Of a stretch of 64,000 nucleotides of DNA, positions 1 to 64,000 are shown one piece after another; position 1 is the stretch's first letter, and each line of letters starts with the position of its first letter. The position numbers were made by a program, and so were the translations under genes. The notes below the pieces were generated by a model that was not told where the DNA came from, ran no database searches, and worked only from the letters and a program-made list of their open reading frames with translations. Source of the DNA: Ignavibacteria bacterium. GTDB lineage: Bacteria; Bacteroidota; Ignavibacteria; Ignavibacteriales; Ignavibacteriaceae. Where the stretch lies: NCBI GenBank assembly GCA_030684555.1, contig JAUXVN010000017.1, positions 1 through 64,000 of the forward strand, written 5' to 3'.

Positions 1-124
1 AGATTGCCGGAAAATAATGAAAACAAGTATAAGAACTATAGCCCGAATAATTTTTTCAAGGTCGAGCCACTTTTTGCTAATTTTCCTCGCTACATCTGCT
101 TCTATATCGGATTTGAGGTCTTGA
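1..124. other. Left-edge segment, coding status undecided
   Basis: Two plus-strand frames are open from the window edge. One closes with TGA at 122-124. The other closes with TGA at 151-153, overlapping the ATG of the next gene in an ATGA arrangement typical of coupled genes. Either could be the 3' end of a gene entering from the left. Neither translated tail shows a motif I recognise, so no product is named. Confidence 0.2.
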
Positions 125-149
125 TGAAAGTATATTGGGGAGGATGCTT

Positions 150-1307
150 ATGAAATTATTCTTTCTTATATTTTTCATTTTTTCCATTCTTTTTATTTCA
201 TGCAAAGACGAGCAGCCTAATACACCTATTGAAACAGCTAAACAAGGCAATTATTACATCCAAAGCGACCCTGATAGCGCCGAAATATGGGTGAATGAGG
301 TTTATAGTGGTAAAGTTACCCCAGATGTGATATCCGCCTCTGAGGGTCTTAACAAGATAAAATTAACACGTACTGATTATCATGATACAACCTTTGCTGT
401 AATATTTGAAGATGAAAAATATATAATTCATCCAATATTAAATCTTAAAAAAAATTACAGAACTGGCTCAATCTTTTTTTCTTCAGATCCTTCCGGTGCA
501 CAAATATGGGTTGATGGCATAAATAGTTATAAAATTACTCCAGACTCAGTTGTTCGGGAAAATGGGACGAAAACAATTTTATTAAAAAAGAATAATTATC
601 ATGATGCATCTTTCACTGTTGACTTTGAAGAAGGTCAAACCAAAATTCATCCTCTTATAGTAATGACAGAGACCTCAATGATTAGACCAACAGATTTCGG
701 AGGAGCAACTCCAACTAATGTACTAGCTGTGGTTAGAACTTCAACCTCATATGGCGGAGTTACAATTGATGTTGGAACAGCAGTAGCAACATTCGGATCA
801 CCACCACAAGATAAAGGTGTTGTAAAAGTTAATTCCAAAGGAACCGATTATACTTTAACAAAACAGTCAAATAATGCTTATATATTTACCCCGGACGCAT
901 TAAGTCCACAAGGAATAGGTTTTAACAGCGGCTCAAGTGAAGTAACATTTTCAGCAGCAAATTATTCTTTAACAAATAATAAAGTATTTGTTCCGGGGAA
1001 AGTAACCTTAACAGCCCCGGTTATGGATGCGTCTATACCACGCGCTTCAAACTTAACTATCAGTTGGGCAGTTTCAGGAGCCGGTTCAAACAATGCTGTA
1101 GTGGTAATTGATAAAAACGGCAAATCAATATTTAAGCAAAATTTGGGGACAGTTACTTCAGCATCGATAACTTCTTCTGAATTACAAACACTTTCTGTAG
1201 GGACAGCTATTGTTTATGCAATTAGTTACAATTATATTTTGAGCAACAGTAATGAAGCGGTTTTAATAGGTGAGACAGTCGCCTTCAATACTGTTAATTT
1301 ACAATAA
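150..1307 (+). CDS. PEGA-domain lipoprotein with a duplicated C-terminal module
   Basis: A 385-residue predicted lipoprotein. The signal peptide is very hydrophobic and ends in a lipobox (FISC, Cys18), so the protein is probably envelope-anchored. Two PEGA-like surface repeats follow (about residues 33-95 and 105-165), each with an SDPxxAxIWV core; PEGA domains are short beta modules of cell-surface proteins. Residues 182-385 match the C-terminal part of the lipoprotein at 3433-4173 at about 84% identity without gaps. I chose ATG 150 because GGGGAGG at 137-143 sits six bases upstream; an in-frame TTG at 135 lies too close to that site. The stop is followed in frame by 42 more sense codons, so the gene looks like a chimera whose older C-terminus was displaced. 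Function unknown. Confidence 0.8.
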   Translation: MKLFFLIFFIFSILFISCKDEQPNTPIETAKQGNYYIQSDPDSAEIWVNEVYSGKVTPDVISASEGLNKIKLTRTDYHDTTFAVIFEDEKYIIHPILNLKKNYRTGSIFFSSDPSGAQIWVDGINSYKITPDSVVRENGTKTILLKKNNYHDASFTVDFEEGQTKIHPLIVMTETSMIRPTDFGGATPTNVLAVVRTSTSYGGVTIDVGTAVATFGSPPQDKGVVKVNSKGTDYTLTKQSNNAYIFTPDALSPQGIGFNSGSSEVTFSAANYSLTNNKVFVPGKVTLTAPVMDASIPRASNLTISWAVSGAGSNNAVVVIDKNGKSIFKQNLGTVTSASITSSELQTLSVGTAIVYAISYNYILSNSNEAVLIGETVAFNTVNLQ

Positions 1308-1308
1308 T
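693..1308 (+). repeat. Duplicated 616-bp coding module, copy 1
   Basis: This segment aligns base for base, without gaps, with 3559-4174. The two encode 204-residue modules that differ at about 32 positions by eye. The last 59 bases (1250-1308) are identical to 4116-4174, and another identical stretch of 28 bases starts at 1036 (matching 3902). Similarity ends one base past the stop codon. The pattern fits a segmental duplication or gene conversion. Confidence 0.85.
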
Positions 1309-1436
1309 ATTGGGTCTTTGATGCTGATAATCATTACTCAAAAATTAAAATTGTAAACTTTGGTTCAACATCAAACTTAGCTTGGGTTGAAATTCAATGG
1401 TTATATAACCCTACAGTAGGAGACAGAAGATTCTAA
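1308..1436 (+). pseudogene. In-frame remnant of a displaced lipoprotein C-terminus
   Basis: Directly after the TAA of the upstream lipoprotein, the same frame stays open for 42 codons and ends at TAA 1434-1436. The translation is protein-like: it contains YWVFDADNHYSKIKIV, ends near VGDRRF, and alternates hydrophobic and polar residues as beta strands do. There is no start codon or ribosome binding site of its own. It resembles, weakly, the terminal strands of HmuY-like lipoproteins; this family match is a guess. It is best read as the old C-terminus left behind when the duplicated module with its own stop was copied in. Confidence 0.55.
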
Positions 1437-1457
1437 TTTTCGTTCCTTAAGTTTTCA

Positions 1458-1488
1458 AGCCGTACTTTTAGTACGGCTTTTTTATTTT
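1458..1488 (+). terminator. Rho-independent terminator
   Basis: An 8-bp perfect stem (AGCCGTAC / GTACGGCT) with a five-base loop is followed by a T-rich tract. It lies 22 bases after the end of the in-frame remnant, which fits the remnant having once been the real 3' end of the gene. Confidence 0.85.
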
Positions 1489-1573
1489 AAATAAAACAAT
1501 CCTTTTATGATAACTTCTAACTCATTATTTTCAACACTTAATTATCCTACATTTAAACAAAGAAGAATTTTTT

Positions 1574-1822
1574 ATGAAAATCGGAATTGAAATAAGCATG
1601 TATCCGCTTAAAGAAGAATACGAAAAACCTATACTCGAATTTATTTCGGAGTTAAAGAAAAATACGAATTTGGAAATAATCACTAATAAACTGAGCACAC
1701 AGATATTCGGTGAGTTTGAAGAAGTTACAGAATTAGTAAAACAAAACATCTTTAAAACTTTCGAAAAACAGAAAACCGTTTTTGTTATGAAGTGGGTCGG
1801 CGGACCTACCGATTTTTTATAA
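1574..1822 (+). CDS. Thiamine-binding (MTH1187/YkoF-like) family protein
   Basis: An 82-residue cytoplasmic protein that looks like the small ferredoxin-fold family known as MTH1187/DUF77 or thiamine-binding protein. The recognisable parts are the N-terminal IEISMYPL strand, a PILEFISEL helix and the IFGEFEEV segment, with a Lys- and Trp-containing C-terminal strand. Members bind thiamine or related small ligands and form oligomers; no enzyme activity is established. It sits 61 bases before a POT-type transporter in the same orientation, so the two may be co-transcribed. A purine-rich stretch (AAAGAAGAA) precedes the ATG. Length is normal for the family. Confidence 0.75.
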   Translation: MKIGIEISMYPLKEEYEKPILEFISELKKNTNLEIITNKLSTQIFGEFEEVTELVKQNIFKTFEKQKTVFVMKWVGGPTDFL

Positions 1823-1883
1823 GCATAAAGTATTTTTATTAGTCAGTTAACAATAATCCTTAATTAAAAAAGAAGGTGTATTT

Positions 1884-3173
1884 ATGCAAAAAAGAACTCC
1901 GTTCCCTTTTGTGTTTTGGATAGCTAATACTGTTGAGATAGTTGAGCGTTTTTCCTATTACGGTATTTATATGGGTTTCGGGATTTACATGGAATATCTT
2001 GGATATTCAAAATCTCAGCTTGGTATTGTTCAAAGTATTTTCCTGTTGTTTTCTTACGTGGTTCCAGTAATTTCGGGAACGTTCGCAGATAGGTATGGGT
2101 TTAAAAAAGTTTTACTTATTTCTTATCTCGCCTATTTACCATCAATCTTATTATTAATATTTACAAAATCCTTTTCGGGGATAGCGCTTACAATGTTAAG
2201 CATTGGTTTAGCTGCAGGGATATTCAAACCATTGATTTCGGGAACTGTTCGTGCAACAACTGATAAAACCAATAAAACTCTTGGCTTCGGAATATTTTAT
2301 GCAATGGTAAATGTTGGCGCGTCATTCGGTCCAATAGTCGCCGGAAAACTTCGTGCAATATCATGGGATTATGCATTCATTGTTTCAGCAATCGGAATCG
2401 GAATAATGTTTCTTATTACACTCTTTTTCTATAAAGAACCTCCTCGTGAAACCGAAGGAACAACTCTGGGACAAAAGTTTAAAGATATGAAAGTTGCTCT
2501 TTCTGATTTTAAATTTGCATCTTTTCTATTTATCCTTGGTGTTTTTTATTGGCTGCCGTTCTGGGCATTCTTTAATCTTCTTGCAATTTATATTGATAAG
2601 AACCTTGATACTGCAGCATTATATGTGACCATCTCCGGAATTTTCGGAACCGGTTTTACATCAATATTTTCAGCCACAGATGAAAAAGGCGTCACGCGAA
2701 TATTAGGAGAAACTGTTTCACATACCGGATATATAATTATGATATTCCAAATATTCGTTTCACGCATTTCAGAAAAGTTTAAAGCAATTCCGACATTCAA
2801 CTTCGGATTGTTTGTAGCAGCTATCGGTATGATATTGCTTGGTTACGCAAGAGTTTCTTTCTCAGAACTGGCATTTCTGGGAATATTATTTTTTGCAGTT
2901 GGCGAGATGATAACATCACCGAGAATTCAAGAATACATTACATGGATTGCCCCAAAAGAAAAAGCCGGATTATATATGGGAACTAACTTTCTTGCTGTTG
3001 GATTAGGCGGTGCATTAAGTGGTGTTACATATACTTCTGTTTATGGTTACTTCAGAGATATGGGAAATCCGGAATATGTTTGGTATGTATTGGCTGCAAA
3101 TCTTTTTCTTGCGATAATTGCAATTTATACATTTATTAAAATCGCGGGTGAGTTTAAAGAACTTGATGAATAA
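1884..3173 (+). CDS. POT/PTR2-family proton-coupled transporter (MFS)
   Basis: A 429-residue polytopic membrane protein of the major facilitator fold. The first helix carries EIVERFSYYG, which matches the ExxERFxYYG signature of proton-dependent oligopeptide transporters (POT/PTR2). The loop after helix 2 has DRYGFKK, the usual MFS loop motif. Many hydrophobic segments follow to the C-terminus. It is somewhat shorter than typical bacterial POTs (about 450-500 residues). The substrate is probably a di- or tripeptide, or a related small molecule, but this cannot be read from sequence. AGAAGGTG at about 1870 is a good ribosome binding site. The upstream neighbour is a thiamine-binding-family gene. 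Confidence 0.8.
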   Translation: MQKRTPFPFVFWIANTVEIVERFSYYGIYMGFGIYMEYLGYSKSQLGIVQSIFLLFSYVVPVISGTFADRYGFKKVLLISYLAYLPSILLLIFTKSFSGIALTMLSIGLAAGIFKPLISGTVRATTDKTNKTLGFGIFYAMVNVGASFGPIVAGKLRAISWDYAFIVSAIGIGIMFLITLFFYKEPPRETEGTTLGQKFKDMKVALSDFKFASFLFILGVFYWLPFWAFFNLLAIYIDKNLDTAALYVTISGIFGTGFTSIFSATDEKGVTRILGETVSHTGYIIMIFQIFVSRISEKFKAIPTFNFGLFVAAIGMILLGYARVSFSELAFLGILFFAVGEMITSPRIQEYITWIAPKEKAGLYMGTNFLAVGLGGALSGVTYTSVYGYFRDMGNPEYVWYVLAANLFLAIIAIYTFIKIAGEFKELDE

Positions 3174-3358
3174 CGGATGAAGTCTAATTTTGTCAGCACG
3201 TGATTATCTAGAATAAATTGCACGGGATTGTATAACTGTTGTTCTTTTGCGACACTATATTTTTTTTATTAGTAGCCATAAAACGACTTAGATTAAATAT
3301 TTTCCCTGATATAGATATTATTACTTTTGGCACTATTATTGGGTTAAGATATGGAAAT

Positions 3359-3400
3359 ATAATCTGTTACTATAACGAGGGTTTTTATTAAACAGATTAT
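3359..3400. promoter_or_regulatory. 10-bp inverted repeat upstream of lipoprotein gene
   Basis: Perfect 10-base arms (ATAATCTGTT at 3359-3368 and its complement at 3391-3400) are separated by 22 bases and lie 32 bases before the ATG at 3433. It could be an operator or an RNA hairpin in the leader. No known regulator consensus is recognised, and in AT-rich DNA an arm pair of this length can arise by chance. Confidence 0.3.
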
Positions 3401-3432
3401 TGTAATTCAGTTACTAAATAAAAGAGGATAAA

Positions 3433-4173
3433 ATGAAAAAAACTTTTTTGCTTTTTGCACTAATGATAATGTTTGCAGTAGTTGGCTGCAAAAAGGATGA
3501 ATCCACAACCGATCCGGGAAATACTAATCAAAATTCATCAACAACACCCACTCCGACTGATTTTGGTGGAGCAACTCCAACTAATGTATTAGCAGTAGTT
3601 AGAACTTCAACCACATATGTCGGTGTTACAGTTGAACTTGGATTAGCAGCAGCAACATTCGGAAATCCACCGCAAGATAAAGGTGTTGTAAAAGTTACAT
3701 CCAAAGGAACAGATTACACTTTAACAAAACAGTCAAATAATTCTTATGTATTTAATCCGGAAGCATTAAGTCCTCAAGGAATCGGGTTTAACAGTGGTTC
3801 AACAGAAGTAACATTTTCAGCAGCAAACTATTCTTTAATTAATACTAAAGTATTTGTGCCTGGAAAAATTACCGTCACCGCACCGGCAGCGGAAACATCT
3901 GTACCACGCGCTTCAAACTTAACTATCAGCTGGACAGTTTCAGGCGCCGGTTCAAATAATGCCGTAATGGTAATTGATAAAGACGGCAAATCAATATTTA
4001 AACAAAATTTGGGAACTGCAACTTCAGCATCTGTAACTTCTGCTGAATTACAAACACTTTCTTCAGGTTCTGCTATTGTTTATGCGATAAGTTACAATTA
4101 TATTTTAAGCAACAATAATGAAGCGGTTTTAATAGGTGAGACAGTCGCCTTCAATACTGTTAATTTACAATAA
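3433..4173 (+). CDS. Lipoprotein with the duplicated C-terminal module
   Basis: A 246-residue predicted lipoprotein. The signal peptide ends in VVGC, followed by KKDE and a Ser/Thr/Pro/Asn-rich linker of about 20 residues. From residue 43 on it is the same 204-residue module as in the lipoprotein at 150-1307, rich in short beta strands and with no cysteine. The module has a PRASNLTISW segment resembling an Ig-like or fibronectin-type strand, so it may be a beta-sandwich, but I do not recognise a named family. AGAGG sits 5-9 bases upstream of the ATG. The next gene, encoding an outer-membrane barrel, starts only 29 bases downstream, suggesting a shared transcript and surface role. Confidence 0.8.
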   Translation: MKKTFLLFALMIMFAVVGCKKDESTTDPGNTNQNSSTTPTPTDFGGATPTNVLAVVRTSTTYVGVTVELGLAAATFGNPPQDKGVVKVTSKGTDYTLTKQSNNSYVFNPEALSPQGIGFNSGSTEVTFSAANYSLINTKVFVPGKITVTAPAAETSVPRASNLTISWTVSGAGSNNAVMVIDKDGKSIFKQNLGTATSASVTSAELQTLSSGSAIVYAISYNYILSNNNEAVLIGETVAFNTVNLQ

Positions 4174-4174
4174 T
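3559..4174 (+). repeat. Duplicated 616-bp coding module, copy 2
   Basis: The counterpart of 693-1308: same length, no gaps, identical over the final 59 bases. This copy sits in a simple lipoprotein with nothing readable after its stop, so it is the more likely donor. Confidence 0.85.
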
Positions 4175-4202
4175 TATCTTATATCAAATGGAGGAATCTA
4201 AT

Positions 4203-4748
4203 ATGAAAAAAGTACTTTTTGCAGTTTTAGTTCTTGGTCTTATTGCTTTTGGTACAGTTGATACCAATGCTCAGTTCAAAGGTCAATCAACTTTAGGAGT
4301 TGGTGCAGGATTTGGCGGCGGCGGATTATCCGGTACCGGTGCTATTCCGTTGTATGCTGAATACAATTTTTATAATTTCAATGAAAAGCTTCAATTAGGT
4401 GCTTATGCAGCTTTTGCTAGTACATCTGAAGATTATGGCTTTTTTACATATCAAGGAACCTGGACATATACTAACATAATTATTGCTGTTCAGGGCAATT
4501 ATCATCTCTCACCGGGTGAACAATTTGATCCATTTCTTGGTTTGTCACTTGGTTACAATGTAGCTTCAGCTTCATTTGAATGGAGTGGTACTGTTCCTGC
4601 AGGTGTGGCATCACCAACCGTTACAGCTGGTGGATTCTTCTATAGTGGTCAAGCAGGATTTAATTATTGGATGAACCCTGGTTTAGCTCTTCAAGTTAGA
4701 GTTGGTTATTTCCCATATGCTTCAGTTGGCGTATTGTTTAACATGTAA
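4203..4748 (+). CDS. Small outer-membrane beta-barrel protein
   Basis: A 181-residue secreted protein. It has a clear signal peptide (MKKVLFAVLVLGLIAFG... with cleavage near TNAQ) and a glycine- and aromatic-rich body with alternating strands, ending close to a terminal aromatic residue (VGVLFNM). This is typical of eight-stranded outer-membrane barrels of the OmpW/porin-like type. ATG 4203 is chosen over the in-frame ATG at 4188 because GGAGG (4190-4194) is ideally placed for it and the signal peptide starts there. It follows the lipoprotein gene by 29 bases and is followed by a strong terminator, so it probably closes that operon. Ligand unknown. Confidence 0.75.
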   Translation: MKKVLFAVLVLGLIAFGTVDTNAQFKGQSTLGVGAGFGGGGLSGTGAIPLYAEYNFYNFNEKLQLGAYAAFASTSEDYGFFTYQGTWTYTNIIIAVQGNYHLSPGEQFDPFLGLSLGYNVASASFEWSGTVPAGVASPTVTAGGFFYSGQAGFNYWMNPGLALQVRVGYFPYASVGVLFNM

Positions 4749-4812
4749 TAGCCGTTTTTCAGAAACTGCGATTATTATTAAGAGTGAATCTAACAATTTA
4801 CTCGGAAAATTT

Positions 4813-4852
4813 AACCCTTGCTCAATTAATTATTGGCAAGGGTTTTTTTTTT
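4813..4852 (+). terminator. Rho-independent terminator
   Basis: A 9-bp stem (AACCCTTGC / GCAAGGGTT) is followed by a run of ten T residues, about 65 bases after the barrel gene. The minus-strand gene ending at 4860 converges on it, but the T-run serves the plus strand. Confidence 0.85.
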
Positions 4853-4859
4853 ATTAAGT

Positions 4860-5699
4860 CTATTTCATTTTGAAATACAATTCTCTTCTCTCTTCTTTTC
4901 CTATCGTATCTTCATACATTTTTTTATACTTTTCGAATTGCTGTTTAGATACCGATTTTCCATTTACAATCATTTCATCACTAAAAAATTCTATCTCCGG
5001 CTCATCGTTAGCAGAGTTAATTAATTTATCCTTAACTAATTCAGACTTAAATTTTTTGATGAAATCCTTTGTATTTGCAATTTCTTTTTTAGTGGTTTCT
5101 AATTCCTTTTCCGATTTTTCTAATTTACGTTCAAGGCGTTCGAGTTTTTTGTTGATATCTTTTATCCCTTTATTTGGCAAATCGGGAATATTAAATTCGA
5201 AATCACGCATCAATTCAGGAATCTTACCAATTTTTTCATGCAAGTTATCAAGATCGATTTCGAAGTTAAAAATATTTGAATCAAGTTGAGCAAGTTCATT
5301 TTCAGCATCTCTCACAATAACTTTGATCCTTTTCTTTTTCAAAGAATCAGCAGGATTATCACCATCTACTTTTATGATTTTAATTTTCTTCCCGGAATTA
5401 TTGACTGACTCTTCCGAAACATTTTTCACTCTTCCATCAATCAGTTCTTTATAGTTGTGAAAATTTTCTGACGCGATTTCCTTTCCATCAATTTTTAATT
5501 TTTCAATTTGATTGTTGGTTAATTCAACTTCAACCAAAGAATTTTTATTATCAATTTCTGTATGAAATTTGAGAACTTTGATGTTCTTTTCTTCTCCATC
5601 ATTTCCAACTGATGAATATCCGTTTACAGAAATTAGAGTTATTAGAATTGCTGTCACAACGAGTGACTTCATTCTTGCGGTTGTAAATAACTTTTCCAT
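4860..5699 (-). CDS. Secreted coiled-coil protein of unknown function
   Basis: A 279-residue protein with an N-terminal hydrophobic signal segment (about residues 10-28, ending near GYSS), so it is probably periplasmic. The middle (about residues 135-225) is strongly charged with a Leu heptad pattern (NKKLERLERKLEKSEKELET), indicating a coiled coil. The C-terminal part (FFSDEMIVNGKSVSKQQFEK) looks like a small separate fold. No enzyme motif is visible. AGGAGG at 5704-5709 supports the start. A repeat-filled gap separates it from tpiA, so it probably has its own promoter. Similar charged coiled-coil proteins often sit near envelope stress or anti-sigma genes, but no such gene is present here. 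Confidence 0.65.
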   Translation of the reverse strand: MEKLFTTARMKSLVVTAILITLISVNGYSSVGNDGEEKNIKVLKFHTEIDNKNSLVEVELTNNQIEKLKIDGKEIASENFHNYKELIDGRVKNVSEESVNNSGKKIKIIKVDGDNPADSLKKKRIKVIVRDAENELAQLDSNIFNFEIDLDNLHEKIGKIPELMRDFEFNIPDLPNKGIKDINKKLERLERKLEKSEKELETTKKEIANTKDFIKKFKSELVKDKLINSANDEPEIEFFSDEMIVNGKSVSKQQFEKYKKMYEDTIGKEERRELYFKMK

Positions 5700-5824
5700 G
5701 ATTCCTCCTAATTAATTTTTTGTTCATTTCATAAGACGAGGTGAGGTTATAAAGGTTTTATTGAATAAGCGAAATCGTGATGAACGGAAAATGAAAATGA
5801 CAATTGGAGTTTTAAAGATTGCGG

Positions 5825-5984
5825 TTTGGTAAGAATAGTAATACCGAACAAGAGATGCTGAAACGAGTTCAGCATGACAGTGATTTGGGGTTTGGTAAAA
5901 ATAATGATGCTGCACAAATGATGCTGAAACGATTCGCCAGTGGCGAACAGCATGACAGTTTTTCTTAATTTGGTAAGAATATAA
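5825..5984. repeat. Tandem intergenic palindromic repeat units
   Basis: This block fills most of the 323-base gap between the coiled-coil gene and tpiA. The phrase TTTGGTAA(G/A)AATA starts units at 5825, 5891 and 5969. The first two units each contain ATGCTGAAACGA...CAGCATGACAG (5854-5880 and 5921-5958); the second also carries the palindrome TTCGCCAGTGGCGAA. The same core, in either orientation, occurs at 19391-19531, 19929-20088 and, diverged, at 29420-29510. Short reading frames over it translate to the familiar spurious CHAELVSAS-type peptide and are not genes. The rest of the gap shows nothing else. Confidence 0.8.
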
Positions 5985-6004
5985 ATGCCGGGCAAACCCG
6001 GCAT
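5985..6004 (-). terminator. Hairpin downstream of tpiA
   Basis: An 8-bp GC-rich stem (ATGCCGGG / CCCGGCAT) with a CAAA loop begins 18 bases past the tpiA stop. The tract beyond it on the minus strand is only moderately T-rich, so termination may be partial. Confidence 0.6.
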
Positions 6005-6022
6005 AATAATTTCAAAAGAAAA

Positions 6023-6778
6023 TTAACAAGCGGCACCGATTGCGATGAAAGAATCTGCCTTCAAACATGCACCGCCTACAAGTGCGCCGTCTATATTTGG
6101 TTGTGAGAGTAATTCAACAGCGTTATCAGGCTTTACACTTCCACCGTATTGAATTGTGATTTCTTCGGCAACTTCATTTGAATAAAGTTCGCACAATAAA
6201 CTTCTGATAAAAGCATGAACTTCTTCAGCCTGTTCTTTACTCGCGGTTTTCCCTGTACCGATTGCCCAAACAGGTTCATAAGCAATTACAATTTTTTGAG
6301 CATCTTCTGAATTAATTTCGGACAGACCTTCAACAACTTGTTTTTTTACAACATCGAATGTTGAACCACTTTCACGTTCTTCTAATGTTTCACCGATACA
6401 AAAAATAGGAGTTAATTGTGAAGTGAGTGCTTTTTTAATTTTTTTGTTAATAAGTTCGTTGGTTTCACCAAAAATAGTTCTTCTCTCCGAGTGCCCTAAA
6501 ATAACATATTGACAACCGACACTCTTTAACATTGATGCTGATATTTCAGCGGTGAATGCGCCGTTTTCTTCATAGTACATATTTTGTCCGCCAAGTTTTA
6601 TTGCGGAATCTTTTATCAACACAGAAGCCGTTTCTAATGATGTAAACGGTGGGCAAATTACGAGTTCGCAATTTAATTGTTGATTAACTAATCCGTTTTT
6701 AATTCCGGATATGAGTTCAATTGATTCACTCAAATTCAAATTCATTTTCCAGTTACCGGCAATAATTTTCTTTCTCAT
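6023..6778 (-). CDS. tpiA: Triosephosphate isomerase
   Basis: A 251-residue enzyme interconverting dihydroxyacetone phosphate and glyceraldehyde 3-phosphate in glycolysis. All catalytic landmarks are present: NWKMN with Lys11, GHSERR with His96, and the YEPVWAIGTG loop with Glu168. The C-terminal phosphate loops (YGGSVKP and GALVGGACLK) are intact. I chose ATG 6778 because the family begins right there (MRKKIIAGNWKMN) and GAGG lies just upstream; an in-frame ATG at 6844 would add 22 residues with no family counterpart. It is divergent from the glycosidase operon and seems to stand alone. Confidence 0.97.
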   Translation of the reverse strand: MRKKIIAGNWKMNLNLSESIELISGIKNGLVNQQLNCELVICPPFTSLETASVLIKDSAIKLGGQNMYYEENGAFTAEISASMLKSVGCQYVILGHSERRTIFGETNELINKKIKKALTSQLTPIFCIGETLEERESGSTFDVVKKQVVEGLSEINSEDAQKIVIAYEPVWAIGTGKTASKEQAEEVHAFIRSLLCELYSNEVAEEITIQYGGSVKPDNAVELLSQPNIDGALVGGACLKADSFIAIGAAC

Positions 6779-7009
6779 TTTTTCCTCACTAATAAAATTG
6801 AAATTTTCCTTAATCAACTTACTAAAGAAGTTGTAATTACTCAAAACCTGGAACTTTATCTTTTTAATAAATGAACTTTATCACACTAATAAATTAAAAA
6901 CTATTTCTAGTCATTTGAGCAATCAAATAGGCGAAATACCCCATCTTTTCAAATAGATGAAGGCACGGATATTGATTTATCCAACTATTAATAAATCTGA
7001 GAGCACCAA

Positions 7010-8227
7010 ATGACAAAATCATCTTCAACAAAAGCATTTCTGTTCATCTTAATATTCTTAACATCATCCTCAAACTTTGCACAATTTGTAACTGTGAAGG
7101 GGAAAGAATTTTATTCCTCTGATGGAAAACCTCTTTTTCTCAAAGGAATAAATCTTGGTAATTGGCTGCTCCCCGAAGGTTATATGTTCAAATTTCAAAA
7201 GACAAGCTCGCCGAGGTTAATCTTCGAGATGGTTAATCAGTTAGTCGGTGAAGACGAAGCACGCAAATTCTGGAATGCCTTTTATGATGAATATATAACT
7301 CACGAAGATATTAAGTTTATTAAAGCAGCAGGATTTAATTCGATAAGACTTCCGTTTAATTACAAATTATTCGTTAACCCAAATGATCATCTTAAAATTG
7401 AAGGAAAAGGATTTGAGCTAATTGATAGATGCGTAAAGTGGTGTAAGGAAAAAAATCTTTATGTTATTTTTGATATGCACGGAGCACCGGGCGGTCAAAC
7501 CGGTGACAATATTGACGATAGTTATGGTTATCCTTTCCTTTATGAAGATGAAGATGCACAGCAAACAACAATTTTAATCTGGAAAAAAATCGCAGAAATT
7601 TATAAGGATGAACCAATCGTTATAGGTTATGATCTTTTAAATGAGCCTATCGCACATTACTTTGATAAAGATAAATTGAACCCGCTCCTTGTTCCCCTCT
7701 TTAAAAAGATAACTAAATCAATAAGAGAAGTTGATAACAATCATATTATTTTTTTTGGTGGCGCTCAGTGGAATAGTAACTTTTCAGTATTCGCTGAACC
7801 GTTTGATGATAAAGCTGTTTATACATTTCACAAATATTGGACAGATACAACTCAATCAGTAATTCAGGAATATGTTGACTATAGCAATAAATATAATGTT
7901 CCGTTGTGGATGGGGGAATCGGGTGAAAACACAAACGAGTGGATTACTTCATTTCGAAAATTGTTAGAAGTTAATAATATCAGTTGGTGTTTTTGGCCAT
8001 ATAAAAAAATGGATGCGCCAAGCAATGTAGTTTCAGTGAGTAAACCGAATAATTGGGATTTGATTCTTAAATATTCTGAAGCCGATCGATCATCCTATTC
8101 CAGTATAAGAGAGAATAGACCAGATATTAATATCATCAGACCAATACTTGCCGAATATCTCGAAAATATAAAATTCAAGAACTGTATAATTAATAGTGAT
8201 TACCTAAAAGCACTCGGACTTAAATAA
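7010..8227 (+). CDS. Glycoside hydrolase family 5 cellulase-like enzyme
   Basis: A 405-residue secreted enzyme. A signal peptide (about residues 1-24, ending SSNFAQ) leads into a GH5 TIM-barrel: FLKGINLGNWL, FNSIRLPFNY, VIFDMHGAPGG, the acid/base in LLNEP (Glu212), TFHKYW, and the nucleophile in MGESGEN (Glu303). GH5 enzymes cleave beta-1,4-glucans and related polymers with retention of configuration; the exact substrate (cellulose, glucan, mannan) cannot be told. There is no T9SS tail, so the enzyme may stay periplasmic or leave by another route. It leads a three-gene operon with GH3 and GH9 enzymes (gaps 18 and 21 bases). Confidence 0.9.
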   Translation: MTKSSSTKAFLFILIFLTSSSNFAQFVTVKGKEFYSSDGKPLFLKGINLGNWLLPEGYMFKFQKTSSPRLIFEMVNQLVGEDEARKFWNAFYDEYITHEDIKFIKAAGFNSIRLPFNYKLFVNPNDHLKIEGKGFELIDRCVKWCKEKNLYVIFDMHGAPGGQTGDNIDDSYGYPFLYEDEDAQQTTILIWKKIAEIYKDEPIVIGYDLLNEPIAHYFDKDKLNPLLVPLFKKITKSIREVDNNHIIFFGGAQWNSNFSVFAEPFDDKAVYTFHKYWTDTTQSVIQEYVDYSNKYNVPLWMGESGENTNEWITSFRKLLEVNNISWCFWPYKKMDAPSNVVSVSKPNNWDLILKYSEADRSSYSSIRENRPDINIIRPILAEYLENIKFKNCIINSDYLKALGLK

Positions 8228-8245
8228 ACTAACAGGATTCGTAAA

Positions 8246-10756
8246 ATGAAACTTATTATTAAACTCCTTTTATTACTTCCATTTATTTTTATTTTTGGAA
8301 GCAATACAAATAGGCAACAACCGTTATATAAAAATAGTGAAACTCCAATCGAAGATAGAGTAAACGACCTTCTTAAAAGATTAACTCTTGATGAAAAAAT
8401 AGATTTACTCGGTGGAACCGGATTTGCGAGTAAATCAATAAAGCGCCTCGGAATTCCCGAATTGAAAATGGCAGACGGACCCATTGGAGTTCGTTGGGGA
8501 GAAGCAACAGCGCTTCCTTCCGGAATAGCATTAGCAGCAACATGGGATACTCTACTCGCAAAAGAATATGGAAAAATTTTAGCAACTGAAACTAAAGGAA
8601 AAGGAAGAAATGTAATCTTAGGTCCATGTGTAAACATCGCACGATTACCGATGGGAGGAAGAAACTTTGAAAGCTTTGGTGAAGATCCATATTTAACTTC
8701 GCGGCTTGCGGTTAATTACATCAAGGGAGTTCAGAATGAAATTGTTGTTGCAACGGTCAAACATTTTGCATGTAATAATCAGGAGCATGAACGCGATTTT
8801 GTTGATGTCAGAATTAGTGAACGAGCATTGAACGAAATTTATCTTCCACATTTTAAAGCAGCTGTTGAAGAAGCAAATGTTTTAGCGGTTATGTCAGCTT
8901 ACAATAAAGTGAACGGACCTTATGCAAGTGAAAACAATTATCTTCTGATTGACAAACTAAAGAATGAATGGAAATTTAAGGGATTAGTAATGTCTGATTG
9001 GGGTGCCGTACATAGTACAATTCCCACTGCAAACAGCGGACTTGATCTTGAAATGCCTAACGGAAAATATCTCAATAAAGAAACGCTAATTGGAGCAATA
9101 AAAAATGGGTTGGTAAAGGAATCCACAATCAATGATAAAGTTAAACGAATTTTATATGTTATTTTCGCATCAGGTTTATTTGATAGTCAAACTAAAGAGG
9201 ATGCCTCTTTGATAAATACTATTCATTCAAAAACTCTCGCTTATAATGTCGCAAAGGATGGAATTGTATTATTAAAGAATAGTAAAAATATTTTACCTCT
9301 TGATTTAACTTCTATCAAAAAGATAGGTGTGATAGGAACAAGTGCTATAACAGCGAGAACCGGTGGCGGCGGTAGTTCAATGGTTAATCCTGTTTATGCA
9401 GTTTCTCCATTCGAAGGTTTGAAGAATAAACTTCCGAATACAATACAACTTGATTATGCCCCCGGTGTTCAACTTGATGGAGATATAAAAGCAATTGAAA
9501 GCAAATATTTATTTCTTCCCGATGAATCTTCTAACGGATTAAAGGCTGAATATTTTAAAAATGTAAATCTATTTGGAAAACCCGACTTAATTAAAACCGA
9601 CCTCACGATTGATTTTGATTGGAAGAATGAACCTCCTTTCGAAAATTTTCCAAAAGATAATTACTCTGTGAGATGGACGGGAAACGTAAAACCCGAAAAG
9701 AGCGGTGACTATACTTTTGATGTGATGAGTGACGATGGAGTTCGTTTTTATATAAACGATAAACTGGTTATAAATGATTGGAATGATCATAGTGCTATCA
9801 CAAATTCTTACACAATGGCATTAGATGCCGGAAAAAGTTATCGTATTAAATTAGAATATTATGAAAACGGTGGTGATGCAGTTGTAAAATTAGGTTGGCG
9901 CGAACAAAATGATAACCTCTTACAGGAAGCCGTAAATTTAGCAAAAACATCGGACGTGGTATTGGTTTTTGCAGGAACATCTTATCAATATGAAACTGAA
10001 GGACGGGATAGAAATGATTTATTACTTCCCAATAATCAGGATAAACTAATAAGTGAAATTTCTAAAGTGAATAGTAATGTTGTGGTTATTCTTACAACCG
10101 GTTCTCCTGTTTTGATGAACGATTGGTTGGACGATATAGAAGGTTTACTCCAATTGTGGTTTGCGGGTTCTGAAGGAGGAAATGCAATTGCTGATGTTTT
10201 ATTAGGAAATGTGAATCCTTCCGGTAAACTTCCAATGACTTTTCCTAAACTGTGGGAAGACTACAGTCCATTCGATTCATATAAAAAAATCGACAGTATC
10301 ACTTATTATTCTGATGACATTTTTGTCGGGTATCGTCACTTTGAGAATAAAAAGATTAAACCTCTTTTTCCTTTTGGATATGGAAAATCCTACACATCTT
10401 TTAAGTATGACAATATAAAACTCTCGGTAAATGAAATGTATGCAAATCAAAGAATCGATTTTACTTTTGAAATTACGAATAGCGGAATAATGAAAGGGGC
10501 AGAGATTGCACAGCTTTATATAAGAGATATAAAATCTTCTATTATAAGACCGATAAAAGAATTAAAGGGTTTTGCAAAAGTGGAATTGAATCCTGGCGAA
10601 ACAAAAATTATATCGATGAAAATTGATAAATCGGCTTTATCGTTTTACGATGAGAAAACCAGTTCATTCATAGCCGAGCCAGGTGAGTTTGAAGTGTTGA
10701 TCGGAAGCTCTTCAGAAGATATAAAACTTAAAAAAGTATTTACGTTAAACAAGTAG
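8246..10756 (+). CDS. Glycoside hydrolase family 3 beta-glucosidase with PA14 insert
   Basis: An 836-residue enzyme with a short N-terminal hydrophobic export signal. GH3 N-domain motifs are clear: RNFESFGEDP, VKHFACNNQE and the nucleophile in VMSDWGA (Asp251). The C-domain starts near residue 330 (GIVLLKNSKNILPL) and is interrupted by a PA14 domain at about residues 430-553 (VRWTGNVKPEKSGDYTF, ending near KLGW). The C-terminus is a fibronectin-III-like domain (about 725-830). PA14-containing GH3 enzymes usually release glucose or short sugars from beta-glucosides, the PA14 lid shaping the active site. It would finish the oligosaccharides made by the GH5 and GH9 neighbours. Confidence 0.93.
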   Translation: MKLIIKLLLLLPFIFIFGSNTNRQQPLYKNSETPIEDRVNDLLKRLTLDEKIDLLGGTGFASKSIKRLGIPELKMADGPIGVRWGEATALPSGIALAATWDTLLAKEYGKILATETKGKGRNVILGPCVNIARLPMGGRNFESFGEDPYLTSRLAVNYIKGVQNEIVVATVKHFACNNQEHERDFVDVRISERALNEIYLPHFKAAVEEANVLAVMSAYNKVNGPYASENNYLLIDKLKNEWKFKGLVMSDWGAVHSTIPTANSGLDLEMPNGKYLNKETLIGAIKNGLVKESTINDKVKRILYVIFASGLFDSQTKEDASLINTIHSKTLAYNVAKDGIVLLKNSKNILPLDLTSIKKIGVIGTSAITARTGGGGSSMVNPVYAVSPFEGLKNKLPNTIQLDYAPGVQLDGDIKAIESKYLFLPDESSNGLKAEYFKNVNLFGKPDLIKTDLTIDFDWKNEPPFENFPKDNYSVRWTGNVKPEKSGDYTFDVMSDDGVRFYINDKLVINDWNDHSAITNSYTMALDAGKSYRIKLEYYENGGDAVVKLGWREQNDNLLQEAVNLAKTSDVVLVFAGTSYQYETEGRDRNDLLLPNNQDKLISEISKVNSNVVVILTTGSPVLMNDWLDDIEGLLQLWFAGSEGGNAIADVLLGNVNPSGKLPMTFPKLWEDYSPFDSYKKIDSITYYSDDIFVGYRHFENKKIKPLFPFGYGKSYTSFKYDNIKLSVNEMYANQRIDFTFEITNSGIMKGAEIAQLYIRDIKSSIIRPIKELKGFAKVELNPGETKIISMKIDKSALSFYDEKTSSFIAEPGEFEVLIGSSSEDIKLKKVFTLNK

Positions 10757-10777
10757 AATTTTAAAAAGACAAATTTT

Positions 10778-12826
10778 ATGGTATCCATTAAAAATATTGC
10801 GTTGCTTACTATTCTCATGGTTTCAAATCTTTTATCACAGAATAGTGACAAGATAAAAGTTAATCAATTAGGCTACATAACAAACGGACCTAAAGAGGCA
10901 GTAATTGTTTCTCCACAAAGTCTAACATTTTATATAACCAGTGAAGTTACCGCTGAAACTCTTTACACCGGAGCTCTTGGTTCTGAGAGAATTTGGAGTT
11001 ACTCAAATGAAACTGTGAGAATTGCAGACTTTTCATCATTCAAAAGTGAAGGAAAGTATTTTTTAGTTTCACCTCCATCTTATAAATCTCATTCATTTGA
11101 AATTAAAAAGAATCCCTTTTATGCCCCCGGAAAAGCTTCGCTTAAAGGATATTATTATCAACGAGCTTCTACAGCATTAACCATTCCCTTTGCATATGTT
11201 TGGTTTCGTCAAGCCGGTCACTTGGATACTGCGGTGATTATTCATGCATCGGCTGCATCCGACAATCGTCCTGAGAATTCGAAAATTTCATCTCCCAAAG
11301 GTTGGTATGATGCTGGTGATTATAATAAATATATTGTTAATTCCGGTATTTCAATGTTTACACTCTTATCGGCTTATGAAACATTCCCCGAATACTATGA
11401 TACATTAAATTTGAATATTCCTGAGAGTATTAATCAACTACCCGATATTCTAGATGAAGTTAAGTGGAATTTGGATTGGATGTTAACCATGCAAGATCCG
11501 GAAGATGGCGGAGTTTATCATAAACTTACTAATGCAAATTTTGACGGTTATGTAATGCCGCATAATGCAAATACTCCAAGATATGTTGTTCAGAAAAGTA
11601 CAGCAGCAACATTGAATTTCGCGGCTGTAACAGCGCAAGCCTCACGGATATTTGCAAAGTTCAATAACTTATACCCTGGTTATTCAATTCAATTATTAGA
11701 AGCTTCTAAAAAAGCTTGGGGTTGGGCAAAAGAAAATTCAGATATCTATTACAATCAAACATTAATAAATATGTTAACCGATCCGGATATTAATACGGGT
11801 GAGTATGGCGATAGCAATGTAAACGATGAATTTAATTGGGCAGCATGTGAGCTTTATATTACAACTAAAGCAGATAGTTTTATTGCGTCAAGAATTAATT
11901 ACTTACCTATTCAGTTAAATATTCCTTCGTGGCAAAGCGTTAATACTCTTGGGTTTATTTCTCTTTCTGTAAACAAAAATAATTTAACTTCAATCATTGA
12001 TACAGCGATTATTGTTAGTCGAATATTGACATTAGCAAACTCACTCGTTTCTAATCAAACTAATTCTGCCTATCGGGTTGCAATGGGACAAAGCAATAAT
12101 GATTTTGTTTGGGGAAGTAATTCTGTTGCTGCAAATCAAGGTGTGATTTTACTAAACGCTTATCTGCTGAGAAATGATATTAAATATTATAACGCAGCAT
12201 TAGCTAATGCCGACTATTTACTTGGACGTAATGGTACGGGTTATTCATTCCTCACAGGTTACGGAAGTAAACGGGCAATGAAACCTCATCACCGCGTATC
12301 ACAAGCTGACGGACTTACTGAACCCGTTCCCGGTTTACTTGTTGGGGGACCCAATCCGGGACAACAAGACAATTGCGCCGGTTATCCTTCTAATCTTCCA
12401 GCTCTTTCTTACCTGGATGATGTTTGCAGTTATGCTTCAAACGAAATTGCAATTAACTGGAATGCCCCTGCAGTCTATTTGTTTTTAGGACTCGAAGCAG
12501 TCTCTCCATATAAATTGACTAATAATTCTGAATCTTATCTTGAACCAAATAAATTTCAATTGTATCAAAATTATCCGAATCCTTTTAATCCCGAGACCAA
12601 TATTCAGTGGGAATTGGGAACAGGTGGACATGTAAGTTTAATTATCTATGACCTACTCGGAAATGAAGTAACTCGATTAGTCGATGAGAATAAACCTGCC
12701 GGAAGTTATAATGTGAAATTCAGTACTTCATCAACAAAATCAACTGCATTGACCAGCGGTGTATATTTTTACAGATTACAGGTAGATAATAATGTAACAG
12801 TTAGAAAGATGATATTACTACGCTAA
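10778..12826 (+). CDS. Glycoside hydrolase family 9 endoglucanase with T9SS tail
   Basis: A 682-residue secreted cellulase. After the signal peptide comes a CelD-type Ig-like N-domain (about 25-110, starting KVNQLGY). The GH9 (alpha/alpha)6 barrel follows with GWYDAGDYNKY (catalytic Asp pair near residues 179-182), the RNGTGYSFLTGYG and PHHR segments, and the acid Glu in SNEIAINWNAP (about 555). Residues about 595-682 are a T9SS type-A sorting domain (QNYPNPFNPET, then GVYFYRLQ and a final KMILLR). It is the only one of the three glycosidases here with that tail, so it is probably displayed on or released from the cell surface. It is the last gene of the operon and converges on the next gene with a 15-base gap. 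Confidence 0.95.
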   Translation: MVSIKNIALLTILMVSNLLSQNSDKIKVNQLGYITNGPKEAVIVSPQSLTFYITSEVTAETLYTGALGSERIWSYSNETVRIADFSSFKSEGKYFLVSPPSYKSHSFEIKKNPFYAPGKASLKGYYYQRASTALTIPFAYVWFRQAGHLDTAVIIHASAASDNRPENSKISSPKGWYDAGDYNKYIVNSGISMFTLLSAYETFPEYYDTLNLNIPESINQLPDILDEVKWNLDWMLTMQDPEDGGVYHKLTNANFDGYVMPHNANTPRYVVQKSTAATLNFAAVTAQASRIFAKFNNLYPGYSIQLLEASKKAWGWAKENSDIYYNQTLINMLTDPDINTGEYGDSNVNDEFNWAACELYITTKADSFIASRINYLPIQLNIPSWQSVNTLGFISLSVNKNNLTSIIDTAIIVSRILTLANSLVSNQTNSAYRVAMGQSNNDFVWGSNSVAANQGVILLNAYLLRNDIKYYNAALANADYLLGRNGTGYSFLTGYGSKRAMKPHHRVSQADGLTEPVPGLLVGGPNPGQQDNCAGYPSNLPALSYLDDVCSYASNEIAINWNAPAVYLFLGLEAVSPYKLTNNSESYLEPNKFQLYQNYPNPFNPETNIQWELGTGGHVSLIIYDLLGNEVTRLVDENKPAGSYNVKFSTSSTKSTALTSGVYFYRLQVDNNVTVRKMILLR

Positions 12827-12841
12827 CAAACTTTGTAATAA

Positions 12842-13798
12842 TTAAAAATTAAAATCCAATTGCATTGTAGGGAGAACCAACCAATCGTCAAATGTTTGTT
12901 CCATTCTGATTTCCTTAATAGCTTTAACCGTTAAAACTAATCTGATATTCTCATAAACTTTTAATGACAACATCGGAGATAGAATTATAAAGCCGGGCGT
13001 TGATTCCGGTCGAAGATCGGTTTTATACTTGTTCTCAAAAAGACTATTAAATGAAACCTCCCTTAAAGTGCTATTTGTAACACCAGGTTTAAAGTCGAGT
13101 AGTTCCTGCGTAAAATATCCGAATGAAAAACCATAGTTTATCAAATCATCCTTATTGGCAGAATGAACTGTTAATAATGAAAAAAAGCTGTAGTTTGTTT
13201 TAGAGGCACGATCACGAAAATACAAAAAATCTTCTCTTACAATTTTTCCGTTTCGATCTACTTCTTTTGAGTGAATAATTGTTTCGGTATCAAAAAAATA
13301 CTTTTGGAATAATATTCCGAAATCAAAACGTACTCCGCCAGTTGGTTTTTGCGAATAAAATCCGAAACCCAAATTCCAGTTTAACAATTGAAATTCTTTT
13401 AAAGATGAATAATATCCTCCGATAAAAAAGGCAAAACTTTTTGTCAAAGCGGCATCAACATCAACTCCAAACTGATATTGCGGAAAATTCCATTGAAAGT
13501 TTTTTTCATTAACGGACATGATAGAACTGTCAGACAGCAGTAGGCTTTTGTTATATGGATTTGAAGTTCGAAAACCGACACTCCGTTTCTCATTATATTG
13601 AATCATAGGGGTAATAATTAAATCTCCTTCTCCGGACTTAAATCCGGAATGAACCGGCGGAGGAGTAATTGGCGAACTAACGTCAGAATTCCCCAGATAA
13701 AGAGTTTCAGTAATTGTACTTGTGGAGCATGAGTTTAAAAGTAGAGCGATTATAAAACCACATGCACTCTTAATTATTTTCTTTTTGATATGTAACAT
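12842..13798 (-). CDS. Outer-membrane lipoprotein, probable barrel, function unknown
   Basis: A 318-residue predicted lipoprotein. The signal peptide ends in the lipobox LLNSC (Cys24), followed by a Ser/Thr- and Pro-rich linker. The rest alternates polar and aromatic residues in strand-length units and ends in LDFNF, as outer-membrane barrels do. No named family is recognised. It lies between the GH9 gene (convergent) and a giant sensor kinase (same strand, upstream, 98-base gap), so it may be transcribed from that side or from its own promoter. Confidence 0.65.
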   Translation of the reverse strand: MLHIKKKIIKSACGFIIALLLNSCSTSTITETLYLGNSDVSSPITPPPVHSGFKSGEGDLIITPMIQYNEKRSVGFRTSNPYNKSLLLSDSSIMSVNEKNFQWNFPQYQFGVDVDAALTKSFAFFIGGYYSSLKEFQLLNWNLGFGFYSQKPTGGVRFDFGILFQKYFFDTETIIHSKEVDRNGKIVREDFLYFRDRASKTNYSFFSLLTVHSANKDDLINYGFSFGYFTQELLDFKPGVTNSTLREVSFNSLFENKYKTDLRPESTPGFIILSPMLSLKVYENIRLVLTVKAIKEIRMEQTFDDWLVLPTMQLDFNF

Positions 13799-13853
13799 TT
13801 AAATGTAAATCCGTATAATTTTATCTAAAACAAATTTGTAAATAATTTAAGCC

Positions 13854-13872
13854 TCAACACTCTATGTGTTGA
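13854..13872 (-). terminator. Weak hairpin after the giant kinase gene
   Basis: A 7-bp perfect stem (TCAACAC / GTGTTGA) with a five-base loop lies 24 bases past the kinase stop. The following minus-strand tract is AT-rich but lacks a T-run, so this is a poor terminator at best. Confidence 0.3.
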
Positions 13873-13896
13873 ATTCAATATAAAAATACCACTACT

Positions 13897-16800
13897 TTAT
13901 TTAACAATATTCACTGTGATCTTTTCCAATAATTCAAACGATTCAAATGGTTTTGAAAGATAATCATTACAACCTGCTTCAGCAGTTTTTTGCCTGTCTT
14001 CAGGGAAAGCATGCCCCGTTATTGCTATAATCGGGATGTTGGGATTTTTGCTTCCGGCTCGAATTAATTTCGTCAATTCTAAACCATTCATTCCCCCGCG
14101 AAGAGAAATATCCATTAGTATCAAATCAAAATCATTTGACTCATAAGCTTTTAATGCTTTGTCTGCGTCTGCAGCAATTACAATATCATAATCGTGAAGC
14201 AAAACCGATTTAAGATACAACTGGTTTATTCCGTCATCTTCAACTACAAGAATAGATGGTTTTGTTTTTTCATTATGGATTGATGGAGAATCACTCTTTC
14301 TAAAAAAATTAATTTTTTCTGAGTCTGCTTCTGTTGTTTCATCCTCAAACAATGCGGCAAAGCAAATTGTAAACTTTGTCCCTTTTCCTTTTTGACTCTG
14401 AACCTCGATGGAAGCATTATTTAGCTCGAGAAATTTTTTCACTAACGATAACCCTAATCCAACACCTTCATAAGCTCTGTTATAACCCGATTCTTCCTGC
14501 GAATATGGAGTAAATAATTTTGGCAAATAATAGTCAGATATTCCGACTCCGGTATCGGTAATTTCTACACAAATAAGATTCGGTTCGCTTCGGTAAAGTT
14601 CAATATTAACAGAACCTGTATCTGTAAATTTAATTGCGTTATCAATAATATTTATCAATGATGTTAATACTGAATATTCGTCTGCATAAATTTTTGAATT
14701 AACGATTGATGAATTGAAATTAAGAGAAACTGATTTTTCATCAGCGATTGGTAAATACTCATCAATTACATTTTTTATAATTTCTGAGAGTGAAAGTTCT
14801 GTTGGATTAATGGTGAAATCACCGACTTGCAGTCTTGAGAAGTTCACTATTAAATCGACCGTTTTCATCAATCTCTTAGAAGATATTTCAACTGATGTGA
14901 AGTAATTTTTTTCATTCTCATCAGCTTGATCACCAAAAGCTTCCTTAATAATACCGGTCATACCAAGAATACCGTTTAATGGTGTTCTTATTTCATGGGA
15001 TATATTTGCGATAAAAGCATCTTTAAGTTTATTTGCTGATTCAGCAGTTTCCTTGGCACTAATGAGTTCTTCTTCCCCCTTTATTCTTAATTTAATGTTA
15101 ACCAGCATTTGAGCATAAATTAGTAGAAGCTGCCGTTCTGTTTCGGAATAATTATGATGGAATCTTACCGAATCAAATCCAATAAAACCAATACAATTAT
15201 TTCCATCTAATATAGGAACTGACAAAATACTTTTAATTTCTTTTGATTGAAGAATTTTCTTTGTTTCACTTTCAGGAAGAGCTGAAATATCAGCAATATA
15301 CAGCGTCTTCTTTTCTCTAAATGAATCTACCCACTCAGTAGATAATTGGATGTTCTGGAGTCCGGCAATTTGAGAAGTAATCCCATCATTGCACCACTCA
15401 TAAGTCATTGAACAAATTCCATTAGAGCTATCATAATCAAAAATATAGGCGCGATCTGCATTTACAAATTTACCTAGAATATTTATCGATTTGCTTATTG
15501 AAGGATCAACCTCTTCTTGTGGAAGATTAATGTAATTGGAAGATATCCCGATTAACAATTCACGAAATTCAGATTGCTTTCTCATTTCTTCTTCTGCTAA
15601 CTTTCTACCTGTTATATCTTCTTTTACAGCAAGATAGTGAGCAAATTTTCCCGTTTCATCTTTTATCGGAGAGATGGAAACATATTCCCAATATAATTCA
15701 CCCGATTTTTTCTTGTTATGTAACTCCCCTTTCCACTCTTGTCCTGCGGTTATAGTATCCCAAAGTTTTTTATACTGCTCTTTAGGAAGTTCACCTGAAC
15801 TAAAGATTCGTGGATTTTTACCAAGAATTTCTTCATAACTATATCCTGAAATTTCTATTGTTTTCGGATTAGCATATTCAATATTCCCTTCAAGATTGGC
15901 AATAATAATAGAAACCGGGCTTTGTTCAACGGCTCGTGAGAGTTGAATAATTTTTTCTTCAGCTTTTTTACGGTCCGAAATATCTCTTACAATTAATTGT
16001 ACACCGTTCTCACCATTAAAGATAATTGGTGTTGCTTTAACTTCCACATCTATAGAAGTTCCATCAAAACGAATAAACTTTTCTTCAGCAATAGGCAGAG
16101 GGTTCCCTTCTTCTTTAATAGATTTTACCCGTGCTATCACCATTCCCATAGAATCAGGGTGAACAAACTTGAGAATCGGTTGTCCAAGCAGTTCTTCTTG
16201 TGTTTGAACTTTCATCAACTTAAGAGTAGCGTTGTTAACATAAACGATTTTACCTGAGACATAAATAGCAATTGCGTCCGGGGAATCATCCACTAAACGC
16301 CGGTATTTCTCTTCACTCTCGGTCAAATATTTCTGTGCAATTTTTCTTTCTGTTATATCATGAACTATTGAGTGCAGGTGATCCTTTCCTCCGATTTCAA
16401 TTTTACTGCTAAAAACTTCTACATCTCTTTCACTTCCATCGGCGCAGCGGTGTTTAAACTCAAATTTAACTTTTTTCTCTACTAATACTTTATTGATAGC
16501 TGCTTTAAGTGCTTCATCAGATTGGGTATTTATTTCGTTTAATTTCATTTGTTTTAACTTTTCGCGGGACCAACCGTAAAAATCACTTGCCGCCTGGTTC
16601 GCATCTATTATAAAACCGTCTTCCGGATTTATCAATAACTTTACAGCCGAATGTTCTTCGAATAGACTTTTATAACGAATTTCACTGTTTATAAGTGCAT
16701 GTTCGGCTTTTTTACGTTCAGTATCATCCCGTTGGGTTCCCCAATTACCTACCAATTTGTTGTTATGTATTACACCGATAACATTATTTAGAAAGTGCTT

Positions 16801-19341
16801 TTCGTTCCCATCTTTATCATATTCTAAAGTCTCAAGATCTTCTATTTGATAATGATTAATGACAAAGTTTTTTGCGGTTTCAAAATTAATTTCGCTTATG
16901 CTTCCTCCATAAATATCAAGCATCGATTTGCCGATTAATTCTGAATAATCGGAATAGCCATACATTTTGACCATAGCATGGTTGCATTCACTAATAATTC
17001 CATTCTTAATAATCATGGTGACTTGTTCATCAACAGGTAAATTTATATCTATCGGTTCGCTATATTTTATAAAGTAAATACCTTCATTACTTTTTTCAAC
17101 AAAATTTTTGTACTCTGTTTTACTTTCAAGTAATTCATCTTCGGTTTTCTTTTTTAATGTTATATCAGTATCATTACCCTGAAATCCTATGAAATCACCA
17201 TTTGGATTAAAGACCGGATAACCATTTGTTGTAACCCAAATGCGTTTTCCATCTTTTGTAACAATCTCATTTTCACAATTTATAAATGGTTCGTGACTTA
17301 TAAAATTCTTAAAAGTTTCTTCTTTGAATTCGTTTCTAGTTGCTTCGGGATTCAAATCATAATAATTAATTTTATTAATAAGGTCAGAGGGTTTATAACC
17401 GTAAACTACCTCGCTTGCTTCGCTTACGTAAACAAACAATCCGGTTTTATCAACTTCCCAGGTAACGGTTCGACTCTGTTTCGCAAGTTCTAAATATCTT
17501 TTATTACTGATATTCAAGGCTTGCAGAGTTTTTTTTCGTTCTTCTATTTCAAAGGATAAATCATCAATAATATTTAATGTTGCTTTACGAGATTTTATTA
17601 ATTCTTCATTTTTGTTTGATAGTTCTTCATTAATCTTTTTTTGCTGTGCTGTAAAGTTTTTAAGTCCTTCTGCAAACATTTTATGTTCGGTAATATCCCG
17701 TACGTAAACAACTACGCTATTAAAATCTCCATCACCCCCTTTTACCGGATTAAATCCATACTCTAAATAATAATCATGATCTTTCAAAAAATAACTTTTT
17801 TCAATTTTGAATACTTCTCCTTTGAAAGCTTTTTCAAAATACCCTTCCCATTCGGCAATGAAATTTGGGAATGGAGTGTTGGCAAAGATTGACTCACCAC
17901 GCAAAGCTGGCTTACCGGTGTTTTGAAGAATATAATCTTCATAAGCTTTGTTGCCATATAAAAGATTATAGTTCCTATCAATTGACCAAATTTTATCTTC
18001 GTTACTATTTAGCACCGTATTTAATTTTTGTTCCGATTCTATAAGTGAATTTTCAGCACGTTTTCTCACAGCAATATCAACTGCGGAATCGGCGAGTTGG
18101 GTAATCAATTGAATATCATTTTCATCGTACAAAGATTCTTTATTGCCCACCCCAAGAATTGCAACAATTTTATTGTTTCTAAAAACCGGAATAACGAGTT
18201 CACGGATTACAGGAGCATGCCCTTCAGGTAATCCTTTTTTATTCGGTAAGTTTTCATAATCATTATGAATAACAGGTTTACGTTCTTTAACACAATCAAC
18301 CCAAACACCAGCCTGGCTTATATTATAGTGTGAATCTTTTCCTTCAGAAGTACACATCGTTTCAATTGTATTAGTTGACCACATTTGCAACTTTAATGTT
18401 TCCTGGTCTTCTTCAACAAAATGATAAAAACCGATTTTACTTTGGGTTAATCTTTCTGCTTCATCGAGAAATTTTTGAAGAAATGAATCAATGTCTGATT
18501 GATACGAATATTCAATCAGATTAAGTCGTGCTTCGGCAATAAGTTCATTTTGCTTTTTTTCAGAAATATCAATAATGTTTCCGTAAACTTTCTCTATTCG
18601 GTTATTTAGGTATAATGGTTTACCGGAAGTTTCTATCCAGATATTACGCCCTTTTTTGGTTACAAAGGGTAACTCAAGTTTATATTCAATTCCATTTTTG
18701 TAACAATTTTGAAATACCTCAAGGAGAAGACTCCTTCCCGGTTCGGGATAACAAAGCAGGGTTTGTTCAAAAAGTTCAGGCGGATGTGGGCCAATCGAAA
18801 ATGGTTCTATTTCATGTATCAAATAAGTTTCTTTAGTCCAATACAAATTTTGAGTTCGAACATCATACTCCCATCCACCGACTTTAGAAATCTCTTCGAC
18901 ATTATTTAATAAGATTCCTTTTTTTCTTTCAGAATCCTCAAGTAAAACTCTTTCAGTGCTGTCATGCATGTTAATAAGAATTCCTTTTATATCAGGATTT
19001 GATAAAAGATTTTTCCCTTTCCCTTTTACATAACGAACGGTTCCGTCTTTGTGCAAAATCTTTTTTTCAATATCAATGTGAACTTCATCAGTGGTAAGAA
19101 TATCGATTAACAATTTTTGCGCGCTTAAAAGATCTTCTTCATGGACAAAGGCGAAAATATTCTTACCGATAATTTCTTTTGGGGGGAATCCCGTTAAATC
19201 TGAAGTTGAAGGAGTTGCATAAATTATCACTCCGTTTTCATCAATGATTAGAATAACATCTGTGATATTTTCAAGAAGAGCATTGATTAATTTATCATTT
19301 ATTAAAATGCTTTTCTCTTCCGATTTTTTTTTCTTTCCCAT
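13897..19341 (-). CDS. Giant multi-PAS/GAF hybrid histidine kinase
   Basis: A soluble 1814-residue sensor. In order, with rough borders: PAS (15-130), PAS (145-265), GAF (270-440), PAS (450-560), a coiled-coil stretch (565-610), PAS (615-740), PAS (745-875), PAS (885-1005), PAS (1010-1130), PAS (1135-1255), GAF (1260-1430), DHp helix pair with the SHEIRTP box (His1449), HATPase with EITDTGVGIS and GVGLGLSLV, and a C-terminal receiver with Asp1744 in LILMDIS. No membrane segment is seen, so eight PAS and two GAF modules would sense internal signals. The receiver suggests a phosphorelay onward to an HPt protein; the REC-HPt protein at 37966-38691 is a candidate partner. It belongs to the SHE-type kinases of this window. 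Confidence 0.93.
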   Translation of the reverse strand: MGKKKKSEEKSILINDKLINALLENITDVILIIDENGVIIYATPSTSDLTGFPPKEIIGKNIFAFVHEEDLLSAQKLLIDILTTDEVHIDIEKKILHKDGTVRYVKGKGKNLLSNPDIKGILINMHDSTERVLLEDSERKKGILLNNVEEISKVGGWEYDVRTQNLYWTKETYLIHEIEPFSIGPHPPELFEQTLLCYPEPGRSLLLEVFQNCYKNGIEYKLELPFVTKKGRNIWIETSGKPLYLNNRIEKVYGNIIDISEKKQNELIAEARLNLIEYSYQSDIDSFLQKFLDEAERLTQSKIGFYHFVEEDQETLKLQMWSTNTIETMCTSEGKDSHYNISQAGVWVDCVKERKPVIHNDYENLPNKKGLPEGHAPVIRELVIPVFRNNKIVAILGVGNKESLYDENDIQLITQLADSAVDIAVRKRAENSLIESEQKLNTVLNSNEDKIWSIDRNYNLLYGNKAYEDYILQNTGKPALRGESIFANTPFPNFIAEWEGYFEKAFKGEVFKIEKSYFLKDHDYYLEYGFNPVKGGDGDFNSVVVYVRDITEHKMFAEGLKNFTAQQKKINEELSNKNEELIKSRKATLNIIDDLSFEIEERKKTLQALNISNKRYLELAKQSRTVTWEVDKTGLFVYVSEASEVVYGYKPSDLINKINYYDLNPEATRNEFKEETFKNFISHEPFINCENEIVTKDGKRIWVTTNGYPVFNPNGDFIGFQGNDTDITLKKKTEDELLESKTEYKNFVEKSNEGIYFIKYSEPIDINLPVDEQVTMIIKNGIISECNHAMVKMYGYSDYSELIGKSMLDIYGGSISEINFETAKNFVINHYQIEDLETLEYDKDGNEKHFLNNVIGVIHNNKLVGNWGTQRDDTERKKAEHALINSEIRYKSLFEEHSAVKLLINPEDGFIIDANQAASDFYGWSREKLKQMKLNEINTQSDEALKAAINKVLVEKKVKFEFKHRCADGSERDVEVFSSKIEIGGKDHLHSIVHDITERKIAQKYLTESEEKYRRLVDDSPDAIAIYVSGKIVYVNNATLKLMKVQTQEELLGQPILKFVHPDSMGMVIARVKSIKEEGNPLPIAEEKFIRFDGTSIDVEVKATPIIFNGENGVQLIVRDISDRKKAEEKIIQLSRAVEQSPVSIIIANLEGNIEYANPKTIEISGYSYEEILGKNPRIFSSGELPKEQYKKLWDTITAGQEWKGELHNKKKSGELYWEYVSISPIKDETGKFAHYLAVKEDITGRKLAEEEMRKQSEFRELLIGISSNYINLPQEEVDPSISKSINILGKFVNADRAYIFDYDSSNGICSMTYEWCNDGITSQIAGLQNIQLSTEWVDSFREKKTLYIADISALPESETKKILQSKEIKSILSVPILDGNNCIGFIGFDSVRFHHNYSETERQLLLIYAQMLVNIKLRIKGEEELISAKETAESANKLKDAFIANISHEIRTPLNGILGMTGIIKEAFGDQADENEKNYFTSVEISSKRLMKTVDLIVNFSRLQVGDFTINPTELSLSEIIKNVIDEYLPIADEKSVSLNFNSSIVNSKIYADEYSVLTSLINIIDNAIKFTDTGSVNIELYRSEPNLICVEITDTGVGISDYYLPKLFTPYSQEESGYNRAYEGVGLGLSLVKKFLELNNASIEVQSQKGKGTKFTICFAALFEDETTEADSEKINFFRKSDSPSIHNEKTKPSILVVEDDGINQLYLKSVLLHDYDIVIAADADKALKAYESNDFDLILMDISLRGGMNGLELTKLIRAGSKNPNIPIIAITGHAFPEDRQKTAEAGCNDYLSKPFESFELLEKITVNIVK

Positions 19342-19390
19342 TCTTAACTCAAATTAAATTTGTTACAACTATTGTATTTATTATTTATCA

Positions 19391-19531
19391 AGCTGTTCAG
19401 CATCTGCCACGTTCTAAAAGATTCCGAACTAATTCGCCGCGGCGAACGGAATGACACCTCTCTGTCATGCTGAACTTGTTTCAGCATCCTGCCACGTTCT
19501 TAGAGATTCCGAAACAAGTTCGGAATGACAA
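19391..19531. repeat. Intergenic palindromic repeat, two units
   Basis: Two tandem units of about 70 bases. Each combines a TGCTGAAC...TTCAGCAT palindrome, the spacer CTGCCACGTTCT, and an ATTCCGAA...CGGAATGACA palindrome. The first unit carries the variant TTCGCCGCGGCGAA. It is related to the blocks at 5825-5984 and 19929-20088, and lies just downstream of the truncated GIY-YIG gene. The rest of the 19342-19585 gap shows nothing else. Confidence 0.8.
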
Positions 19532-19585
19532 GTTACTGTCAGGCTTCCAACTTCAAACGAGACTGCATCTTACCACGTAATAGAC

Positions 19586-19648
19586 CTAACTAAACTCATC
19601 AGATAAATCTCGCCAATCTTTATTTACACTTTCAATTAAGTTAATTTT
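19586..19648 (-). pseudogene. In-frame remnant of the GIY-YIG protein C-terminus
   Basis: Past the TAG at 19649-19651, the same frame continues for 20 sense codons reading KINLIESVNKDWRDLSDEFS, then TAG at 19586-19588. Small GIY-YIG proteins usually continue after the KNWHR motif with a W-K-x-x-L-I segment and an NPxWxDL-like ending, which this matches. The TAG therefore probably replaces a Trp codon (TGG to TAG). Confidence 0.65.
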
Positions 19649-19870
19649 CTAATTACGATGCCAGTTCTTCAATTGTTTCTCTCTTTGGATTGCTGATGCT
19701 ACTTCATTATAGACTTCAAAGAATACCAACTTATCCAAATTGTATTTTTTTGTAAAACCATCACATAACTTATTTTTATGTTCATACATTCTTCTTCTTA
19801 AATCATTAGTAACTCCAATATATAGAGTTCTTGAGTTATTGGTTAGTATGTAAACATAATAGTTCTTCAT
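19649..19870 (-). CDS. GIY-YIG nuclease-like protein, truncated
   Basis: A 73-residue protein with the GIY-YIG nuclease core: the YVYIL...LYIGVT pair, the catalytic Arg region NDLRRRMYEHK and the Glu-containing segment SAIQREKQLKNW. This is the short, stand-alone (UvrC/YhbQ-like) group, normally 80-100 residues. Here a TAG ends the frame early, while 20 more in-frame codons with family-like sequence follow. The main catalytic residues lie before the stop, so residual activity is possible. The gene is bracketed by two copies of the palindromic intergenic repeat, one on each side, and the sequence just before its start ends in the repeat-like GAATGACA. These small genes may travel with such repeats; that link is an inference. 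Confidence 0.8.
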   Translation of the reverse strand: MKNYYVYILTNNSRTLYIGVTNDLRRRMYEHKNKLCDGFTKKYNLDKLVFFEVYNEVASAIQREKQLKNWHRN

Positions 19871-19928
19871 AAATTTAATTTGTCATTCGTCCTAAATATT
19901 AGAATCTGAATCTATTCTCTCTCTGATT

Positions 19929-20088
19929 GTGTCATGCTGAACTTGATTCAGCATCTTGCTACGTTCATAGAGATTCCGAACCAATTAGCCGCGGCGAACG
20001 GAATGACAATTTTTCTCTTCGTTGCGCGAACGGAATGACACGTCCTTGCCATACTGTTCGCAAAAGGCGAATTGTTTCAGCATCTCCA
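19929..20088. repeat. Intergenic palindromic repeat, two or three units
   Basis: Same family as 19391-19531 and in the same orientation: TGTCATGCTGAACTTG...TTCAGCATCTTGC, then ATTCCGAAC...CGGAATGACA with a GCCGCGGCGAA core, then a partial copy ending in TTGTTTCAGCATC. It lies upstream of the GIY-YIG gene and downstream of the CHASE kinase. Confidence 0.8.
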
Positions 20089-20122
20089 CATCGTACACCG
20101 CATTATTGCTAAGTTACAATAT

Positions 20123-22300
20123 CTACTCAACAGCTTTTGGTAGAGTAAAAGAGAACGTACTCCCGTTACCTTCTATACTTTCCACCCGGATTTTGCCACC
20201 ATTTTTTTCAACAAATTCTTTACATAATAGTAAACCGAGACCTGTACTTTCCTCCCCATCGGTTCCGTCCTGTCCAACTCTTTCTTCAATTTTAAATAAT
20301 TTATTGAGTAGATCAAGGGAGATTCCGATTCCTGAGTCTATAACCGAAACTTCAATAAAATTATTATCTACTTCTTCAGAAGTTAGAATTATTTTCCCAT
20401 TTCTGTGCGTAAACTTAATGGCATTCGAAAGAAGATTTTGGCAAATAGAATTAATCATATTTTGATCTGCTCTAACTTTATGTAACTCATCTACATCATT
20501 GATAATTTCAATTGATTTATTTTTAGCAAGTTGTTTAATCGTTTCGATATCATGAATTATAGATAACTTAAGCCCAATAACTTCCGGTTCAAACGGTATT
20601 ACTCCTTGCTGAACCCTTGCCCACTCAAGTAGGTTTTTAAGTAGTTTGAAGAGATTCCTTGCTTTGTTGTTCATCTCTCTGCTTAATAAAGATAGTTCTT
20701 CGATAGAAAAATCGGATGGTCTCTCCGCCATCATTTGAGTAATTCCGATGAAACCTTGAAACGGACTTTTCAGATCGTGTGCAATAATTGAAAAGAATTT
20801 ATCTTTTTCCGAAATCGTTTTTTGTAATTGGAGAGTTTTCTGTTCGAGCTGTTTTTCTGCTTCTTTTCTTTTCGTAATCTCTATAATTGTACCGTCAATA
20901 GTATCTTCATATAAAACAGCATTCATAAGAAAAACTATGTGTTTCCCTAACCTGGTAAGCAATTCTATTTCAAATCCCTCAACTTTTCCTTCACGCTTTA
21001 AAAGTGTTGTAAATTCAATTCGCTTCGCTTGATCAACATAGTAAAATGTTGAATTCTCTTTTATAAATTCTTCAATTGAACCATACTCCATTAATTTAAC
21101 TATTGCATCATTAGCAAACTTTATTGTTCCGTCTAATTGAGTCTGGAAAACCCCTACCAGTGAATTTTCAACAAAACTTCTATATTTTTTTTCACTGTCC
21201 TTTAATTCGGTAGCCAAAACAAAAAGTTTATTTTTCTTATCCCTCATTTCAATAAGTCCAACAAGTAAAGCAAAAATTGAAAATGAAATCAAAGTCCCAA
21301 GTATTAAAACAAAATAAATATGTGCAGCGTCTTTACCGGAGAAGAGAGATATATTTTTGGATATTTGAACAGTCCATTTGCTTCCGTAAAAATCAATCGA
21401 CATTATTTGAATATATTCATAAGAAGAATCGTTAATCACTTTTTGACCTTTTTCGCTGTCAAAGAGAATTTTATCTGGAGAAGTAGTTTCACCATCATAA
21501 ACTTCCAACCGAATTTCATTTCCTTCACTTAATAATTTGCTGCCCAAGAGTCTCGACATAAGATCATCCATCCGGTAAGGGCTGTAAATCCATCCTTTTA
21601 TTGCGGCTCGTCTTTCCTCAATCGTTGTTAATGGCAAACTGCTTGAATATACAGGAAGATACATTAATGTACCGGCTTGCACATCAGATTCAGTTTCTTG
21701 AACTAAAATTACCTTTTCTGAAATAGCCGGAACGTCATAATCGCGCGCTCTTTTCATTGCAATTCTACGGGTGGGTTCTGTAAACATATCATAACCAAAA
21801 GCTCGTTGATTACGCCAAGTAAATGGTTCCAGATATACTATAGATGTGTAAAAATCTCTTTTGTAAGAAGGCTTAATTGAGTACTCTGAAAATCCTTCTC
21901 TTCTAATTGAATTAATATGTTCTTTTAATTTTGATGGAGGAATTATGGCAGCATAACCTATTCCCTGTATACCCGGGAGATCAGCATTAAGATTAGATTT
22001 TTCAATAAATCTCTTCCATTCGACTCGAGTAATAGTATCTGATGATTCAAAAAATGCGACTCCGTTACGGAGAACTTGAGCGTGGGCTTGCAGTCTTAAT
22101 AATATGCGTGTTTTAATTTCTTCGCACTCATGTATAAATGATTCTTCAAGATAATCAGATATTTTTTCAGCAGTATAGTTTGCAGAAAAAATAGTTACAA
22201 CTAAACCAGCGAAAAGAAGGAGCCATGCTTTCCAAAATCGCTTAATCGAATCGCGGGAAATAAAGTACTTAATTCCCTCTACTGTCGAAGTCATAATCAC
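20123..22300 (-). CDS. CHASE-domain membrane sensor histidine kinase
   Basis: A 725-residue membrane kinase. TM1 (about 26-46) and TM2 (about 325-350) enclose a periplasmic CHASE sensor domain (about 75-260: GVAFFESSD, IQGIGYAAIIP, GYDMFTEPTRR). CHASE domains bind small extracellular ligands. A cytoplasmic PAS (370-480), a DHp with the AHDLKSPF box (His508) and a HATPase (about 605-722, GIGISLDLLNKLF and ESTGLGLLLCKEF) follow. No receiver is attached, so phosphate must go to a separate protein. It is the only kinase in this array that senses the periplasm, and one of three of the AHDL type. Confidence 0.93.
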   Translation of the reverse strand: MIMTSTVEGIKYFISRDSIKRFWKAWLLLFAGLVVTIFSANYTAEKISDYLEESFIHECEEIKTRILLRLQAHAQVLRNGVAFFESSDTITRVEWKRFIEKSNLNADLPGIQGIGYAAIIPPSKLKEHINSIRREGFSEYSIKPSYKRDFYTSIVYLEPFTWRNQRAFGYDMFTEPTRRIAMKRARDYDVPAISEKVILVQETESDVQAGTLMYLPVYSSSLPLTTIEERRAAIKGWIYSPYRMDDLMSRLLGSKLLSEGNEIRLEVYDGETTSPDKILFDSEKGQKVINDSSYEYIQIMSIDFYGSKWTVQISKNISLFSGKDAAHIYFVLILGTLISFSIFALLVGLIEMRDKKNKLFVLATELKDSEKKYRSFVENSLVGVFQTQLDGTIKFANDAIVKLMEYGSIEEFIKENSTFYYVDQAKRIEFTTLLKREGKVEGFEIELLTRLGKHIVFLMNAVLYEDTIDGTIIEITKRKEAEKQLEQKTLQLQKTISEKDKFFSIIAHDLKSPFQGFIGITQMMAERPSDFSIEELSLLSREMNNKARNLFKLLKNLLEWARVQQGVIPFEPEVIGLKLSIIHDIETIKQLAKNKSIEIINDVDELHKVRADQNMINSICQNLLSNAIKFTHRNGKIILTSEEVDNNFIEVSVIDSGIGISLDLLNKLFKIEERVGQDGTDGEESTGLGLLLCKEFVEKNGGKIRVESIEGNGSTFSFTLPKAVE

Positions 22301-22558
22301 TCCCTGCTTAAGTTATTTATCCAGAATTAGATCAACTTCAAATTGAACTAATTAATCCTATCCATCTATTTACTATATATTAAAACAAACCGAAATTGAA
22401 GATTTTTATACATTCCGCAAAATAAATTCACTTTTATTTTATGATTTAATAAATGGAATTACTGTACAAACGTTTCATTTATTAAACCCTGTAATTGATT
22501 TAATTTTATATTATTACCGGAGTTATTCCGGTTGTTACTTAACATACGTCTTTCACTC

Positions 22559-25500
22559 TCAATTAGGAAAATATATTTGTTTCAATAAATTCAAAACATC
22601 CCCTTTACTAAAAGGTTTTGCGAGGTAATAATTAATTCCCTCGGCTCTAAATTTTTCTTCATCACCCCGCATAGCATAACCGGTTATTGCTACAATAGGG
22701 ATGTGCTCATAACCCTGATATTTTTTTATCTCTTTTGAAAGTTCTATACCATTTATTCCTCTTCCAAGATTAATATCCATTAAGATAATATCGTACTGTT
22801 TTTCCTTGATTTTGCTCAAACAAGTAACAGAGTCTTTTGCATGATCGACAAGATATGTTTCATGCAGATAATGTTTTATTACCAAAGCATTTATAAGATT
22901 ATCCTCTACACAAAGTATTGATGGGGGTGTAATTGTTGATTTGAAAATTGCTTTTTCAATTTCAATTTCCGGTGTTTCTGCTTGAATGATTTCTGTTGAA
23001 CTTACAAAAGGGACGGAAGTTATATTTGAAAGAGTTGGAAGGTAAACCTTGAAAATTGAACCTGAACCGGGAACGCTTTCTAACTTAATTCCTCCGTTTA
23101 ATTTGTCAATAATTTTTTTTGCAATTGAAAGCCCTAAACCTGTTCCTTCAAAATTACGGCTTAATCCTTCACTCGCTTGTCTGAATTCTTCGTAAATAAT
23201 TCTTGTATCTTCTTTAGCAATTCCTATTCCGGTATCTTCAATTTCTACAAGAGCATTTTCGATTCCGTCGAATACTTCTTTTTTTAGTCTAATTTCGAAA
23301 GCTCCCTGTTCGGTAAATTTAATTGCATTATCTACTAATTTTGAAAAAAGTTTAACCAACTCAATTCTATTTGCATACACTAAATGTATTTCATCTGACT
23401 GTAGAAATTGGGAAGTTAAATTCTTAGCAAGTGCTTTTTCACTATATAATGAATAGACTTCCTCAAGAACATGATTGAGAATGACGTTCTCAGGATGATT
23501 CTCAGATGCATTAGCTTCCAAATCTGCAAGTTCAAGTACTGAATTTAGTGTGCTGAGTAATCTGTTGCTGGAAGTGATAATCCCTTCAACAAATTCAAGA
23601 ATTTGGGGTGACTCTTCTATTTCCTTAATAATTTCTGACAAACCCAAAATTCCCGTCATAGGAGTTCTAAATTCGTGACTCAAATTTGCCAATAGAGAGG
23701 TTTTCAATTTGCTTGATTCTTCAGCTTTATCGAGTGCATGTTTCAGTTCAAACATTAACTCTTTCTTCTCCGTAATATCCTCTGCAGCAGAAAAAAATCT
23801 TTTACAACAAATTGATTCGATCAAACATTCACAAACTATAGTTTGCCGGATCCATCTAATATTACCCGATTTAGAGATTAATCTTGATTCTAATATTTTT
23901 GAGTGTCCGGGTGTTAACTTTTCAATTACCCGGTGATAATCATCCACATCATCCTGGTGCAGAAAAAATTTCCAATCATTTTTATTAATAATTTCTACCG
24001 GTGAAAAACCGGTAATTTTCTCAAAAGCTCCCCCAATCCATTCAATATTAAAATTTCCTTCTTCGGTTACTGAAGCCGAATAAACGAAATCAGAGATTAC
24101 ATTTGTTAAGTCGCGGTATTTTCTTTCTGATTCGATCAGTTCGTTTTCAGCTTTTATTTTTTCGGAAACATCAATAATGAATCCTTCTAATGCTATAAGA
24201 TTGTCCTGTGAATCAAATACTCCGCTCCCTTGTTCCCACACCCATTTTATTGACTTATCAGCATTAATTATTCGATATATTAGTTTAAAAGAACTCCGTT
24301 TTTCCAAAGAATCTTGAATTGATTCCCAAACCCGGTCTCTATCTTCCGGTAAAATTATATCATTATACGAGAGTTTATGATTATCACAAAAATCTACCGG
24401 TTCATAACCTGTTAAATCAAAACAACCTTGACTTATAAACTCCATTGTCCAGTTGGAATCATTTTTACATCGATAGGCAATTCCGGGAAGATTACTCATT
24501 AGAGTAAATAACTTTCTTCTACTTTCCGACAATTCTTTCTGTGTATTTACTCTACCGGAAATATCAGTAAATATTGTTGCGAACTTTCCTTTCTCATAAG
24601 TTGAAGCAGATATGGCAAAATGCTTTTTAAGTGGTGGGGAATATATTTCGAAATAGGTGGGTTTACCTGTTATTGCCACATCAGAATATTCTTTTAAAAA
24701 AGGAGGTTCATCAACACCATAAATTTCGGTGGCTTTCTTAAAGAGGATGTCATCTTTTTTTAGATTTAATATTTTTTCGTATTGTGGATTAACATCAGTA
24801 ACTATATAGTTAACCGGTATTCCGGCTTCATTATAAATTAAATCATGAAGAGCAACTCCTTCGGGCATTCCTTTGAAGAGCATCCGAAATTGTTTTAAGG
24901 CTTTTGTAGAACTTGTAATCGCATGCCGTAAATGTGTTTCATCAGTTGAAATAATTATGATGTTTACAATTTTGTCGTTTTCAAAAATTGGAGCTGCACG
25001 ATTTGAAAAATAATGGCTGACACTGTTGATAGTTTGTCTGGTCTCAAAACTTCCGGTTTTCCCTTCTTCGGCTAATTTAATTCCATCAAGCAGATTTTGA
25101 TGAAATTCAGACTCGGTAATATCAAAAATTGACTTTCCTAAAACCGTTGATGTTTCATTACCATCTTCAAGTTTATTAATGAAAGTAATTTTAAAATCCA
25201 AATCAATTATAATAATAGTATCGGGAACATTTGCCGCAAATGTTTTAAGTTGTTCATCGCTTTTTAATTTAACCCGAAAATGTTCATATTTTTTTATTAG
25301 TGAGTTGATAGTCGGAACAATTCTTTTAATATGATGTTTGAGGATATAATCGTCTGCTCCCTCTTTAATGCAAGCAACTGCAGTTTCTTCATTTACACTT
25401 CCTGTTAAAATAATAAACGGGGTTGAAGGGTGTTTTGATTTAACAATTTGAAGGACTTCCAAACCGTTGATATCAGGGAGAGAGAAATCTGATATGATGA

Positions 25501-25645
25501 TATCGTAATTTTCTTTATCTAATAAAGATATAAATTCATCTCTGTTAGCAGCTACCTTCAGTTCGTGGGAAATGAAGTTTATATCAAGTTCATTTTTGAA
25601 GAGAAAAACATCATGCTTGTTGTCTTCGATTAAAAGAATTTTCAT
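22559..25645 (-). CDS. Hybrid histidine kinase, REC-PAS4-kinase-REC
   Basis: A soluble protein of 1028 residues with receivers at both ends. Order: receiver (1-120, MKILLIEDNKHD, phospho-Asp in IIISDFSLP), four PAS domains (about 130-250, 245-370, 375-500, 505-635), DHp with SHEFRTP (His657), HATPase (EDTGIGIAKED, GTGLGLSIAKKI) and a second receiver (905-1025, DIILMDINLG). Such two-receiver kinases take input from another kinase and pass phosphate on. I prefer ATG 25645 because the receiver starts there and GGTGAT lies just upstream; an in-frame ATG at 25657 would add four residues. Confidence 0.92.
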   Translation of the reverse strand: MKILLIEDNKHDVFLFKNELDINFISHELKVAANRDEFISLLDKENYDIIISDFSLPDINGLEVLQIVKSKHPSTPFIILTGSVNEETAVACIKEGADDYILKHHIKRIVPTINSLIKKYEHFRVKLKSDEQLKTFAANVPDTIIIIDLDFKITFINKLEDGNETSTVLGKSIFDITESEFHQNLLDGIKLAEEGKTGSFETRQTINSVSHYFSNRAAPIFENDKIVNIIIISTDETHLRHAITSSTKALKQFRMLFKGMPEGVALHDLIYNEAGIPVNYIVTDVNPQYEKILNLKKDDILFKKATEIYGVDEPPFLKEYSDVAITGKPTYFEIYSPPLKKHFAISASTYEKGKFATIFTDISGRVNTQKELSESRRKLFTLMSNLPGIAYRCKNDSNWTMEFISQGCFDLTGYEPVDFCDNHKLSYNDIILPEDRDRVWESIQDSLEKRSSFKLIYRIINADKSIKWVWEQGSGVFDSQDNLIALEGFIIDVSEKIKAENELIESERKYRDLTNVISDFVYSASVTEEGNFNIEWIGGAFEKITGFSPVEIINKNDWKFFLHQDDVDDYHRVIEKLTPGHSKILESRLISKSGNIRWIRQTIVCECLIESICCKRFFSAAEDITEKKELMFELKHALDKAEESSKLKTSLLANLSHEFRTPMTGILGLSEIIKEIEESPQILEFVEGIITSSNRLLSTLNSVLELADLEANASENHPENVILNHVLEEVYSLYSEKALAKNLTSQFLQSDEIHLVYANRIELVKLFSKLVDNAIKFTEQGAFEIRLKKEVFDGIENALVEIEDTGIGIAKEDTRIIYEEFRQASEGLSRNFEGTGLGLSIAKKIIDKLNGGIKLESVPGSGSIFKVYLPTLSNITSVPFVSSTEIIQAETPEIEIEKAIFKSTITPPSILCVEDNLINALVIKHYLHETYLVDHAKDSVTCLSKIKEKQYDIILMDINLGRGINGIELSKEIKKYQGYEHIPIVAITGYAMRGDEEKFRAEGINYYLAKPFSKGDVLNLLKQIYFPN

Positions 25646-25692
25646 AGTTATCACCATTTAATTGCAAATAGAACGGCACATAAACTTAAAGT

Positions 25693-27576
25693 TTATAATG
25701 GAAAATTGATATAGAAAGTTGTTCCTTCACCTTCAACAGATTCAACTTCAATAGTTCCACCATGTTTTTCCATAATGTCTTTACAAAGTATTAATCCAAA
25801 TCCTGTTCCTTTTTCCCCGCGAGTGCCCAAAGTGGTTATGTTGTTATTAAATTGAAAAAGTTTTTGAATATTCTCTTCTTTAATTCCAACTCCATTATCT
25901 TTAACTGAGATTCTTACAGACTCATCATTAATTGAGGTTTGGAAGATTATTTTTCCGTTATCTTTTGAAAATTTTAATGCATTAGATAACAAATTTCTAA
26001 AAAGAGTATTGAAGAGATGTTTGTCAGCGTGTACTGTAACTTCGGTAACAATCTGATTTAAAACATCCATATTTTTAGCTGATATATTTGGTAAGAAAAG
26101 ATTGATGATTTCAGTTATATCTGATTTCACATTTATAAGAGTTGGCTGAAATGAAATTCTTCCTGTTTGCAGTGTTGACCACTCTAATAAATCCTCTAAC
26201 AGTTTATATTGACCTAATAAGGATTTATGAAGTTCCGAACTCATCTGCTTCAATTCATCTAAAGAGAGAGATTCAGCTTCATCAGCAATTATACTTGTAA
26301 TCCCTAAAAATCCGTTAAACGGTCCCTTCAAATCGTGGGAAAGTATCGAAAGGAATTTATCTTTAGCGGCATTAGATTCTTTTAATTCAATACTGATTTT
26401 TTGTAAATTATTTTCGAACTGTTTTCTTTCAGTGATGTCTCTTGCAACAGCAAGAATTTCAAAAGGTTTACTACCACTAAAACGGAATTTAGTTTTAACT
26501 TCAATAGTTTTCGTCTCCCCGCTTTTTGTAATTATTTCAATTTCATAATCAGAAATTTCATTTGGACTAACTAATGCTTTTTGTTTCTCATATTCGGTTA
26601 ATTTTAAGGAATCTTCAACGAGTATCGAATCCAATTTTTTACCGATTAATTCTTCGGGGGCGTACCCAAGAATATTGGTAACAGCCGGACTAATGGATTT
26701 GAAAACTCCGTTAAAATCAAGGGTACAAATGATATCAACTGATTGTTCAAAAAGTTCTCTATAACGTTTTTCACTTTGTTGTAATTCTTCTTCGGCTTTT
26801 TTCCTTTTCAGTATATCCCGCCATACGATATGTAAAATATTTTCACCGCTCACAGAAATTTGAGTTAATACAACTTCAACGGGAAATTCCGTTCCATCTT
26901 TTTTTGAATGAATCCATTCAAATTGATAATAGCCTTTGGTATTTGCAATAGCAATTACATCAGCAGCCTTTTGTGAGGAGAGTTTTCCATCGGGTTGATA
27001 TTTCGGCGAAAACTGGCTTGGCTGCTTGTACAGAATTTCTGATTTGTGCTTATACCCTAATATATTCAAAGCGGCTCTGTTGCAGTCAATTATTCCATGC
27101 ACACCCAATAACAGCACCGGGTCGGTTGATTCAGTAAAGATTTTGCGAAATCTATGTTCACTTTCTAACAGTGCCTCTTGAGCCGTCTTTTGCTTGGTTA
27201 TATCCCGAAAAATACTAAGAATAAATTTTGCTCCGTCTTCGCTCGTAATTTCTGAATTTGAGAGTTCGAACCAAACTTTTTGGTTATTCCAAAGAGTTAA
27301 CTCTCTTTCTATTTGCCTGCCAACCTTTCCGGTTTTTATTCTGTTTATTGCATGCTCAAGTATCGAACTTTGAGAATCTTTAGAATAAATAATAGATAAT
27401 TCTTTACCAATAAGTTCAATTTTATCTAACGAAACCAAATCACAAAAAGCCTTATTAACAAGAATCATTATTCCTTGCTCGTCGATTAGCCGCATTCCGT
27501 CAAATGATTCTTCCCAAACCGACTCGAATAGGGATTTCTCCTTAACATTAGATAATTTATATTTTATAATATTCAT
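25693..27576 (-). CDS. Three-PAS histidine kinase
   Basis: A soluble 627-residue kinase: three PAS domains (about 15-140, 140-265, 265-390; each ends in a DIT/DIL-type motif), DHp with SHDLKGPF (His414) and HATPase (about 510-627, DNGVGIKEENIQ and GTGFGLILCKDI). It has no membrane segments and no receiver. It groups by sequence with the kinases at 20123-22300 and 30872-32449 rather than with its immediate neighbours. Confidence 0.92.
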   Translation of the reverse strand: MNIIKYKLSNVKEKSLFESVWEESFDGMRLIDEQGIMILVNKAFCDLVSLDKIELIGKELSIIYSKDSQSSILEHAINRIKTGKVGRQIERELTLWNNQKVWFELSNSEITSEDGAKFILSIFRDITKQKTAQEALLESEHRFRKIFTESTDPVLLLGVHGIIDCNRAALNILGYKHKSEILYKQPSQFSPKYQPDGKLSSQKAADVIAIANTKGYYQFEWIHSKKDGTEFPVEVVLTQISVSGENILHIVWRDILKRKKAEEELQQSEKRYRELFEQSVDIICTLDFNGVFKSISPAVTNILGYAPEELIGKKLDSILVEDSLKLTEYEKQKALVSPNEISDYEIEIITKSGETKTIEVKTKFRFSGSKPFEILAVARDITERKQFENNLQKISIELKESNAAKDKFLSILSHDLKGPFNGFLGITSIIADEAESLSLDELKQMSSELHKSLLGQYKLLEDLLEWSTLQTGRISFQPTLINVKSDITEIINLFLPNISAKNMDVLNQIVTEVTVHADKHLFNTLFRNLLSNALKFSKDNGKIIFQTSINDESVRISVKDNGVGIKEENIQKLFQFNNNITTLGTRGEKGTGFGLILCKDIMEKHGGTIEVESVEGEGTTFYINFPL

Positions 27577-27625
27577 ACAATTCCATTTATTTCATTTACA
27601 TCTACTTTATTCATCATTATTTCAT

Positions 27626-29128
27626 TTATGAAATTGAATTAATAATTAGTCTAAAAGATGATCCTTTCCCTTTTTCACTATTAATTATCATTTCAATATT
27701 ATTTATATTGGCGTAGTTTTTACATAATGCCATTCCAAGTCCGTTACCATTATAACTCCTGGTATAACCTGCTTCCTCTTGAGTAAATGGTATATAAATA
27801 TTTTTTAGATATTCTTTAGAAATGCCCACGCCTGTATCCCTTATTTCAACTACCATTTTATTATCCAGGATATTATAAACTGAAATGTCTATTGAACCTT
27901 CGTTAGTATATTTAATTGCGTTATCAATAAGATTTGAGATTATTTGATTAAGCATATATTTATCAGCATGTACTAACTGAGAAACCGCATAGTTTTGATA
28001 GTTAAATTGCAGTTGCTTTTCTTTTGCCATTTGAAAGAATTGAAAACAAAGGTCTTCCAGTATGTCTTTATCAATATCAATAATTTCAGGTGAAAAGGAG
28101 TGGTCACCAGTTTTCAATTGCGCCATTTGAATAATTTGATCAATAGTTTTTACTAATCTTTTACCGGCGCTTTCCATTATCTTAAAGCAATTTTTTATAT
28201 TATCATTTATATCAAGCCCTAATTCTTCCTGAATTAGATATGAAAATCCTATAATATTATTTATAGGAGTTCTAATTTCATGCGATATTTGTCCAAGGAA
28301 TTCCGTTTTAAGTTTATCTGACTGTTCTGACAATTCTTTTGCTTCCAACAAAGCCAGCTCAGTCTGTTTCTTTTTAGTAATATCCTTAGCTGTTCCCATT
28401 ACAGCCGGCGCATCTTTATAAATAATAATTCCGGCAGAAAGATTTATGATTAATTCAATCTCTCTATTTTTATGAAGTCCTTTAATCTCATATTCTTTCT
28501 GAACGGTCGATTCATTTATAGGATTTCTATAATTATCGCATACTTTGTGCCAATCATCGTTTGCAATAAAAGATTCAAAATTTTTATCAATAACTTCGTC
28601 CAAACTATATCCAAAGATATTAGCGAACGAATCATTAGCATATACAATGGATAAGTTTTGAATAATGAAAATTCCATCTCGAGAATTTTCGACTAATGCT
28701 TTAAATAAATATTCTGATTCCTTTATTTTTTTATCAGTTATGCTTTTATACAATGCAATTTCAATAGTTGACTTAAGGTCTACATAAATAAATGGTTTAA
28801 CAATGTAACCATATGGTTTTGTTTGTTTTGCCCTAATTAAAGTTTGCTCGTCAGTATGTGATGTAAGAAATACTACAGGAACTTCATACTGCTCAATTAA
28901 TATTTGAGCGGTTTCAATCCCGTCCATTTCACCCTTTAGATCAATATCCATCAATGCCAAATCGATCTCATTTTCTGCAGCCTCTTTAACTGCACTTTCC
29001 GCTGATTCACAGACAGCAACCACATCATATTGTAAATGGAGAAGGTGTTTCTTTAGTTCAACAGCAATTTTTGTGGAAGCTTCCACAATTAATATTCTAC
29101 TTTTTTTTTGATTCTCACTATTGTGCAC
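27626..29128 (-). CDS. Receiver-PAS-histidine kinase
   Basis: A soluble 500-residue protein: an N-terminal receiver (about 10-130, phospho-Asp in LALMDIDLKG, conserved Lys in YIVKPF), one PAS (140-260, ending GTAKDITKKKQ), DHp with SHEIRTP (His283) and HATPase (about 375-500, RDTGVGISKEY and GNGLGMALCKNY). The order REC-PAS-HK suggests it is activated by phosphate from another kinase, giving cross-talk within the island. It shares the PFTQEEAGYTR segment with the other SHE-type kinases. Confidence 0.92.
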   Translation of the reverse strand: MHNSENQKKSRILIVEASTKIAVELKKHLLHLQYDVVAVCESAESAVKEAAENEIDLALMDIDLKGEMDGIETAQILIEQYEVPVVFLTSHTDEQTLIRAKQTKPYGYIVKPFIYVDLKSTIEIALYKSITDKKIKESEYLFKALVENSRDGIFIIQNLSIVYANDSFANIFGYSLDEVIDKNFESFIANDDWHKVCDNYRNPINESTVQKEYEIKGLHKNREIELIINLSAGIIIYKDAPAVMGTAKDITKKKQTELALLEAKELSEQSDKLKTEFLGQISHEIRTPINNIIGFSYLIQEELGLDINDNIKNCFKIMESAGKRLVKTIDQIIQMAQLKTGDHSFSPEIIDIDKDILEDLCFQFFQMAKEKQLQFNYQNYAVSQLVHADKYMLNQIISNLIDNAIKYTNEGSIDISVYNILDNKMVVEIRDTGVGISKEYLKNIYIPFTQEEAGYTRSYNGNGLGMALCKNYANINNIEMIINSEKGKGSSFRLIINSIS

Positions 29129-29176
29129 AACAATTCCTTTTACTCAAGTGCCAAAAAGACTAATCTCACTTCTACG

Positions 29177-29374
29177 TTAATACTGGTGTCCGGAATTTGA
29201 ATTTTCTTTCAGAAAACTACTTTTCTGTTTTGCTTTACATGAAGCAATTTTAAGTAGTTTAAAATCATTTACTTCGAACGGTTTATTAATTAATCCGGGT
29301 GGAATTATACGGTTTTTAAAATCAAGAACCATAAAGTCGTCACTTGCAGCTATTAAAACTTTTACCATGTCCAT
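29177..29374 (-). pseudogene. Probable receiver-domain remnant
   Basis: A 65-residue frame starting MVKVLIAASDD, like the first strand and acidic pair of a receiver, then jumping to LINKPFEVNDFKLL, like the Lys-Pro-Phe end of a receiver. The middle 70 or so residues with the phospho-accepting Asp are missing, as after an internal deletion. The tail is Ser/Lys-rich without a fold I know. There is no clear ribosome binding site. It sits just upstream of a receiver-kinase gene and just downstream of a diverged intergenic repeat. It could still be expressed, but not as a working receiver. Confidence 0.45.
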
Positions 29375-29419
29375 ATTGAAGTTTATAATTAATGTTATTT
29401 ATTAATTCACCTTACGCAG

Positions 29420-29510
29420 ATGTCATGCTTGCCCGCCTTAGGCTGGTCAGCATCTAAATATTATGGGGAAAACAGATCCCGACCCGCCTAAGTCGGGCGG
29501 GATGACAAGT
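29420..29510. repeat. Diverged intergenic palindromic repeat
   Basis: It starts GATGTCATGCTTGCCC and carries CAGCATCTAAA, then GATCCCGACCCGCC...GGCGGGATGACAAG. The flanks (GTCATGCT / CAGCATC and GATCCCGA / GGGATGACA) match the repeat family elsewhere in the window, but the palindrome cores differ (CCGCCTTAGGC and CCCGCCTAAGTCGGGCGG). It lies between a receiver-remnant frame and a two-receiver gene. Confidence 0.7.
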
Positions 29511-29584
29511 AGTGTTTTTTCCATATCAACTGCATAAGGTGATTTATTAAATACTTTTCGATAAACCTGTTTACGTATGATAAT

Positions 29585-30835
29585 TTAAGGAACAACTTCT
29601 AGAGTTTTCTCACAAATTATACTCAGTCCGATATAATTTAATGCTTTCAGGCAAAACTGAATATTTAGTTGATGTCTGTTTTCAATATCGACATTTTCAA
29701 TTTCACGATTACTATCTGTTTTACTCATGTGAATTTGGGCATTATTGAAAACTTTAATTAATTTATCGGTGATTAAGGTAGACATTAGCGAATATAATTC
29801 GTTGTGCGAAATTGCCACTGAATCATCTATGTTTTCCCCTTCTCCTTCGCTATTTGAATATATTTTTATATGCAAAATTGTTTTACTTTCGGGTTCAATT
29901 AATGATGCAGTTGACTTTAGATTCCAATTATTAAAATGAGTTAGGTCTTCAATTTGGGCAGTTATTTCCTTCATGTAATGATCTCTAAAATATTGTTGAA
30001 CCTCAGAAATTATTTCTTCAGCTAAATTGTCTTTTATTATTTCCTTAATTAAAATGAAAAGATCAATATTGTTAAAAAGTGATTGACTAAAAGATCTGAG
30101 AAATTCGTGTTTAACAGTTGTTTTCTTAATTACACCGGTAAAATATGTTTGTGCTATATGATCATTGATTAAATTTTCTCTGAGTAAAAATATTCCCTTA
30201 AAATTTTTCTCGGGATTATTTTTTACTTTTTGCGCTAAGATTTTTTCATTAAGAATTTCTTGTTTTTCGGTGATCAAGATGTACTGTGGTTTTTTTTCTA
30301 CATAGGTAGTAAGTCCCTCAACACTGTTAGGGGCTTCAATAACAATAAAATTGTTTGATAGTAAGGCAGTGATGAAGGTTCTAAAAGTTTGGTCTTTATC
30401 GATTAACAGAATCTTTTCCTTTTGTGTTTCATCGACCAATTTCCCTCCCCCTACTTTTCTCAATTTTGATTGATTCAGCACATTTCTAATCCGGTCAGCG
30501 TCAACACTAAAATTAATTGGTTTTAAGATATAATCAGAAATACCCTTTGTTAATACACTACTTACGCTTGCTTTATCGTTAATAGCCGTAAGCATTATAA
30601 CCGGAAGTTCGTTTAATCTATTGTCCTCACGTATCGCTTTTAAAGTTGCAATTCCATTCATCACAGGCATTGTTACGTCCAGGAGGATTAAATCAGGGAG
30701 TTCTTCCTCTAATTTCTTAAGTGCTTCGACCCCATTGGAAGCAGTAGTAATTTGGCATTGGAAATTTTTTGTTAGTAATCTTTTAATTATTAGCTGTATT
30801 GTATCGTCGTCTTCAACCACTAAAAATTTGTACAT
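29585..30835 (-). CDS. Double-receiver protein with unknown C-terminal domain
   Basis: A 416-residue cytoplasmic protein. The first domain is a full receiver (1-120: VVEDDD, phospho-Asp in LILLDVTMP, Lys in YILKPI). The second (about 140-225, KILLIDKDQTF) keeps the receiver shape but has YILITEKQ where the Asp strand should be, so it cannot be phosphorylated in the usual way. The C-terminal 180 residues show helices and a charged middle but no family I can name with certainty; a CheX/CheC-like phosphatase fold is only a guess. No DNA-binding helix-turn-helix is seen. It is transcribed just downstream of the kinase at 30872-32449 (36-base gap). Confidence 0.8.
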   Translation of the reverse strand: MYKFLVVEDDDTIQLIIKRLLTKNFQCQITTASNGVEALKKLEEELPDLILLDVTMPVMNGIATLKAIREDNRLNELPVIMLTAINDKASVSSVLTKGISDYILKPINFSVDADRIRNVLNQSKLRKVGGGKLVDETQKEKILLIDKDQTFRTFITALLSNNFIVIEAPNSVEGLTTYVEKKPQYILITEKQEILNEKILAQKVKNNPEKNFKGIFLLRENLINDHIAQTYFTGVIKKTTVKHEFLRSFSQSLFNNIDLFILIKEIIKDNLAEEIISEVQQYFRDHYMKEITAQIEDLTHFNNWNLKSTASLIEPESKTILHIKIYSNSEGEGENIDDSVAISHNELYSLMSTLITDKLIKVFNNAQIHMSKTDSNREIENVDIENRHQLNIQFCLKALNYIGLSIICEKTLEVVP

Positions 30836-30871
30836 AAAGCCACCATATTTATTTACACAAACTTAATAAGT

Positions 30872-32449
30872 TTACAAATATTTCTCTTTATATTTTTTTA
30901 ACGAGAAAGTGAATGTGGATCCTTTTCCTTTTTTACTTTGCAAACTAATTTTTCCCGATAACAATTCAACCATATCTTTGCATAACAACAAACCAAAACC
31001 AGTACCATGTTCATTGTTGGTTCCCTCTGTTGTGAAACCGGTATCTAATCTAAAGAGCAGCTTTTTATTTTCTTCTGAAATACCCACTCCCCAATCTTGA
31101 ATATGAACAAAAACATCGTCTCCAATTTCTTGACACCTTATTTCAATACGGTTTCCTGAATGAGAGAATTTAATTGCATTTGAAATTAAGTTTTCCAGGA
31201 TGGAGTTAAGTATTTTTTCATCAGCATAAACATAAATTTCGCTATTGATTTTATTGATTAGCGTTATATGCTTGTGCTCTGCTAATGCAAAAAGTAAATT
31301 AATAGAATATAAAACAGATTCAAATAAATCAATTTTATCAGGCTTAAATTCTAACTTGCCTGTTTGTAACCTTGACCAGCTTAATAAATTTTCGACTAAC
31401 TTAAAAAGGTTTTTTGTCGAATTATTTATATTCGTTAATAAAGTCTTTATTGAGTCACTATCTAACTCCTCATACTCCTCAAGAAGAATATTGGATATAC
31501 CAATAAGCCCATGGAAAGGGCTTCGTAAATCATGGGCTACAATTGAGAAAAACTTATCCTTACTTGCATTTAAGTTTTTAAGTTGATATTCAGATTCCTG
31601 AAGTTTATAATTAATAACCGACAATTCTTCTGCTTTATCTTCTAATAATTTTTTATGCGTTTGAAGTTCTTCGATAAATGTATTGATTGCTCTTTCGGCA
31701 TCTTTCCTATCTGTAATATCAAAACATGAGCCAACAAAACCAAGGAATTGAGAATCTTTTGTAAACCGTGGAGTAGCTATATCGAAAATCCAACGATAGT
31801 CACCAATTTTGTTTTTAAAACGATATTCGATGTTATATTTTGTTCTTTTCGAATAAGCATCTCCGCAAATATTTGTATAAGCATTAGCATCGTGTGGATG
31901 AACTTTTGATAACCAATTTTCAGTATTTAACTCGTCAATGTTCACTCCTAAGTAATCAGAAAGAGTTTTATTGATGTAAAGCAGCTTGTTTTCGGCAGAA
32001 GTTATCCACACAAATTGAGGCAGACTATCGGTCAGTAATCTAAATCTTTCTTCACTTTCTTGAATTTTTTCATTTAGGTTTGTGTGAAATGATAAATCAA
32101 TTACAACTCCCTGTAACCCGATAAATTCATTTTTAACAAATAAAGAAGTAGAGAAAACAAAAATTGGAAATATGTCCCCATTTTTTTTTAGTCCATCATA
32201 TTCTTTCCCTCTAATGTCTCCACCATTAATAATATCTTTGATATTACTAATTGCTCTTTCTCTATTATTTTCTGCTACCAAATCAAGAACAGAAATACCT
32301 TTCCCCAGGTCTTCTATATTGTACCCGAATGTATCAAGTCCTTTTTGATTAGCATATTTCAGAATAAAATTGTTATCGGTTTGGAAAAAAGTAATTGGCA
32401 GATATTCAGCCAAACCCTCTAACAATATTTCGCATTTGCCATCATTCAT
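30872..32449 (-). CDS. Two-PAS histidine kinase
   Basis: A soluble 525-residue kinase: PAS (about 10-130), PAS of the PAS-PAC type (135-260, GFVGSCFDITDRKDAE), a coiled coil (260-300), DHp with AHDLRSPF (His306) and HATPase (405-520, QDWGVGISEENKK, GTGFGLLLCKDM). No membrane segment or receiver. The receiver protein directly downstream is its likely partner by position. It belongs to the AHDL-type kinases. Confidence 0.92.
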   Translation of the reverse strand: MNDGKCEILLEGLAEYLPITFFQTDNNFILKYANQKGLDTFGYNIEDLGKGISVLDLVAENNRERAISNIKDIINGGDIRGKEYDGLKKNGDIFPIFVFSTSLFVKNEFIGLQGVVIDLSFHTNLNEKIQESEERFRLLTDSLPQFVWITSAENKLLYINKTLSDYLGVNIDELNTENWLSKVHPHDANAYTNICGDAYSKRTKYNIEYRFKNKIGDYRWIFDIATPRFTKDSQFLGFVGSCFDITDRKDAERAINTFIEELQTHKKLLEDKAEELSVINYKLQESEYQLKNLNASKDKFFSIVAHDLRSPFHGLIGISNILLEEYEELDSDSIKTLLTNINNSTKNLFKLVENLLSWSRLQTGKLEFKPDKIDLFESVLYSINLLFALAEHKHITLINKINSEIYVYADEKILNSILENLISNAIKFSHSGNRIEIRCQEIGDDVFVHIQDWGVGISEENKKLLFRLDTGFTTEGTNNEHGTGFGLLLCKDMVELLSGKISLQSKKGKGSTFTFSLKKYKEKYL

Positions 32450-32694
32450 GGTTTTCTCATTATTCTTTGAGTATAAACAAATTCAATAATTTCTATAATT
32501 AATTCAAAAGTCTATTGTTCGAAACAAAAATCAGCACCAATAAAACGGTTGTTACTGTTACTTCCTTTCTATTACCAACAAAAAGTTGTGAATTAAAATA
32601 AGATTGTTTCTTTCCAAAAACCGTTACGGTTTGTACAACACTAATGAAAAGGGGAAGGAATACCGAACATCATTTCGAACAACTATAATAATAA

Positions 32695-34563
32695 TTATTC
32701 ATTTAAATGTGCGACCGGAAAGGATAGAATTATTTTTGTTCCAGTTCCCTTTTCACTTAGGACATCAAAATTGCCACCGAGCATTTTTGTAAGTTTATAT
32801 GCAATTGTTAATCCAAGACCGGCACCCTGGTATTTTCTTGTATATCCAACTTCTTCTTGTGAGAAAGGCTCTAATAAAAATTTCACTTCCCCCGGATTCA
32901 TCCCTTCTCCTGTATCTACTACCGATATTTCAACTTGATCTTCTATCAACTCTGATGAAATTTGTATTTGCCCGTGTGCTGTATATTTTAGAGAGTTCTC
33001 TACCAGTGACATTACAATTTTCTCAAGTTTTATCCAATCAACCTCAACCAACAATTCTTCATCTGATAAAGAAGTAGTAAATTCAATACCCGCCTGTTGA
33101 GCATAGAATCGTTTTTTTTCATAAACAGAACGTAATACTTGATTACAGTTTAATATTACTTTTTCTAAAACTACTTCTTCCGATTCTATTTGTGAAACTT
33201 CAACAATATTACCGAAAAGATTTGTAACTCTGTTTAATACTTCTCTTACAGAAACCATGAACTCACTTATAGTTTCAAAATCATTTGATTGAAGGCAGTC
33301 TTCAATAATTTCAGAATAACCTGATATTGCATTGAATGGTGTACGTATTTCGTGAGACATATTTTCAAGAAAAGCTGTTTTTAATTTGTTTAACTGCTTT
33401 TCCTTATAAATCGATTTTTTAAGTTGATATTCATAATTTTTTTGAGTTGTTACATCTGAAAGTGTTACAATATAAAACCGTTCATGGGTTATATTATAAT
33501 CCATGAAAGAAATTTTTCCGTTGTAGAATTTTTCATTTCTTAAAGATTCAAATTCGATATTAAGGGCGTTGTTAGTATGTAAATCTGAAATTGCAGTTAG
33601 AACTTCTTTTTTGAATTTTTCGTCAAGTATTGAATCAATATTCCCATTCAAAGCATTGGATTTATGAATAGAAAACACTTCACAAAAATTGTTATTGGCA
33701 TTTTCGAAGAGAAATGTAACCCCATCAGCTTTAATAATTAATAGAAGATCTGAAATGTTATTAATAATTAATCGAAGTTTTTTCTCTGACTCCTTAACAA
33801 TCTGATTTTTAAGAAGATAATGAGTTATATCATTTGCTGTTATAATGTAGTTGTGTGATTTATCGGTTGTCCGGAGAATGGGGTTAAGTTTAAATTCTTT
33901 GTATGACAAACTTCCCTTTTCATCAAAATGAACAATAACTTTTGTCCACTCACTTTTTGTTGAAAAGGCTTCACGGGCTTTTTCTATATCCTCTTCACGC
34001 ATTAGTCCGGCTAAAGCATCAGTAAAAAATTGTTTATAAACCTCTTCAATTGTTTTATTCAGAATTTTTTCAATTGATTTAGTCAGGTAGATTATTTCAC
34101 CGAACTCATTTGTAATAATTACAGGAACATTCCCGTATTCAATAGCATTGTGAATGGTGTTAAGCCGGTCTTCCAACTTGAGGCGTTCTTCAACCGAAGT
34201 AAATCTCAGGACAAAATATTCTGCATTTGCTATATAAATACGCTCAACATCAACCGAATAATTTTGGAAGTCGTTTTTAAAATTATACCCTAATTGTAAA
34301 TCGAAGTGAAAACTACTATAGTGGCTTTTAATAAAACCCTTCACGATATGAACCAGGTCAGCATCTGAATTTGCATCAGAGAATGGTTCTCCTTCGTTTT
34401 TATTAAAGGATTGTTTAAATGAATTATTGCAGTAAATTATTTCACTATTACTGTTAATAATAGCAAGGGGATTGGTATCTGGCAATTCCTCAATCTGCTT
34501 ATAATCAGCTAGGGTATTGTAAGTCCTTTTAAACGGATTATTTTCGTTCTGAGATTGATCCAT
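32695..34563 (-). CDS. Three-PAS histidine kinase
   Basis: A soluble 622-residue kinase: three PAS-like domains (about 25-130, 135-255, 260-375; the first is weak), DHp with SHEIRTPF (His404) and HATPase (about 495-620, VDTGEGMNPGEVK, with Glu where the usual Val/Ile sits, and GAGLGLTIAYKL). It shares PFSQEEVGYTR with other SHE-type kinases here. Its start overlaps the end of the unknown gene upstream by 26 bases, indicating coupled translation. A 245-base gap follows with no gene. Confidence 0.92.
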   Translation of the reverse strand: MDQSQNENNPFKRTYNTLADYKQIEELPDTNPLAIINSNSEIIYCNNSFKQSFNKNEGEPFSDANSDADLVHIVKGFIKSHYSSFHFDLQLGYNFKNDFQNYSVDVERIYIANAEYFVLRFTSVEERLKLEDRLNTIHNAIEYGNVPVIITNEFGEIIYLTKSIEKILNKTIEEVYKQFFTDALAGLMREEDIEKAREAFSTKSEWTKVIVHFDEKGSLSYKEFKLNPILRTTDKSHNYIITANDITHYLLKNQIVKESEKKLRLIINNISDLLLIIKADGVTFLFENANNNFCEVFSIHKSNALNGNIDSILDEKFKKEVLTAISDLHTNNALNIEFESLRNEKFYNGKISFMDYNITHERFYIVTLSDVTTQKNYEYQLKKSIYKEKQLNKLKTAFLENMSHEIRTPFNAISGYSEIIEDCLQSNDFETISEFMVSVREVLNRVTNLFGNIVEVSQIESEEVVLEKVILNCNQVLRSVYEKKRFYAQQAGIEFTTSLSDEELLVEVDWIKLEKIVMSLVENSLKYTAHGQIQISSELIEDQVEISVVDTGEGMNPGEVKFLLEPFSQEEVGYTRKYQGAGLGLTIAYKLTKMLGGNFDVLSEKGTGTKIILSFPVAHLNE

Positions 34564-35215
34564 CTATTCGTTTAATATCCTTAATAACAATTTCATCATT
34601 ATAAAACACTTCATCTACCGGAGGCAGAACAAATGTTTCGCCGGTTAGTTTTTCAATAAATATTGCCATCCTGTTTGTAATCTCATTAAATTCCTTAACC
34701 AGTTCAGAGTAAATTCCATCCAGTAGTCTATTTAACAAATCTGTATCGGTATTGGAAAAAATTTTGTCAATCCTTAACAAATAGAGCCGTTCAAACAAAA
34801 GAGGGACTTGTACCAATTTTAATGAATTAATGGAAATAATATCTTTAATATCATATGTTCTTGTTGTAAGATTCAGATTCAATTTTTGATCATCATTTTT
34901 TTCACGTTGAACATTACAAATGCTGTAGTCGATAAATATTAATGGTTGTTTATTTTTAACATCAACTGAAGTTAGAAATTCGAAACCATCAAAAGTAAAA
35001 CTTATTTCAATAATTCCGTTTTTGTTTTGATGCATCTTTTTTAGCTGCCACTTGAGACGTGACAGGTATATAAGAGCAGAAGAGTATACGATTGAATCAG
35101 AAACATTGTTAGACGCAGAATATCCAGATAAAGCGCCGCGTTGTACAGCAGAAAAATTTCCTGATTTTGTATAACCTTCAGTTGAACTTGAAATATTTGA
35201 TATTTTATTTAACAT
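34538..35215 (-). CDS. Unknown protein with disordered N-terminus
   Basis: A 225-residue protein with no family I recognise. The first 40 residues are Ser/Asn/Gly-rich, lack a signal peptide and look disordered (for example SNISSSTEGYTKSGN), as in many flagellar type III export substrates. The rest mixes helices and strands (RLKWQLKKM, EISFTFDGFEFL, LLNRLLDGIYSELVKEF). It overlaps the kinase downstream by 26 bases and follows REC genes and the stator operon. A role as regulator or target of that kinase fits the coupling, but this is inference. Confidence 0.7.
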   Translation of the reverse strand: MLNKISNISSSTEGYTKSGNFSAVQRGALSGYSASNNVSDSIVYSSALIYLSRLKWQLKKMHQNKNGIIEISFTFDGFEFLTSVDVKNKQPLIFIDYSICNVQREKNDDQKLNLNLTTRTYDIKDIISINSLKLVQVPLLFERLYLLRIDKIFSNTDTDLLNRLLDGIYSELVKEFNEITNRMAIFIEKLTGETFVLPPVDEVFYNDEIVIKDIKRIDGSISERK

Positions 35216-35271
35216 GCCTATTTCCTCAACTTATTATCGAAGAATCCGGCAAATAATTGAGGGTTATAAAT

Positions 35272-35931
35272 TTATTTTAATTTAATCATTTTGTTTTCGG
35301 CAGTATAATCAATAGTAGTTGGATTTTGGAGGTGAACTAAATCATCAACTAATGATTTGATCCGCACGATAGATTGGCTGACAATTTTGAAATCGTCATC
35401 CAATTCATTAAAATCTTTAGATTTAATTTCTTCTTCGATATTATTTATAGTCATCATTAAACTACTTAAAGGATTATTGAACTGGTGACCAATTGTACAA
35501 GCCATTTCGACAATGGCTTTTGAGTGTTCAATACTTTTAAGTTCATTTTGTAGATTAAATATTCTCGTCCCCGACCGAATTCTGGCGAGTAACTCTTGAT
35601 TTTCAATTGGTTTAATCAAAAAATCATCTGCCCCCACATCCAATCCGGTAACTCTATCCTTAAGTGATGTTCTTGCAGTAAGAATTATGTAGTAGATTAC
35701 TTTAGTATCATCGTTACTTTTAAGTATTTTACATAACTGAAGCCCGTCAAGAATCGGCATTGTCCAATCGGCAACAATAACCTTGGGAGAAAAAGTTTTC
35801 AAAACATCTAACGCCTCGGAGCCATTATGAGTTATAACAACCTCATAACCGTTTTTGGTCAGAAGTTTTTCTAGAATGAATCGGGTATCTTTTTCATCTT
35901 CGACAATTAAAATTTTATCTGAGTTGTTCAA
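35272..35931 (-). CDS. Receiver fused to a DHp helix pair without ATPase domain
   Basis: A 219-residue protein: a complete receiver (1-120, VEDEKD, Asp55 in VIVADWTMP, Lys in FLIKP), then a helical DHp-like segment with the box GHQFNNPLSS (His149), very like the GHEINNPL box of NtrB-type kinases. The protein then ends: there is no N-, G1- or G2-box ATPase domain. It could act as a phosphotransfer protein with both Asp and His on one chain, or as a dimeric adaptor. It overlaps the single-receiver gene upstream by 4 bases (ATGA). Confidence 0.85.
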   Translation of the reverse strand: MNNSDKILIVEDEKDTRFILEKLLTKNGYEVVITHNGSEALDVLKTFSPKVIVADWTMPILDGLQLCKILKSNDDTKVIYYIILTARTSLKDRVTGLDVGADDFLIKPIENQELLARIRSGTRIFNLQNELKSIEHSKAIVEMACTIGHQFNNPLSSLMMTINNIEEEIKSKDFNELDDDFKIVSQSIVRIKSLVDDLVHLQNPTTIDYTAENKMIKLK

Positions 35932-36323
35932 TTTATCATCAACTTATTAATTGTGTTAAGAAACTGATTATAATCTACAATTGGTTTGACTATAATTCCT
36001 TCAGCCATACTTTCATCTAAAATCGAATTTTCGCGGCTTGAAAGAGAATAAGCCGTAACCAATAAAATCGGGATTTTAGAAAATTCCGCATTTAGTTTGA
36101 TGTACCTCGATAATCTTATGCCATCAATTTTTTGACCGTCTAAATATGTATTTTTTAGGTTGATATCCATTATTATCAAATGAATTTTTTCGTTTTTTAA
36201 CTGATGGATAACATCATCAGCATCTTCAGTAATAATAGGACAAATACATGCTCTTTCGAAAACATATTTGTAAAATTTGTGCAGAAGTTGATCATCTTCG
36301 ATAATCAGTACAGATTTTGTCAT
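35928..36323 (-). CDS. Stand-alone receiver protein
   Basis: A 131-residue receiver of the CheY type without an output domain: IEDDQ acidic pair, phospho-Asp in LIIMDINLK, Thr in LLVTAYS and Lys in IIVKPI. An insertion (NTYLDGQKIDG) follows the Asp strand, slightly longer than in CheY. It starts at the stop of motB and is the first of the receiver genes at the end of the motility operon, so it may connect signalling to the motor or to the kinases downstream. Confidence 0.88.
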   Translation of the reverse strand: MTKSVLIIEDDQLLHKFYKYVFERACICPIITEDADDVIHQLKNEKIHLIIMDINLKNTYLDGQKIDGIRLSRYIKLNAEFSKIPILLVTAYSLSSRENSILDESMAEGIIVKPIVDYNQFLNTINKLMIN

Positions 36324-37096
36324 TATTTTTTATCCATAAATTTCAGAATAATACTGATCCTTCTGTTAACTACATTATACGGATCATCTTTATTGAGTAA
36401 ACGAGAATCGGCATATCCGCGTATTTCTTTAATTTTATTTTCGGAAAGTCCACCCTTTACCAAAATTTTTCTTGCTGAATTTGCTCGATCGGCACTCAAC
36501 TCAAAATTTGTATAACTGTTTTGAGCAAGAAATGGGCGCGAATCAGTATGTCCTTCAATTATTACTTTATTTTGAAGAGTTTCAACCTGCTTACCGATAA
36601 GTAATAATAATTTTTGTGCTTCAGGTTTTAATTGAGCTGTTCCAATTTCAAAGAAAATATCTTCTTTTGATTCCATCATTTCAATTCTGAGACCTTCTTC
36701 AACCATTTCAATTTTTAATTGATCAAGAAGATTCCCTAAATCCGGATTTTTTGAAAGCTCATCAACAATTTGTTGTTTCATCGCTTCCAATCTTTCTACT
36801 TCATTAGCTCTTTCAATTTGCTCTTGTTGTTCGTCAATAATATTGAATTTAGGACCTTGCCCCTGCCCGGGTAAAATATTTTTACCTTGAGTAGAAAATC
36901 CGATTGGATCTTTAAAATATCCGGCTACACTTTGAATAACTTTTTCATCCTGCCCCAAAACCCACAGTACAATAAATAGAGCCATCATTGCTGTAACAAA
37001 ATCGGCATATGCAACTTTCCAAGCACCTCCGTGGTGAACACCGTGTCCCCCCTTGTGCTTTTTAACAATGATTATATTTTCGCCGCCATCATGCAT
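36323..37096 (-). CDS. motB: Flagellar stator protein MotB, pair 1
   Basis: A 257-residue stator subunit. A basic, His/Gly-rich N-terminus (KKHKGGHGVHHGGAWK) leads into one membrane helix (AYADFVTAMMALFIVLWVLG) with the ion-binding Asp. A plug and linker region and a C-terminal OmpA-like peptidoglycan-binding domain follow (IIEGHTDSRPF, LSADRANSARKIL). Together with MotA it forms the ion channel that drives rotation. It starts 2 bases after motA, as usual for this pair. A second, different pair is encoded at 39339-40792. Confidence 0.93.
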   Translation of the reverse strand: MHDGGENIIIVKKHKGGHGVHHGGAWKVAYADFVTAMMALFIVLWVLGQDEKVIQSVAGYFKDPIGFSTQGKNILPGQGQGPKFNIIDEQQEQIERANEVERLEAMKQQIVDELSKNPDLGNLLDQLKIEMVEEGLRIEMMESKEDIFFEIGTAQLKPEAQKLLLLIGKQVETLQNKVIIEGHTDSRPFLAQNSYTNFELSADRANSARKILVKGGLSENKIKEIRGYADSRLLNKDDPYNVVNRRISIILKFMDKK

Positions 37097-37098
37097 TA

Positions 37099-37956
37099 TT
37101 ATTCTTTTTTACCTCTTACAAAATTTTCCAATTCTGAAAAAGTGGGGCGAACGTCTGAAAAAATAGTTCTTCGTGCAAACTCAACTGCAATGATTGGCGG
37201 ATTTCCCTTAGAATAAGCAACTATACATGCTTTAATTGTGTGTAGATAACGAGCTTTACTTTCATTAACTATTTCAAGATTTGTTGCTATCGGATTAACA
37301 TAACCATAGGACATTAATACGCCGAGGAATGTTCCAACCAAAGCGGCAGCAACGTGCATACCAACATAGGCAGCACCTTTATCAATTGAACTCATAGTAA
37401 CGATAATACCAAGAACAGCTGCAACAATACCTAATCCGGGGAGTGAGTCACCTACTTTTGAAATTAAAGCTGAAACCGGTTTTTGTTCAAGTTCGAAAGT
37501 TTCGATCTCAGTATCAATTAGTTCTTCTAATTCATGAGGGGGGATACCACCGGACAGCATCACCTTCATTGTATCACAAAAGAAAGTTTTTGCGAGTTCA
37601 CTATCTATAAATTTCTTGTTTTGTGATAGGATTTCACTCTCTTCCGGTTTTTCGACATGCCTTTCAATGGCTAAAAGTCCATCTCGTTGTGCAACTAAAA
37701 ATAAGTCATTGAACGACTTCAATAATTCCAGGTAGTCTTGTTTGGTAAATGATTCAGATTTAATTAATGCTGGAATAGCTGCAATAATTTTTTTGAGTAC
37801 CGGTAATGGAGCAGAAATAATAAGACTTCCAAGTGCAGCCCCGCCAATCGTAACAAACTCTGCCCATTGTAGCAACACAATTAAATTACCCCCCGCCAGC
37901 AGGAATCCGCCAATTACGGAAAGGGTAACTACAACTGCACCAACAATTACAAACAT
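37099..37956 (-). CDS. motA: Flagellar stator protein MotA, pair 1
   Basis: A 285-residue four-helix inner-membrane protein: two N-terminal helices (VGAVVVTLSVIGGFLLAGG and the FVTIGGAALGSLII region), a large cytoplasmic loop with charged residues that touch FliG, and two C-terminal helices (LPGLGIVAAVLGIIVTM and HVAAALVGTFLGVLMSYG) lining the channel. Its length is close to E. coli MotA. It lies between the REC-HPt gene and motB. Confidence 0.93.
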   Translation of the reverse strand: MFVIVGAVVVTLSVIGGFLLAGGNLIVLLQWAEFVTIGGAALGSLIISAPLPVLKKIIAAIPALIKSESFTKQDYLELLKSFNDLFLVAQRDGLLAIERHVEKPEESEILSQNKKFIDSELAKTFFCDTMKVMLSGGIPPHELEELIDTEIETFELEQKPVSALISKVGDSLPGLGIVAAVLGIIVTMSSIDKGAAYVGMHVAAALVGTFLGVLMSYGYVNPIATNLEIVNESKARYLHTIKACIVAYSKGNPPIIAVEFARRTIFSDVRPTFSELENFVRGKKE

Positions 37957-37965
37957 AATTTACTT

Positions 37966-38691
37966 CTACTGTGTTTTAGGTGATAATTCAAATTCAATCT
38001 GCTGAACAATTGCAAAGATTGATTCACATTTAAGATAAATGGATGACCAGTCTACCGGATTTTTAGCCATCGTTTTTTCTATTTCAATACTCAATTCGGT
38101 AATTCGTGGATAGCCTATTGTACCTCCCGAACCTTTGATTTCATGTATAATAGTTTTAAATAAGTCTTTATTTTTAGATTGGATTGAATCTAATATCGCT
38201 TGTTTTTTAATCGGGAACGAACTTATAAAAAAACTTTGAAGCTGACGTCTTATATCATCATCTTCTGATTCTTGAATAATAGTACTTTTACGGGTTTTAG
38301 TAATGTACTCACCACCGAGAATTTCATTTACCGTTTTTATTAATAATTCTTTTTGTAATGGTTTTGAGATAACCCTATCAGCACCGGCTTCAATAGCAGC
38401 TAATACATTACGTTTACTTGTATTTCCGCTGATAATAATTACCGGAATATTTTTTAATTCATCAATCAACTTAATCACTTGAAGCATTTTTACACCGTCA
38501 AGATTTGGCATAAGTAAATCAAGTAAAATTAAATTCGGTTTATGCGTAACAGCTTTTTGAATCCCCTCAAGTCCGTCCAAGCATGTGATTACTTCAAAAT
38601 CATAATCCAGAAAAAAAATCTTTAATGAATGCCGAATAAGATCGGAATCATCTACAACGAGGATTACTATTTTACTATCTTCGTTATTCAT
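37966..38691 (-). CDS. Receiver-HPt phosphotransfer protein
   Basis: A 241-residue protein with a receiver (1-125, VVDDSD, Asp58 in LILLDLLMP, Lys in VISKPL) and a C-terminal HPt helical domain with phospho-accepting His183 in HEIKGSGGTIGY. Proteins of this build accept phosphate from hybrid kinases through His or Asp. It is the only HPt I see in the window, so it is a natural hub for the hybrid kinases at 13897 and 22559. Its start overlaps the end of csrA by 8 bases, tying it to the flagellar operon. Confidence 0.9.
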   Translation of the reverse strand: MNNEDSKIVILVVDDSDLIRHSLKIFFLDYDFEVITCLDGLEGIQKAVTHKPNLILLDLLMPNLDGVKMLQVIKLIDELKNIPVIIISGNTSKRNVLAAIEAGADRVISKPLQKELLIKTVNEILGGEYITKTRKSTIIQESEDDDIRRQLQSFFISSFPIKKQAILDSIQSKNKDLFKTIIHEIKGSGGTIGYPRITELSIEIEKTMAKNPVDWSSIYLKCESIFAIVQQIEFELSPKTQ

Positions 38692-38935
38692 TGCCGGCTT
38701 TCGGAAGCTTATTAACTTTAAATTTGGTTACATCAATTGTTTTTTCATTGCTCAATTTTGAAGCCTCAATCGCTGTTTGTTTTACTTTTTCGTAAAGTTC
38801 GCCGCGGAATATTTCGATATCATTAGGAGCTTCGATTCCAATTTTAATCTGGTTATCGGTAATGGATATAATTTTAACCCTAATGTTCGAGTTCAAAATA
38901 ATTTCTTCATTCACTTTCCTGGTAAGAATAAGCAT
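38684..38935 (-). CDS. csrA: Translational regulator CsrA
   Basis: An 83-residue RNA-binding protein with the classic start MLILTRKVNEEI and the IKIGIEAP segment of the dimer's RNA face. CsrA represses flagellin or other mRNAs by covering ribosome binding sites with GGA motifs. It is preceded by fliW, its antagonist in flagellar assembly. The C-terminal 25 residues extend beyond the 60-residue core and are Lys-rich. Confidence 0.95.
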   Translation of the reverse strand: MLILTRKVNEEIILNSNIRVKIISITDNQIKIGIEAPNDIEIFRGELYEKVKQTAIEASKLSNEKTIDVTKFKVNKLPKAGNE

Positions 38936-38949
38936 AATTCATCTTCTTT

Positions 38950-39330
38950 CTATTCAACGAACAGTTTATATGTGAGTGAATATTTTTCAAAATCTAAGAT
39001 TTTCTGAAAACCCGATTTATTTTCTTGATTAATATAGACGGGGGCTTTAAGATTAACCGTCATTGCAAGCGGATCCTTGTTGAGAGTAACAATGCCAAAG
39101 GCTTCAAAATTATCAACTTCAGGGTACGCATCATCAATCACACGAATTCCTATTAGCGGGAAAGATATTTCCGGTTGTTCAATTGAGTTTAACCAATAAA
39201 ATAATTCGTCTTCAGTTTTAATAAATACATAATCTTTATGATTTTCAAACCCAAATAAACCATTCTGAAAGCGAACAATCAAATTTTCGTCAAACTCGAT
39301 TTCACCAAATTGTACTGTTGTTATTTTCAT
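38950..39330 (-). CDS. fliW: Flagellar assembly factor FliW
   Basis: A 126-residue member of the FliW family: FGEIEFDENLIVRFQNGLFGFE at its start, FPLIGIRVID in the middle and TVNLKAPVYINQ near the end, all typical. FliW binds CsrA and is displaced by unassembled flagellin, coupling flagellin translation to export. The csrA gene follows after 14 bases. Length and start fit the family. Confidence 0.94.
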   Translation of the reverse strand: MKITTVQFGEIEFDENLIVRFQNGLFGFENHKDYVFIKTEDELFYWLNSIEQPEISFPLIGIRVIDDAYPEVDNFEAFGIVTLNKDPLAMTVNLKAPVYINQENKSGFQKILDFEKYSLTYKLFVE

Positions 39331-39338
39331 ATGTAGAC

Positions 39339-40160
39339 CTATTGTTTTATAATTACTAAATCAACTCTTCTGTTTGTTGCTCTGCCTTCTTTAGTTTCGT
39401 TCGACTCCATTGGTCGATATTCGGCGTAACCGACAATTGAAACTTTATCCGGAGATAACTTTTCACTATCTATTAAAAAATAAGCTGTGTTCAAGGCTCG
39501 CGCAACAGATAAATGCCAGTTTGATCTAAAGAGACCTGAACTAATCGGAATATTATCCGTATGTCCTTCAATCCTAATATCATTTGGTAAAACCGCAATA
39601 ATAGCGGCTAATTTACTAAGCACTAACTTCGAGTTAGTATTCAACTCTGCGCTGCCCGAAGGAAATATAATATCTTCCAAAATATGAATTGTAATTCCGC
39701 GTTCATTTTCTTCAAGTCTAAGATTAGCTTCATACTGATTATCTTTAATAAGCTGATTAACATCCTGCTTAATTTTATCGTATGGAGAAATCTCAAAAAT
39801 CTTTGCCTCACTTTGAATAGGAACAATTTTACCTGATGCTTCGTTGCCAAAAACAGATCCCATAGCGGTAATCATTTTTTCATATTTCAATACATCAATG
39901 TTTGATGCAGCATATAGAATAATAAACAACCCTAAAAGAAGAGTAATCAAATCGGCATAGGTTATTAAATAACGATCTTTTTCACCATCCTCAGCAAAAG
40001 GATTAATTTCGTTATCTGTTAACTTAGCATTCTTTCTTGTTCTTTTTGTGGAAGCATGCTTACCAGTCGGGCTCGCATCATTGAGGGTATTTCCCCACTT
40101 TGCAAAGCCAATACTCCTTGAAGTGACAGCTCCATCATATTTTTCTCTTCTTGATGACAT
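39339..40160 (-). CDS. motB: Flagellar stator protein MotB, pair 2
   Basis: A 273-residue stator subunit: a basic N-terminal extension of about 60 residues, one membrane helix (YLITYADLITLLLGLFIILY) with the ion-binding Asp, and an OmpA-like domain (IRIEGHTDNIPI, LSVARALNTAYFL). The first 142 bases overlap the end of the upstream motA in another frame. No ATG, GTG or TTG lies between the end of that overlap and the membrane helix, so either the overlap is real or translation starts at an unusual codon such as ATT near 40007. The extension has no family counterpart that I can see. Confidence 0.9.
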   Translation of the reverse strand: MSSRREKYDGAVTSRSIGFAKWGNTLNDASPTGKHASTKRTRKNAKLTDNEINPFAEDGEKDRYLITYADLITLLLGLFIILYAASNIDVLKYEKMITAMGSVFGNEASGKIVPIQSEAKIFEISPYDKIKQDVNQLIKDNQYEANLRLEENERGITIHILEDIIFPSGSAELNTNSKLVLSKLAAIIAVLPNDIRIEGHTDNIPISSGLFRSNWHLSVARALNTAYFLIDSEKLSPDKVSIVGYAEYRPMESNETKEGRATNRRVDLVIIKQ

Positions 40161-40792
40161 TTTTTTAGTTTATCGCTAATTGGTAACCAAATTAAGTTCG
40201 CACTAAATACACCCCAAAGGGTTGCAATAAATGCAGTGGCTATATTTTTAATTAAATGATTAGGATCTCCACCGGCATTTGCCAAAGTCATTATTAATCC
40301 CATAACAGTTCCGAGTATTCCCATTGTAGGAGCATATCCTCCCATTTTAGAAAAGATGAAGATATTTGAATAATGTCTTTCCTGCATCGATTTCATTTCG
40401 ATTTCTGCAAGGTATTCAATTGAATCAGGGTCGTTCCCGTCAATTGCATTTCGAATCAACTTTTGACAAAAATAGTACTCAACTTTATTGAGTTCTTTTT
40501 CAATAGCAAGTAATCCTTCTTTTCTTGATCTGTTTGAAAAATCGACAAATGTTTCGATTAAACCGTCAAGTTTGTATTCCTTCGGGAAATATGCCATTTT
40601 CATCAAACCCCAGATTTTCGTAAACTTGTCGAAACCAAATCCGATAATTACAGCTGCAAATGTTCCTCCAAAAACAATTATTAGCGGAGGTATAAGAAAA
40701 AGAGCTTTAAGTGAACCACCTTCAAGAAAGAAAGCACCAAAAATTGATGCAAATCCTAATATCAAACCGTTTACTGAACCGAATTTTCGCAT
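40019..40792 (-). CDS. motA: Flagellar stator protein MotA, pair 2
   Basis: A 257-residue, four-helix MotA: N-terminal helices (LILGFASIFGAFFLEGG and the LIIVFGGTFAAVIIG region), a cytoplasmic loop, GYAPTMGILGTVMGLIMTLA and the HLIKNIATAFIATLWGVF helix. The C-terminus SMLPQKEQ is usual for this family. It is the 257-residue, PomA/MotA-like form, shorter than pair 1, which hints at different ion use or load behaviour. It starts one base into the flgL stop (TAATG). Confidence 0.92.
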   Translation of the reverse strand: MRKFGSVNGLILGFASIFGAFFLEGGSLKALFLIPPLIIVFGGTFAAVIIGFGFDKFTKIWGLMKMAYFPKEYKLDGLIETFVDFSNRSRKEGLLAIEKELNKVEYYFCQKLIRNAIDGNDPDSIEYLAEIEMKSMQERHYSNIFIFSKMGGYAPTMGILGTVMGLIMTLANAGGDPNHLIKNIATAFIATLWGVFSANLIWLPISDKLKKCHQEEKNMMELSLQGVLALQSGEIPSMMRARLVSMLPQKEQERMLS

Positions 40793-42045
40793 TACATATA
40801 ATCCAAAATTGATCTGGGAAGAATCATCGAAGCAATTTTATTTGCAAACTGCAGTGCATAATCTTGTTGCTGTAGTTCCATTAAAGCTTTTGCAAGATCA
40901 ACGTCATTAACTGAAGCTGAAAGCTCTTCAAAATTATCCATTTGATTAATCAACATTTCTTCGGTATTGGTAAGCTGATTAATAGTTGATCCAACTTCTG
41001 ATGTTTTATCTAAAAGATGTTTGGTGAAATTATTTATAAGATCAATTTGTGCTTGATCAGGAATTATTCCATTCTTAATATCTTCTCTAATGTTAATTAG
41101 AGTATTGAAAATGTCAGTTTTCTGATTTGCTGAACTCGTAATCACCGCAGCTTCATTCTTCTCCTTCAATCCACGAAAATCCAATGAAAAATTTATTTTC
41201 TTATCAGACACTTCTATTGATGACATAGAAGGAGCAGCTCCATCAACCGAAATCAATGTACCGCTATTTGCGTTGAAGACTAACTCCTTAGCCGAAGGTG
41301 GGGCAGTATAAACAGAGTTGCCGTCTCCGTCAAGAATATCATAACTGAATTGATAACTATTATCTGCGGTTTTTGTATACGATGAGTTAAAGGTATAACT
41401 GGTTCCCGAAACATCATAAATTGTTGATGAACTTGAAGTTACTGTACCGGCAGCAACACTCTTATCAAGATTACCTGAATGCGATACTATTGTTCCAAAC
41501 AAATCTCTTCCTGTAATATTAACTTGCTGGGTCATCCCGTTTGATATTTTGATTTTTTGTTCACCGGTCATATTACTTGCTAAATCGATAGTCGTTCCAT
41601 CACCACTCTTAGCAAAAGGAGCTGAAGAAAAATCGGTTCCGCCAAAAATGTATTTGCCGTCTGATTCAATATTTGCTAAATCAAGAAGTATGCTGAGTGA
41701 TTTATCTATCTGATCAGTATATAGCGTCAAATTACCCTGGTTTGTTGGATTGATTAATTCAGTCAACTTAACCATTACGTTAGTTAATTCAGTGTTCATC
41801 GAATCCATAACAAATAGAGTTTCACCTAAAAAAGTACGGCTCTTGTTGATATTATTGATATAAGTTTTAGTAGATTCCATTTGATCACTGATTCGTAATA
41901 ATGTAGAAGTGCCGGAAGGAGAATCAGACGGACTATTAATCTTCTTCTGAGTTGCAATTTGAGTTTGCAACTTATTCATTTTTGCTTTTGTTTTATTCAA
42001 GTTACTGAGATAACTATTCGAAAGCATTTGGTCTGATATTCTCAT
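40792..42045 (-). CDS. flgL: Hook-filament junction protein FlgL
   Basis: A 417-residue flagellin relative. The N-terminal coiled coil (MRISDQMLSNSYLSNLNKTK, then KKINSPSDSPSGTSTLLRI) and C-terminal coiled coil (about 335-405, LANALMEL-like LAKALMELQQQDYALQ) are of the D0/D1 type. The middle, about 200 residues, is variable. It follows flgK by 3 bases and precedes motA. FlgL joins hook and filament and is exported by the flagellar type III system. The flagellin gene itself is not in this window. Confidence 0.92.
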   Translation of the reverse strand: MRISDQMLSNSYLSNLNKTKAKMNKLQTQIATQKKINSPSDSPSGTSTLLRISDQMESTKTYINNINKSRTFLGETLFVMDSMNTELTNVMVKLTELINPTNQGNLTLYTDQIDKSLSILLDLANIESDGKYIFGGTDFSSAPFAKSGDGTTIDLASNMTGEQKIKISNGMTQQVNITGRDLFGTIVSHSGNLDKSVAAGTVTSSSSTIYDVSGTSYTFNSSYTKTADNSYQFSYDILDGDGNSVYTAPPSAKELVFNANSGTLISVDGAAPSMSSIEVSDKKINFSLDFRGLKEKNEAAVITSSANQKTDIFNTLINIREDIKNGIIPDQAQIDLINNFTKHLLDKTSEVGSTINQLTNTEEMLINQMDNFEELSASVNDVDLAKALMELQQQDYALQFANKIASMILPRSILDYM

Positions 42046-42048
42046 AAC

Positions 42049-43407
42049 TTATACCATATTAAGAATTGTTTGTAACATCTCATCTGCAATTTTTACTAAC
42101 TTTGCAGATGCATCATACGATCTTTGAAATTTTATAATATTTGTCATCTCTTCATCAATCGATACACCCGAATAAGATGCCTTTTGTTCTTCGAGTTTAT
42201 CTAATACAATTTTATTTGATTCAGCGAAATAAGCTGCTGTCGATTTTTCATTTCCGATTTCACTGATAAGAGCTGAATAATTTTCTAATAGTGTGGAACC
42301 ATTCAATAAACGCTTTGAGCTTATTTCTCCAATTTGAACTGCCAGAGCACCATTACCACTTGTTCCATCTGACGAGATAGCAATATTTCTTGGGTCCAGT
42401 AAAATATCCTCATTAATTTTCAGTTCACCTGAATCGTAGCCGGAGAAGAAATCTAAACCAGTCAGTTGTGGTGCTCCAATAGTGTAACCTTTTGAGTGAA
42501 CATCATTCACAGCACCAATAAGTGTTGTCATTACTTCATTTAATGCATCGTCATATTTTGGAATTTTTTTTGAGTAGATATCTGCATAGGCAAACAATTC
42601 TCCGCCGCTTAGCATTGCAGATGCTTGTCCACCCACGGATTTTATTGTTAAATCTCCATTCACTTCAGACGGATTGAATTCAATACTAATGAAGCGGTCT
42701 GCGGCATGAATTCCACCTATCGAAACACTTGCGGAGTTAGCAGTATCATAAGTAACATTAATATTGGCTAATTTGCTTAATTCGTCGAGTAATAAATCGC
42801 GTCTGTCAATCAACTCATTAGCCTCTGTGCCTTTTGTAGAGTATTCAAAAATTTGGGCGTTAAGTTGTTGTACATCTTTTAAATATTGATTAAGAGTTTT
42901 TGTTTTTTCGGCAAAGTCAGATCTAATATCAGTTTTTACTGTACTTAAGTACTCATTAATACTTTTGCTTTTAGAAGACAACTGCTGAGCCGCCTGGATT
43001 ACTGAATGTCTCAACGGAACTGAATTAGGAGTAACTGACAACTCCTGCCACGAATTAAAAAACTTAGATATCAAATTTGAAAGTCCTAAGTCACCCGGTT
43101 CAGAATAGATTTGTTCAATTTGGCCGATTAATTCCGATTGTTTGTTGCTTCCATAATATTTTTGGTTTGTTGTGCGTATTTGTACATCTGTCAGACTATC
43201 GCGTACTCTAATAACTTCGCTTAATCTAACACCCGTACCCCACATTATACCGCCAACCATTTCAGATTTTTCAGATGCGAAAACAACCTGCTGGCGGGTA
43301 TAATCTTTATTTGAAGCATTTACAACATTATGCGACGTTACATCAAGTGCCTGTCTGTAAACACTTAAACTTCTTCTTGCTATATCAAATACTCTGCTAA
43401 CGCCCAT
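42049..43407 (-). CDS. flgK: Hook-associated protein FlgK
   Basis: A 452-residue protein with the axial-family N-terminus (FDIARRSLSVYRQALDVTSHNVVNASNKDYTRQQ, in part) and the C-terminal helix NIIKFQRSYDASAKLVKIADEML. The LFNSWQELS-like segment FFNSWQELSVTPNS is typical of FlgK. FlgK caps the hook and seats FlgL. It sits between flgN and flgL in conserved order, with gaps of 2 and 3 bases. Confidence 0.93.
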   Translation of the reverse strand: MGVSRVFDIARRSLSVYRQALDVTSHNVVNASNKDYTRQQVVFASEKSEMVGGIMWGTGVRLSEVIRVRDSLTDVQIRTTNQKYYGSNKQSELIGQIEQIYSEPGDLGLSNLISKFFNSWQELSVTPNSVPLRHSVIQAAQQLSSKSKSINEYLSTVKTDIRSDFAEKTKTLNQYLKDVQQLNAQIFEYSTKGTEANELIDRRDLLLDELSKLANINVTYDTANSASVSIGGIHAADRFISIEFNPSEVNGDLTIKSVGGQASAMLSGGELFAYADIYSKKIPKYDDALNEVMTTLIGAVNDVHSKGYTIGAPQLTGLDFFSGYDSGELKINEDILLDPRNIAISSDGTSGNGALAVQIGEISSKRLLNGSTLLENYSALISEIGNEKSTAAYFAESNKIVLDKLEEQKASYSGVSIDEEMTNIIKFQRSYDASAKLVKIADEMLQTILNMV

Positions 43408-43409
43408 TG

Positions 43410-43862
43410 TTAAATTTTTCTATCAAATATTTTATGTTGATTGGCACCATACAAAGCTGTAATGGTGTCTTTAATAAATTTACGCGAATGCTCAATCAAA
43501 TAACTATTTTGTTGATTAAGGTTATTTATTTCATAAGCCAACAGAATAATCTGATTGCGCACTTTGAAAATTGTTTCGTAATTGGGATCATTATTGGTTT
43601 TCATAATTTTCAAAAATTCATTCACAGACGGAGTTTCAAGCGAAATTCCTTCTTTACCTGCAAGCGAAACAATTTCGTTGATTCTGTCTCTTTCATTATT
43701 CCTGATTCTATTAAGAATTCTTTCTTCTTCCTCAACAGCCTTTTCAACTTCAGAGATAACATTTCTTACAATTGCCTTTTGCTGTTCTATCATCACTTCT
43801 TTAAGTGAATGTAAATTATGCAATTGATTAACAAGCAGTTCAAAAAGTTTTTTTGTTTCCAT
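43410..43862 (-). CDS. flgN: FlgN-like export chaperone
   Basis: A 150-residue, almost wholly helical, charged protein with long coiled coils (KEVMIEQQKAIVRNVISEVE). It matches FlgN-type chaperones in size, helix pattern and position immediately before flgK, its usual client. Sequence identity in this family is low, so the call rests heavily on context. Confidence 0.75.
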   Translation of the reverse strand: METKKLFELLVNQLHNLHSLKEVMIEQQKAIVRNVISEVEKAVEEEERILNRIRNNERDRINEIVSLAGKEGISLETPSVNEFLKIMKTNNDPNYETIFKVRNQIILLAYEINNLNQQNSYLIEHSRKFIKDTITALYGANQHKIFDRKI

Positions 43863-43866
43863 TTTA

Positions 43867-44679
43867 TCAACTCTCTAAATGATTTAAATAACCGATAACC
43901 CGTGTAACATAATTCTTAGTCTCTTCAAAAGGAGGAATTCCTCTATATTTATCTACATTTCCCGGTCCGGCATTATAAGCAGCCAAAGCAAGTTTCAAAT
44001 CCCCATCATATTGTCGAAGCATTTGCGATAAATATTTAGTCCCTCCGAAAATATTTTCCTTGGGATCAAACACATTTCGGACTCCCATATCTTTTGCCGT
44101 AGAGTCGATTAACTGCATAAGTCCTTTAGCTTTAGCAGTTGAAACAGCCGATTCTTTTCCTGCTGATTCAGCTAGAATTACAGATCTAATAATATTTTTA
44201 TCAACTCCGAATGCTCTTGAGGCTTCCTCAATATGATCTTCGAAACGGTTTACTCGCTTCAATGATTCCATACTTGGTCTAATGCCGGTTCCCGAAGCAT
44301 CTTTATTATTGATTCTGATTTTTTCAAATCGCTGCATTGGTTTTATTTTAAGATTTAACAAATCATCATTCGATAATTTTTCACCTGTCAACTTGAAATA
44401 AATCATCTCAGCAATTCCCATCCCTTTACCCTGACTCATTTTAGAAGATATTTCGCTTTGGAAAATTGTATCAAAATATTCTCCACCCATACTTTCTTCA
44501 CCAAAAAACCCATCAGTGGTTTGTGTCATGCTCTTCAACATCATTGAAGTTAGTAAACTTTCAAACTCTCTTGCGGCTTTAGCATATTTTGCCTTTTCGA
44601 TCGGGGTTTTCTCGGTTGTCTTTGCCGGCTCGGTTATATGCTTTTGCTCGTTCGATATTTTTAAGTTAATACTTTCCAT
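43867..44679 (-). CDS. flgJ: FlgJ-type rod-cap protein fused to a lytic transglycosylase
   Basis: A 270-residue protein. Residues about 30-105 are the rod-binding domain of FlgJ (FESLLTSMMLKSMTQT, EYFDTIFQSEIS). Residues about 145-265 form an SLT-type lytic transglycosylase domain: the catalytic Glu in VILAESAG, then AKGLMQL and AYNAGPGNV. In enterobacterial FlgJ the C-terminal enzyme is instead a GH73 glucosaminidase. The fusion would deliver a muramidase to the growing rod to open peptidoglycan. It has no signal peptide, consistent with flagellar export. It lies between flgI and flgN. Confidence 0.88.
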   Translation of the reverse strand: MESINLKISNEQKHITEPAKTTEKTPIEKAKYAKAAREFESLLTSMMLKSMTQTTDGFFGEESMGGEYFDTIFQSEISSKMSQGKGMGIAEMIYFKLTGEKLSNDDLLNLKIKPMQRFEKIRINNKDASGTGIRPSMESLKRVNRFEDHIEEASRAFGVDKNIIRSVILAESAGKESAVSTAKAKGLMQLIDSTAKDMGVRNVFDPKENIFGGTKYLSQMLRQYDGDLKLALAAYNAGPGNVDKYRGIPPFEETKNYVTRVIGYLNHLES

Positions 44680-44680
44680 T

Positions 44681-45775
44681 TTAGATTATTACCAATTCAG
44701 CTATTAATGCGCCTGCTTCTTTTAATGCCTGAAAGATTGCAATAATATCTTTCGGTGAGACCTTTAATGAATTTAGTGCTGCCGCAACTTCCTGTACATT
44801 TGATGCTCCCTCAATTGCAATAGCCCTTGATGAATCTTGCGTTGCATATGGAATTAGATTGTTAAATACTTCTGTATTTCCTCTTGAAAATGCACCCGGT
44901 TGAGATATTATCGGGTTTGATCGTATTGCAATATTTAGACTTCCATGCGATATTGTCACTGCTTTAATTATTACTGTACTTCCTGCTACAACCGTACCGG
45001 TCTTTTCATTAAGAACTACTTTTGCGAGGTAATCTATTTCTACATTTAATCCTTCAAGCTCTGATAAAAAGTTTACTATATTGTTCTGATTAGCTAATGG
45101 TACGTTAATTTTTATTTCTGAAGCATCAACAGATTTAGCAACATCGTTTCCGAATTTGGCATTTATTGCATTTGTTACATTATTTGAAGTAGTTAAATCG
45201 GGTGATTTTAAGAATAGATTTACTTCTTCACTGTTTTGTGAAATTAGTGGAAGAGATTCTTTTAAGATTCCTCCTTGCGGAACTCTTCCTGCAAGAGTGT
45301 GATTTTTGCCTATTCGATTTCCCGTGGGAGTGTTAAAATCAAAACCACCGACTGACATTGGTCCTTGAGCATATCCATAAACCAAACCACTCATACCCGA
45401 CATTGGCGTCATCAATAGTGTTCCGCCGAGTAAACTTACCGCATCACCCAATGAGGAAACGGTTACATCAAATTTTGCTCCCGGTTTCAAGTAAGAGTTT
45501 AGTGTTGCGGTAACCATTACAGCAGCAACATTTTTTGTTTTGATATCAGTTTGAGGAACTGTAATTCCAAAACGTTTTAACATACTTGTTATCGATTGAA
45601 TAGTGAACTGGGCACGATGACTATCGCCTGTTCCGGCTAAACCTACTACTATTCCATATCCGATAATTTGTTCTGCATCATCACCGGCAATGTATGCAAT
45701 ATCTTTTATGCGCTGCCCGTTAACGGTCGAAAGCATAATTGCTAAAAGTATAAATATTTTAATTGCTGTTTTCAT
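44681..45775 (-). CDS. flgI: Flagellar P-ring protein FlgI
   Basis: A 364-residue periplasmic protein with a signal peptide (MKTAIKIFILLAIMLSTVNG) and the FlgI signature YGIVVGLAGTGD close to the mature N-terminus, followed by LKRFGI, MTPMSGMSGLVYGYAQGP and the C-terminal LKEAGALIAELVII. It forms the P-ring in the peptidoglycan layer around the rod. Its presence together with FlgH and FlgA indicates a diderm with an outer membrane. Length is normal. Confidence 0.97.
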   Translation of the reverse strand: MKTAIKIFILLAIMLSTVNGQRIKDIAYIAGDDAEQIIGYGIVVGLAGTGDSHRAQFTIQSITSMLKRFGITVPQTDIKTKNVAAVMVTATLNSYLKPGAKFDVTVSSLGDAVSLLGGTLLMTPMSGMSGLVYGYAQGPMSVGGFDFNTPTGNRIGKNHTLAGRVPQGGILKESLPLISQNSEEVNLFLKSPDLTTSNNVTNAINAKFGNDVAKSVDASEIKINVPLANQNNIVNFLSELEGLNVEIDYLAKVVLNEKTGTVVAGSTVIIKAVTISHGSLNIAIRSNPIISQPGAFSRGNTEVFNNLIPYATQDSSRAIAIEGASNVQEVAAALNSLKVSPKDIIAIFQALKEAGALIAELVII

Positions 45776-45782
45776 AATTCAC

Positions 45783-46364
45783 CTAAAAAAGCCAATGAAA
45801 TAATTTTGTCAACCAACCCGGGGATTGCGATTTGTCTATCATCCCTTTTCCTTCGAAAAGAATTTCCGACTCGGAAATGTTATATGATAGAACAGAATTA
45901 TCCGCCATAATATCTGATGTTCTAACAATTCCCCTAATTTTAATAATTTGTTCTTCTCCGTTGATTACAATCTTTTTACTCCCTTTGATAAAAAGATTTC
46001 CGTTAGCTAAAACAGAATCAATTGTTGCGCTGATTTTTGTTTTAATAACTCCCGAAGTTTTTGTTGAGCCGGAACCGGTAAATCGATTTCCCGAACCCAA
46101 ACCAAAATCTGCAGTCGGCAGTTGATTTTTTCCCAATCCGCCTGACATATCAAAACCAATATCGCTTTGTCTTCCCGTAGATGTTTCAGCGTTATTTGAT
46201 GCGAGTGAAGATTCAACAACGAGAATTGTTATTGCATCACCAATAAAGGCAGCTTTCTGATCGGAGAATAATGACCTGCCCGAGTTACTTCTCATATCTT
46301 GAGGTAAAAGAGAAGCCGATAAAATGATAAATATTAAAAATGTAGTTTTCATAAAATTACTCAA
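45783..46364 (-). CDS. flgH: Flagellar L-ring protein FlgH, lacking a lipobox
   Basis: A 193-residue secreted protein with FlgH hallmarks: SLFSDQKAAFIGDAITILVVE near the mature N-terminus (in part), KTKISATIDSVLANGNLFIKG and a WLTKLFHWLF tail. It should form the L-ring in the outer membrane. The usual FlgH is a lipoprotein; here the signal peptide (KTTFLIFIILSASLLPQ) has no cysteine, so it is probably cut by signal peptidase I and not lipidated. The 5' end overlaps flgA by 8 bases. Translation may start at ATG 46364 or at an ATG four codons later. Confidence 0.92.
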   Translation of the reverse strand: MSNFMKTTFLIFIILSASLLPQDMRSNSGRSLFSDQKAAFIGDAITILVVESSLASNNAETSTGRQSDIGFDMSGGLGKNQLPTADFGLGSGNRFTGSGSTKTSGVIKTKISATIDSVLANGNLFIKGSKKIVINGEEQIIKIRGIVRTSDIMADNSVLSYNISESEILFEGKGMIDKSQSPGWLTKLFHWLF

Positions 46365-47001
46365 TTATTGAAACGTTTTTTGAATCAATTACTTTTGCTT
46401 TAAATAGTTTTTTATCTTTTGATGCAATTCTGATAACATCATTAACGCAGCCTTCCTGTCGTGCAATAGCGTCAATAGAAACCATAACATTACCATGTTG
46501 AACTTGAGCGGAAATTAAATCACCGTTTTGAATTACGGGAATTTTCTCAAGCAGTTCAGAAATAATTACATCCCCTTTTTTTATTAATGATTTAGTTCTG
46601 AAGGTGTTCGGCTTATCATTTTCAGTAAGGGCAGTGCCTCTGATTTTTGCAACATCAACCAATTTGATTTCGATATCTTCTTCTGATAAAATCATTTTTT
46701 TATTAATATTTCTTTTGGCTGAAAAGACTTCATCGAACAGTTTTAATTTTACGGTAACAAATGATAGAGAAGAACTTTTTCCATTTACTGATTTTACCGG
46801 AATATATGCAACATCATTTGAAATCTTAAAATCACGGTTGTCGTCAATAACCAAATTATCGGTTTCTTTAGGTGCGTAAGAAATTTCGAATTCATATTTC
46901 TGATACCCGGACAATTTTTGATCAAGATATTCTTCAATCTTATCTTTCAATTTATCCGGAGTAGATAATGTTATTAGTAATATGAGAAGAAGATTAAGCA
47001 C
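46357..47001 (-). CDS. flgA: P-ring assembly chaperone FlgA
   Basis: A 214-residue periplasmic protein with a short hydrophobic leader and a C-terminal SAF/FlgA region: KRNINKKMILSEEDIEI, LIKKGDVIISELLEK and DVIRIASKDKKLFKAKVID. FlgA helps FlgI assemble. It is located between flgG and flgH in a conserved order. Sequence conservation is moderate, but position makes the call safe. Confidence 0.88.
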   Translation of the reverse strand: MLNLLLILLITLSTPDKLKDKIEEYLDQKLSGYQKYEFEISYAPKETDNLVIDDNRDFKISNDVAYIPVKSVNGKSSSLSFVTVKLKLFDEVFSAKRNINKKMILSEEDIEIKLVDVAKIRGTALTENDKPNTFRTKSLIKKGDVIISELLEKIPVIQNGDLISAQVQHGNVMVSIDAIARQEGCVNDVIRIASKDKKLFKAKVIDSKNVSIIE

Positions 47002-47006
47002 TATTA

Positions 47007-47807
47007 TTAACCTCTTTTAAGATTATTTGCCATTGTCATCATCTCTTCAACAGTTTTTACTGTTTTCGAGTTTATCTCATAAGCACGCTGAGCTGAAATC
47101 ATTGCAATCATTTCTTCAACAACATCTACGTTTGAGGATTCAAGAAATCCTTGATGAACTTCTCCAAATCCTTCTGAACCGGGAGTTCCAATGAACGCTT
47201 GTCCTGAACCTTCTGATTCAGCGTATAGATTATCACCCAAAGCAACAAGACCACCGGGATTTAGAAATCTTGCCAGTTGAATATCTCCAATAGCTGCAGA
47301 GCCTCCGCCAACTTCGAGAGCAACAACTGAACCATCTCTTGATATTGCTATTCCTAAAGTATTTTCAGTTAATGATAAATCAGGATCAAGTAGATAACCA
47401 CCAGAGGTGATCAATTTACCTTCGGAATTAACTTTAAATGAGCCGTCTCTTGTATATGCAAAAGTTCCGTCAGTTTTCTTTACTTGGAAAAATCCTTCCC
47501 CTTGAATTGCTATATCAAACTGATTATTGGTTGCAGTAATATCTCCCTGTTTGAAGATTTTTTGAGTTGAACCCGGTTGAACGCCATTACCAACCTGAAT
47601 TAAATTAGTACCGGAATCCTTCATCCCGGAACTGCTTGTTGCTAAAGGATTAACTGAAACCTCCTGATACATTAAATCTTGAAACTCGGCTTTGTTTCTC
47701 TTAAAGCCGGTAGTATTCATATTTGCAATATTGTTAGATATTACTTCTATGTTGATTTGTTGTGCATACATTCCGGATGCTGCGGTTCTTAAAGCTCGTG
47801 TTGACAT
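47007..47807 (-). CDS. flgG: Distal rod protein FlgG
   Basis: A 266-residue axial protein: STRALRTAASGMYAQQINIE at the N-terminus with NNIANMNTTGFKR, the GEGFFQVKKTDG segment, and a C-terminal VEEMIAMISAQRAYEINSK helix. All match FlgG. It forms the distal rod. It follows the flgF-like gene by 11 bases. Confidence 0.96.
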   Translation of the reverse strand: MSTRALRTAASGMYAQQINIEVISNNIANMNTTGFKRNKAEFQDLMYQEVSVNPLATSSSGMKDSGTNLIQVGNGVQPGSTQKIFKQGDITATNNQFDIAIQGEGFFQVKKTDGTFAYTRDGSFKVNSEGKLITSGGYLLDPDLSLTENTLGIAISRDGSVVALEVGGGSAAIGDIQLARFLNPGGLVALGDNLYAESEGSGQAFIGTPGSEGFGEVHQGFLESSNVDVVEEMIAMISAQRAYEINSKTVKTVEEMMTMANNLKRG

Positions 47808-47818
47808 ATTATCCTCTT

Positions 47819-48526
47819 TTATACTTTCCCGATTTCATTTGCTTTTTCTAAAGATTGATCTAATTGTTGTATCATTTTATAAGTTGATTCATAATCTTTA
47901 CTCAGATTAATCATTGCTTCCATTTCTAAAATCGGATTCACGTTTGACTCTTCTAAATATCCTTGAGCTATTTGATACTCCGATTCCGGAACTTCTTCAA
48001 TATTGCTTTCATCAAAAATGAAATTTGATGACGACTTTAATAATTCATTATCTTGATTTGTGAATCTAACTATTAGTAAAGCATCCATAATGTCTTCGCC
48101 ATACTTGATTTCACCTTCTTTGCTTACTGATACACTTCTGTTCTGTGAAAGCATCGAATTTGAAAAACTTATTTCACCATTTTTACCGATGACTTTTTGT
48201 CCTGCAGAGTTAACCAAAAATCCTTCATCTGAAATTTGAAAGCGACCGTTTCTTGTTAATTGCAGTCCATTTTCAGTTTTTACAACAAAAAGACCGGCAC
48301 CCGATATTGCCATATCAAGCGGATTTGATGTGGTTATAAAGTCACCTTGTCTAAAATCGGTGACCTGTCTAAAACGTGATTCACCCATTTCAGAAATTAC
48401 TTGTGAGAAAGGAACTTCTCTTTTAAACCCAACAGTATTTAAGTTGGCAAGGTTATTCGAAATAATATCCATATTCTTTTGTCTTGCGTCTAAACTTCGT
48501 GCTGAATTATAAATTCCCTTAATCAT
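47819..48526 (-). CDS. flgF: Rod protein, FlgF-like
   Basis: A 235-residue axial protein: IKGIYNSARSLDARQKNMDI, NNLANLNTVGFKRE, GAGLFVVKTENG and a C-terminal MEAMINLSKDYESTYKMIQ helix. It is a paralogue of FlgG and sits before it, as flgF does. The family separation between FlgF and FlgG is not always clear, so the name rests on gene order and on its shorter length. Confidence 0.88.
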   Translation of the reverse strand: MIKGIYNSARSLDARQKNMDIISNNLANLNTVGFKREVPFSQVISEMGESRFRQVTDFRQGDFITTSNPLDMAISGAGLFVVKTENGLQLTRNGRFQISDEGFLVNSAGQKVIGKNGEISFSNSMLSQNRSVSVSKEGEIKYGEDIMDALLIVRFTNQDNELLKSSSNFIFDESNIEEVPESEYQIAQGYLEESNVNPILEMEAMINLSKDYESTYKMIQQLDQSLEKANEIGKV

Positions 48527-48545
48527 AATATTCTCTTTTAATATT

Positions 48546-49124
48546 TTATTGTTTAACTGATTGATGTTCTTTTAACTTTGAAGCCAATAATATTTCTTCT
48601 CTTGAAACATTTAACTCCCGAGCTTTTTTGGTAACATATTGTTCCTGTCGTGCATCTGCTATTGAAGATGTGATTAAATTTCCTCTGATTGATTTCATTT
48701 TGTTCCCGGTTCTAACTCTTAATCTCTCGCTTCTTAAAAGATCAATTGTATCTTTATACCCGGATATTTTACGGGTGGTTAAACTCATCATTCTTCTTCT
48801 AAAAAAAACAAATGTAATAACCATCATTGTTGAAATTGCAAAAATCAATAACTTTATATTTATTGAACTTAACCCCTCAAACATAGAAGCCTTATTTTCA
48901 ATAATAGGAACGGGCAAAATGATTTTCTTTTTTGCCGGCGCTGATATTGTTTTTGTTGGTTGATTTTGTTTTGTAACAGCATCATTGATTTGTTGATTCA
49001 CTAATTTTGAAATATATAGAGAATCTTCTGCGGATTTATTTTCAGTAGTATTTGAATTTGCATTCAATCCTACGAAAGAAAAAACCATTATAAATAACGA
49101 TAATCTCAAAAATTCAAATTTCAT
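48546..49124 (-). CDS. Unknown single-pass membrane protein in flagellar operon
   Basis: A 192-residue protein with a signal-like N-terminus (about 1-22), a periplasmic Asn/Lys/Pro-rich linker, one membrane helix (about 88-108, LLIFAISTMMVITFVFF) and a basic cytoplasmic tail (RRRMMSLTTRK, then helices with EEILLASKLKEH). No family recognised. Its tight position between the kinase-like gene (shared base at 49124) and flgF suggests a flagellar role. Confidence 0.65.
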   Translation of the reverse strand: MKFEFLRLSLFIMVFSFVGLNANSNTTENKSAEDSLYISKLVNQQINDAVTKQNQPTKTISAPAKKKIILPVPIIENKASMFEGLSSINIKLLIFAISTMMVITFVFFRRRMMSLTTRKISGYKDTIDLLRSERLRVRTGNKMKSIRGNLITSSIADARQEQYVTKKARELNVSREEILLASKLKEHQSVKQ

Positions 49125-50413
49125 TATCTCAACTTCCTTTTAAGCGGAAAAGAAAGAATTATTACCGAACCCGAATTTGGATCAGCTTTTAGCTGGAATC
49201 CGCCTTCGTGACGTTTAATGATATTGCGAATAATTTTTATTCCTAAATCTTTTTCGTTAATCATAGATAAATCAATAAAATCAGTTGTAACTATTTTCAG
49301 AACTACATTTTCATTAGCATAACGGGTTTGGAATAAAATGCCGCCATTAGGTTTGATAAAGGGTTTTATTAAACTGAGAATATTAATCAACAATTGATTG
49401 ATGTAATTCTGATTGCTTAAAATTGTCGGAATACCTTCCTCAAGATCAAGAACTGATTCATACGAATTTGCCTTAAATGAAGAACTGGTAAGTTTGTGAA
49501 ACTCTGTTAATGCTTCATTTAAACTGCATGATGATATTTTAATTCCCTCACCATTTGCTTCGGCAAATTTCACTACCCGATTAATTAAATTTTTAATATG
49601 GGTGACTTGTTTTTTTATTGAATCAATTACAGCAGTATCAATATCTTCATATTCTTTTTGAAGGAACTCAGTATAACTCATAATTACTTGCAAGGGAGAA
49701 ATAATTTCTTCAAATATTCCGGAAGTTAATTCGCCTATTGCAGCAAGTTTAAAATCATTCGACAATTTTGATTGTGTTATTTGAAGTTCATTATAAACAG
49801 CTGCGAGTTCATTTTTCTGAATTAAAACTTGAACCTTCGGAACAATCGTTCCAAGTAAAAGAGTGATAATCTTTTCTTCAATTTGTCCTTGAACAAACTT
49901 CGGCAAAGGAGTTAAAACCGAAAAGACACCCCAATTTTGTTTTCCATTATAAATCGGGAAAATGAGATTGTTTAAAACTCTTTCACTTTCATTATTATCC
50001 GGAATCAATTTTGGTTTGCGTGATTCCCAAATCCAATCAATTATTTCTTCACTATAAAGATTGTTTATAAAATCTTCATTTTTTGAATTCTCGTCATTCT
50101 CAACAGAAGAAAACGACTGTGACTTTTCATCATAAATAAAAAACTCAGCATTCTTAAACGATATAACTTTCTTCAATTCCTTTCTAAAAGATTCCATAAT
50201 ACTTCTAACATCAACAGCTTCGTTACACTTTTGCTGAAGTTGATACAAGCTTAAAAAAGTTTGATTATAAAGCCCGTTATTCTCTTCAATGTTAACGTCA
50301 CTGTCAATCTTAATTAAACGAAGATTTGCTCTTCTATCACCCCGCCGTGTTAAATGCTGAAGTGAATTTGAAAAAGATGAATAACTTTGCGCTGTGTTTT
50401 TAATTACTCTCAA
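49124..50413 (-). CDS. Degenerate kinase-like protein with GAF domain
   Basis: A 429-residue protein built like a GAF-DHp-HATPase sensor kinase. The GAF part spans about 40-205. The DHp segment reads GELTSGIFEEIISPLQ, where the usual pattern is GxxHExxNPL: the phospho-accepting His is replaced by Glu235 and the Asn is lost. The C-terminal domain keeps a GHKL-like shape (NQLLINILSLIKPF, DLGIKIIRNIIKRHEGGF) but lacks the DxGxG box. It probably cannot autophosphorylate and may act as a scaffold or partner. Neighbours are the two HDOD genes and flagellar genes; it overlaps the HDOD gene by 4 bases. Confidence 0.82.
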   Translation of the reverse strand: MRVIKNTAQSYSSFSNSLQHLTRRGDRRANLRLIKIDSDVNIEENNGLYNQTFLSLYQLQQKCNEAVDVRSIMESFRKELKKVISFKNAEFFIYDEKSQSFSSVENDENSKNEDFINNLYSEEIIDWIWESRKPKLIPDNNESERVLNNLIFPIYNGKQNWGVFSVLTPLPKFVQGQIEEKIITLLLGTIVPKVQVLIQKNELAAVYNELQITQSKLSNDFKLAAIGELTSGIFEEIISPLQVIMSYTEFLQKEYEDIDTAVIDSIKKQVTHIKNLINRVVKFAEANGEGIKISSCSLNEALTEFHKLTSSSFKANSYESVLDLEEGIPTILSNQNYINQLLINILSLIKPFIKPNGGILFQTRYANENVVLKIVTTDFIDLSMINEKDLGIKIIRNIIKRHEGGFQLKADPNSGSVIILSFPLKRKLR

Positions 50414-51294
50414 TTTAAAAACCTTATAAAGTCTAATTGACTCCAGAATAAATCCTTATAACCATTAATAAAGGTGTCGATTTCTTCCGGAGAGTTGAAG
50501 TTGAATTGTTTAATAGTAGTTTCACAAAGTTTTATATCTTTATCCCATTTGAAAGCACCGATATTCAAATATTTTGTCATGTAATCAGCAAGATTAACGA
50601 TATTGGTTAATTGGAAACCCTGCGATGTTTCGAGCGGATCATGATGGTGAAGAACTGCCTGAGTAAGTTCAACAGGGAAATTCCATTTCTCCAATAAAAA
50701 GAAGCCTATGGCTTGGTGTGTGGTTCCGAGTATTTCAAGTTCTGCATCGTGATAAGTTGCCCCATCTTTGTCAACAAGATCACAAATTGAAGAGAAACTT
50801 GAGTGCATATATCTGTGTAATACTGAAAGACCGACATCATGCAGAAAGCCGCAAATAAAAGCTTCACCGCTGTTTGTAAAACCTAATTCTTCAGCAAGTT
50901 TTTTAGAAGCTGTACCAACCAAAAAAGAATGGAGTAAAAATTCTTTTTGATCCAGGTACTTGTCGGTTTTGTTTTTGAAAGCTTCAATTATTGATAAAGC
51001 CGTGATGATGTTTCGCAGCTCACGATAACCGAGTATAAGAAGAGCAAAATCAATAGTTGTTACTTTACGCTGCAATCCATATAGCGGAGAATTTGCGATA
51101 GTAAGGATTCTTGTAACAAGTGCTTGATCTTTAGAAATGAGTCTGCTTAACTCAGTAGCATTTGTAAGTTTGTTATCAAGCATTCTCATTGCTTCGGTCA
51201 TTATTTTTGGTACAACCGGTAAGTTGATAACGTTTGATAATATCAACTCTGTTTTTTCTTTCTTCTTGTTAAGGTCTTCCATTTGTGTTGTCAT
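50410..51294 (-). CDS. HDOD-domain signalling protein
   Basis: A 294-residue HDOD protein: LPVVPKIMTEAMRML, ISKDQALVTRILTIANSPLYG, then the HD-like LHDVGLSVLHRY and a VLHHHDP segment. HDOD proteins are relatives of HD phosphohydrolases that mostly act as regulatory or binding modules in chemotaxis, stress or cell-cycle signalling. The gene overlaps the degenerate kinase by 4 bases and is a tandem paralogue of the next upstream gene. Confidence 0.9.
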   Translation of the reverse strand: MTTQMEDLNKKKEKTELILSNVINLPVVPKIMTEAMRMLDNKLTNATELSRLISKDQALVTRILTIANSPLYGLQRKVTTIDFALLILGYRELRNIITALSIIEAFKNKTDKYLDQKEFLLHSFLVGTASKKLAEELGFTNSGEAFICGFLHDVGLSVLHRYMHSSFSSICDLVDKDGATYHDAELEILGTTHQAIGFFLLEKWNFPVELTQAVLHHHDPLETSQGFQLTNIVNLADYMTKYLNIGAFKWDKDIKLCETTIKQFNFNSPEEIDTFINGYKDLFWSQLDFIRFLN

Positions 51295-51305
51295 AAGATT
51301 TTCTA

Positions 51306-52184
51306 CTAAAAGGTTAAAGAATCAATTTGGTCTTTGTATAGTTGTTCATAACTGTTAATTAAATTATCGAGATAAGTTTCATCTCCTAATTTCAATATTT
51401 CAATAATCCGGGGGTCAAGTCCGATATTTTCATCCCAATCAACATTCCCGATCATAAATCGCTGTGTTAGATAGTCACCGAGATGAACTATTGCAGCCAA
51501 CGGTTTGTTAACTTCTGCTAAAGAGGGTTGATGATGAAAAAGAACTGCATCACCTAAAACTGCCGGTAAATTCCATTTTTCAATTAGAAATTGTCCAACC
51601 TCCTCATGTGTTAATCCTAGTACTAATTTTTCAGCACTCATGTAGGACATTTGTTGGGATTCAACCATCTCATTTATTTTTTTGAAATCATGATTAAAAA
51701 ATCTTTGAGTTACAGAGATTCCCAAATCATGAAGTAAGCCGGCGGTAAAAACTTCACCCGATTTTCTGTAACCTAAATCATCTGCAATTCTCTTAGATGC
51801 CATTGCAGTTAAAAGTGAATGATTCCAATAACTTTGTCTGTTCCATCCTTTTTCGTTACTCCCTTTGAAGGCTTCCATCATGGAAAGAGCAATAACAATG
51901 TTTTTGATATGATCAAATCCGAGAATAACAATTGCAAACTCAATTGTCGAAACCCGTCTTGGTAATCCGTATAAAGGAGAATTAGCAACTGCTAAAATTT
52001 TAGTAACTAAACCTTGATCTTTACTGATCAATTTACCCAGGTCTCCGGCACTTGTTCTTGGATTATCTAAAAGTCTCGTCAACTCAAGCATAACGACAGG
52101 AATAGAAGGTAAATTTCTAATTCCTAAAAGGAGATTTTTATTATAATCCCGTCTGTCAATTTGATGTTCAATAAAATTAGTCAT
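51306..52184 (-). CDS. HDOD-domain signalling protein
   Basis: A 292-residue HDOD protein, paralogous to its downstream neighbour: LPSIPVVMLELTRLL, ISKDQGLVTKILAVANSPLYG, LLHDLGISVTQRF and AVLFHHQP. It overlaps fliA by 8 bases, so it is translated together with the sigma factor. Two tandem HDOD genes next to a flagellar sigma factor suggest a checkpoint or polarity role, but this is inference. Confidence 0.9.
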   Translation of the reverse strand: MTNFIEHQIDRRDYNKNLLLGIRNLPSIPVVMLELTRLLDNPRTSAGDLGKLISKDQGLVTKILAVANSPLYGLPRRVSTIEFAIVILGFDHIKNIVIALSMMEAFKGSNEKGWNRQSYWNHSLLTAMASKRIADDLGYRKSGEVFTAGLLHDLGISVTQRFFNHDFKKINEMVESQQMSYMSAEKLVLGLTHEEVGQFLIEKWNLPAVLGDAVLFHHQPSLAEVNKPLAAIVHLGDYLTQRFMIGNVDWDENIGLDPRIIEILKLGDETYLDNLINSYEQLYKDQIDSLTF

Positions 52185-52806
52185 TTAAAACTGTAAGTTT
52201 TGCCTTTAATTGGTTAATTATTTTGGTGTGGACCTGAGAAACTCTAGAAATTGTAATATTCATTAACTGAGCTATTTCTTTATAGCTTAAATCTTCATAG
52301 TAGTAAAGAGAAAGGATTAATCTGTCACGCTCATCTAATTGCTTAATTGCTGCTGCGAGCAGTGCTTTTGCCTCATTTTTCTCTGTGACAACGGCGGGGG
52401 AATCTGTTTCACTTGGAATAACTTCTACTAAGGTATAACCATCTTCATCATCATTTGACCTGCTTAAAGAAACAGTAGAGTAGAAAGATTCACTTCGTGA
52501 TGAAGTTCCGTCAGGTCGCGGTTTTATCTGAATTTTTCTAAGTTCATCAAGGATTTTACCGCGGATTCGTTGTATCGCATATGTTTCGAATTTGGTGCCA
52601 TATTCAGGGTCGAATCTATCAATTGCTTCGCTCAACCCTTCAATTCCATACTGAAAATAATCTCGTTCATCAAGTATATTGTTATTCCCAAATTTTGAAT
52701 GATGAATAACATAATGAACGAGATTAATATAATTGACTGTAATCTTCTTTTTCAGTTGAACCGAGGGCGATTGTTTATAATCTGCCCATAATTGTGCATT
52801 ACTCAT
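52177..52806 (-). CDS. fliA: FliA-like (sigma-28) sigma factor lacking region 3
   Basis: A 209-residue sigma-70-family protein. Region 2 is intact (DYFQYGIEGLSEAIDRFDP, KFETYAIQRIRGKILDELR) and region 4 is intact (LDERDRLILSLYYYEDLSYK, then ITISRVSQVHTKII), both very like FliA. Usual FliA proteins are about 235-255 residues long: region 3 sits between them. Here the chain goes from DELRKIQIKPR straight to a Ser-rich linker (TSSRSESFYSTVSLS), so about 55 residues of region 3 are missing. Flagellar late genes would be its targets. It overlaps an HDOD gene. Confidence 0.85.
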   Translation of the reverse strand: MSNAQLWADYKQSPSVQLKKKITVNYINLVHYVIHHSKFGNNNILDERDYFQYGIEGLSEAIDRFDPEYGTKFETYAIQRIRGKILDELRKIQIKPRPDGTSSRSESFYSTVSLSRSNDDEDGYTLVEVIPSETDSPAVVTEKNEAKALLAAAIKQLDERDRLILSLYYYEDLSYKEIAQLMNITISRVSQVHTKIINQLKAKLTVLND

Positions 52807-52824
52807 AATACATACTCTTGAATT

Positions 52825-53037
52825 TTATGTTTCTTGTAGCTTTTTATTTTTATCCAATGCGGTTTTATTAATAGACCTGATAAAAATAATTGCCACGACA
52901 TTTAACATTATTGTTAGAACTATAAATATTACGAATGACTTTATAATTACATCCTCTAACGGCATCCCTCTCTGACTGAAAAATATAATCGACAGAAAGA
53001 AGACTAACAGACCAAAATGTAATATTATTTTATTCAT
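52825..53037 (-). CDS. Small two-helix membrane protein
   Basis: A 70-residue protein with two predicted membrane helices (HFGLLVFFLSIIFF and SFVIFIVLTIMLNVVAIIFI) and a Lys-rich tail. Small proteins of this kind occur between flhG and fliA in some flagellar operons, but I know no named family. It is 18 bases upstream of fliA. A 98-base gap separates it from flhG. Confidence 0.6.
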   Translation of the reverse strand: MNKIILHFGLLVFFLSIIFFSQRGMPLEDVIIKSFVIFIVLTIMLNVVAIIFIRSINKTALDKNKKLQET

Positions 53038-53135
53038 AACTTTTTCCTTTGGTTTATAATACGCAAAAGTTATACCAAAAGTTGGAGGGCTTAATTGACG
53101 TTTTTGTTTTGTTTTAGGAGAATATTTAAGGTTTT

Positions 53136-53981
53136 TTAACGAGGATTATTATTGCTTTGGTCAATATTGACCACTTGACTGAATTTAGTAATTTCTTTGG
53201 CACATCTGTTAATAGCATCTACCGTTTCCCCTTTTGTAAATCTTTCAAGAAAGATTTCTTGAGCTATAATCGACTTGCTAACTCCAACATCAAAGTTTAC
53301 GGTTCCACAATACGAAATATCAACATTTAGGAAATGTTTTACTGCTTTATTCAAATTGCCATATGCATTTAGAGCCTCTGAAGATGTTGAAGCTCTGTTG
53401 ATGACAATACCAATTTTACCAGATGAGTTTCTGCTCTTCAATAATTTAACTATTACATAAGCATCCATTATAGCGGTTGGTTCAGGAGTAGCCACAATAA
53501 TTTTTGTTTCGCATGAAGAAAGCAAATGCAGAAGTTCATCGTTTGCACCGGAACCTGTGTCAATAAAGACGTAATCATACTGCTGCTCAAGCGATTGAAT
53601 TTGCATAATGAAATTATCAATGATGCCCTGTGAAAGTGATGGAAAGTCAACCTTTCCTGATTCACCAAAAATAATGTGCAAATTGGAGCTGTATTCTGTT
53701 ACTAAATCACCAAGAAGTTCTTTTTGAAGAATAAAACTTGATAAGTTCTTTTCCGCTCTTTTATTCATCATAATATTTAAATTGGAAAGATTCGGATCAA
53801 AATCTATTAGAAGTATTTTCTTTCCTGCTTTGGATAGAGAGAAGGCAATATTCAGAGAAAGAAAAGATTTTCCCGTTCCCCCTTTACCCGAAGTAAAAGC
53901 CACGACTTTATTATTTCTTTTTACAAGTTGTGACGCCTTCAGTTTTTCTAATTCCAGTATTCGGTTAAGTTGACCTATCAT
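53136..53981 (-). CDS. flhG: Flagellar number regulator FlhG (MinD-like ATPase)
   Basis: A 281-residue MinD/ParA-type ATPase: deviant Walker A SGKGGTGKSFLSLNIA, Switch-I-like IDFDPNLSNLN, Walker B YVFIDTGSG. With FlhF it sets the number and place of flagella. The N-terminal DQAxxLR activation helix seen in many FlhG is not evident. It starts within flhF (4-base overlap). Length is normal. Confidence 0.93.
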   Translation of the reverse strand: MIGQLNRILELEKLKASQLVKRNNKVVAFTSGKGGTGKSFLSLNIAFSLSKAGKKILLIDFDPNLSNLNIMMNKRAEKNLSSFILQKELLGDLVTEYSSNLHIIFGESGKVDFPSLSQGIIDNFIMQIQSLEQQYDYVFIDTGSGANDELLHLLSSCETKIIVATPEPTAIMDAYVIVKLLKSRNSSGKIGIVINRASTSSEALNAYGNLNKAVKHFLNVDISYCGTVNFDVGVSKSIIAQEIFLERFTKGETVDAINRCAKEITKFSQVVNIDQSNNNPR

Positions 53982-55120
53982 TTTGAAATTTTGTCCGAAT
54001 AAATAAGTTTTGCAATAAAATCAGAATCGGCGGCTATAATATCGTCAGGGATAACTTGTCCATTTGTCAAAAAAACTACCGGAATTCCAGTACTTGATAC
54101 CAAATTAAGGATATTTCCATGAGCAACCGATTCATCAATTTTTGAAAAAATGTAAGAACCATAGTTGAACATTTTAAATTTTCCCGCTGTATCAATTAAA
54201 TTTCTTGTTGAACTTGTTGCACTAAGAACAAGCATAGTTTCATCAACAGAAATATTTTTTACAAATTCTAAATTCTTCTTTAGTTGATTTACGTTTTGAG
54301 GACTCCGTCCTGCGGTATCGATAAACACGATATCCTTTTTACTGAATTTTTTCATCAGTTCCGGCATTTCATGCGGCTCATATGCAGCCAACATATCAAT
54401 ATGACTGACTTCAGAGAAAATTCTTAATTGGTCGAGTGCGCCCAAACGATAAGTATCTACCGAAATTAATCCGACATCAAGATTGTGGATGATTTTTGCA
54501 ATCAAGGCAAGTTTTGCAATACTTGTAGTTTTACCAACTCCCGTAGGTCCAATTAGAACAACTGTCTTCGTCTTTTTTTGTGGTTTCAGTTCAAAATCTG
54601 ATGTCGATAATAATGATGAAAGACATGATAAAGTATAACTTTCCAGATTTTCGCGGGTAAGTAGATGTTGATACTTTTTTAACTGATCAAGAACTTCGGT
54701 AATAATTGTTTTCTGAACTTCTTTTTGAACAAGAGTATTAATTATCTCTTTTAGTTCACTTTCAAGTTCTAATTTTCCTCCCTTAGGTTCAATCTTAGCA
54801 GGCTGCTTGTCTGAGGAGGAGGCTTTAATTGAAGGGGTTTTTGCCTTAGAATATATTTTATTGTTAATCTCATTCAACTCTTCTTCGAATGACTTTTGAG
54901 GATGAAGATTAATCTTCGATTTTGAAAGGGATTTTACTTTTGCTTCACTTTCACCTTCGTCTTCAATACCGGCAGTAATCTCGAACATTTTTTTAATACC
55001 GAGTTTCAAATCGGCTTCTATAACACGTGTTCCAAGAATAACTGCTTCAGTACCAAATTCATCTTTCATTTTTTCGGTAGCTTCGCGTAAAGTTTGAGCA
55101 ACAAATTTTTTAATTTGCAT
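53978..55120 (-). CDS. flhF: SRP-like GTPase FlhF
   Basis: A 380-residue GTPase. A short N-terminal domain (MQIKKFVAQTLREATEKMKDE) is followed by a low-complexity Ser/Lys linker, a helical N-domain, and an NG-GTPase core: G1 GPTGVGKTTSIAKLA, G2 VDTYRLGALDQL, G3 DTAGRSPQN, G4-like SKID. FlhF places the flagellum together with FlhG. It overlaps flhA by 11 bases. Confidence 0.95.
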   Translation of the reverse strand: MQIKKFVAQTLREATEKMKDEFGTEAVILGTRVIEADLKLGIKKMFEITAGIEDEGESEAKVKSLSKSKINLHPQKSFEEELNEINNKIYSKAKTPSIKASSSDKQPAKIEPKGGKLELESELKEIINTLVQKEVQKTIITEVLDQLKKYQHLLTRENLESYTLSCLSSLLSTSDFELKPQKKTKTVVLIGPTGVGKTTSIAKLALIAKIIHNLDVGLISVDTYRLGALDQLRIFSEVSHIDMLAAYEPHEMPELMKKFSKKDIVFIDTAGRSPQNVNQLKKNLEFVKNISVDETMLVLSATSSTRNLIDTAGKFKMFNYGSYIFSKIDESVAHGNILNLVSSTGIPVVFLTNGQVIPDDIIAADSDFIAKLIYSDKISK

Positions 55121-57158
55121 TTTGAACCTCTATACTATCTATAAACTCAATTTCAATTTGTGATGGGAGTTCCGAATATGAAAGTACCGAAAAGTCGGGG
55201 AAACTTGAATTTATTAATCTATAAAAATATGGACGAATTGTAGCTGATGTTACTATTACAGGCGGATAGCCAAGTAAAGTAAAATTGTTTTTCGATTTTT
55301 CGATATTATTATTAAGCTCTCTAAGCATTGTTGGGCTTAATCCAAGCGTCCCGATTGCATCTTTTTGGTTTTGTAATGATCGGGTTATAAATGATTCCAA
55401 ATTTTCACCTATTGCCGCAGCGTGAATAATTCCGTTATTATCCTTAAAAAGATTTGCAATTGTATTCCCGATTGAATGTCGAACATATTCAGTGAGCACA
55501 TCAATGTTTTTGGTAGCTTTTGAATAATCAATCAATGCTTCAATAATCTGGACTAAATCTTTTATCGGGATTAATTCCTTTAATAAATTCTGAAGAACTT
55601 TTTGAATTGTTCCAAGCGAAAGTGCATCCGGATTAATATCTTCTATTACTGCCGGATATTCTTTTTTCAAATTTTCAAGAAGTTGTTTTACTGACTGTCT
55701 CGTTAATATTTTATCAAAATTATGCTTTAGTGTTTCTTGAAGATGAGTTGATAAAACCGATATTCCGTCAACGACTGTAAAGCCGAGAAGTTCAGCTCTA
55801 TCTTTTTCTTCTTTAGAAATCCAATAACTACTTAAACCGAATGCCGGATCTTTAGTCGGAATTCCGTCAAGGGTATCGTCTATTCCGCCGTGATTCATAG
55901 CGAGAAAACGATCAGTGTGAATCTCATAATCTGAGACAACATTTCCTTTTATTTTAATAATATATTCATTCGGGTTTAATTGAAGATTATCACGAACCCT
56001 AACAGGTGGAATTAAAACGCCATATTCCAACGCAATAAATTTTCTTGTTGAAGAAATTTTCTGAAATAAATTACCGCCTTGATTTTCATCCACTAAACTA
56101 ATTAAGCCATATCCAATTTCAATTTCGATTGGATCAACTTGAAGATATTGTTCAACTTTTTCTTCCGTTGATTCGGGAACAATTTCTTCTTCAGTTAAAG
56201 TTGGAGCCGCCGCCGCCGCTCTTTTACTTAAAAAATATGCTCCGGTTCCAAGACCAACGCTTAAAATAATAAAAGTACCGGTAGGCATCCCCGGAACTAA
56301 TCCGAATAAGAAAACTGCTCCGGATACAATTCCCAACACGCGAGGATTTGAAAAGAGTTGTAGTTTCATTTGTGTATCAAGTGCAGTACCGGCAGCGCTT
56401 CGGGTAACTACTAAACCGGCGGCAGTAGCAATTATCAACGCAGGAATCTGTGAAACTAATCCATCGCCAATAGTTAAAATTGTATAGGTTTGTATTGAAT
56501 CACCAATTTCTAAATCCCGTTGTCCTACTCCGATAATAAATCCGGCAATTAAATTAATTGCGGTTATAATAAGTCCGGCAATTGCATCTCCTTTAACAAA
56601 CTTACTTGCACCGTCCATTGCACCATAAAATTCAGCCTCGCGGCTAATTTTATCTCTACGGGATCTTGCATCAGCTTCGGTAATTAGACCTGTATTCAAA
56701 TCAGCATCAATCGCCATTTGTTTACCGGGCATTGCATCCAGAGTAAATCTTGCTGCGACTTCTGAAATTCTTCCTGAACCTTTTACGATAACAATAAACT
56801 GAATGATAACTAATATGATAAATACTATAAATCCAACTACAAAATTTCCACTTACAACGAATGTACCGAAAGTTTCAATTACTTTACCGGCATAACCTTC
56901 AATTAAAATTAATCTTGTAGAGCTGATGTTCAACGCTAATCTGAATAATGTTGAAACAAGTAATAAACCCGGAAAAACTGATATATCTAACGGTGATTGT
57001 ATATATAACGAAACAATAAGTATTAATACTGCAGCGGTGATGTTTAGTGCGAGGAAAAAATCTAAGAAAATAGTTGGCAGAGGAATGAGCATTAATCCAA
57101 GAATAAAGATTAACCCGAAAGCTAAAAGTATATCGGTATTTTTACCAAGGAAGTTCAT
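55110..57158 (-). CDS. flhA: Flagellar export gate protein FlhA
   Basis: A 682-residue export-gate protein: about eight N-terminal membrane helices, including the FHIPEP-type cytoplasmic loop region (FTLDAMPGKQMAIDADLNTG), and a large cytoplasmic domain (from about 335) that binds chaperone-substrate complexes. FlhA gives energy coupling for export. I prefer ATG 57158; a TTG two codons upstream is also in frame. The FlhB stop lies two bases before the ATG. Confidence 0.97.
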   Translation of the reverse strand: MNFLGKNTDILLAFGLIFILGLMLIPLPTIFLDFFLALNITAAVLILIVSLYIQSPLDISVFPGLLLVSTLFRLALNISSTRLILIEGYAGKVIETFGTFVVSGNFVVGFIVFIILVIIQFIVIVKGSGRISEVAARFTLDAMPGKQMAIDADLNTGLITEADARSRRDKISREAEFYGAMDGASKFVKGDAIAGLIITAINLIAGFIIGVGQRDLEIGDSIQTYTILTIGDGLVSQIPALIIATAAGLVVTRSAAGTALDTQMKLQLFSNPRVLGIVSGAVFLFGLVPGMPTGTFIILSVGLGTGAYFLSKRAAAAAPTLTEEEIVPESTEEKVEQYLQVDPIEIEIGYGLISLVDENQGGNLFQKISSTRKFIALEYGVLIPPVRVRDNLQLNPNEYIIKIKGNVVSDYEIHTDRFLAMNHGGIDDTLDGIPTKDPAFGLSSYWISKEEKDRAELLGFTVVDGISVLSTHLQETLKHNFDKILTRQSVKQLLENLKKEYPAVIEDINPDALSLGTIQKVLQNLLKELIPIKDLVQIIEALIDYSKATKNIDVLTEYVRHSIGNTIANLFKDNNGIIHAAAIGENLESFITRSLQNQKDAIGTLGLSPTMLRELNNNIEKSKNNFTLLGYPPVIVTSATIRPYFYRLINSSFPDFSVLSYSELPSQIEIEFIDSIEVQNAN

Positions 57159-57160
57159 TA

Positions 57161-58243
57161 TCAAATAATACTCTTTTTCTTTTTAGATTCTTTTAACCTA
57201 AAGATATATGCAAGCACTTGTGCAACGGCTTTAAATAATGACGCAGGAATTTTATCGCCAACGTCGCACATTTTAAATAATGCTCTTGCTAATTCCCTAT
57301 CTTCATGTAACGGAACATTATTCTCAACAGCAATTTTTTTAATTCGCTGAGCAAGCTCATCAACACCCTTTGCAACTACGGTTGGAGCACCATCTTTTGC
57401 CATATCATATTTTAGTGCAATAGCATAGTGAGTCGGGTTAGTAATAACCACATCTGTAGTCGGAACATCAACCATCATTCTTTGACGTGCAGCAGCAAAC
57501 TGAGCTTTTCTTATTCTACTCTTTATTTCAGGATCACCGTCCTGCTGTTTGAATTCTTCTTTTACTTCCTGCTTGGTCATCATCATATCTTTTTTAAATT
57601 TATACTTTTGAAAAGCAAAGTCAGCTGCAGCAATTAAGATATAGATAAGAGCAAGTTTCCAAACTAATGAATAGGCAGAATCCATCATAAAGTTTACAAT
57701 TTCTTCAATTGAAAATTCAAGAATCGCCGTTGATGATGCTATTAGTTTCGTTAACATCATGTAGGTGAAACTTCCGATAAGAACCAGTTTAAATATTGAT
57801 TTAGCAACCTCTACAAATGCTTTTGAGGAAACTAAATTTTTAATTCCCTTAAATACATTAAGTTTATCAAACTTCGGTTCTAATGCTTTTGTAGCAAACT
57901 TTAATCCGACTTGAGAGATATTTGCAGCTAAAGCAACAACCACCAAACCAATCAACAAAGGAGCGAGAATTGCAATAAAATAGAGATATCCTTTAATAGC
58001 ATAGTCAATAAATAAATCTTTGTTTATCGTGAGAACATCAAGCGAGTTAAATATAAACTTTGCAAACCATGAAATTTTACCGCTTACCCAGGACTGACTT
58101 ATATAAAGCAGTAAAAGACCGGAAACAAAAATAGAAACCGAATTGATTTCGGTACTTTTTGCAACTTGACCTTTGTCCCGGGCATCGGTTAATTTTTTCG
58201 ACGTCGGTTGTTCGGTTTTTTCCTGTCCCTCATCGGCTGCCAT
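57161..58243 (-). CDS. flhB: Flagellar export switch protein FlhB
   Basis: A 360-residue membrane protein with GQEKTEQPTSKKLTDARDKGQ at its N-terminus, four membrane helices and a cytoplasmic domain with the autocleavage motif NPTH (Asn269-Pro270), as in Salmonella FlhB. Cleavage switches export from rod/hook to filament substrates. Overlaps fliR by 1 base. Confidence 0.97.
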   Translation of the reverse strand: MAADEGQEKTEQPTSKKLTDARDKGQVAKSTEINSVSIFVSGLLLLYISQSWVSGKISWFAKFIFNSLDVLTINKDLFIDYAIKGYLYFIAILAPLLIGLVVVALAANISQVGLKFATKALEPKFDKLNVFKGIKNLVSSKAFVEVAKSIFKLVLIGSFTYMMLTKLIASSTAILEFSIEEIVNFMMDSAYSLVWKLALIYILIAAADFAFQKYKFKKDMMMTKQEVKEEFKQQDGDPEIKSRIRKAQFAAARQRMMVDVPTTDVVITNPTHYAIALKYDMAKDGAPTVVAKGVDELAQRIKKIAVENNVPLHEDRELARALFKMCDVGDKIPASLFKAVAQVLAYIFRLKESKKKKSII

Positions 58244-59019
58244 TAATTGCCCATCACTTGAATAAAAGTGTAAAGTTTACCTTCATATTCAATCAGAAGG
58301 TTTTTAATTAAATAGATATAAAGAGGAATAACTATAGCCACTATTGTTAATCCTAATCCAATTTTTATCGGTTGTACAACAAAAAACACTTGCATTTGAG
58401 GGATAACTCTTGCAAGAACTCCCTCTGCAATGTGTAAAAGAAAAAAGGAAACCATAATTGGTGATGCAATCTTAACCGCAATTATAAATATTGTGGCTGT
58501 ATATTTTACTAAAAGATTTAGAAGGGATTCTGATACACCAAACTCCCCGATAGGAATAATAGTGTACGAGTAGGCTAAAGCTCTAATAATGTAATGATGC
58601 CCGTTAATTAAGAAAAAGATTACTGTTGCTCCGAGATAAATAAATTCACCAATTACGTTATTATTTGTTTGTGCCGTGGGATTAAATACATCCGCCATTG
58701 TTAATCCTACTTCAAAACCAATCAATGTACCGGCGTAAGAAATACCCCAAAAAACAAAGTTCAACATAAATCCGATTAATAAACCGGTTAAGACTTCTTT
58801 TATTCCGGATACAAAAAGAGACCAACCTGAGATAGAAACTGTGATCGCCTCTCTATCCAATGTTAGGAATATCACATAAGCGATAATTATTGCAAGAAAT
58901 ATTTTTGCTGTTGCGGGAATTCCTTCACTACTATATAAAGGAGAAGTGAAAACTGCCGATGAAATTCTGATGAAAATCATTAACATTATTACAAAATCAT
59001 TAACCGGTATTGCGTTCAT
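58243..59019 (-). CDS. fliR: Flagellar export gate protein FliR
   Basis: A 258-residue polytopic protein of the FliR/SpaR/YscT family: FTSPLYSSEGIPATAKIFLA, GFEVGLTMADVFNPTA and the C-terminal IPQMQVFFVVQPIKIGLG. It follows fliQ with a 4-base overlap and is part of the FliPQR pore. Confidence 0.97.
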   Translation of the reverse strand: MNAIPVNDFVIMLMIFIRISSAVFTSPLYSSEGIPATAKIFLAIIIAYVIFLTLDREAITVSISGWSLFVSGIKEVLTGLLIGFMLNFVFWGISYAGTLIGFEVGLTMADVFNPTAQTNNNVIGEFIYLGATVIFFLINGHHYIIRALAYSYTIIPIGEFGVSESLLNLLVKYTATIFIIAVKIASPIMVSFFLLHIAEGVLARVIPQMQVFFVVQPIKIGLGLTIVAIVIPLYIYLIKNLLIEYEGKLYTFIQVMGN

Positions 59020-59285
59020 TTTATCATAGTGTTAAACATTGTGAACATTCTAATCGTAATCGCCATCATTTTATCAATCATCCATGGGAGTAAAAAAATA
59101 ATCGTTAGAGCGGTTACTAATATTTTCGGAACGAATGTTAAAGTCATTTCCTGAATGGATGTAGCAGCTTGAAAAATTGATATAAAAATACCGACAACCA
59201 ACGTAACGCCTAATACCGGCAGAATAATTATGAAAGCAGTATAAAAGGCTTCCTTCAAAACCTGAATAACAATTTCTTCTGTCAT
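59016..59285 (-). CDS. fliQ: Flagellar export gate protein FliQ
   Basis: An 89-residue two-helix protein with the FliQ pattern (LPVLGVTLVVGIFISIFQAA, then TSIQEMTLTFVPKI). It forms part of the FliPQR core. Overlaps fliR by 4 bases and abuts fliP. Confidence 0.96.
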   Translation of the reverse strand: MTEEIVIQVLKEAFYTAFIIILPVLGVTLVVGIFISIFQAATSIQEMTLTFVPKILVTALTIIFLLPWMIDKMMAITIRMFTMFNTMIK

Positions 59286-60050
59286 TTACGAAAAACTCCT
59301 CACAACTGAACCGATTATTAAATTCCATCCATCAACAAGAATAAACAATAATATTTTAAATGGGAGTGAAACCAGCATCGGTGGAAGCATCATCATACCC
59401 ATAGACATAAGTATACTGGCTATTATCATGTCGACCATTAAAAACGGAATAAATAAAAAGAACCCTATAATAAACCCAATCCTCATTTCACTTATAACAA
59501 ATGCAGGTATCACGATATAAGTTGGTAAATCTTGTTTGTTGTTGGGTCTATTTAAGCTTGCTAAACCAATGAATAATTCCAGATCTTCATCACGTACATT
59601 TTTAAACATGAAATCACGAATAGGTTCAATTCCTTTATTGTAAGCTTCTTCAACTTGAATTTTCCCATCGAGAAGTGGTTTAATCGCTTCATCATTCACT
59701 TTGTTCCAGGTCGGAGCCATAACAAAAAATGTAATAAACAATGCAGTACCGGCTAATAACTGACCCGGCGGCATCTGTTGGGTTCCCAAAGCACTTTTAA
59801 GAAAATGGAAAACGATAATTATTCGTAAATATGCTGTTGTCATTATCATTATTGAAGGGGCTAAAGATAATATCGTCATCAGAAGTAAAACTTGTAGTGT
59901 TACCGATACATCTTTTGGATTTTCTGCAGTTCCAATATCAATACCGATTTTAGGCAGCGGAATTGGTGTGCTTTGTTGTGCAAAAGTGTTTGTAGGAATG
60001 GCTATTAAAATTCCAATTACTAATAAGATAAAAAAAATGCTCTTTCTCAT
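59286..60050 (-). CDS. fliP: Flagellar export gate protein FliP
   Basis: A 254-residue protein with a cleavable signal (up to about residue 24), the FliP signature LRIIIVFHFLKSALGTQQMPP, and C-terminal MLPPMLVSLPFKILLFILVDGW. It is the main pore-forming subunit of the export gate. Start overlaps fliO by 4 bases. Confidence 0.97.
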   Translation of the reverse strand: MRKSIFFILLVIGILIAIPTNTFAQQSTPIPLPKIGIDIGTAENPKDVSVTLQVLLLMTILSLAPSIMIMTTAYLRIIIVFHFLKSALGTQQMPPGQLLAGTALFITFFVMAPTWNKVNDEAIKPLLDGKIQVEEAYNKGIEPIRDFMFKNVRDEDLELFIGLASLNRPNNKQDLPTYIVIPAFVISEMRIGFIIGFFLFIPFLMVDMIIASILMSMGMMMLPPMLVSLPFKILLFILVDGWNLIIGSVVRSFS

Positions 60051-60388
60051 TTCATTCCAAGGTTCTTTTTAATCATGTCCGCAAAAGATGAATTTTGCAT
60101 ATCCATTTCATTATCAACAATTTCGTTATCGTCTGCATCAATTTCTTTAAGAAGAGTAATTGAAGATTCACTTACTCCAAGTACCAACATTTTATCCTTC
60201 ACTCTTACAACTGAAATAAATTTTTTCGGTAATAACATTTGAGTCCCTACTATTTTAATATTCATTCCACTTGTTTTTCCTTTAGAAAGTGAGAAAGAAT
60301 ATTTCCTTACTACTACCAACAAACCATAAAGCATAGCTATTATGATAAGCAGTGGTAGAAGCATTTTAATGACATCAAAAAAATCCAT
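60047..60388 (-). CDS. fliO: FliO-like export gate scaffold
   Basis: A 113-residue protein with one N-terminal membrane helix (MLLPLLIIIAMLYGLLVVV) and a small cytoplasmic beta domain (QMLLPKKFISVVRVKDKMLVLG). FliO is poorly conserved; this call rests on size, topology and position between fliN and fliP. Confidence 0.8.
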   Translation of the reverse strand: MDFFDVIKMLLPLLIIIAMLYGLLVVVRKYSFSLSKGKTSGMNIKIVGTQMLLPKKFISVVRVKDKMLVLGVSESSITLLKEIDADDNEIVDNEMDMQNSSFADMIKKNLGMK

Positions 60389-60765
60389 TAGTAGAGTCCT
60401 TTAAGTTGAGCTGCTGCATCATTTAGATTGGTAATACGAATTCCGAAATGTTTATCAATTACAACAACCTCACCTTCGGCAATTTTTTTATTGTTAGCAT
60501 AAATATCAACCGGCTCACTGGCAAGTTTATCAAGTTCAATTACATAACCACGCTCCAACTCAAGGATGTCTTTAATTTGCATTTGAGTTCTACCTAATTC
60601 AATATAGACATTTAATTGAAGGTCACTTAAAAAAGTAAGCTTTTCCATTGAACCGCCTCCTGATCGAAGACTTGATTCATCAAAATCATCAAACTCTACT
60701 TCTTTTGCTTTTATTTTCGAGTTCTTATCTTTTTCGTTGAAAGTATCACCTAAAAAATCTGACAT
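60388..60765 (-). CDS. fliN: Flagellar motor switch protein FliN
   Basis: A 125-residue switch protein: an acidic, low-complexity N-terminus of about 40 residues and the SpoA fold from LSDLQLNVYIELGRTQM through LERGYVIELDKLASEPVDIY. FliN forms the lower C-ring with FliM. Starts 10 bases after fliM. Confidence 0.95.
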   Translation of the reverse strand: MSDFLGDTFNEKDKNSKIKAKEVEFDDFDESSLRSGGGSMEKLTFLSDLQLNVYIELGRTQMQIKDILELERGYVIELDKLASEPVDIYANNKKIAEGEVVVIDKHFGIRITNLNDAAAQLKGLY

Positions 60766-60775
60766 TTTTAATCCT

Positions 60776-61750
60776 TTATTTTGTTTGATCCGTCGATATG
60801 CGTTTAGTTACTTTAACTGCTTTGTGATTATTTACATTGCCCGATTTGCCAAGAAACATCGGCTTGTTTTGCACTTTAATAATATGGTCATCACCTATTT
60901 TCTGCTCAAGCATTATTACATCCCCCTTTTCCAAATTCATCAACTCTTTTACCGAAATAACAGTTCTTCCAAATTCTACCGAAACCGGTAATAGAGCTTT
61001 GTATAAATGTGAAGTTAGAATTTCTTGTGCTGTTACACCTTGATATCTGACAGGTCTAATTGTAGAAAGTTTTTGTGAAGATAATTTTGCTAATATTGTA
61101 TCAAAGGCAAAAGTTGCAAAAGACAAATTCATCATATATGATTGTTCGCCAATCAATATTTCAAAAGAGAGCAACAATACTGATTCGTTTTGTGAAGTAA
61201 TTTGAGCAAAATCGATATCGGGTTCAAATCTATCAATTATGAATTCAAAATCATCAATAATTTGCCATGCTTTTCTTAAATCAGCAAAAATTCGTTCTAT
61301 AACAACATGAAGCACCTTTTGTTCAATAGGGGTGATCATCTTTGTTTGCTTCGTTCCGATTCCGTTTCCGCCTAAAAGTCTGTCAACAAGCGTAAGCGCA
61401 AAATCTGTACTTAATTCAAGTATACCTTTAATATCAGTATTCTTAATTTCGAAAGTATAAAGACAAGCCGGGTTAGGGACGGACAATACATATTCAGAAT
61501 AATAAATTTGATCTACAGTCGGGATATTAATATTTACAATGTTTTGTAGTTTTGTTACAAGAAAAGAAGAAAAACTTTCTGCAAAATTTTCATGGATGTT
61601 TCTTATAGTTCTTAGTTGGTTTTTCGAAATTCTATTAGGAAGTCGAAAATCAAAAAGAATCGGTTCGCTCTCATGTGACTCTACAGGGAAAGTGTCTCCG
61701 CCACTTTTCAGTAATAAATCAATTTCCTGTTGTGATAATACTTCTGCCAT
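60776..61750 (-). CDS. fliM: Flagellar motor switch protein FliM
   Basis: A 324-residue switch protein. The N-terminal CheY-binding motif LSQQEIDLLLKSG is intact, followed by the middle CheC-like domain (about 45-235) and a C-terminal SpoA domain (VSVEFGRTVISVKELMNLEKG). The intact CheY motif implies a chemotaxis input, although no cheY sits here other than the stand-alone receiver at 35928-36323. Confidence 0.96.
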   Translation of the reverse strand: MAEVLSQQEIDLLLKSGGDTFPVESHESEPILFDFRLPNRISKNQLRTIRNIHENFAESFSSFLVTKLQNIVNINIPTVDQIYYSEYVLSVPNPACLYTFEIKNTDIKGILELSTDFALTLVDRLLGGNGIGTKQTKMITPIEQKVLHVVIERIFADLRKAWQIIDDFEFIIDRFEPDIDFAQITSQNESVLLLSFEILIGEQSYMMNLSFATFAFDTILAKLSSQKLSTIRPVRYQGVTAQEILTSHLYKALLPVSVEFGRTVISVKELMNLEKGDVIMLEQKIGDDHIIKVQNKPMFLGKSGNVNNHKAVKVTKRISTDQTK

Positions 61751-61755
61751 AATTC

Positions 61756-62283
61756 CTATTGTAAGATATATTTGCTGAAATAAATGTCATTTATTTTAAT
61801 TTTGGGCATTCTTTCCTGTAAGTTGCTTGCAATTTCAATTCGAAGTGTATCTTTATATTGGGCATCACCCAACTGCATTATGCTTTTACTGGAAAGGAGA
61901 GAAATAACAATATCTTTAACTAAAACTTGTTTTGTTTCAAGTTCTTTATTGTCTTCTTCGCGGCTCACATCAAAACCGATGGAAGAAAGTAAAAGTCTTT
62001 TCCCATCTGTACCGGCGGGATTAATAATTATATCTTCCATAACGAAAATAAACTTCCCTCTTTCTTCAAGATTTTCGTCTTGAGGGTTTTCACTTGAGTC
62101 CTGGTTTTCGGTCTGTCCGGTTTCAGAACTATGAGAAGTAGTTGGAGCACGGTTCATCAATATATTAGCGGTAACAAAATATACTAAAACAAGCTGAACG
62201 ATGAATACGGGTAATCCTATCATCAACACTTTAAGAAAGTTTGATTTAGGAGGATCGGGAATAATTAAATCTGTATCTGCCAT
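61756..62283 (-). CDS. fliL: Flagellar basal-body protein FliL
   Basis: A 175-residue inner-membrane protein with a short cytoplasmic N-terminus, one helix (VLMIGLPVFIVQLVLVYFV), an acidic Ser/Asn/Gln-rich linker and a FliL domain (about 75-175: EDIIINPAGTDGKRLLLSSI, then a final YFSKYILQ). FliL supports the stator. It starts the run fliL-fliM and is 182 bases after flgE. Confidence 0.92.
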   Translation of the reverse strand: MADTDLIIPDPPKSNFLKVLMIGLPVFIVQLVLVYFVTANILMNRAPTTSHSSETGQTENQDSSENPQDENLEERGKFIFVMEDIIINPAGTDGKRLLLSSIGFDVSREEDNKELETKQVLVKDIVISLLSSKSIMQLGDAQYKDTLRIEIASNLQERMPKIKINDIYFSKYILQ

Positions 62284-62420
62284 TTAATTTTAATCTTTAT
62301 AATGATTTTACTGAATCATTAGTCAATCAATATGCCAGAACCTAAACATTAAAAATGGGCAGAATAATTAAGGATTAAAGGATTGAAGTGGTTATTATTA
62401 GACATCTGGTCAAAAATAAA

Positions 62421-62445
62421 AAGGGAATCCGTTTTGGATTCCCTT
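62421..62445 (-). terminator. Rho-independent terminator after flgE
   Basis: A 10-bp perfect stem (AAGGGAATCC / GGATTCCCTT) with a five-base loop lies 20 bases past the flgE stop. The minus strand continues with a T-rich tract (TTTATTTTTGAC). It separates the hook transcript from fliL, so fliL needs its own promoter or readthrough. Confidence 0.85.
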
Positions 62446-62465
62446 AACTAAATTTTTAGAACTTA

Positions 62466-64000
62466 TTATCTAATTAGATTTGTGATTTCTTGAAGTAAAT
62501 TATCAGCAGTTGTAATTACCCGGGCATTTGCCTGAAATCCTCTTTGTGAAACAATCATTCTCGTAAATTCTTCAGAAAGATCAACATTTGATTGCTCAAG
62601 CGCACCTGATTGAACTGTTGTTCCTGTTTCTTCTCCAAGAGCACCGATTCTTGGTTCCCCTGAGTTTGCATAAGCTGTGTACATATTATCACCATTACTA
62701 ATTAAGCCATTCAAATTTGCAAAGGTTGAAACCATTAATTGAGCTAAGTTTTTGGAACTTCCGTTGGTAAAAATACCAACAATGTTACCATACTGATCAA
62801 TATTAAGATTTGAGAGAGTTGCCGAAGCTGAACCATTTTGACTTAATGCTGAAACTACTGAACTTGCTGATGTTTGAGTAACACCGCCAAATCCGGTTCC
62901 AAAATCGAGATCGATAACTGATGGATTGGCACCACCGTTAGGAACAAATGTTAGTTGTGGATTTGTCGGAGCAATATTTTCAGGACTCAATGTACCATCT
63001 GCGTTGAAAGTGATTGTACCGCTTGCTTTTACTTCTTGTCCATTATCTGTACTTGTACCGGGAACAGATGCTGTCCATGTCCATTCGTTATTACCAATTT
63101 TTGTAAACTTCATTGTAACTTGATGTGCAGTTCCAAGTGTATCAAATATTGTTACAGAACCAGTCACAATATTCGGGGATCTATTTCCGTCTGCCGAAAT
63201 ACTAAGTGTTGAAGTTGATGCATTTTGTGAAACTGCTGATGGATTAAGTACAAAATCGATATTGTTTGCCGGGATATTTATTCTATTATTTGCACCATCA
63301 AGCAATGCTTGAGAAGCTGCATCCAATACCCAGCTGCCGTTTCCATCATCTTCAAATTGAAGAGGTGTAATGCTGCCGGTTCCTATTGAGACATCTTCAG
63401 AATCAAAAACTTCCCAATCTAAATCATATTCATCCGGATTTGCTGTTTTAGTATAAGTAACTTTTACTTTATACGATTGACCAAATTCATCATAGATTGT
63501 AGTTTGGCTTGTAAATGGTCCAGGTAAGGCTGAATTAATATTTCCTCGTTGAACAACTTCTTCGGTTCTTGTTAGAACTGAATTACTCTTTAAATTTCCA
63601 CCCCATTTAATATCGTTGGTTGCAACGGCAGGTAATTTTAAATTAGTATCAATTTTTATATCTTGTAAATTGTTTCCGGGAGGTATAGCCCCGTCAGAAC
63701 TTGCAACTTTACCTTGAACAATTGCACCATTTTGTGTACTAACAAGTCTGCCGTCTGCATCAAATGTGAATGCCCCTGCTCTCGAATAAAAATTTTCACC
63801 ATTACTTTTAAGGACGAACATTCCGGGTCCTTGTAAAGCTAAATCAGATGTAATACCGGTTCTTTCGAATGTACCTTGATTCCAATTTCTATCAACTGAA
63901 TTAACTTTCATACCGAGACCGATTTGGAATGAGTTTGTTCCGCCTGAATTTTCTGTAGGGTTTGTACCGGCTTTAATGAATTGATTAAATGCATCACTAA
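62466..64000 (-). CDS. flgE: Flagellar hook protein FlgE, 5' end outside window
   Basis: At least 511 codons of FlgE; the reading frame is open to the right edge, with SGGTNSFQIGLGMKVNSVD in the added part, a classic FlgE sequence. An internal Met at 63911 is not the start. The axial core GPGMFVLKSNGENFYSRAGAF and C-terminal SNVDLSEEFTRMIVSQRGFQ segment are clear. The middle is large (about 300 residues of Gly/Ser/Thr-rich variable domains), which suggests a long hook protein. Upstream genes lie outside. Confidence 0.95.
   Translation of the reverse strand, partial: SDAFNQFIKAGTNPTENSGGTNSFQIGLGMKVNSVDRNWNQGTFERTGITSDLALQGPGMFVLKSNGENFYSRAGAFTFDADGRLVSTQNGAIVQGKVASSDGAIPPGNNLQDIKIDTNLKLPAVATNDIKWGGNLKSNSVLTRTEEVVQRGNINSALPGPFTSQTTIYDEFGQSYKVKVTYTKTANPDEYDLDWEVFDSEDVSIGTGSITPLQFEDDGNGSWVLDAASQALLDGANNRINIPANNIDFVLNPSAVSQNASTSTLSISADGNRSPNIVTGSVTIFDTLGTAHQVTMKFTKIGNNEWTWTASVPGTSTDNGQEVKASGTITFNADGTLSPENIAPTNPQLTFVPNGGANPSVIDLDFGTGFGGVTQTSASSVVSALSQNGSASATLSNLNIDQYGNIVGIFTNGSSKNLAQLMVSTFANLNGLISNGDNMYTAYANSGEPRIGALGEETGTTVQSGALEQSNVDLSEEFTRMIVSQRGFQANARVITTADNLLQEITNLIR

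Follow-up and report, generated by a model that had tools for sequence, protein, structure and literature searches.

A chimeric PEGA lipoprotein gene followed by the in-frame remnant of a predicted HmuY-fold domain in an Ignavibacteria bacterium

Chimeric surface-protein genes formed between paralogues are already known. In Treponema, tprGJ and tprGI are chimeric genes made from parts of paralogous surface-protein genes, and some are truncated (PMC3656149). The lipoprotein gene described here, gene C, resembles the tpr chimeras in being assembled from surface-protein gene parts (PMC3656149). However, the tpr chimeras involve close paralogues and many strains of a pathogen (PMC3656149), whereas C comes from one environmental genome, its head donor and recipient belong to different families, and the displaced tail has been retained. 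Domain rearrangement and allelic exchange are also reported for surface proteins of Porphyromonas gingivalis (PMC5266723). As in C, surface proteins of a related phylum are there diversified through domain exchange and recombination (PMC5266723). The P. gingivalis exchange takes place at population level, between strains (PMC5266723), whereas C concerns two loci of one genome.

The HmuY-family haem-binding lipoproteins (HmuY, BfrB, Tfo and PinO) share with the recipient of C the lipoprotein anchoring and, by structure prediction, the fold of the lost domain. In the recipient, however, this fold is placed after a PEGA domain, sequence identity to the family is 13-18%, and there is no Pfam HmuY match. 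The PEGA-domain lipoproteins (PF08308) resemble C in their N-terminal half, which is a lipobox followed by one or more PEGA domains, but in C the C-terminal partner has changed from a HmuY fold to an Ig-like module. The head domains exchanged on the shared lipoprotein stalk of C are unrelated to each other, and we regard C as an unusually complete example. Head swaps in lipoproteins are usually deduced from mosaics with faded joins. Here, the donor, the unrearranged paralogues, a sister-species locus and the discarded tail can all be examined, which locates the join to within a few bases and gives it an approximate date. C shows a domain replaced from its boundary inward by a module that brought the donor's own stop codon, and in-frame tails past stop codons are recognisable scars of such swaps which can be searched for systematically.

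Gene C and the module it shares with gene D

The window analyzed covers bases 1 to 64,000 of a 77,632-bp contig (C109) in a draft genome of 4.34 Mb and 152 contigs. It contains the chimeric gene C (150-1307) and the donor gene D (3433-4173). Two intact paralogues of the recipient, B (C130:1404-2159, minus strand) and A (C130:264-1232, minus strand), are found on a second contig of the same genome. The closest genome among those compared is G001, a sister species of the same genus, which carries the corresponding genes B1 (C126:12577-13341, minus strand) and D1 (C35:203-943). The features of C are as follows:

138..142, + strand: putative ribosome-binding site of C, GGAGG, proposed from sequence
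150..1307, + strand: chimeric lipoprotein gene C, 385 aa, with lipobox signal peptide, PEGA1, PEGA2, a two-domain Ig-like module and TAA
150..203, + strand: signal peptide and lipobox cysteine (MKLFFLIFFIFSILFISC), by inspection
240..446, + strand: PEGA domain 1 (PF08308, two stretches, E 3.2e-13 for the protein; match to B)
462..668, + strand: PEGA domain 2 (best PF08308 stretch, residues 106-164)
687..1308, + strand: module copied from D with its stop codon and one base beyond (87% identity, no gaps)

The best start placement for C is the ATG at 150, with GGAGG at 138-142. PF08308 scores 49.8 bits in two stretches against a gathering cut-off of 20.8, which places C among the PEGA-domain proteins. 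The first-pass annotation had described the end of C as a gap-free copy of the module in the lipoprotein at 3433-4173, with similarity ending one base after the stop codon. Both descriptions are accurate: positions 687-1308 and 3553-4174 are identical at 541 of 622 sites (87%, 0 gaps, BLASTN E 0.0), the last identical base is 1308 and the first mismatch is 1309. At protein level, the two modules are 84% identical over 205 codons. The final identical run between C and D covers 59 nt (1250-1308).

A structural model of the chimera, based on six alignment rows, had pLDDT below 50 over the PEGA part and served solely for noting that the module is predicted to consist of two Ig/FNIII-like domains. 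The C-branch dN/dS of about 0.2, estimated from pairwise values, indicates purifying selection on the module in C, which is therefore probably part of a working gene.

The closest relatives of C within its own genome differ by segment: the module is closest to D (87% nucleotide identity), while the tail and 3' flank are closest to B (89%). Such a composite could arise if a short-read assembler had joined D-like and B-like sequences, as the draft comprises 152 contigs, the window lies at a contig edge, repeats are found nearby, and C and D share the identical 59 nt. However, C and D differ at 81 of the 622 module sites and 13-16 sites separate the tail from B and A; each half of C thus has differences of its own, and neither is a misplaced stretch of D or of A/B. 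In addition, the order of D and the genes downstream of it is conserved in G001, and an insertion sequence (IS) accounts for the contig breaks. The final k-mers usually used in assembly are longer than 59 nt, i.e., longer than both this repeat and the 6-nt match at the right junction described below. Misassembly of C is unlikely on these sequence comparisons, and we give an artefact of this kind only a very slight chance.

The tail behind the stop codon and the domain it derives from

The following features lie behind the stop codon of C:

1308..1433, + strand: in-frame 42-codon remnant corresponding to the last 42 residues of the PEGA/HmuY-fold lipoprotein (B residues 210-251)
1434..1517, + strand: old stop and 3' flank in common with B, the last 60 nt identical
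1457..1479, + strand: intrinsic terminator from the recipient gene (same hairpin after B, base-changed version in G001)

As the first-pass annotation had noticed, the frame remains open through 42 sense codons after the stop of C (1308-1433), ends at a TAA (1434-1436) and is followed by a strong terminator (1457-1479), which has a 10-bp stem and an RNA fold z-score of -4.6 relative to shuffled sequences. Its reading of these codons as a displaced C-terminus also agrees with our results, as the intact genes A and B end in the same 42 residues (88%). A search of the remnant against its own genome returned exactly two other matches (E 3.5e-23 and 8.4e-23, 88% identity each), and both are the extreme C-termini of the intact lipoproteins A (322 aa) and B (251 aa). 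At these E values, chance is excluded. The DNA match between the remnant and B continues past the old stop and the terminator, to about 1517. The same C-terminal signature, roughly YDxDxHYSKxKI ... AWVxVxWxYNxTxxDxRF, is also present at the end of some 28 other PEGA lipoproteins of this family and order. The remnant contains no in-frame ATG, GTG or TTG and so is not a separate ORF with one of the common start codons; it is presumably untranslated. Pfam and NCBIfam gave no match with the 42-residue remnant, but the paralogue search and the fold comparison did identify it.

The recipient proteins A, B and B1 have one or two PEGA domains (PF08308) followed by a region to which neither Pfam nor NCBIfam gives a name. 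No HmuY profile match was found for A, B and B1 in Pfam (E<=1) or for A and B in NCBIfam, and no convincing match came from a profile search of solved structures with the PEGA-HmuY alignment. The model predicted for B has a mean pLDDT of 90. When residues 104-251 of this model were compared with the HmuY family (VIA-align Z), scores were 12.1 for BfrB, 11.9 for PinO, 10.6-10.7 for HmuY and 10.1 for Tfo; a DUF4466 protein scored 13.5. Judged by the predicted structure, the domain lost from the recipient is a HmuY fold. The expectation of the first-pass annotation that the tail would be HmuY-like was therefore right as to fold, but not as to profile, as Pfam and NCBIfam gave no HmuY match. Haem binding is a putative function of the PEGA-HmuY lipoproteins.

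In the model of B, the remnant (residues 210-251) makes up the last strands of the HmuY fold, which means that the domain itself has been cut. The earlier view that a module ahead of a separate C-terminus had been replaced must be corrected accordingly: what is missing is the first ~107 residues of the predicted HmuY-fold domain itself. The module runs from the PEGA/HmuY boundary into the modelled HmuY fold, i.e., the domain is beheaded.

Locus, junctions and origin of the PEGA half

The surroundings of C and the two junctions contain the following features:

1..118, strand not assigned: terminal ~118 bp of a multi-copy IS1380-family IS; contig and window begin inside it (near-identical copies elsewhere)
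660..674, + strand: 15-nt tract GTAATGACAGAGACC matching B only (not A, not G001), left edge of the recipient
675..686, + strand: 12 nt at the left junction fitting neither recipient nor donor
1301..1306, + strand: ACAATA microhomology, 6 nt, common to donor, recipient and chimera at the right junction
1574..1822, + strand: YkoF-related protein, synteny anchor (PF07615, E 2.4e-5; same slot after the PEGA-HmuY gene of G001)
1884..3173, + strand: MFS-like transporter, synteny anchor (by inspection; 94% identical in G001)
3433..4173, + strand: donor lipoprotein D, 246 aa, signal peptide and two-domain Ig-like module (module 3553-4174; orthologue D1 in G001)

The gene order in G001 is pilin-like genes, a 166-aa lipoprotein, a single PEGA-HmuY gene, the YkoF-related gene and the MFS transporter. 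A comparison with the orthologous locus had been proposed along with the first-pass annotation, and in G001 the slot holds this single intact gene. In the host genome, contig C130 carries pilin-like genes, the same 166-aa lipoprotein as in G001, then B and then A, and ends 263 bp past A. Contig C109 begins 149 bp ahead of C, and the YkoF-related and MFS genes come after C. The unrearranged state thus exists both in the paralogues A and B and in the single-copy orthologue B1.

One copy of the IS lies 31 bp upstream of the start codon of C. The opposite end of the element forms the terminal 188 bp of C130 (C130 1-188), directly after A and in the same orientation as the C109 end. A full copy (C51:28850-30452) is about 1.6 kb long and encodes an IS1380 transposase (NF033539, E 5.1e-87); the 292 bits exceed the cut-off of 180, and the inverted ends are CTCAAATCC...GGATTTGAG, which identifies the element as a member of IS1380. 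It is present in ten to a dozen or so near-identical copies, many of them at contig ends, and it fragments the assembly. No clear target-site duplication for the IS was found between C130 (..CTATTGAT) and C109 (GTCTTGATG..). The simplest map of the host locus would be B - A - IS1380 - C - YkoF - MFS, compared with one gene in G001, where the adjacency of A, the IS and C is deduced across the contig gap.

D is intact and today lies 2.1 kb from C. Both D and D1 adjoin the same outer-membrane-type protein and coiled-coil gene in the host and in G001, so D is the resident donor. No second module copy was found in G001. The window interval 3173-3433 is a synteny break: MFS and D are neighbours here, but lie on different contigs in G001, where other genes come after MFS. 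A rearrangement at this point may have brought donor and recipient near each other.

We consider it quite probable that C arose by in-place replacement of the head in a third array copy by the D module and its stop codon. The ancestral locus would have held one gene for a PEGA and HmuY-fold lipoprotein, still single-copy in G001, and in the host lineage this gene would have grown into an array (B, A and a third copy). Recombination between the third copy and D would have exchanged the stretch from the PEGA/HmuY boundary through residue 209 (B numbering) for the Ig-like module and stop of D. A crossover in ACAATA would have kept the frame while the TAA of D terminated the protein, and the last 42 HmuY codons and the terminator would have become 3' untranslated sequence. 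The product would be a lipoprotein with two PEGA domains and an Ig-like module, i.e., a PEGA stalk with a different head.

The right junction reads TTACAATAATTATC in the donor, TCACAATATTATTGG in the recipient and TTACAATAATATTGG in the chimera, and the crossover would lie within or just past ACAATA. This motif sets the CAA codons in register, which explains why the remnant is in frame: the TAA of D sits exactly at the tyrosine codon TAT of B, after which the old frame resumes. Homology between donor and recipient at the tract edges amounts to ACAATA and weak flanking similarity on the right, and none is traceable on the left. The first-pass annotation was right that a module plus stop codon was copied into a longer gene, but gene conversion as the process is not established given the 6-nt microhomology at the right junction. 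The route may have been homologous gene conversion or illegitimate recombination driven by microhomology.

The main weakness of in-place replacement is the PEGA half. Identity between the PEGA domains of C and those of A, B and B1 is only 38-57%, compared with 87% between the B domain and the second PEGA of A. The 31 bp between the IS and the start codon are unlike the upstream leader of A or B. Either the third array copy is old or fast-evolving, or another PEGA gene may have supplied the 5' part, perhaps along with the IS. This leads to a different origin, in which a pre-formed gene with signal, PEGA1, PEGA2, Ig module and stop, perhaps together with IS1380, was joined to a PEGA-HmuY 3' end and truncated that copy. 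The same remnant would result, but no domain would have been replaced within one gene. Such an import would fit the divergence from A and B, which is much greater in the PEGA region than in the remnant, the unrelated 31-bp leader and the IS1380 element abutting C, as IS1380 members such as ISEcp1 are known to mobilise adjacent DNA. We nevertheless consider it unlikely. The 15 nt just ahead of the left edge of the module are identical to B only, and the final 39 nt of PEGA2 are 85% identical to B compared with 67-72% to the second PEGA of A and to B1. A genus-specific ending, HP[LI], is common to the PEGA domains of C, A, B and B1, and these domains form one group, modestly supported (83/85), in a tree of 39 PEGA rows whose 62 columns are too few to place the PEGA domains of C firmly. 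Additionally, a free PEGA-module gene was absent, as C was the only PEGA-module fusion in the 59 genomes searched, including G001, and inspection of the right junction showed no target-site duplication. We also considered whether C had been carried along by one-ended transposition of the ISEcp1 type; the right junction has no matching duplication.

Timing of the swap and decay of the tail

Module dS is 0.35 between C and D, 1.07 between C and D1 and 1.06 between D and D1, and 61 third-position sites group C with D compared with 18 and 15 for the alternatives. As the distance between C and D is far below those to D1, the copy arose after the split from G001. The distances between A and B and between the remnant and B are similar in size (dS 0.3-0.5).

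Pairwise values give the C branch of the module a dS of about 0.18 and a dN of about 0.034. In contrast, the remnant branch carries six nucleotide changes, affecting two amino-acid codons and three synonymous codons, and no stop. Neutral simulation at 0.18 substitutions/site predicts 12.4 amino-acid changes in the remnant, and none of 4,000 neutral runs gave two or fewer without a stop (P<0.001); the data fit neutral decay only up to about 0.06 substitutions/site. The remnant shows less decay than expected from the age of the module, which makes the timing composite. The claim that domain shuffling had been caught in progress is therefore too strong, with a C-D dS of about 0.35 and a remnant that is little changed. 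Either the stop is younger than the module divergence implies, for example if the module came directly from a relative of D that has since been lost, or the tail of C was later re-homogenised by B. The identical 60-nt non-coding flank favours tail homogenisation by B.

The low decay might also be explained if a module without a stop was once in frame with the HmuY tail and was truncated later, by conversion from D or by a TAT to TAA mutation. This would account for a remnant that is overly conserved for the age of the module, and for a module end with 59 nt identical to D compared with 87% overall, which random placement gives in about 2% of cases. However, the same 3' segment is nearly unchanged between D and G001 (2 differences in the last 60 nt), so constraint explains the identity; a module fused to just the last 42 HmuY residues would be an odd protein, and the B-identical 60-nt flank, suggesting tail homogenisation, accounts equally well for the low decay. 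A late truncation of this kind therefore seems improbable, though not more so than the import of a pre-formed gene.

Continued use of the remnant, through readthrough of the TAA or in another role under selection, could likewise have kept the frame open and conserved, with two amino-acid compared with three synonymous codon changes. We give this very little credence. TAA followed by T, as found here, is an efficient stop in the bacteria studied. Six changes cannot separate constraint from recent origin, as such a count is not unusual under neutrality at t<=0.05, and the adjacent non-coding flank suggests tail homogenisation by B. Equally remote, or nearly so, is the idea that the array is a cassette system in which the IS and mutually homogenising 3' flanks allow PEGA-stalk heads to be exchanged repeatedly, with the tail as homology for a switch back to HmuY.

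The end of the module is conserved in its own right. Positions 1250-1308 and 4116-4174 are identical between C and D and nearly so in G001, despite strong synonymous divergence elsewhere, which suggests constraint on synonymous sites over the last 59 nt of the module. A recent conversion tract was considered for this identical end and dropped, as the stretch is nearly invariant in G001 too.

Two minor observations were made outside gene C. Between two genes of the window, positions 5819-5996 hold short imperfect direct repeats of 48-49 nt, 71-81% identical, with a CAGCATGACAGT motif. In a relative, L087:640-921 (G034:C240) is a C-terminal HmuY-fold fragment without signal peptide or PEGA domain, located beside hydrogenase-maturation-like genes, and it looks like another decayed copy.
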